DNA of 20,252 nucleotides from a virus, in IMG/VR virus record IMGVR_UViG_3300042154_000348, positions 1 through 20,252 of that record; one strand, 5' to 3'. Below, piece after piece: positions 1 to 20,252 of this stretch. The notes beneath the pieces are model-generated. The model had not been told where the DNA came from. It saw only the letters and a program-made list of their open reading frames with translations, and did not search any database. How positions within the stretch are numbered: position 1 is the stretch's first letter; the number at the start of each line of letters is the position of its first letter. A program made the translations under genes and the position numbers.

Positions 1-1
1 A

Positions 2-82
2 GAGTTAAACGAAAAAGGAGAGCCGATAATTAAAATTATAAACCATGAAAATAACAACGACAAAAATAATCCGAGAACTTGA
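2..82 (+). CDS. Possible C-terminal end of an upstream gene (partial)
   Basis: An open frame enters from the left edge and stops at TGA 80-82. It encodes 26 residues that begin ELNEKGEPIIKII and end in an Asn/Lys-rich hydrophilic tail, like a natural protein terminus. The next ORF starts inside it at 45, giving a 38-base overlap, longer than other overlaps in the window. The frame starting at base 1 stops already at 31-33 and is less protein-like. No function can be assigned to such a short piece. Confidence 0.25.
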   Translation, partial: ELNEKGEPIIKIINHENNNDKNNPRT

Positions 83-200
83 AAAGAAAGGGTATGATAA
101 AGCATATTTAGTAAAGTCAGTTGATGAACACTTGATAAAAGATATTCGAGATATAATAGACGAAATATTAACACAACAAAAAAACATAACTATAAGATGA
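45..200 (+). CDS. Small hypothetical protein (51 aa)
   Basis: ATG 45 opens a 51-residue charged, helical-looking protein (starting MKITTTKIIRELEKKGYDKA) with no signal peptide, membrane segment or recognised domain. Its TGA stop overlaps the ATG of the following MazG-like gene in an ATGA arrangement at 197-200. That is the same coupling seen at many real junctions in this window and is the main reason to believe it. I do not recognise the family. Confidence 0.5.
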   Translation: MKITTTKIIRELEKKGYDKAYLVKSVDEHLIKDIRDIIDEILTQQKNITIR

Positions 201-484
201 AAACACAAGAAATATTAAAATGGGCAGATGATAAAAACTTGCTTAGTGCAGATAATTGCTATAAACAATATACTAAACTACAAGAAGAAAGTAATGAGTT
301 GTTAATTGCGATGCTTGATGATAATACAGATGAAATTATAGATGCACTTGGAGATATTGGAATTGTTATGATTATTCTATGCGAACAACTTGGTTATGAC
401 TTTGAGAAATGTATAGACCAAGCCTATGAAGTAATTAAAAACCGAACTGGTAAAACTATTAACGGATCATTTATAAAAGATTAA
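197..484 (+). CDS. MazG-like nucleotide pyrophosphohydrolase
   Basis: This 95-aa all-helical protein matches the phage MazG-like family, which hydrolyses nucleoside triphosphates to monophosphate and pyrophosphate with Mg2+ held by acidic motifs. Visible are the first acidic helix with E30, E31 and E34 (LQEESNEL) and the second with D45, E46, D49 and D53 (DEIIDALGD). The ending, KNRTGKTINGSFIKD, is the conserved tail of the small phage group. The second motif usually reads D-E-x-G-D; here the Glu is Ala50, and an ExxD pattern sits four residues earlier at E46-D49, so activity is likely but not certain. The start is coupled to the preceding ORF by ATGA. Phage MazG proteins are thought to cleanse the dNTP pool or lower host ppGpp signalling; which applies here cannot be told. 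Confidence 0.82.
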   Translation: MKTQEILKWADDKNLLSADNCYKQYTKLQEESNELLIAMLDDNTDEIIDALGDIGIVMIILCEQLGYDFEKCIDQAYEVIKNRTGKTINGSFIKD

Positions 485-485
485 C

Positions 486-821
486 ATGACAAAGAAAGAA
501 GAACTAAAGTACGAATTGAAAATCGAAAGACTTTTAACAAGCCAATTGTTTGAGCAGATACGAGATTTAAAGCATGAGAATGCAGTAATGCGAGACGATT
601 TGTATCAACTTAGCAAAGACTACTTCACACCAAAGGATGCAATCGTAGCAAAAGTAATTGAAGCATACAAAATAAGGTCAGAAGTTGGGATAGCAAAGTA
701 TGGAACGACACTTGAAGATAATAACACCGATGACTTTCTACATCATCTTCAGGAAGAGTTAATGGATGCGACACTTTATATTGAAAAATTAAAAGAAATT
801 AAGTTGCAGTTAAATAAATAA
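486..821 (+). CDS. Small helical protein with MazG-like C-terminal half
   Basis: This 111-aa protein starts one base after the MazG-like gene. Residues 1-45 are a charged coiled-coil-like helix. From about residue 50 the sequence resembles the short phage family with R-x(5)-KYG near 64-73 followed by HHLQEELMDATLYIEKL (87-103). The E90-E91-x-x-D94 cluster in that helix recalls the acidic motif of all-alpha NTP pyrophosphatases. Only one acidic motif is obvious, so it could be a partner, a degenerate paralogue or a dimerising subunit rather than an enzyme. Sitting directly behind a MazG-like gene supports a nucleotide-pool role, but that is inference from position. Confidence 0.6.
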   Translation: MTKKEELKYELKIERLLTSQLFEQIRDLKHENAVMRDDLYQLSKDYFTPKDAIVAKVIEAYKIRSEVGIAKYGTTLEDNNTDDFLHHLQEELMDATLYIEKLKEIKLQLNK

Positions 822-865
822 TACTTATCTTTAAGCAATTAAAAAGCATTCAAGAATAAGATGGA

Positions 866-931
866 TAAAAACTCTGCGGTCAGGGTAGTTATGGAAGGGG
901 GTTTTCAGCGGTTCGACTCCGTTTTTTTTAT
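866..931 (+). other. tRNA-like stem-loop element, possibly a degenerate tRNA or terminator
   Basis: The gap between the second MazG-like gene and the DUF3127 gene holds a T-arm look-alike. The stem AGCGG (907-911) pairs with CCGTT (919-923) around a seven-base loop TTCGACT that fits the T-loop consensus. With tRNA spacing, TAAAAA at 866-871 pairs with TTTTTA at 925-930 as a six-pair acceptor stem, and GGGTAG at 883-888 recalls a D-loop. The middle is about seven bases too short, the anticodon arm is poor (GAA/TTC around GGGGGTT, no U33) and there is no CCA, so it cannot be a normal tRNA. The same hairpin followed by eight T residues (922-929) could act as a weak intrinsic terminator. A 26-codon ORF at 861-941 covers it but is not convincing. 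Confidence 0.35.
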
Positions 932-951
932 AAATAGTTAAATTAAAAAGG

Positions 952-1230
952 ATGAGTAAATTTATTGGAGTGATTACACACATTGGAGAGGTAATCGAAT
1001 TCGGAAACTACAAAAAGCTTTATGTTCATGTAGTAGAAAACGAAGGAGAATATCCACAGTCATGTAACTTTGAAGTATTTGGAGAAGCAAAAGTAGATAA
1101 CGTTCTTAAATACAATCGAGTTGGAGATGTTGTCGAAGTAGATTATAACTTGAAAGCTCAGGAATCTAAACGTGAAGCTGGAGTGTATTTCAATACGATT
1201 CAATCGTGGAAGATTACAAAGCATGATTAA
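952..1230 (+). CDS. DUF3127 family OB-fold-like protein
   Basis: This 92-aa protein fits DUF3127, a small Bacteroidota family with an OB-fold-like, all-beta pattern. The family marks seen here are the YPQ turn at 34-36 and the VGDVVEVDYNL strand at 57-67. YFNTIQSWKI at 79-88 closes the fold, just as family members end in a YFN-x-I-x-x-W pattern. The usual proposal is single-stranded nucleic-acid binding, often as an SSB substitute in phage; that is family knowledge, not shown here. There is no acidic SSB-type tail. It starts behind an A-rich leader, and its last eight bases overlap the start of the sigma-factor gene, so the two are probably co-translated. Confidence 0.85.
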   Translation: MSKFIGVITHIGEVIEFGNYKKLYVHVVENEGEYPQSCNFEVFGEAKVDNVLKYNRVGDVVEVDYNLKAQESKREAGVYFNTIQSWKITKHD

Positions 1231-1747
1231 GCAAATAGAAATAATAGCACAAAAACATAAGGACTGGGTGAATATCGCTCGGTCCTTTGGTGCTAAAACA
1301 GAGGCAGAAGATATCGTTCAGGAAATGTATCTACGCTTAGACAAATATATCAAGCCTGATCAAAAGATAACGTCAGCATTCGTATGGATTACTTTGCGAA
1401 ACATTTACTTTGACTTCCTAAAGAAAGAGCCAATCACGTTTGAACTAGATAAGACCGTTTCTGAAGCCGTTTGTGAGACAGAAAGTATAATTGCATACGG
1501 AGAGTTAAATAAACGCGTTAGAGACGAACTTAACAACGTAGATTGGTTTGATAAAATGTTATTTGAACTATATGTGACAAGTGGAAAGTCAATGCGTCAA
1601 CTATCAAAAGAGACAGGAATAAGTCTTTCTTGTATATTCTACACCACCAATAGAACAAAAACACACTTACAGAGTTTACTTATTGAAGACTATCAAGATT
1701 ATTTAAACGAAGATTACGAATGGCTAAAAGAAAAGCACAAGGACTAG
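1223..1747 (+). CDS. Phage RNA polymerase sigma factor (sigma-70/ECF-like)
   Basis: This 174-aa protein is a compact two-domain sigma factor. The region-2-like part is residues 1 to about 75 and includes the core-binding helix AEDIVQEMYLRL near 28-39 and the segment ending FVWITLRNIYFDFLKK. A helix-turn-helix region-4-like part follows at about 110-150 (SMRQLSKETGISLSCIFYTT). Size and layout match ECF-type factors. The frame is open further upstream to 1172, but ATG 1223 is preferred: it gives an eight-base overlap with the DUF3127 gene and begins at the natural N-terminus. It should direct host RNA polymerase to phage promoters. Its place just before the terminase and structural genes suggests late-gene activation, which is inference; transcription of the host genome cannot be excluded. 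Confidence 0.8.
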   Translation: MIKQIEIIAQKHKDWVNIARSFGAKTEAEDIVQEMYLRLDKYIKPDQKITSAFVWITLRNIYFDFLKKEPITFELDKTVSEAVCETESIIAYGELNKRVRDELNNVDWFDKMLFELYVTSGKSMRQLSKETGISLSCIFYTTNRTKTHLQSLLIEDYQDYLNEDYEWLKEKHKD

Positions 1748-2076
1748 GAGATACAATTGAGAATGTACTCCAAGTAACAGGAATAGATAAGGTAGCAAAG
1801 TTTATATTAGGAGAGGATTGTGGATGTGATGAACGTAAAGCAAAACTTAACGAGCTTTGGTCATACAGAAAGAAACCACTTTGCCTTAATGAAGATGAGT
1901 ATCTTTGGCTTAGTGAAGGGGGATTAAAGAAAGCAGAAACTTCCCTAGTAGATTCTATGTTAATGCAAAGAACACACAACAGAGTATTCCAGACAGGGAA
2001 CTTGCAATATACTTCTTGTGCTTCTTGTTTGAGAGATCAATACAATGATTTGAAACGAATTTATGACACATACTAA
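1720..2076 (+). CDS. Conserved Cys-containing hypothetical protein (118 aa)
   Basis: The ORF overlaps the end of the sigma-factor gene by 28 bases in another frame, an unusually long overlap for this window, but no later ATG keeps the conserved-looking N-terminus (KAQGLGDTIENVLQVTG). Five cysteines stand out: C34 and C36 in GEDCGCDERK, C55, and C100 and C103 in the C-terminal CASC. The CxC plus CxxC pattern could bind zinc. I recall similar proteins in Bacteroidota phages and prophages next to terminase genes, without a known function. Being locked to the sigma factor by overlap makes a regulatory or packaging-related role possible, but nothing in the sequence proves it. Confidence 0.72.
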   Translation: MAKRKAQGLGDTIENVLQVTGIDKVAKFILGEDCGCDERKAKLNELWSYRKKPLCLNEDEYLWLSEGGLKKAETSLVDSMLMQRTHNRVFQTGNLQYTSCASCLRDQYNDLKRIYDTY

Positions 2077-2082
2077 TAACGA

Positions 2083-2088
2083 TATAAT
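2083..2088 (+). promoter_or_regulatory. Weak candidate -10 box (TATAAT)
   Basis: A perfect TATAAT lies just behind the Cys-rich gene and 66 bases before the small terminase ATG. No good -35 hexamer sits 16-18 bases upstream. Bacteroidota primary sigma factors prefer a TAnnTTTG -7 box, which is also missing (a one-base-short TAGTTTG occurs at 2121-2127). In AT-rich DNA this may be chance. It is listed because this is the largest gap before the packaging and tail genes. Confidence 0.2.
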
Positions 2089-2099
2089 ACAAGTAATAT

Positions 2100-2134
2100 A
2101 TTCAGGTAGATTTTTTTTTGTAGTTTGCCTGAAT
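2100..2134 (+). repeat. Seven-base inverted repeat flanking a T9 tract before terS
   Basis: ATTCAGG (2100-2106) and CCTGAAT (2128-2134) are exact inverted copies separated by 21 bases that include nine T residues (2111-2119). The palindrome could be an operator for a dimeric regulator, a site for the phage sigma factor or a weak RNA hairpin. The T run lies in the loop rather than after the stem, so it does not look like an ordinary intrinsic terminator. It occupies most of the 78-base gap between the Cys-rich gene and the small terminase. Confidence 0.4.
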
Positions 2135-2154
2135 TGAATAATCAATAGAAATCA

Positions 2155-2433
2155 ATGGCAGGTACAGGAGGTAAAAGGGAAGGCGCTGGTCGTAAATCTT
2201 TAGCAACAGAGATTAAAGGATTTAACCTAGCTGCTCCACACGTTGAAGATGCTTTCAGAGTAATAGCGGAAATAATGATTGACGAGACTAAGAGACCGAC
2301 AGATCGTATTGCTAGTGCTAAGATACTAATCGAATATGGTTGTGGTAAACCTAAGGAGAAAGTAGAATCTGATATCACAATCAATACAACATCACTAAAA
2401 GATTTGATTAACTTTGGTAACACTGAATCCTAA
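2155..2433 (+). CDS. terS: Terminase small subunit
   Basis: This 92-aa protein has the glycine/lysine-rich N-terminus GGKREGAGRKS (5-15), a hallmark of one group of phage small terminases, followed by helices suited to DNA binding and oligomerisation. The small subunit recognises the packaging site on concatemeric DNA and hands it to the large subunit. Its C-terminal 20 bases overlap the large terminase gene in a different frame, the classical terS-terL arrangement. It is shorter than many small terminases (usually 110-180 aa), so the N-terminal domain and a short oligomerisation segment may be all there is. It is the first gene after the inverted-repeat gap. Confidence 0.8.
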   Translation: MAGTGGKREGAGRKSLATEIKGFNLAAPHVEDAFRVIAEIMIDETKRPTDRIASAKILIEYGCGKPKEKVESDITINTTSLKDLINFGNTES

Positions 2434-3619
2434 ATATAAACCATTCGGAAGTGATAGCAGGTATTTTATTATTACTGGTGGTCGTGGGAGTGGGAAGTCT
2501 TACAGTATTAACTTGCTACTTCTATTACTTACATATGAAAGTGGGCATACCATTCTATTTACGAGATACACACTTACTTCTGCTCACGTTTCTATTATTC
2601 CTGAGTTTATTGATAAGATTGATGTACTAGATAAGCATTCAGATTTCCATATAACAAAGGATGAGATTATAAACCTAAGGACAGGAAGTAAGATATTATT
2701 CAAGGGTATTAAAACAAGCTCAGGAACTCAGACGGCAAACCTTAAGTCTTTAGCTGGTGTTACAACATGGATACTAGATGAAGCAGAGGAGCTAACAGAT
2801 GAAGATACATTCGATAAGATAGACTATTCAATACGATCTAAAGACAAACAAAATAGGGTAATACTTATACTTAATCCAAGCACGAAAGAGCATTTTATTT
2901 ACAAGAAGTTCTTTGAAGCGAAAGGAGTTGAAGCTGGAAGTAATACAATCAAAGGCGACACGACATACATTCATACTACATACTTAGATAACGTAGAGAA
3001 CTTATCGGAATCGTTCTTAAATCAAATAGAAACGATAAAGGAACGCAGACCTGACAAGTATAAGCACACTATCTTAGGTGGATGGCTAGACAAAGCTGAG
3101 GGAGTTATCTTTACCAATTGGAGAATAGGAGAGTTCAATAAAGATAATGGCAGTGTATTCGGTCAGGATTACGGTTTCAGTAACGATCCATCTACATTGA
3201 TTGAAACGTCAATTGATAGAACTAACAAACGAATATACATAAAAGAACACATACATAAGCAAGGATTAACAACATCGGAACTTGCACAACTAAACCAACA
3301 ATTTGCAGGACGTGATTTAATAGTAGGTGATAATTCAGAGCCTAGATTGATTGCAGAACTTAAGGCGAGAGGTTTAAATATAGTAGCGACAATTAAAGGT
3401 GCAGATTCAGTTAAATATGGTATAAGTTTAATTCAAGATTATGACTTGATTATTGAAGAAAATTCCGTAAATTTGATAAAAGAATTAAACAACTATTGTT
3501 GGCTAGAAAAGAAGAGTGAGACGCCAATCGATAAATGGAATCACTGCTTAGATGCAATGAGATATGCGATTAGTTACCAATTAGCTAATCCAAACAAAGG
3601 AAAGTATTCAATTTACTAA
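2414..3619 (+). CDS. terL: Terminase large subunit, ATPase/nuclease (TTG start)
   Basis: This motor packages DNA into the prohead and cuts concatemers. Walker A is GGRGSGKS at 22-29 and Walker B WILDEAEE at 119-126 with catalytic E123. The RNase H-like nuclease follows with likely metal ligands D252 (FGQDYGFSNDPS), D306 (LIVGDNSEP) and D380 (CLDAMRYA). The total of about 401 aa is on the short side but complete. The family start runs x-x-NLNPK or similar before the SDSRYF segment, and only TTG at 2414-2416 fits. No ATG or GTG lies between the upstream stop TGA 2405-2407 and the Walker A motif. Initiation at TTG, probably coupled to terS termination 20 bases later, is therefore inferred. Confidence 0.95.
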   Translation: MVTLNPKYKPFGSDSRYFIITGGRGSGKSYSINLLLLLLTYESGHTILFTRYTLTSAHVSIIPEFIDKIDVLDKHSDFHITKDEIINLRTGSKILFKGIKTSSGTQTANLKSLAGVTTWILDEAEELTDEDTFDKIDYSIRSKDKQNRVILILNPSTKEHFIYKKFFEAKGVEAGSNTIKGDTTYIHTTYLDNVENLSESFLNQIETIKERRPDKYKHTILGGWLDKAEGVIFTNWRIGEFNKDNGSVFGQDYGFSNDPSTLIETSIDRTNKRIYIKEHIHKQGLTTSELAQLNQQFAGRDLIVGDNSEPRLIAELKARGLNIVATIKGADSVKYGISLIQDYDLIIEENSVNLIKELNNYCWLEKKSETPIDKWNHCLDAMRYAISYQLANPNKGKYSIY

Positions 3620-3631
3620 ATACAAAATAAG

Positions 3632-3835
3632 ATGAGTGAAGTTAAAGAAGTAACGTTTCAAGTACCGAACAAGAAACAAATTATTAAGGATGTAACATTA
3701 GACTTAATTGAGAAGTTTAAAGCTGAACATGGAGAGGGATGGAAGTTAGAAATGTACGAAGCTATCGACAACGAGATTATGAAGTTTCAGGGAAGTTTAG
3801 AGTATTGGAAAGCAATTAGAAAGAACATTAAATGA
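3632..3835 (+). CDS. Small hypothetical protein (67 aa)
   Basis: This is a short, charged, mostly helical protein. Its N-terminal part is strand-like (EVTFQVPNKKQIIKDVTL) and its C-terminal helix is rich in Glu, Lys and Trp. No signal, membrane segment or cysteine pattern is seen, and I do not recognise the family. Its TGA overlaps the next gene's first ATG (ATGATG at 3832-3837), which supports real translation. Lying between terminase and tail chaperone genes it could be an accessory packaging or regulatory protein, but this is only positional. Confidence 0.6.
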   Translation: MSEVKEVTFQVPNKKQIIKDVTLDLIEKFKAEHGEGWKLEMYEAIDNEIMKFQGSLEYWKAIRKNIK

Positions 3836-4158
3836 TGGAGGAAAAAGAATTAAGAATAGGCAACTATGTTAATATAGAAGATACAGTTCTTAGGGTTGAT
3901 TTACAAGAACTTTATTATAATTCGTCGCTTATGAATCCTATCCCACTCACGGAAGAATGGCTATTGAAGTTTAATCTAAATAACCCAACAAATAAACATC
4001 CGTACCACTTTAAAAAATCAATGGTAGAATTTCTACATAGTGAGTATCAAAATGAATTAAAGTGTTTTTATAATAATGTACCTATGTTTTCATTACCTTG
4101 TGCATACGTTCATCAATTGCAAAACTTGTACTTTGCATTAACAGGAGAGGAACTATGA
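3832..4158 (+). CDS. Conserved Bacteroidota phage protein with LTEEWL...YVHQLQNLYFALTGEEL
   Basis: This protein of 107-108 aa (ATG 3832 or 3835, two starts in tandem) has a RIGNYV segment at 8-13, PLTEEWLLKFN at 38-48 and a strongly conserved-looking C-terminus YVHQLQNLYFALTGEEL (92-108). I recall this three-part pattern in many Bacteroidota phage and prophage genes of unknown function. It has no catalytic signature. The stop TGA is shared with the ATG of the chaperone gene (ATGA 4155-4158). The AGGAGAGG before that ATG is part of the LTGEEL codons, so it should not be taken as proof of a Shine-Dalgarno site. Confidence 0.68.
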   Translation: MMEEKELRIGNYVNIEDTVLRVDLQELYYNSSLMNPIPLTEEWLLKFNLNNPTNKHPYHFKKSMVEFLHSEYQNELKCFYNNVPMFSLPCAYVHQLQNLYFALTGEEL

Positions 4159-4844
4159 AGTTAGAATTAGTAATACCAACATCGTTAAATGAGATACCTT
4201 TGATGCACTACCAAAAGTTTATGGTAGTTGCATCGAATAAGGATAATTCAGATATGTTTATATCTCAGAAAATGATTGAGATATTCTGCGGTATAGAATT
4301 AAAGCAAGTTGTTAATATTAAACTTAACGACATAATAGATCTTACAACTCATTTCAATAAGCTATTCAAAGATAAGTTGGAGCTTAAAAAGACATTCGAG
4401 ATACAAGGAGTAAAGTTTGGATTCATTAATGAGTTAGAAGATATTTCGTTTGGTGAGTATATAGATTTAGAATCTAATATTATCGACGTACAATCATTCC
4501 ACAAAGCAATGGCTGTTATGTACCGACCTATAACAAGTGAGAAAGGAAATAAGTACACCATAGAGAAATATAACGGAACGTCAAACTATGCCGACTTAAT
4601 GAAGTACGCACCGCTTGATGTTGTATTGCCTGCATCGGTTTTTTTTTGGAGTTTAGGAAAAGAACTGTTGACGGCTACCCTGTCTTATTTAGAGAAACAG
4701 ATGACGAAGAAGAGCAAAACGATTTTAGCGAAACAGCTCAATTTGGAAAGCAATGGGGATGGTATCAATCAATATATCAACTCGCTAAAGGAGACATTAC
4801 AAAGTTTGAACGAGTTACAAGCGCGGGACTTTTTGAGTGCTTAA
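4155..4844 (+). CDS. Tail assembly chaperone, zero-frame product (229 aa)
   Basis: This helical, soluble protein corresponds to the gpG-type chaperone that coats the tape-measure protein during tail assembly. The start is ATG 4155, coupled by ATGA to the previous gene. The same frame is open to 4098, but that extension would lie inside the neighbour and is not protein-like. The body (residues 1-164) is followed by a slippery T9 run at 4639-4647. In the zero frame translation continues through FWSLGKELLTATLSYLEKQ and NGDGINQYINSLKETL to TAA 4842-4844. That tail also looks like a real conserved helix rather than noise, so both frames of 4646-4844 appear to be used. The family assignment rests on the frameshift architecture and partial memory of Bacteroidota homologues. 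Confidence 0.78.
   Translation: MKLELVIPTSLNEIPLMHYQKFMVVASNKDNSDMFISQKMIEIFCGIELKQVVNIKLNDIIDLTTHFNKLFKDKLELKKTFEIQGVKFGFINELEDISFGEYIDLESNIIDVQSFHKAMAVMYRPITSEKGNKYTIEKYNGTSNYADLMKYAPLDVVLPASVFFWSLGKELLTATLSYLEKQMTKKSKTILAKQLNLESNGDGINQYINSLKETLQSLNELQARDFLSA
4640..4646 (+). promoter_or_regulatory. Programmed -1 frameshift slippery site (T TTT TTT)
   Basis: In the chaperone frame the codons read GTT TTT TTT TGG from 4638, so T4640 plus two TTT codons forms an ideal X XXY YYZ heptamer. Slipping back one base continues at TTG 4646 into a 91-codon frame ending at 4921. Tail chaperones of lambda-like and many other siphophages use just such a -1 shift. No strong downstream stem-loop at the usual 5-9 base distance is evident; a weak GACGG/CC-GTC pairing at 4670-4684 is rather far away. 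In-frame TTTTTTA heptamers also occur in the 779-aa tail gene but lead to quick stops, which shows the motif alone is not enough. Confidence 0.8.
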
Positions 4845-4921
4845 CGATGCTCACGTTTGAAAAGCAAAAGAGCGACATAGAATATAGACAATTAAAACGA
4901 CAACATGAAAGGCTACTATAA
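4646..4921 (+). CDS. -1 frame extension of the tail assembly chaperone (gpGT-type)
   Basis: This frame has no ATG until near its end; its first codon is TTG in the slippery run, so it is best read as the second half of a 164 + 91 = 255-aa frameshift product of the chaperone gene. It encodes an acidic stretch (ETDDEEEQNDFSE), then FGKQWGWYQSIYQLAKGD, ITKFERV, ECLTMLTFEKQ and a basic helical end. The Trp/Tyr-rich segment is the kind of domain that binds tape-measure protein or tail tube in T-type extensions. It overlaps the zero frame for about 199 bases and the next gene by 17. Independent initiation at TTG is possible but less likely. Confidence 0.75.
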   Translation: MEFRKRTVDGYPVLFRETDDEEEQNDFSETAQFGKQWGWYQSIYQLAKGDITKFERVTSAGLFECLTMLTFEKQKSDIEYRQLKRQHERLL

Positions 4922-5363
4922 TTTAACAGACACATTGTATAACTTCTTAATAACTGACGCATTAGTAAACCAAGTTACAAAGGGAAGTTTGGATAAGATT
5001 ACGAACGCGAAAAAGGATATGTATCCATTGGTTCACGTTATGATTAACGGCGCAAAGATTGACGGTCCTAGCGTTGTGTATAACATATCTATTCTCGCAA
5101 TGGACTTGGTCGATTATTCAAATGCTGATCATGTTAATTTATATTACGGCAATGATAACTTAGATGATGTATTACACAATACGTTCTTGATTTGTCAAAG
5201 ATTCATAGAGAGTGCAAGACGTGGGAGCATGAGCGATTTGCTTTTCTCTGTTGAAAATGATGCTGCGGACTTAGAACCGTTTGTTGAAAGGTTTACGGAT
5301 GATGTAGCTGGTTGGTCAATGACATTCGATGTTACAACTGTTAACGATATGACTATATGTTAG
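4905..5363 (+). CDS. Putative tail terminator/completion-type protein (152 aa)
   Basis: This is an alpha/beta protein beginning MKGYYNLTDTLYNFLITD, with PLVHVMINGA at 41-50, ESARRGSMSD in the middle, DVAGWSMTFDV near 132-142 and the ending NDMTIC. I recognise the pattern as recurrent in Bacteroidota phages, always near the gp10-like and chaperone genes. Its size and the regular strand pattern resemble tail terminator or tail-completion proteins that cap the tail tube and join it to the neck, but I see no diagnostic motif. It starts inside the end of the frameshifted chaperone frame and overlaps the following gene by seven bases. Confidence 0.6.
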   Translation: MKGYYNLTDTLYNFLITDALVNQVTKGSLDKITNAKKDMYPLVHVMINGAKIDGPSVVYNISILAMDLVDYSNADHVNLYYGNDNLDDVLHNTFLICQRFIESARRGSMSDLLFSVENDAADLEPFVERFTDDVAGWSMTFDVTTVNDMTIC

Positions 5364-5908
5364 ACAATACTCAGGAAGAACTAGATAAGTTTAAGAATTA
5401 TGTAATTCAACAATCTAAATCAAACCTATCTAAGCTAAAGAAGAACGACAAAAAAGGATTGTATAATACGATTAAAGGTGAAGCAAAAGTAATGCCTAAC
5501 TCTTTCTATCTATCATTTGATTTAGGGGATTATGGAGCGTTTGTCGACAAAGGGGTAAAGGGTGCGGATCCATCACAGGTTTCCCCAAACGCAAAGATAA
5601 AAGGACAACAAGCACCTAATAGTCCGTACAGCTTCAAGACTAAGAGACCACCATCTGACTTAATTGCAAAGTGGGCACAAAGAAAGAATTTAAGGTTAAG
5701 AAATAAGCAGGGACAGTATGTTAAAGGAAGTTTCAAAGCAATAGGATTTATCACAGCTAAAAACATTTGGGCAAGAGGTATAAAGCCATCATTATTCTTT
5801 ACTAAACCATTTGAAAAAGCATTTGATAAATTACCCGAGAGCTTAGTTGTTAAATACGGATTGGACTGTTCTAAGTTATTTAATAAAACAATTAAACAAC
5901 CGAAATAG
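5357..5908 (+). CDS. HK97 gp10-like neck/tail completion protein (183 aa)
   Basis: The YGAFVDKGVKG segment (59-69), a strand and glycine turn typical of HK97 gp10-like neck proteins, is followed by SPNAKIKGQQAPNSPYSF, a W-containing helix and GIKPSLFFTKPFEKAF (141-156). The order matches the gp10-like fold: N-terminal helix, a short sheet carrying the Y-x-x-x-V-x-x-G motif, then helices. Members sit at the head-tail interface. The protein is longer than HK97 gp10 because of the middle insertion and the C-terminal helix. Its TAG stop abuts the next ATG exactly (5906-5911), so ribosomes may pass directly to the tail gene. Confidence 0.72.
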   Translation: MLDNTQEELDKFKNYVIQQSKSNLSKLKKNDKKGLYNTIKGEAKVMPNSFYLSFDLGDYGAFVDKGVKGADPSQVSPNAKIKGQQAPNSPYSFKTKRPPSDLIAKWAQRKNLRLRNKQGQYVKGSFKAIGFITAKNIWARGIKPSLFFTKPFEKAFDKLPESLVVKYGLDCSKLFNKTIKQPK

Positions 5909-6952
5909 ATGGCAAACATATTCGCTAGAAGTCCTTACATAATATCAGTAGGCGAAACAGGACAGGAAGGCAGTAAGATAGAATTATTTCTATGGAATGG
6001 AACAGGTTCAGCTCCTAGCACTCCACAATATACACTATCAAAATTAGGTAGTAGCAATATTTACGATGTATCTGCTTATATTAGAGAATATTTGTCATTT
6101 ACTACGAGACAAGATCCAACAACAATCACTGCGTTAAATACAGGTCAATGGTGTAATGTTAAGATTACTAGATATGGGTTGATATCAGGCACATATACTC
6201 TTGCGGAATATAATAGTACAGCTAGTTATTTCGGACTTGATGGTTATACTTATTATGAAAGCGGAAGTAATTTTGACTTAGGGAATTATTTACTAGATCA
6301 AAAAGAATACTACTACAACGGATCTACTTATGCTGGTGAAGTTTGGGCTTATCTATTAAACACATACGTTGTTAAGTATTCAGTAGGTGGGTTTTACAAC
6401 TCAACAACAATAAGTGCGAATGGATTCTATACATTGCCAAGAATCAAAACGTTTTTCGATCCTATTGCCGATGGATATCTTACTTCAAATAAATTAGAAA
6501 TACTCACATCTACAGGTACCGTATTGGCAACGTGGACATTTACTCCTGTTTGCGAACCTAAATACACACCTGTAGTGATTGACTTTATAAACAAGTACGG
6601 GGCTTGGCAAAGGGAATTCTTTTTTAAAGCATCTAAGAATACATTAGAGATTCAATCTAGCGACTACAATGTAATGCAAAGCTCAGTTTCTAATTATAGT
6701 ACGTTTCAAGGTCAGAAAAGATCATTTAATACCAACGCGAAAGAATCAATTAGTGTTAATAGCGGATATGTTAATGAAGATTTTAAGGATAATATTAAAC
6801 AGCTACTAATGAGTGAAAAGATATTGGTTGATAATAAGCCTGCTATTTGCAAAACAAAGTCATTAGAAGTCATGAAAAGTATAAATAATCACATGATTAA
6901 CTATAATATAGAGTTTGAATTTGCTTACAATACTATAAATAATGTAATATAA
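5909..6952 (+). CDS. Putative tail structural protein (347 aa)
   Basis: This is a beta-rich protein with many Tyr, Ser, Thr and Asn residues and no signal peptide. Features are SPYIISVGETG near the N-terminus, IYDVSAYIREYL, a TFTPVCEPKYTPVVIDFINK segment, and YGAWQREFFFKASK. The last quarter carries SINNHMINYNIEFEFAYN, resembling a beta-sandwich module. I know this as a recurring Bacteroidota phage gene paired with the large tail protein that follows; a function in the tail tip or baseplate is likely from position but unproved. It shares one base with the next gene (TAATG at 6950-6954). Confidence 0.6.
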   Translation: MANIFARSPYIISVGETGQEGSKIELFLWNGTGSAPSTPQYTLSKLGSSNIYDVSAYIREYLSFTTRQDPTTITALNTGQWCNVKITRYGLISGTYTLAEYNSTASYFGLDGYTYYESGSNFDLGNYLLDQKEYYYNGSTYAGEVWAYLLNTYVVKYSVGGFYNSTTISANGFYTLPRIKTFFDPIADGYLTSNKLEILTSTGTVLATWTFTPVCEPKYTPVVIDFINKYGAWQREFFFKASKNTLEIQSSDYNVMQSSVSNYSTFQGQKRSFNTNAKESISVNSGYVNEDFKDNIKQLLMSEKILVDNKPAICKTKSLEVMKSINNHMINYNIEFEFAYNTINNVI

Positions 6953-9291
6953 TGAAGAGAGTAGTTGATATTTATGTCGAAAGTGTTAGCGGAAGTGGTG
7001 CATATTCAAAACTAGAATTGTTTAACGATGAGAAAATTGATATAAATTTAAGTGTACAAAACATACAAGATATTTCTAAAGTATATACTGATTTCACACA
7101 GTCATTCACTATTCCTGCAAGTCCAAATAATAATGCAATATTTGAACATTTTTATCAATCAGATGTTGATTCTGTAGGTAATCCAAATGTTAGGAGAAAA
7201 TCATATATTGAAATTGACTTAACACCATTTAGAAGTGGTAAGATTCAGTTAGAAAAATCAAACTTAAAGAATGGACAGGTTGAGAGCTACACATTGACAT
7301 TCTACGGTAGTTTGTTAAGTCTTAAGGATAACTTCGGAAACGATAAGTTAGTAGACTTAGATTTATCAGCTTATGACGTTACTTATACGGGTTCAAGCGT
7401 TGAGAGTTTAATTACATCAACTGACTATACAAAGAATGTTAGATTCCCTTTGATTACTTCTAAACGTGTGTGGACTTACAACGATGGATTAAGTACGGAT
7501 ATTAAAACAAGTGCTGGGGCTATTGGATTCAACGAGTTGTTTCCTGCTTTGAAAGTTGCTAGAATATTTGACGCGATTAGCTTAAAGTATGGCATCACAT
7601 TAACGGGTGGTTTTTTAAGTTCTTCCAATAAATGTTGGGATCGTTTATTTTTATGGTTAAAGAATAAAGAAACATTTGTCAACTATACGAATACCGTTCA
7701 GGCTGATATTACATCATACAATGTGCCAGGAACTAACAACACAAAAAGCGGTGTTTTTTTAGATAGCGATCAAATACAATTGCTTACTTATCCTGACGGT
7801 CGAAATAATACGGTTGATATTTATTGTGAATCAGATGTGCCTTGTACTATTTACGTTGAATGCTATTCATATTTAACATACGTAAAGACTATTAGTTTTT
7901 CAAGTACAACAGGATTGTGGCAAAATTTATATTCAAAGCCTGCTTCCTCTCCAAGTCAAAGGCTATCATACAAAATAAAAACAGATGTACCTGCTAACTT
8001 AAAAAACATTAAGATTATAGCTTATGTTGGGGATGCTTTATGGGAAAAGTTTTTAACTAAAAGTATTCAGATAGCAAACATAACAACCGTTGCGAGTCTT
8101 AGTTTACATAATCATATTCCTGACATTACGGTTGCTGATTTCTTTAGTGGTATATTGAAAATGTTTAATCTTACTTGTTATTCAAGCGGAACAAATACAT
8201 TCTTAGTTGAGACATTGGAGAACTTTTATAGTAAGGGATATATTTACGATATAACAAAATTTGTTGATACGGATACTATAGATATTTCACGCGTGCCTTT
8301 ATACAAAAATATTTCTTTTAAGCATGAAAAAAGCGAGTCATTTGTTAATAGAGAATATACAGGAGATAACAACGGAACACGTGACTATGGAGATACTAGT
8401 GATGTATTCCCTGAATATGATAACGGAGACTTTACCGTATCTGTTCCATTTGAGGAGTTACTACCTTTAAATTTAGATGGTGTTAATTTATGTACATCTT
8501 ACTGCTTAACACCTAATCCTGATTATAAATCTTACATACCGAAACCTACGTTACTATATTTAGAAGATGTTAAATCATGCGATTTTTACTTTTACAATGG
8601 TTCAACTAGGAATAATAAAACAACATACGCACCATTTATAAACGAGGTTACGTTTCAGTCTACTAGATACTCATTGTCATTTGGTGAAGAAAAAAGCGTG
8701 CTAGATAATACTTTATTGAGTAATGGGTTGTATGATACTTATTACAGTAGATACTTAAGTAATTTATTCAATAAAAAGAATAGGTTAGTTAACGTAAAAG
8801 CATACTTTCCTTTGTCGTTGATTACTAAGTTAAACTTAAACGATCGCTTAACGATTAGAGATAAAAGATATATCATTAACGAGATTAAGTCAGATATAAC
8901 TACGGGTGAAGTTAACTTATCTTTAGTATTAGATTTTAGAAATATCATAAACGCGACAGCTCCATTATTAATGAGTAGTGGTGGCGGTGTTATTACTAGT
9001 CAGTTTTCATCTCCACCATGGAGTAGTAGTACAACTTTATCAAGTACTTATAGTGGTGTGACTTTTTCAACTACAACAATAACTACTGATACATGGGTAG
9101 ACATAACAATACCAATTAATCCAACTCCATTTGAGCCTATGTTAAGTGAGGCGGGTGATTACATTATAACTGAAGATGGATTTAATTTAATAACAGAAAG
9201 TGGATCAGATCAAGTTATTCCAATAGACATAACAAACGTCGATAACTTAGGCAATTCAATTGTAGACACATTAAACATATACCAATCATGA
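6952..9291 (+). CDS. Large tail/baseplate protein (779 aa)
   Basis: This is the longest ORF of the window. The N-terminal 120 residues contain IQDISKVYTDFTQSFTIPAS, NNAIFEHF, PFRSGKIQLE and YTLTFYGSLLSLKD, a set I recall from a large Bacteroidota phage tail family. The middle resembles a hub-like beta fold (ITVADFFSGILKMFNLTCY, then LENFYSKGYIYDITKFVDTD), reminiscent of siphophage tail-tip hub or distal tail proteins. After about residue 675 a flexible GGGV linker leads to an Ser/Thr-rich beta tail ending GDYIITEDGFNLITESG. Function as tail-tip hub or baseplate scaffold is inference. In-frame slippery-looking T TTT TTA sites near 7611 and 7755 run to prompt stops and are judged chance. Confidence 0.65.
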   Translation: MKRVVDIYVESVSGSGAYSKLELFNDEKIDINLSVQNIQDISKVYTDFTQSFTIPASPNNNAIFEHFYQSDVDSVGNPNVRRKSYIEIDLTPFRSGKIQLEKSNLKNGQVESYTLTFYGSLLSLKDNFGNDKLVDLDLSAYDVTYTGSSVESLITSTDYTKNVRFPLITSKRVWTYNDGLSTDIKTSAGAIGFNELFPALKVARIFDAISLKYGITLTGGFLSSSNKCWDRLFLWLKNKETFVNYTNTVQADITSYNVPGTNNTKSGVFLDSDQIQLLTYPDGRNNTVDIYCESDVPCTIYVECYSYLTYVKTISFSSTTGLWQNLYSKPASSPSQRLSYKIKTDVPANLKNIKIIAYVGDALWEKFLTKSIQIANITTVASLSLHNHIPDITVADFFSGILKMFNLTCYSSGTNTFLVETLENFYSKGYIYDITKFVDTDTIDISRVPLYKNISFKHEKSESFVNREYTGDNNGTRDYGDTSDVFPEYDNGDFTVSVPFEELLPLNLDGVNLCTSYCLTPNPDYKSYIPKPTLLYLEDVKSCDFYFYNGSTRNNKTTYAPFINEVTFQSTRYSLSFGEEKSVLDNTLLSNGLYDTYYSRYLSNLFNKKNRLVNVKAYFPLSLITKLNLNDRLTIRDKRYIINEIKSDITTGEVNLSLVLDFRNIINATAPLLMSSGGGVITSQFSSPPWSSSTTLSSTYSGVTFSTTTITTDTWVDITIPINPTPFEPMLSEAGDYIITEDGFNLITESGSDQVIPIDITNVDNLGNSIVDTLNIYQS

Positions 9292-9464
9292 TAGAGCAAA
9301 TAATAGCCTTACTAAAGATAGATAACTTCTATGGAGTGAGCGAGAATATAGACATTGCAAAGGGAAAATATCTATTGTCAAATTCCTTTCGTGTAAACTA
9401 CAAACAGGGCAAAAGAGAGTTATTATTGAAAGCAAAACAACATGGCAGAAAAGAAAGTAATTGA
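9288..9464 (+). CDS. Small ORF overlapping tail gene and tape measure (58 aa)
   Basis: ATG 9288 shares ATGA with the stop of the 779-aa tail gene. The ORF runs 58 codons, ending inside the tape-measure gene, which it overlaps by 23 bases. The protein (MIEQIIALLKIDNFYGVSEN...) is helical then basic, with normal amino-acid composition up to about residue 52; the last six residues are read from the overlap. It spans exactly the otherwise empty 150-base gap, which strongly suggests a real gene. I do not recognise a domain; a small tail accessory protein is possible. Confidence 0.6.
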   Translation: MIEQIIALLKIDNFYGVSENIDIAKGKYLLSNSFRVNYKQGKRELLLKAKQHGRKESN

Positions 9465-11169
9465 ATTAGAAGTAAAGACAAACTCTGCATCTCTTAAGGC
9501 ACAATTAAGGGAGGCACAACAAGAAGTTCAGGCACTTTCTGATAAGTTCGGTATAACGTCTAAAGAAGCCGTTACTGCTGCAAAAAAGGCTGCTGAACTT
9601 AAGGATGCTATTGGTGACGCTAAGGCTTTAACTGATGCCTTTAATCCTGATGCTAAATTCAACGCTTTGTCTACTTCTATTGGTGGTGTGCTTAATGGAT
9701 TTCAAGCGTTTGAGGGCGCTTTGGGATTAGTAGGAGTTGAGGGTAAAGCTGTTCAAGAGCAATTACTCAAAGTACAATCTGCAATGGCACTTGCTGATGG
9801 TATTAGCGGAGTGATGGCTGCTAAAGACGCATTTTTAAATCTAGGAACTGTTATAAAAACTAGTCTTGTCTCAGCATTCTCAAGTCTAAAAAGTGCGATA
9901 ATAACAACGGGTATAGGTGCTTTGGTTATTGCTATTGGTGTATTACTTCCAAAAATCATGGATTGGATTGATTCAACGGAAGAAATAAACGATGCTAACA
10001 AGAAATTCAACGATACACTAGACAAGCAAAACGGATTAATTGATAAGCAAACTAAACAACTTAAAGAAAGACAAGACGTTGAGTTGAAAAGAGCTAAGGC
10101 AAGAGGTGCGAGTGAAAAAGAGATTCTAGACATTGAAAAAGTGCAGATAGGTGAAAGAGATAAGTTGTATCAGAAATCTATTAAAACTATAAATGACGCT
10201 ATAAAACAAAAGACGGGAGCTTATAAATGGGCATTAAAAGAAGAAGAGTGGGAACTATCTAAGAGTATTCAAAAAGAAATTAAAGCACTAGAGAAACAAA
10301 AGGGAGACATAATAGACAACAAACGTTCTGAGCATAATCAACTAGGAATAGAGCAAACTCAATTCTTTTACGACACTAAACAAAAACGTGCAGATGATTT
10401 AAAAGATGCTCAAGAAAAAGCACGTGCTGAAGCTGAAAAGAAAAGAAAAGAAAAGGAAGCTTATGATAAAGAAGCGCTAGCTGGTGAGGAATTATTTCTT
10501 AGCAGAGGTAAAAAAATGCGAGATGATGCACTAGTTAATTATCAAGCTGACAAAAACAAACAGTTAGCAATTGATCAACAGGCATATTTAACAAGAAAAG
10601 AAATATCAGACAAACAAGCTGCGGAAGATGAAAAGAAAAGGTTAGAAGACTTAGCCAACGCTCAAGCTTTATCAGATGCAAAGTTTAGTATTGCTAGAAA
10701 TTCATTTTCGGTAATTGGAGATTTAGCAACGGCATTTGCTGGAAAGTCAGAGAAAGAACAAAAGAGAGCGTTCGACATTCAGAAAGCGGCGAATATTGCT
10801 GGGGGTTTAATGGATACTTATAAAGCTGCATTAAGTGCCTACAAAGATACACCAGGTGGGCCATTAGTTAAAGGTATTGCTGCAGGGTTAACGGTTGCTG
10901 GTGGTTTAGCTATGGTTAACAATATTCGTAAACAAGAATTTAAAGGAGGATCTACAGGTAGTACTACTACACCAAGTGCAGGAGGTTCTAGTAATGGAGG
11001 TAATGATAATACACAAGTAGTAACTCCTAGATTCAACATTATAGGAAGTCAAAACCAAACACAATTGGCTCAATTAAATCAAGCGCCGATTAAAGCGTAT
11101 GTTGTAGGTTCGGATGTTACGACGCAACAAATGTTAGACAAGAAAAAAATACAAAATGCCACTTTATAA
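9442..11169 (+). CDS. Tape-measure protein (575 aa)
   Basis: The tape measure sets tail length and is ejected with the DNA. The N-terminus is VIELEVKTNSASLKAQLREAQ, a common opening for this family. A hydrophobic segment lies at about 152-170 (IITTGIGALVIAIGVLLP), typical of tape measures that enter the host inner membrane. Charged helices full of Lys, Glu and Gln, coiled-coil-like, span about 175-400. A conserved-looking C-terminal region follows (AANIAGGLMDTYKAALSAYK near 450, then a glycine-rich hydrophobic stretch) with a Ser/Gly/Asn tail. It is short for the class; at about 0.15 nm per residue the predicted tail is close to 85-90 nm, a flexible or medium siphovirus tail. It is separated from the chaperone by five genes, which is unusual. 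Confidence 0.85.
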   Translation: MAEKKVIELEVKTNSASLKAQLREAQQEVQALSDKFGITSKEAVTAAKKAAELKDAIGDAKALTDAFNPDAKFNALSTSIGGVLNGFQAFEGALGLVGVEGKAVQEQLLKVQSAMALADGISGVMAAKDAFLNLGTVIKTSLVSAFSSLKSAIITTGIGALVIAIGVLLPKIMDWIDSTEEINDANKKFNDTLDKQNGLIDKQTKQLKERQDVELKRAKARGASEKEILDIEKVQIGERDKLYQKSIKTINDAIKQKTGAYKWALKEEEWELSKSIQKEIKALEKQKGDIIDNKRSEHNQLGIEQTQFFYDTKQKRADDLKDAQEKARAEAEKKRKEKEAYDKEALAGEELFLSRGKKMRDDALVNYQADKNKQLAIDQQAYLTRKEISDKQAAEDEKKRLEDLANAQALSDAKFSIARNSFSVIGDLATAFAGKSEKEQKRAFDIQKAANIAGGLMDTYKAALSAYKDTPGGPLVKGIAAGLTVAGGLAMVNNIRKQEFKGGSTGSTTTPSAGGSSNGGNDNTQVVTPRFNIIGSQNQTQLAQLNQAPIKAYVVGSDVTTQQMLDKKKIQNATL

Positions 11170-11180
11170 GTTATAACAAT

Positions 11181-11753
11181 ATGGAAAAGTTACAAAATAT
11201 AGAACTTACAATTAAGGACGAACAAGAGCAAGGTGTCTTCGCAATTAGTTTTGTAGATAGACCTGCTATTGAGGAAGATTTTATTTTGCTTTCTGAGATG
11301 GAGGTTGAAATGAAAGTAATTGACGAGGGTAAACGTGAAGTAATTGGGCTTGCATTAGTTCCTGAAAAGAAGATTCTAAGACGTATAAAAGATAAAGAAT
11401 TTACGGTGTCATTTAGTGCTGAAACAATTGCTAAAACTCAAGAGCTTTACATGAAAAAATTGTACGGAAATAATGTTACGGTAGATCATGCAGAAAATGT
11501 AGACGGTGTAGCATTAATTGAGTCATGGATTGTAGAGGATGTTAAGAATGACAAATCAAACCTATATAAACTTAATGCTCCAGTTGGTGCTTGGGTTGTT
11601 AAGATGAAAGTTTACAATGAAGAAGTTTACCAGGGGATTAAAGATGGTAAGTTCAACGGGTTTAGCATTGAGGGTAAATATGATGGCTTAGAGCAGTTAG
11701 AAATGCAAGACGACATCATGAATGAGATTAAAGAGTTACTTGGCAAACTATGA
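11181..11753 (+). CDS. XkdF-like prohead serine protease (190 aa)
   Basis: This protein fits the XkdF/S78-type prohead protease seen in many Bacteroidota and Firmicutes phages, which trims the scaffold and capsid protein during prohead maturation. Visible marks are FVDRPAIEEDF near 24-34, VSFSAETI at 76-83, TVDHAENVDG at 100-109 with candidate catalytic His103, the ESWIVED strand at 114-120, APVGAWVVKMKV at 133-144 and GFSIEGKYDG at 160-169 with candidate nucleophile Ser162. Size agrees with the family. It starts 11 bases after the tape-measure stop and opens the head block; the next gene begins within its stop codon region (overlap of four bases). Confidence 0.85.
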   Translation: MEKLQNIELTIKDEQEQGVFAISFVDRPAIEEDFILLSEMEVEMKVIDEGKREVIGLALVPEKKILRRIKDKEFTVSFSAETIAKTQELYMKKLYGNNVTVDHAENVDGVALIESWIVEDVKNDKSNLYKLNAPVGAWVVKMKVYNEEVYQGIKDGKFNGFSIEGKYDGLEQLEMQDDIMNEIKELLGKL

Positions 11754-12010
11754 GTGAAATTCCATATTTCGTACGATACAAAGATGTAACTACATTAGAC
11801 AGTACGGATAGTCTATATTTGGACGACGCTACGAGTGATGTGCCTAAGAAGATATCGCTCACCAACTTCATGGATGGATTACCAAGTACTTACACAACTA
11901 ATAACACGATCTTAAGTGGAGGTGTAAATAATCAAGACGAGGACGTTCCACAATTGATAGGTGGATTAAATGGAGTTTCTAAAAATTCAAACACTATAAA
12001 TAATGGCTAA
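11750..12010 (+). CDS. Small fibre-like or decoration protein (86 aa)
   Basis: Residues about 10-42 follow the pattern LDSTDSLYLDD...PKKISLTNFM, a short module found at the N-terminus of phage fibre or decoration proteins in which DSD-x-L-x-x-D is followed by a K-x-I/T-x-x-N/L strand. After residue 50 the sequence is Asn/Thr/Gly-rich and likely unstructured. A similar opening occurs in the 149-aa gene at 18558, so the two may share an attachment module. It overlaps its neighbours on both sides (4 and 8 bases). It might be the base piece for the fibre encoded directly behind it; that is positional inference. Confidence 0.55.
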   Translation: MSEIPYFVRYKDVTTLDSTDSLYLDDATSDVPKKISLTNFMDGLPSTYTTNNTILSGGVNNQDEDVPQLIGGLNGVSKNSNTINNG

Positions 12011-13352
12011 CGAAACAAGAAGAATAATAATAAAGAAAGGCGCTGGCGCTCCTACTATTCCAAGTAGCTCAGACCATACCGATGGGACGTGGCTAGCTAG
12101 TGATATTTACGAGGGAGAGCTTTACCTAGATACAACAAACGGATTAAATTATACACGTTATGGTAGTACGATTGTTGAATTATTTCCAACGTCTACAGGT
12201 TTAGCTGGCAATGAATTTGTATTTGTTTTTTCTAAATTAGATTTACCTACAGCGGTTAGTGGTGTAATTACATTGGCTAATAACTATACATACTTTATCA
12301 CAAAGACAATTGACTTAACAGGAGATAGGATTGTAGCTGGTGTAAATAGTGTTATTATCGGTGGATCATCTGAGAATTGTATCCTTAAATCTACGGGGCT
12401 AAGTTCATCTACTGCATTAATTACGTCGGTATATTCTTTGCCTATTAGAAATATAACAATCACTCATGGTACTGCTTTAAATCTAGATGGTGACGGAACT
12501 ACTACTGCACTAGATTGGTTCGGTGTGAACTTTACGGATTGTGCTACGGTTGGAACTATTAAAGACTACACCAACTTTGTGATGAGTGATAGTGCATTTT
12601 TGAATAGTGGTAACCTAACTTTTGACGGAACAATTGGAACTATCGGAATGAGTAATTGCTTATTTGATTGCGCTACAACTTCTACTGCGTTAATCCTTCC
12701 AAGTACACTAACTGTAAGTAGAAGATTTAGAATTATATATTCTTCATTTGTAGTATTGAGTGGCGAAACAGGGATAAGTGTTGATGCGAGTGCTACGATT
12801 TCTAGTGAGAGATACATATTAGATACAGTAAACTTCAGCGGTGGTGGAACGTATACGAGTGGTGTGACATATACGGATAACAAGGCATTGTTTGTGAATT
12901 GTGTGGGTATTACAAACACTTCTACAAAAGGCTTTATGTATATGCTTAACAATACAACCGATACATCTATCGGAGTGTCAAACGTAAATGTTTGGGTTAA
13001 AGCTACAGGTACAACTACTTCAGGGACTAATTCAAAATTCACGCACACAACAAATAGACTTACATATAATGGTGCTTTTACAAACTCATTCTTAGTAACA
13101 TTAAATGTAACAGTTCGAAGCGGTGGCACGAATCAATTAATTAGTATTGGAGTGGCTAAAAATGGAACTGCAATAGCTGAAAGTGAGGGGATAGTTAGAA
13201 CTACAACATCAAACGTTGAGCATGGGGGAAGTACACAAGCAGTTGTGGAAATGGTTGCGAATGATTATGTAGAACTATTTGTAAGAAATACAAGTTCAAC
13301 GGATATAAGAGTAACAGATTTTAATTTTAATGTAGTAAAAATACCAGTATAA
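12003..13352 (+). CDS. Beta-rich fibre with C1q/TNF-like C-terminal domain (449 aa)
   Basis: The N-terminal segment (RIIIKKGAGAP...GELYLDTTNGL, about 5-50) resembles the N-terminal module of several phage fibres and tropism determinants. Residues about 75-300 are Thr/Ser/Gly-rich with repeated short strands (SNCLFDCATTS, ILDTVNFSGGG), consistent with a beta-helix or spike shaft. The last 140 residues (SKFTHTTNRLTYNG, LISIGVAKNGTAI, VVEMVANDYVELFVRN) have the strand pattern of a C1q/TNF-like jelly roll, a common trimeric binding head. Lying among head genes (protease, scaffold, capsid) rather than at the tail end, it could be a capsid fibre instead of a receptor-binding tail fibre. The fold claim is from pattern only. 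Confidence 0.62.
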   Translation: MANETRRIIIKKGAGAPTIPSSSDHTDGTWLASDIYEGELYLDTTNGLNYTRYGSTIVELFPTSTGLAGNEFVFVFSKLDLPTAVSGVITLANNYTYFITKTIDLTGDRIVAGVNSVIIGGSSENCILKSTGLSSSTALITSVYSLPIRNITITHGTALNLDGDGTTTALDWFGVNFTDCATVGTIKDYTNFVMSDSAFLNSGNLTFDGTIGTIGMSNCLFDCATTSTALILPSTLTVSRRFRIIYSSFVVLSGETGISVDASATISSERYILDTVNFSGGGTYTSGVTYTDNKALFVNCVGITNTSTKGFMYMLNNTTDTSIGVSNVNVWVKATGTTTSGTNSKFTHTTNRLTYNGAFTNSFLVTLNVTVRSGGTNQLISIGVAKNGTAIAESEGIVRTTTSNVEHGGSTQAVVEMVANDYVELFVRNTSSTDIRVTDFNFNVVKIPV

Positions 13353-13366
13353 ATAAATAAATAATC

Positions 13367-13564
13367 ATGGAAAAGAAAGTAAAAGTTTCAAAATCATCTC
13401 CAAAAGGTGGTAAAAGAGGGTGCCTATGTAAAGATGGGAAATACTCTGTTGAATGTTGTGATGGATCATTGCCAGCGCAAGGAATTGGACGCGAGTCAGA
13501 ACAATCTACAGCAACGATTAACCACGTTGTAACTGAGCGAGTTATCTCTGAAGCGAGAGGGTAA
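13367..13564 (+). CDS. Small Cys-rich conserved phage protein (65 aa)
   Basis: This basic protein has GKRGCLCKDGKYSVECCDGS at 15-34, giving four cysteines as CLC-x9-CC, followed by LPAQGIGRE and a Thr/Val-rich end. I recall this pattern in Bacteroidota phages close to the capsid gene cluster. The tight CxC plus CC arrangement could bind a metal or form disulfides, and the N-terminal Lys/Ser stretch is suited to nucleic-acid or capsid contact. It may be a head decoration or minor virion protein, but no homologue of known function comes to mind. It has its own A-rich leader 14 bases after the fibre stop. Confidence 0.65.
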   Translation: MEKKVKVSKSSPKGGKRGCLCKDGKYSVECCDGSLPAQGIGRESEQSTATINHVVTERVISEARG

Positions 13565-13600
13565 TTTAAAACAAAGTAATTAATAATTAGTTAATAAGAT

Positions 13601-14197
13601 ATGGAAAAAGAAACACTTTTAAAAAAGGTTAAAAACTTCCTTGTTGAATTGACAGGTGTAGAGCCTGAGGTATTAGACACGAAGTTAGAAGACCAAGTAT
13701 TAGCTGATGGTATGACTACTATTCAAGCTGATATGTTTGAAGCTGGGGAGAACGTATTTATCGTAGTTCCTGATGCTGAACCTGTGCCACTTCCTGTTGG
13801 TGAGTATGAACTAGCAGACGGCAAAATCTTAGTAGTTAAGCAAGAAGGAATCATTGATTCTATTGTTGAAGCTGAAGCTACTGAAGAGAATCCTGCAGAA
13901 GCAGAAACAGAAGTGCCTGTTGAAGCTGAAAAAACACCTGAACAAGCGAAGGTTAAAAAAATCGTACGTTCACAAGTTGAAGAGCAACATTTTTCTGCAT
14001 TAGAAGAAAAGATTGCAGAGTTAGAAGCTAAAATTGTAGAGCTTTCTAAGGTTACTGATTCCGTTGTAGAGCTAGCAGAAGAGCCTAAACCAATCCAGTT
14101 CAATCCTGAGAATTCAAAACCAATCGAGCATATCGACTTAACACCAGGAAAAGCGAGAAGTATTCGCGATAACATTTTAGAAACAATTTATAAATAA
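13601..14197 (+). CDS. Scaffold-like head assembly protein (198 aa)
   Basis: The N-terminal part (residues 25-85: LADGMTTIQADMFEAGENVF, PVGEYELADGKILVV) is an all-beta module I recall from Bacteroidota phage genes immediately before the capsid gene. A Glu/Ala/Pro-rich acidic linker (about 90-118) and a coiled-coil helix (about 128-155, LEEKIAELEAKIVELSK) follow, and then a helical C-terminus. Acidic, elongated, coiled-coil character and the position just before the major capsid gene match a scaffolding protein that guides prohead assembly and is cleaved by the protease. The beta module is not standard for scaffolds, so a decoration role is an alternative. Confidence 0.65.
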   Translation: MEKETLLKKVKNFLVELTGVEPEVLDTKLEDQVLADGMTTIQADMFEAGENVFIVVPDAEPVPLPVGEYELADGKILVVKQEGIIDSIVEAEATEENPAEAETEVPVEAEKTPEQAKVKKIVRSQVEEQHFSALEEKIAELEAKIVELSKVTDSVVELAEEPKPIQFNPENSKPIEHIDLTPGKARSIRDNILETIYK

Positions 14198-14206
14198 AAA
14201 TAAACT

Positions 14207-15160
14207 ATGGCAACAACTACATCATTAACGACTACGTATGCTGGTCAACATTCAGGAATGTGGGTTAAAGCTGCTTTATTAAGCGGTAACACATTAGCAA
14301 ACGGAGGTATGACTATCATGCCTAACATCGCGTACAAAGCAGTAATTAACAAATTGAGTACAGACGGACTTTTAGCAAATGCGAGCTGTGACTTCTCTGC
14401 TACTTCTACGGTAACAATTACAGAACGTACATTAATTTTAGAGAACTTCCAAGTTAATTTATCTTTATGTAAAAAAGACTACATCACTTCTTGGCAATCT
14501 GAAGAAATGGGGTATTCTGCAAACAAAGTATTAGCTAAATCTTTCGCAGATTACTTACTTGCATTCGTAGTTGAGAAAGTTGCATCTGCAATTGAGACTT
14601 CTATTTGGAATGGTGTTAATGCTACTGACGGACAAGTTGCGGGTATCATGACTTTGTTAACTACTGACGCTGCTTTACCAACTGCAAATGAAGTTGCGGG
14701 TACAACTGTTACTGCATCAAATGTTATCGAAGAGTTAGAGAAAGTTTACAAAGCTATCCCTGCTGCAGTATACGGAGCTGATGATTTGAAGATCTATGTA
14801 TCTCAAAACATTGCTAAGGCATACATCTCTGCATTAGGTGGTTTCGGTGTAGCTGCTACATCTAACAATGGTGTTGACAATAAAGGTACACAATGGTACA
14901 CTAATGGAAACTTAACTTATGGTGGTATTCCATTATTCGTAGCAAACGGATTGACTGCAAACCAAATGTTAGCTGCTCAAACTTCTAACTTGTTTTTCGG
15001 CTGCGGTTTGCTCAACGATGCAAATGAAATACGATTAATCGACACCTCCGAAACATTAGGAGATGACAATGTAAGAATCGTAATGAGAGCTGGTTACGCT
15101 GTTAACTACCACTCAGTTTCAGATTTGGTTACATACGGAATCACAAACTCTGCTAACTAA
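14207..15160 (+). CDS. Major capsid protein, HK97-type (317 aa)
   Basis: The length, alanine/threonine-rich composition and layout fit an HK97-fold major capsid protein. There is a flexible N-terminus, a strand pair with TITERTLILENFQVNLSLCK, the spine-helix-like AKSFADYLLAFVVEKVASAI at about 110-130, and a long A-domain region with NVIEELEKVYKAIPAAVYG. The end is beta-rich (VRIVMRAGYAVNYHSVSD). Codons are noticeably more uniform (AAC, GCT, TCT, GTT, ACT favoured) than in neighbours, as expected for an abundant protein. It lies directly behind the scaffold-like gene and ahead of an intrinsic terminator. The exact fold was not tested but no other gene here is as good a candidate. Confidence 0.82.
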   Translation: MATTTSLTTTYAGQHSGMWVKAALLSGNTLANGGMTIMPNIAYKAVINKLSTDGLLANASCDFSATSTVTITERTLILENFQVNLSLCKKDYITSWQSEEMGYSANKVLAKSFADYLLAFVVEKVASAIETSIWNGVNATDGQVAGIMTLLTTDAALPTANEVAGTTVTASNVIEELEKVYKAIPAAVYGADDLKIYVSQNIAKAYISALGGFGVAATSNNGVDNKGTQWYTNGNLTYGGIPLFVANGLTANQMLAAQTSNLFFGCGLLNDANEIRLIDTSETLGDDNVRIVMRAGYAVNYHSVSDLVTYGITNSAN

Positions 15161-15180
15161 TCACTAGCAAACAAATACTA

Positions 15181-15211
15181 GGGGAAGGAGATTGACTTCT
15201 TCCCTTTTTTT
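15181..15211 (+). terminator. Intrinsic terminator after the capsid gene
   Basis: The stem GGGAAGGAG (15182-15190) pairs with CTTCTTCCC (15196-15204) over nine pairs, one a G-T wobble, around a five-base loop ATTGA. Seven T residues (15205-15211) follow directly. This is a textbook rho-independent terminator placed 21 bases after the capsid stop. It probably ends much of the upstream transcript, with partial read-through supplying the genes behind it, since no promoter is evident in the remaining 23 bases before the tube gene. Confidence 0.85.
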
Positions 15212-15234
15212 ATAAACTTTAAAACTATAAACTC

Positions 15235-15783
15235 ATGGCATGTGATATTGCAAAAGGTAGAGTAGAACAATGCAAAGACCAAGTTGGAGGTCTTAAAGCT
15301 GTTTACTTTATCAATTACCAAATAGCTAGAGCTGACGTGACGTATGATGCAACGGATACGGATATGATTACAGCGATTACTAACGTAGATACTTTATATA
15401 AGTACGAATTAAAAGGAGTAGACAATACTTTCGACCAAGATGTAGTGTCTGATCGTAATGCTGGGACTACTTATTTTAGTCAAAAATTAAACATTAGATT
15501 AAAGCACCAAGATATTGCTACACATAAGCAAATTAAATTGTTATCTTATGGACGTCCACACATTGTGGTTCAGACTAACAATGATCAATTCTTTATTATG
15601 GGACTTGAGCAAGGTGCTGACGTTGTAGGTGGCTCAATTTCTACAGGTGGTGAGATGAAATCTGCTTCAGGATATTCTTTGAATTTTGTAGCAGACGAGA
15701 AAGTTCCTGCTAACTTCTTGAATGCATCAACATCAACTGCTATGTTGGCATTATTTACAAGTGCTACTTTAGTTACTTCATAG
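15235..15783 (+). CDS. Putative major tail tube protein (182 aa)
   Basis: This is a beta-rich protein with MACDIAKGRVEQCKD at the start, VGGLKAVYFINY at 17-28, LYKYELKG at 54-61, KLLSYGRPHIVVQT at 101-114 and FIMGLEQGADVVGGSISTGG at 120-139. It ends with ASGYSLNFVADEKVPANFL. The G-rich D-x-x-x-G, then gap, then E-x-x-P-A-x-F-L ending is like tail-tube proteins of siphophages, and I know this family as the usual partner of the capsid gene in Bacteroidota phages. A terminator on each side indicates independent dosage control, in keeping with a high-copy structural protein. A head decoration role is the main alternative. Confidence 0.65.
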   Translation: MACDIAKGRVEQCKDQVGGLKAVYFINYQIARADVTYDATDTDMITAITNVDTLYKYELKGVDNTFDQDVVSDRNAGTTYFSQKLNIRLKHQDIATHKQIKLLSYGRPHIVVQTNNDQFFIMGLEQGADVVGGSISTGGEMKSASGYSLNFVADEKVPANFLNASTSTAMLALFTSATLVTS

Positions 15784-15808
15784 TCTAAATAGTTCACTAG
15801 GCTAAGAA

Positions 15809-15839
15809 GGGGTGTCGATTAATTTCGGCATCCCTTTTT
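15809..15839 (+). terminator. Intrinsic terminator after the tube gene
   Basis: GGGGTGTCGA (15809-15818) and TCGGCATCCC (15825-15834) form a ten-pair stem, with two G-T wobbles, around loop TTAATT. Five T residues (15835-15839) complete the signal 26 bases after the stop codon of the tail-tube candidate. Downstream portal and fibre genes therefore likely receive less transcript, or depend on read-through. Confidence 0.8.
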
Positions 15840-15878
15840 GTGTTTAAAACAAAATGTATTTCTTGTAGTTATATTAAT

Positions 15879-16256
15879 ATGATAATACTTAAACCTATAT
15901 CTACATCTCAAGCCTTTGTTGTTACTCAACGAGATTTTGAGGGTACACGTGCGAATAAGATTAAAATTATTGATGAAGAAACAAATGTAAGTAGAGTAAT
16001 AACTTTGTCGGGTACTACTAACGGAGATTATTACGATACGGTTACAATTACGATTAATCCTGCATTAAAGGAAGGACATACGTATAGAGCGATAATGTAC
16101 GTAAATACTGAAGCATACGTAAATTATAGAGGTAAAATATTATGCACGTCTCAAATAGATATATCTCAGGGATTTTTAGATATTAGAGATTATTCAGTAA
16201 ACAACAATAGATATATTGAAAACACAACAACTAACGAATTTATATTAAATGACTAG
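15879..16256 (+). CDS. Conserved Bacteroidota phage structural protein (125 aa)
   Basis: ATG 15879 begins MIILKPISTSQAFVVTQRDF, a start I have seen in Bacteroidota phage genes near portal and tail-tube genes. The frame is open to a GTG at 15840, but that sits on the terminator edge, so ATG is chosen. The protein is beta-rich (KIKIIDEETN, TVTITINPAL, GHTYRAIMYVN, RGKILCTSQIDIS) with no membrane segment. It is probably a minor virion or head-tail joining component by position. It overlaps the portal gene by eight bases. Confidence 0.6.
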   Translation: MIILKPISTSQAFVVTQRDFEGTRANKIKIIDEETNVSRVITLSGTTNGDYYDTVTITINPALKEGHTYRAIMYVNTEAYVNYRGKILCTSQIDISQGFLDIRDYSVNNNRYIENTTTNEFILND

Positions 16257-17985
16257 TAACCACGTTATAGAATTATCTGCATACACATCACCTGTAGTTA
16301 CGGAAGACAAACGTAATGATTGGGTAAACTATGGTGAGGATAATAATTACTTCCAATTCTTAATAGATAGATATTCGAATAGTGCTACTCATTCAGCAGT
16401 AGTAAACAATATCAGTAGATTAATCTACGGGAAAGGTTTGAGTGCGTTAGATGCGTCTAAAAAGCCAAATGATTACGCTCAGATGTTAACCCTATTTGCA
16501 GCAAATGACTTGCGTAGAGTAATACAAGACTTGTATTTATTAGGTCAAGGAGCGTTTCAAGTACATTACGATAAAGGACATAAAAATGTTGTTAAGGTGT
16601 ATCATATTCCTGTACAATTATTACGACCAGAAAAATGCGATAAAGACGGGAATATTGTAGGTTATTACTATTCTGACAATTGGGAGGATCCTAAAAAGTT
16701 TGTACCTAAAAGATTTGATGCATTTGGCGAGGGTAGCTCAGAGATTGAGATATTAATGATACAACCTTATTCAGTAGGCGCTAAGTATTTCAGTCGTGTT
16801 GATTACCAAGGAGCTTTGGAATATACGGTATTAGAAGAGAAAATTAGTGAGTATCTTATTAATGAGGTTTCTAATGGATTCAGTCCAACTACGATTGTTA
16901 ACTTTAATAATTCTGTACCATCCGATGAGCAAAAAGATGAAATTGCAAGAAGTGTTATAAGCAAATTAACAGGATCAACAGGTAAGAAAATAGTAGTTTC
17001 ATTCAATGAAGATGAAGCTAAGAAGACTACAATTGATTCAGTACCTTTAAACGATGCGCCTGAACATTACCAATATTTATCAGACGAGTGCAGAAGTAAG
17101 ATATTAACAGGGCATTGCGTAACTTCACCACTTATATTTGGTATTGCTACAACTACAGGATTTAGTGCAAATGCAGATGAGTTGAAGAATAGTGTTATTT
17201 TGTTTGATAACATGGTAATAAGACCAAAACAAGAGGTAATTCTTGAAGCATTAGATAGTATTTTAGCTTTCAATGGTGTTTCTTTGAAGCTATATTTCAA
17301 GACTTTGCAACCTTTGGAATTTGTAGACTTATCAAATGCACAATCTACGGATCAAGTAGCAGAAGAAACAGGTGTTGAAATGAGTGCTGAAGATCATATT
17401 GAGTGGATTGATGGACACGAATACATAAGAATAGATAGCAGAGAGGTTGATTATGACTTAGAGGATGAGTTAGATGCTGAATTAGAAGCGTTAAATTCAC
17501 CTAAAAAAACGTTATTATCTAAAATTGTTAATCTAGTTTCTACAGGAACAGCAAGACCTAACATAAAGTCAGACCAAGACGGTGCTGTTTTCAAGCATAG
17601 ATATAGATATGTTGGAGGAGTTTCTGATAACACTAGAGACTTTTGCAAGAAAATGGTACAATTAAATAAGATATATCGTAAAGAAGATATTATTGCAATG
17701 GGTTCACAAGCAGTAAATGAAGGATGGGGACCAGAAGGTGCAGATACATACTCAATTTGGTTGTACAAGGGCGGTGGAGATTGCCATCATAAATGGATGA
17801 GAGAAACGTATTTACGTAAATCTGATGCTAATTCACCAATAGCTCAAGAAATATCAAAAACACTTACACCAGCTAAGGTTAGAAAAGCTGGTGAAATTGC
17901 ACCAACGAATGACAAACGTGTATATCAAAGACCAACAGATATGCCGTACAATGGATTCTTACCAACAAATAAACGATTCAACTAA
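16249..17985 (+). CDS. Portal protein fused to a MuF-like C-terminal domain (578 aa)
   Basis: The first 360 residues form the portal body through which DNA is packaged. They include DWVNYGEDNNYFQFLIDRY, SATHSAVVNNISRLIYGKG, DLYLLGQGAFQVHY and an FLI-rich clip region, with LTGHCVTSPLIFGIATTTGFS as the wing segment. An acidic linker (DYDLEDELDAELEAL, about 400-420) leads to a second domain at 448-524: FKHRYRYVGGVSDNTRDFCK, AVNEGWGPEGADTYSIWLYK, then GGGDCHHKWMRE with C512, H513 and H514. This resembles the MuF-type minor head module, here joined to the portal. Cys466 may pair with C512, or Cys/His may bind metal. The fusion is known to me from Bacteroidota phage; what it does is open. Confidence 0.82.
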   Translation: MTSNHVIELSAYTSPVVTEDKRNDWVNYGEDNNYFQFLIDRYSNSATHSAVVNNISRLIYGKGLSALDASKKPNDYAQMLTLFAANDLRRVIQDLYLLGQGAFQVHYDKGHKNVVKVYHIPVQLLRPEKCDKDGNIVGYYYSDNWEDPKKFVPKRFDAFGEGSSEIEILMIQPYSVGAKYFSRVDYQGALEYTVLEEKISEYLINEVSNGFSPTTIVNFNNSVPSDEQKDEIARSVISKLTGSTGKKIVVSFNEDEAKKTTIDSVPLNDAPEHYQYLSDECRSKILTGHCVTSPLIFGIATTTGFSANADELKNSVILFDNMVIRPKQEVILEALDSILAFNGVSLKLYFKTLQPLEFVDLSNAQSTDQVAEETGVEMSAEDHIEWIDGHEYIRIDSREVDYDLEDELDAELEALNSPKKTLLSKIVNLVSTGTARPNIKSDQDGAVFKHRYRYVGGVSDNTRDFCKKMVQLNKIYRKEDIIAMGSQAVNEGWGPEGADTYSIWLYKGGGDCHHKWMRETYLRKSDANSPIAQEISKTLTPAKVRKAGEIAPTNDKRVYQRPTDMPYNGFLPTNKRFN

Positions 17986-18485
17986 TGGCAGAAGCATTAC
18001 TAATAGGGAAAGCAGATTTACAAGCGTATACGGCATTAAATGGTAATGTTGATACGGATAAGGTAATACAGTTCATAAAGATAGCTCAAGATATTTGGGT
18101 ATTGCAATACGTAGGTACTGACCTAATGACCAAAATTAAGAATGATATCGCAGCAAGTACGTTAACAGGTAACTATGCTACATTAGTAAATACGTATCTT
18201 AAACCGATGTTGATCCACTTTACGATGGTAGAATACTTGCCATTTGCCGCATATTCGATATCTAACAAAGGACTTTATAAACATAGTTCTGAGAATGCTG
18301 AAATTGTAAGCAAAGAAGAAGTAGATTATTTGGTTGAGAAAGAGAAACGTATTGCTGAGAATTACGCGCAAAGATTCTTAGATTATATGTGCGAAAATGA
18401 AGCGTTATTTCCTGAATATCAAAGCAACACAAATGGGGATGTTTACCCACAAAAAAAGAATTACTTATCAAATTGGTATATATGA
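17985..18485 (+). CDS. Head-tail connector-like protein, DUF6712-like (166 aa)
   Basis: This is a mostly helical protein starting LIGKADLQAYTALNGNVDTD, with VIQFIKIAQDIWVLQYVGTD at about 26-45, LVNTYLKPMLIHFTMVEYLP in the centre and NAEIVSKEEVDYLVEKEKRI further on. The arrangement matches a Bacteroidota phage group, DUF6712 as I recall, that plays the part of gp6-type connectors bound below the portal. Its ATG overlaps the portal stop (TAATG at 17983-17987), tying the two stoichiometrically. Size fits the group. The family name should be checked; a connector role follows from adjacency to the portal. Confidence 0.65.
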   Translation: MAEALLIGKADLQAYTALNGNVDTDKVIQFIKIAQDIWVLQYVGTDLMTKIKNDIAASTLTGNYATLVNTYLKPMLIHFTMVEYLPFAAYSISNKGLYKHSSENAEIVSKEEVDYLVEKEKRIAENYAQRFLDYMCENEALFPEYQSNTNGDVYPQKKNYLSNWYI

Positions 18486-18613
18486 TTAGAGAGGTATACA
18501 AGCCCAAACAAAACAATGTAGTTAAATTAGAGTTATATCTTAAGAAGATAGAGAAAGATGGCAAACAAAAAGATAAGCGAACTAACACCGAAATTAGCAC
18601 AACTAGAAGATAG
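18482..18613 (+). CDS. Small overlapping ORF (43 aa)
   Basis: ATG 18482 shares ATGA with the connector gene stop, and the 43-codon frame ends inside the next gene, which it overlaps by 56 bases. Residues 1-25 (MIREVYKPKQNNVVKLELYL...) look like a normal short protein, while the last 18 residues are basic and read from the overlap. It fills the otherwise empty 72-base gap. No family is recognised; it could be a genuine mini-protein or only a coupling leader. Confidence 0.42.
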   Translation: MIREVYKPKQNNVVKLELYLKKIEKDGKQKDKRTNTEISTTRR

Positions 18614-19007
18614 TGACTTAGTGATGGTGTCAGATTATAACGGTGCTACATACGACACTAAGTCTATTACAGGTGCAAATATAAGACCATTTAAAACAGT
18701 AATGTTTAACATAAGTCAAACGGGTACATCAGATCCAACTGTTAATTATAGTTACACGGACGAGGTTACTCAAACATTTACATTTTCAAGATTAAGTGTA
18801 GGTAATTATAGATTAACATCGTCTAGTGCTTTATTTACAGCAAGTAAAACGTTTTGTCAAATTACACTAGGAACTAGTATATTAGATTTATCCGCTGGTG
18901 TTGTAGTTACAAGTACGACTCAGTTAGATATTACAAATTGTACAGCGTCAACAGTAGCTGATAGTTTATTAACAAATGCAAGTTTAGAAATAAAAATAAT
19001 AAAATAA
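18558..19007 (+). CDS. Small fibre/decoration protein with ISELTP N-terminal module (149 aa)
   Basis: The N-terminus KKISELTPKLAQLEDSDLVM, then SDYNGATYDTKSITGANI, is a module widespread at the start of phage fibres and baseplate adhesins. It probably docks onto the virion. The remaining 100 residues are beta-rich, Thr/Ser-rich (FKTVMFNISQTG, QTFTFSRLSVGNYRLTSSS, QLDITNCTAST) and end LEIKIIK, suggesting a small beta-sandwich trimer. Being short, it could be a fibre base rather than a complete fibre. It forms a cassette with the next two genes. Confidence 0.6.
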   Translation: MANKKISELTPKLAQLEDSDLVMVSDYNGATYDTKSITGANIRPFKTVMFNISQTGTSDPTVNYSYTDEVTQTFTFSRLSVGNYRLTSSSALFTASKTFCQITLGTSILDLSAGVVVTSTTQLDITNCTASTVADSLLTNASLEIKIIK

Positions 19008-19010
19008 GAT

Positions 19011-19280
19011 ATGAGTTTACCAAATTTAGATAGATTAGTTGCTACGAAAGGAACTAAATTAGTGAATGACACAACGGAAGTAACTGTTACAATTGCTGGT
19101 ATTTTTGTAATGGAAGATACAGTGTTTACATCCATTAAAGTTGGTGGAACGGATGCTAAGTCAACGTACATTACTACTCCTGGAACTGCAGTAAAAGCTG
19201 GTGCATTAATTACAGGAGCTGGTGTATTATTTAGCGGTGTAAAATTAACAAGCGGTTCGGTTAATCTTATTCTAGGGTAG
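19011..19280 (+). CDS. Small beta-rich virion-type protein (89 aa)
   Basis: This is a compact, Thr/Val/Gly-rich protein (TTEVTVTIAGIFVMEDTVFT, TDAKSTYITTPGTAVKAGAL) ending LFSGVKLTSGSVNLILG. Such a short strand-rich unit with the terminal F-S-x-V/I-x-L-x-S-G pattern is common in phage tail-fibre and decoration genes. No signal peptide or catalytic residues are seen. Only three bases separate it from the previous stop, and one from the next start, so all three genes are translated together. Function beyond a probable structural role is unknown. Confidence 0.55.
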   Translation: MSLPNLDRLVATKGTKLVNDTTEVTVTIAGIFVMEDTVFTSIKVGGTDAKSTYITTPGTAVKAGALITGAGVLFSGVKLTSGSVNLILG

Positions 19281-19281
19281 T

Positions 19282-20058
19282 ATGTTGTACGGATACGGAA
19301 TACTTAATAATCACGTTCCAACGTTAAAGGCTACTGTTATGAAGGGGGGTGCTGCTTTAAGCCCATTCCTTACTAGTTTATACGCTGTATACAAAGGTGA
19401 ATCAAACGCAAACGATTCACTAGGTGTTTACAACGGAACTGCACAAGGTGGATTAACTTATAGTACTGGTAAGAGTGGTAATGCTTTTACATTTAATGGT
19501 ATAAATAGTCGCATTGATTTGCCAACTGCTTCTTTTAACTCATTAACAACAGATTTTTCAGTTAGTGCTTGGACTTTATATCCAATAGGTTATATTGGCA
19601 GTTATACTATTCCTATTTTTAATAATATGAGTGCGACATCCTGGTTTAGTGCTGGTGGTGGGTTTTGGGTTACATTGTATGGTGATGTGATACAATTCAG
19701 AATTGGTAATAAAAGTACAATGTCTATTCTAACGTACACTACTGGACTTTCAATGGGTTATAACACATTTTTTCACATTGCTGTAACACGTTCAAATGGT
19801 AGAAGTTGCATTTATTTTAACGGCTCTTTAGTTGCAAGTAATACTGATGCAGTTAATCCAGTGTATTATACAAGTGGAGTGAATACAACTACACCAACAA
19901 TAGGAGCAATTAAAATGCCTAATGGTGTTCAAGATGGTTATTATGCACCATTAAATACAAAAATAGATGAGTTGAATATCTGGAATAAAGAGTTAACATC
20001 AACAGAAGTAACAGATTTATATAACGCAGGAACAGGTAAGTTCTACCCAACATTTTAA
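19282..20058 (+). CDS. LamG/concanavalin A-like lectin-domain protein (258 aa)
   Basis: Residues about 35-255 form a LamG-like jelly roll, a carbohydrate-binding fold. DSLGVYNGTAQGGLTY (45-60) and GKSGNAFTFNGINSRIDLP (63-81) are the classic entry strands, DFSVSAW (91-97) the core strand and FFHIAVTRSNGRSCIYFNGS the long central hairpin. KIDELNIWNKELTSTEVTDL, just before the GKFYP end, is the closing strand and helix. The first 30 residues may attach it to its partner. Phages use such domains to bind capsule or cell-surface glycans, so it is a good receptor-binding or adhesion candidate; the position behind two fibre-type genes agrees. Ligand and virion location cannot be told from sequence. 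Confidence 0.75.
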   Translation: MLYGYGILNNHVPTLKATVMKGGAALSPFLTSLYAVYKGESNANDSLGVYNGTAQGGLTYSTGKSGNAFTFNGINSRIDLPTASFNSLTTDFSVSAWTLYPIGYIGSYTIPIFNNMSATSWFSAGGGFWVTLYGDVIQFRIGNKSTMSILTYTTGLSMGYNTFFHIAVTRSNGRSCIYFNGSLVASNTDAVNPVYYTSGVNTTTPTIGAIKMPNGVQDGYYAPLNTKIDELNIWNKELTSTEVTDLYNAGTGKFYPTF

Positions 20059-20061
20059 ATT

Positions 20062-20252
20062 ATGAAAGTAAGAGAATTAAACGAAACACAAGCAACTACC
20101 TTAGAAGGTAAAGTTTGGGGTTTTAACGGTCAATTTTTCAACATACAAATTGATGCAGATGGTAAAAAGTTTATTTCAAATGAAGAAGTAAATGGATGTA
20201 CATTACAACAAGCACAATTAATTGGTTGTGATGCATGGTTATTAACTTTACC
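20062..20252 (+). CDS. Hypothetical protein, 3' end outside the window (partial)
   Basis: ATG 20062 starts three bases after the lectin-gene stop and the frame stays open for 63 codons to the window edge. The visible part starts MKVRELNETQATTLEGKVWG and continues with an FNIQIDADGKKFISNEEV segment and GCTLQQAQLIGCDAWLLTL. It is a mixed alpha/beta, soluble sequence with two cysteines and no signal peptide. I do not recognise it. It looks like another small accessory gene of the adhesin cassette. Confidence 0.6.
   Translation, partial: MKVRELNETQATTLEGKVWGFNGQFFNIQIDADGKKFISNEEVNGCTLQQAQLIGCDAWLLTL

Follow-up and report, generated by a model that had tools for sequence, protein, structure and literature searches.

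The locus described here raises the question of whether a single phage gene can yield two proteins whose different C-terminal tails are written in the same bases, and at which level the choice between the two tails would be made. The window, i.e. the whole stretch of DNA that was analysed, comprises 20,252 bases of the IMG/VR virus record IMGVR_UViG_3300042154_000348. A preliminary description of this DNA had proposed a tail assembly chaperone gene which, by a -1 frameshift on a run of T's, gives products of 229 and 255 amino acids (aa). The following features were delimited:

4155..4844, + strand: open reading frame (ORF) of the zero-frame gene, 229 aa, with ATG at 4155 and stop at 4842-4844; it consists of a shared N-terminal domain (residues 1-164) and a helical zero-frame tail of 65 residues
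4639..4647, + strand: T9 homopolymer in the sequence, putative slip site, kept as T9 or T10 in relatives
4640..4646, + strand: heptamer T_TTT_TTT in codon phase, identical in 305/305 loci
4646..4921, + strand: ORF of the -1 tail with WGWY motif, 91 codons plus stop, starting L-E-F-R
4647..4841, + strand: dual-coding overlap, 195 nt read in the zero and -1 frames, with purifying selection in both
4905..5363, + strand: next gene, 152 aa, phrog_30964, of unknown function; its start codon (ATG) falls within the last part of the -1 tail

At the slip site the zero-frame codons read GTT TTT TTT TGG. The in-phase heptamer, the 91-codon -1 frame without an upstream ATG and both product lengths (229 aa from the ORF coordinates and 164+91 = 255 aa for the joined -1 product) were borne out when the sequence was read anew. 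The zero-frame tail is indeed long, but its size had to be corrected: there are 65 sense codons plus stop after the slip, not 66 codons, and 195 doubly read nucleotides (198 including the stop), not 199. Traced from the slip in the 5' direction, the -1 frame meets a TGA (at 4616) after no more than 9 open codons, none of them an ATG. As runs of eight T's are not rare in this AT-rich window (five matches versus 7.4 expected), the single sequence is weak evidence and the case depends on relatives.

Taking these relatives into account, we assign a probability of roughly 0.85 to a two-product architecture in which both tails are under selection. One late gene of a tailed phage of Bacteroidota would thereby give rise to two proteins with a common 164-residue N-terminal domain and different C-terminal tails, and slippage at the run of nine T's (or U's) would choose between the tails. 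Without a slip, the 229-aa product would be made, its core helix continuing over the slip site into a helical tail; a -1 slip would lead to the 255-aa product carrying a helical WGWY domain. Both tails would thus stem from the same approximately 195 bases, for which comparison of relatives showed purifying selection in either frame.

A first scan for relatives retained 80 loci with 51-92% identity over the shared part, and later scans started from Nonlabens phage P12024L and from two alignments. In all 307 loci that hold both parts the second part lies in the -1 frame. Run length was scored in 305 of them, the slip being too near the contig end in the other two; nine T's were present in 302 loci and ten in three, all with the same -1 relation. 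Homologues lacking the run, which the preliminary description had named as evidence against its proposal, were thus not encountered among the assessable loci. Exactly nine T's are also kept in four prophage-like loci in Bacteroidia genomes (L313-L316), among them the most distant locus, L316, with 19-28% identity. Scans with L313 and L314 as queries returned nothing new except one copy of L314, and no additional relatives turned up when genomes around the L316 host were searched. In L314 (around 2003-2012) the nine T's stand in another codon phase, GGT TTT TTT TTG as read by hand, which suggests that run length is what is kept.

For further comparison 110 representatives with below 85% nucleotide identity were used. 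Their -1 tails measure 79-93 codons, and the zero-frame tails 52-88 codons in 108 of them. The two short zero-frame tails, of 16 and 25 codons, belong to L088 and P12024L, the two relatives nearest the Nonlabens phage; they show that a long zero-frame tail is not required everywhere. The WGWY motif is invariant in the -1 tail of 36 aligned members; L316 carries YGWF at this place.

The level at which the slip would occur was approached through the last base of the heptamer. This base is T in all 107 eligible representatives (which are related and do not represent 107 independent events), although a change from T to C would be silent in both frames; at comparable doubly silent sites of the same overlap C accounts for 35%. 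A ribosomal model allows any base at this position, and frameshifting does work on U_UUU_UUC, as SPP1 (PMC6316719) and an E. coli survey (PMC4066793) indicate. The homopolymer itself therefore appears to be under selection, which makes slippage of RNA polymerase at least as likely as ribosomal frameshifting. A host preference for UUU over UUC could mimic such selection on run length. An A or T run of about nine, the length described for genes with transcriptional slippage (PMC1088944), is kept here as a homopolymer, and on these comparisons we put the chance that RNA polymerase adds a U within the U9 run at about even.

The same two products might instead arise by classical -1 ribosomal frameshifting in the manner of lambda, P2 and HK97, with two tRNA-Phe slipping on U_UUU_UUU and no structural stimulator; we rate this at a little under an even chance. 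It agrees with the in-phase T_TTT_TTT found in all loci, with frameshifting of >0.10% on U_UU.U_UU.U in E. coli without stimulators (PMC4066793), and with the fact, which also tells against slippage by the polymerase, that known recoded tail chaperones such as those of lambda (PMC5009743) and P2 (P2 record) use the ribosome. It is at odds with the invariant, doubly silent T and with the nine T's retained in a different phase in L314. Moreover, no folding signal was detected in the RNA after the slip (mean z -0.24, -0.08 and 0.12 for 40, 60 and 100 nt), and an SD-like motif precedes the slip in only 34 of the 110 representatives. Both mechanisms would yield the identical 255-aa protein. Of the -1 frameshift put forward in the preliminary description, the -1 relation thus held in 305/305 loci, while for its ribosomal level the invariant run points equally or more to RNA polymerase. 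Runs of at least seven T's were scarcer in coding than in noncoding DNA of related loci (0.06 versus 0.40 per kb at length 7, the noncoding count being inflated by terminators); the scarcity of long T runs in genes gave no means of telling polymerase slippage from ribosomal frameshifting.

Selection was assessed frame by frame in 95 disjoint sister pairs, using NN/SN (dN/dS of the zero frame, counted over changes nonsynonymous in the -1 frame) and its -1 counterpart NN/NS. Within the overlap the ratios were 0.41 [0.35-0.47] for the zero frame (w0) and 0.24 [0.21-0.28] for the -1 frame (w-1), i.e. both frames are under purifying selection and the zero frame is the less constrained. The unused frame outside the overlap showed none: upstream of the slip, where the zero frame alone is real, the -1 pseudo-frame gave 1.31, and beyond the zero-frame stop, where the -1 frame alone is real, the zero pseudo-frame gave 1.01. 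Bootstraps made clade by clade had the same direction, with a zero-frame interval that includes 1 in several clades. Selection on one frame only, which had been named beforehand as speaking against dual coding, was thus not what the relatives displayed. Within the overlap, apparent conservation extends to the +1 pseudo-frame (z 3.9); it was dismissed as a third coding frame, as such a value is expected when two frames fix most bases.

It is very improbable that the -1 product alone matters and that the zero frame stays open accidentally or because it echoes the -1 protein. The stronger constraint on the -1 frame would fit such a passive zero frame, as would the zero-frame motif NGDGI, part of which is forced by WGWY. 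Against it stand, besides the value of w0, the following results: (i) zero-frame stops, with an expectation computed from each -1 protein and phage codon usage, should number about 2-6 in most long-tailed members, and none was observed (P <0.001 for most longer tails, about 0.07 for the window alone); (ii) zero-frame similarity between clades exceeded the echo of the -1 frame (mean z 3.6, with values over 2 in 91% of pairs), with control frames ahead of the slip at 0.69 and -0.04; and (iii) in a column map the zero frame is constrained in two segments, codons 1-18 and 40-57, which a weak linker joins (the total z of this map, 35.7, takes no account of relatedness and should not be read as a probability). 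On these observations a passive zero frame was rejected.

Even less credit is due to the idea that the overlap is conserved as nucleotides, e.g. as an RNA structure or binding site, and not as zero-frame protein. Silent rates are depressed throughout the overlap, as this idea would have it, but the folding signal after the slip is missing and zero-frame stops are avoided. In addition, zero-frame replacements caused by changes silent in the -1 frame are conservative (mean BLOSUM -0.12 versus an expectation of -0.74 for transitions; p<0.0005), which is not expected from constraint at the nucleotide level only. Stop avoidance and conservative replacements led to the rejection of this explanation. 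With selection in both frames, the controls, the avoided stops and the conservative replacements, dual coding of about 195 bases is well supported, and the proposal that one gene specifies two products with both tails selected in the same bases has gained strong support from the selection tests in relatives.

The annotation of P12024L gene 41 from an internal ATG would suggest an independent gene for the -1 tail, but this reading was rejected on start codons: the stretch from the slip to WGWY is free of ATG in 99 of 104 representatives, and the -1 frame of the window has none ahead of WGWY either. Equally improbable is phase variation at the DNA level, in which replication slippage in the T9 would switch phages between products; homopolymers do mutate, and several BFVD models resembling both parts in one chain might be in-frame variants, but the -1 relation is constant in the 305 assessable loci, the three T10 runs included. 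Among predicted viral proteins, A0A6J5N0W0, A0A516L5A8, A0A6J5SVK3, A0A6J5MY57 and A0A6J5N3F3 combine, within a single chain, likeness to the shared domain and to the -1 tail; they may be relatives fused in frame or the outcome of joined annotations.

In an AlphaFold2 model of the zero-frame product (pLDDT 79.6, with low confidence in the tail), a helix at residues 154-184 spans the slip and a second one follows at 202-223. These predicted helices agree with the two constrained segments of the column map. The -1 tail is likewise predicted to be helical (pLDDT 74).

As for function, the zero-frame gene matched phrog_32199 (E 2.7e-14). Both halves of the gene are homologous to phrog_32199 and phrog_38404, respectively, with the T9 between them and the same -1 relation. 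A slip in the first ORF joins a -1 ORF lacking its own start, as in lambda G/GT, and a G/GT-like pair fits the common N-terminus, the two alternative tails and the location among late genes. The gene does not, however, lie after a major tail protein gene and ahead of an adjoining tape measure gene; it follows the terminase gene (2414-3619), and a tape-measure-like ORF (9442-11169; phrog_9483, E 3.3e-12) lies about 4.5 kb downstream. No named chaperone family was matched in Pfam and PHROGs, and no solved structure by sequence or by fold. The nearest hits were phrog_166, 'tail protein', a weak best match in 8 of 36 members (E 5e-4), and a weak match in BFVD to 'Tail assembly chaperone protein' (E 0.058). 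Architecture and neighbourhood thus speak for the tail assembly chaperone of the preliminary description, whereas a match to a known chaperone family at a convincing level is lacking. By analogy with G/GT, tail assembly chaperones are the most likely role of the pair, whose members would cover the tape measure protein and bring in subunits of the tail tube. Because no curated chaperone family was matched and the tape-measure-like gene is 4.5 kb away, the gene is filed under a family of its own, without annotation (phrog_32199 plus phrog_38404), probably working like G/GT. The full combination, namely two tail chaperones made through RNA polymerase slippage at an invariant T9 in widespread phages of Bacteroidota, with both tails from the same approximately 190 bases being needed, is put forward tentatively, at somewhat less than even odds.

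Genes 40 and 41 of Nonlabens (Persicivirga) phages P12024L/S (phrog_32199 and phrog_38404) are direct homologues, with 28% identity in the N domain, T9 and a -1 tail with WGWY; they differ by a zero-frame tail of 25 codons and are annotated as two unrelated hypothetical proteins. Lambda G/GT shares the principle of one gene with two products by a -1 slip, a common N-terminal domain and a startless second tail. It differs in its slip sequence GGGAAAG, in having 18 nt of zero frame after the slip and in directly preceding the tape measure gene, and no sequence relationship was detected. In P2, an annotated -1 frameshift in the tail region (E/E+E') gives a longer product, yet only 20 nt of zero frame follow the slip. 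The contrast that the preliminary description drew with the short overlap of lambda is correct and extends to P2, but 17.5 of SPP1 has about 61 codons after the slip (PMC6316719) and provides a precedent for a long overlap. Like the present gene, SPP1 17.5/17.5* combines a putative -1 slip on a U-rich sequence with a long zero-frame tail (173 versus 112 shared residues; PMC6316719); it differs in host and sequence, and its slip site is UUUUUUC, not T9. No both-frame selection test for this pair was found in the papers searched. Slippage on long A or U runs that gives alternative frames is also known from Thermus dnaX and Shigella mxiE (PMC1088944), which are bacterial genes of unrelated function.

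Searches of the open-access literature yielded no report of both-frame selection at such a site or of a chaperone family with an invariant T9, which is not proof of absence. With hundreds of relatives, single-coding controls on both sides and measurable selection in either frame, the locus is an extensive example, replicated by nature, of dual coding where recoding takes place. It also brings to light a recoded gene that had no annotation in phages of a common Bacteroidota-infecting group, and whose halves PHROGs splits into two unknown families. The invariant run raises the question of whether the ratio of the chaperones could be determined in a phage by RNA polymerase rather than by the ribosome.

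The gene order between 2414 and 17985 is unusual: the terminase gene is followed by the recoded gene and by tail genes, among them the tape-measure-like ORF (9442), and a putative capsid gene (14207) and the portal gene (16249) come after the tail genes. Two ORFs (11181-11753 and 13601-14197) match different parts of phrog_24921, namely positions 5-181 and 220-317. They look like the two pieces of a protease/scaffold gene into which other genes, among them a tail-fibre-like ORF at 12003-13352, were inserted. Finally, an ORF at 1235-1747 showed a weak match to sigma-70 region 2 just below the curated cut-off (Pfam, E 1.5e-4) and a match to a PHROG RNA polymerase sigma factor (E 2.5e-6).
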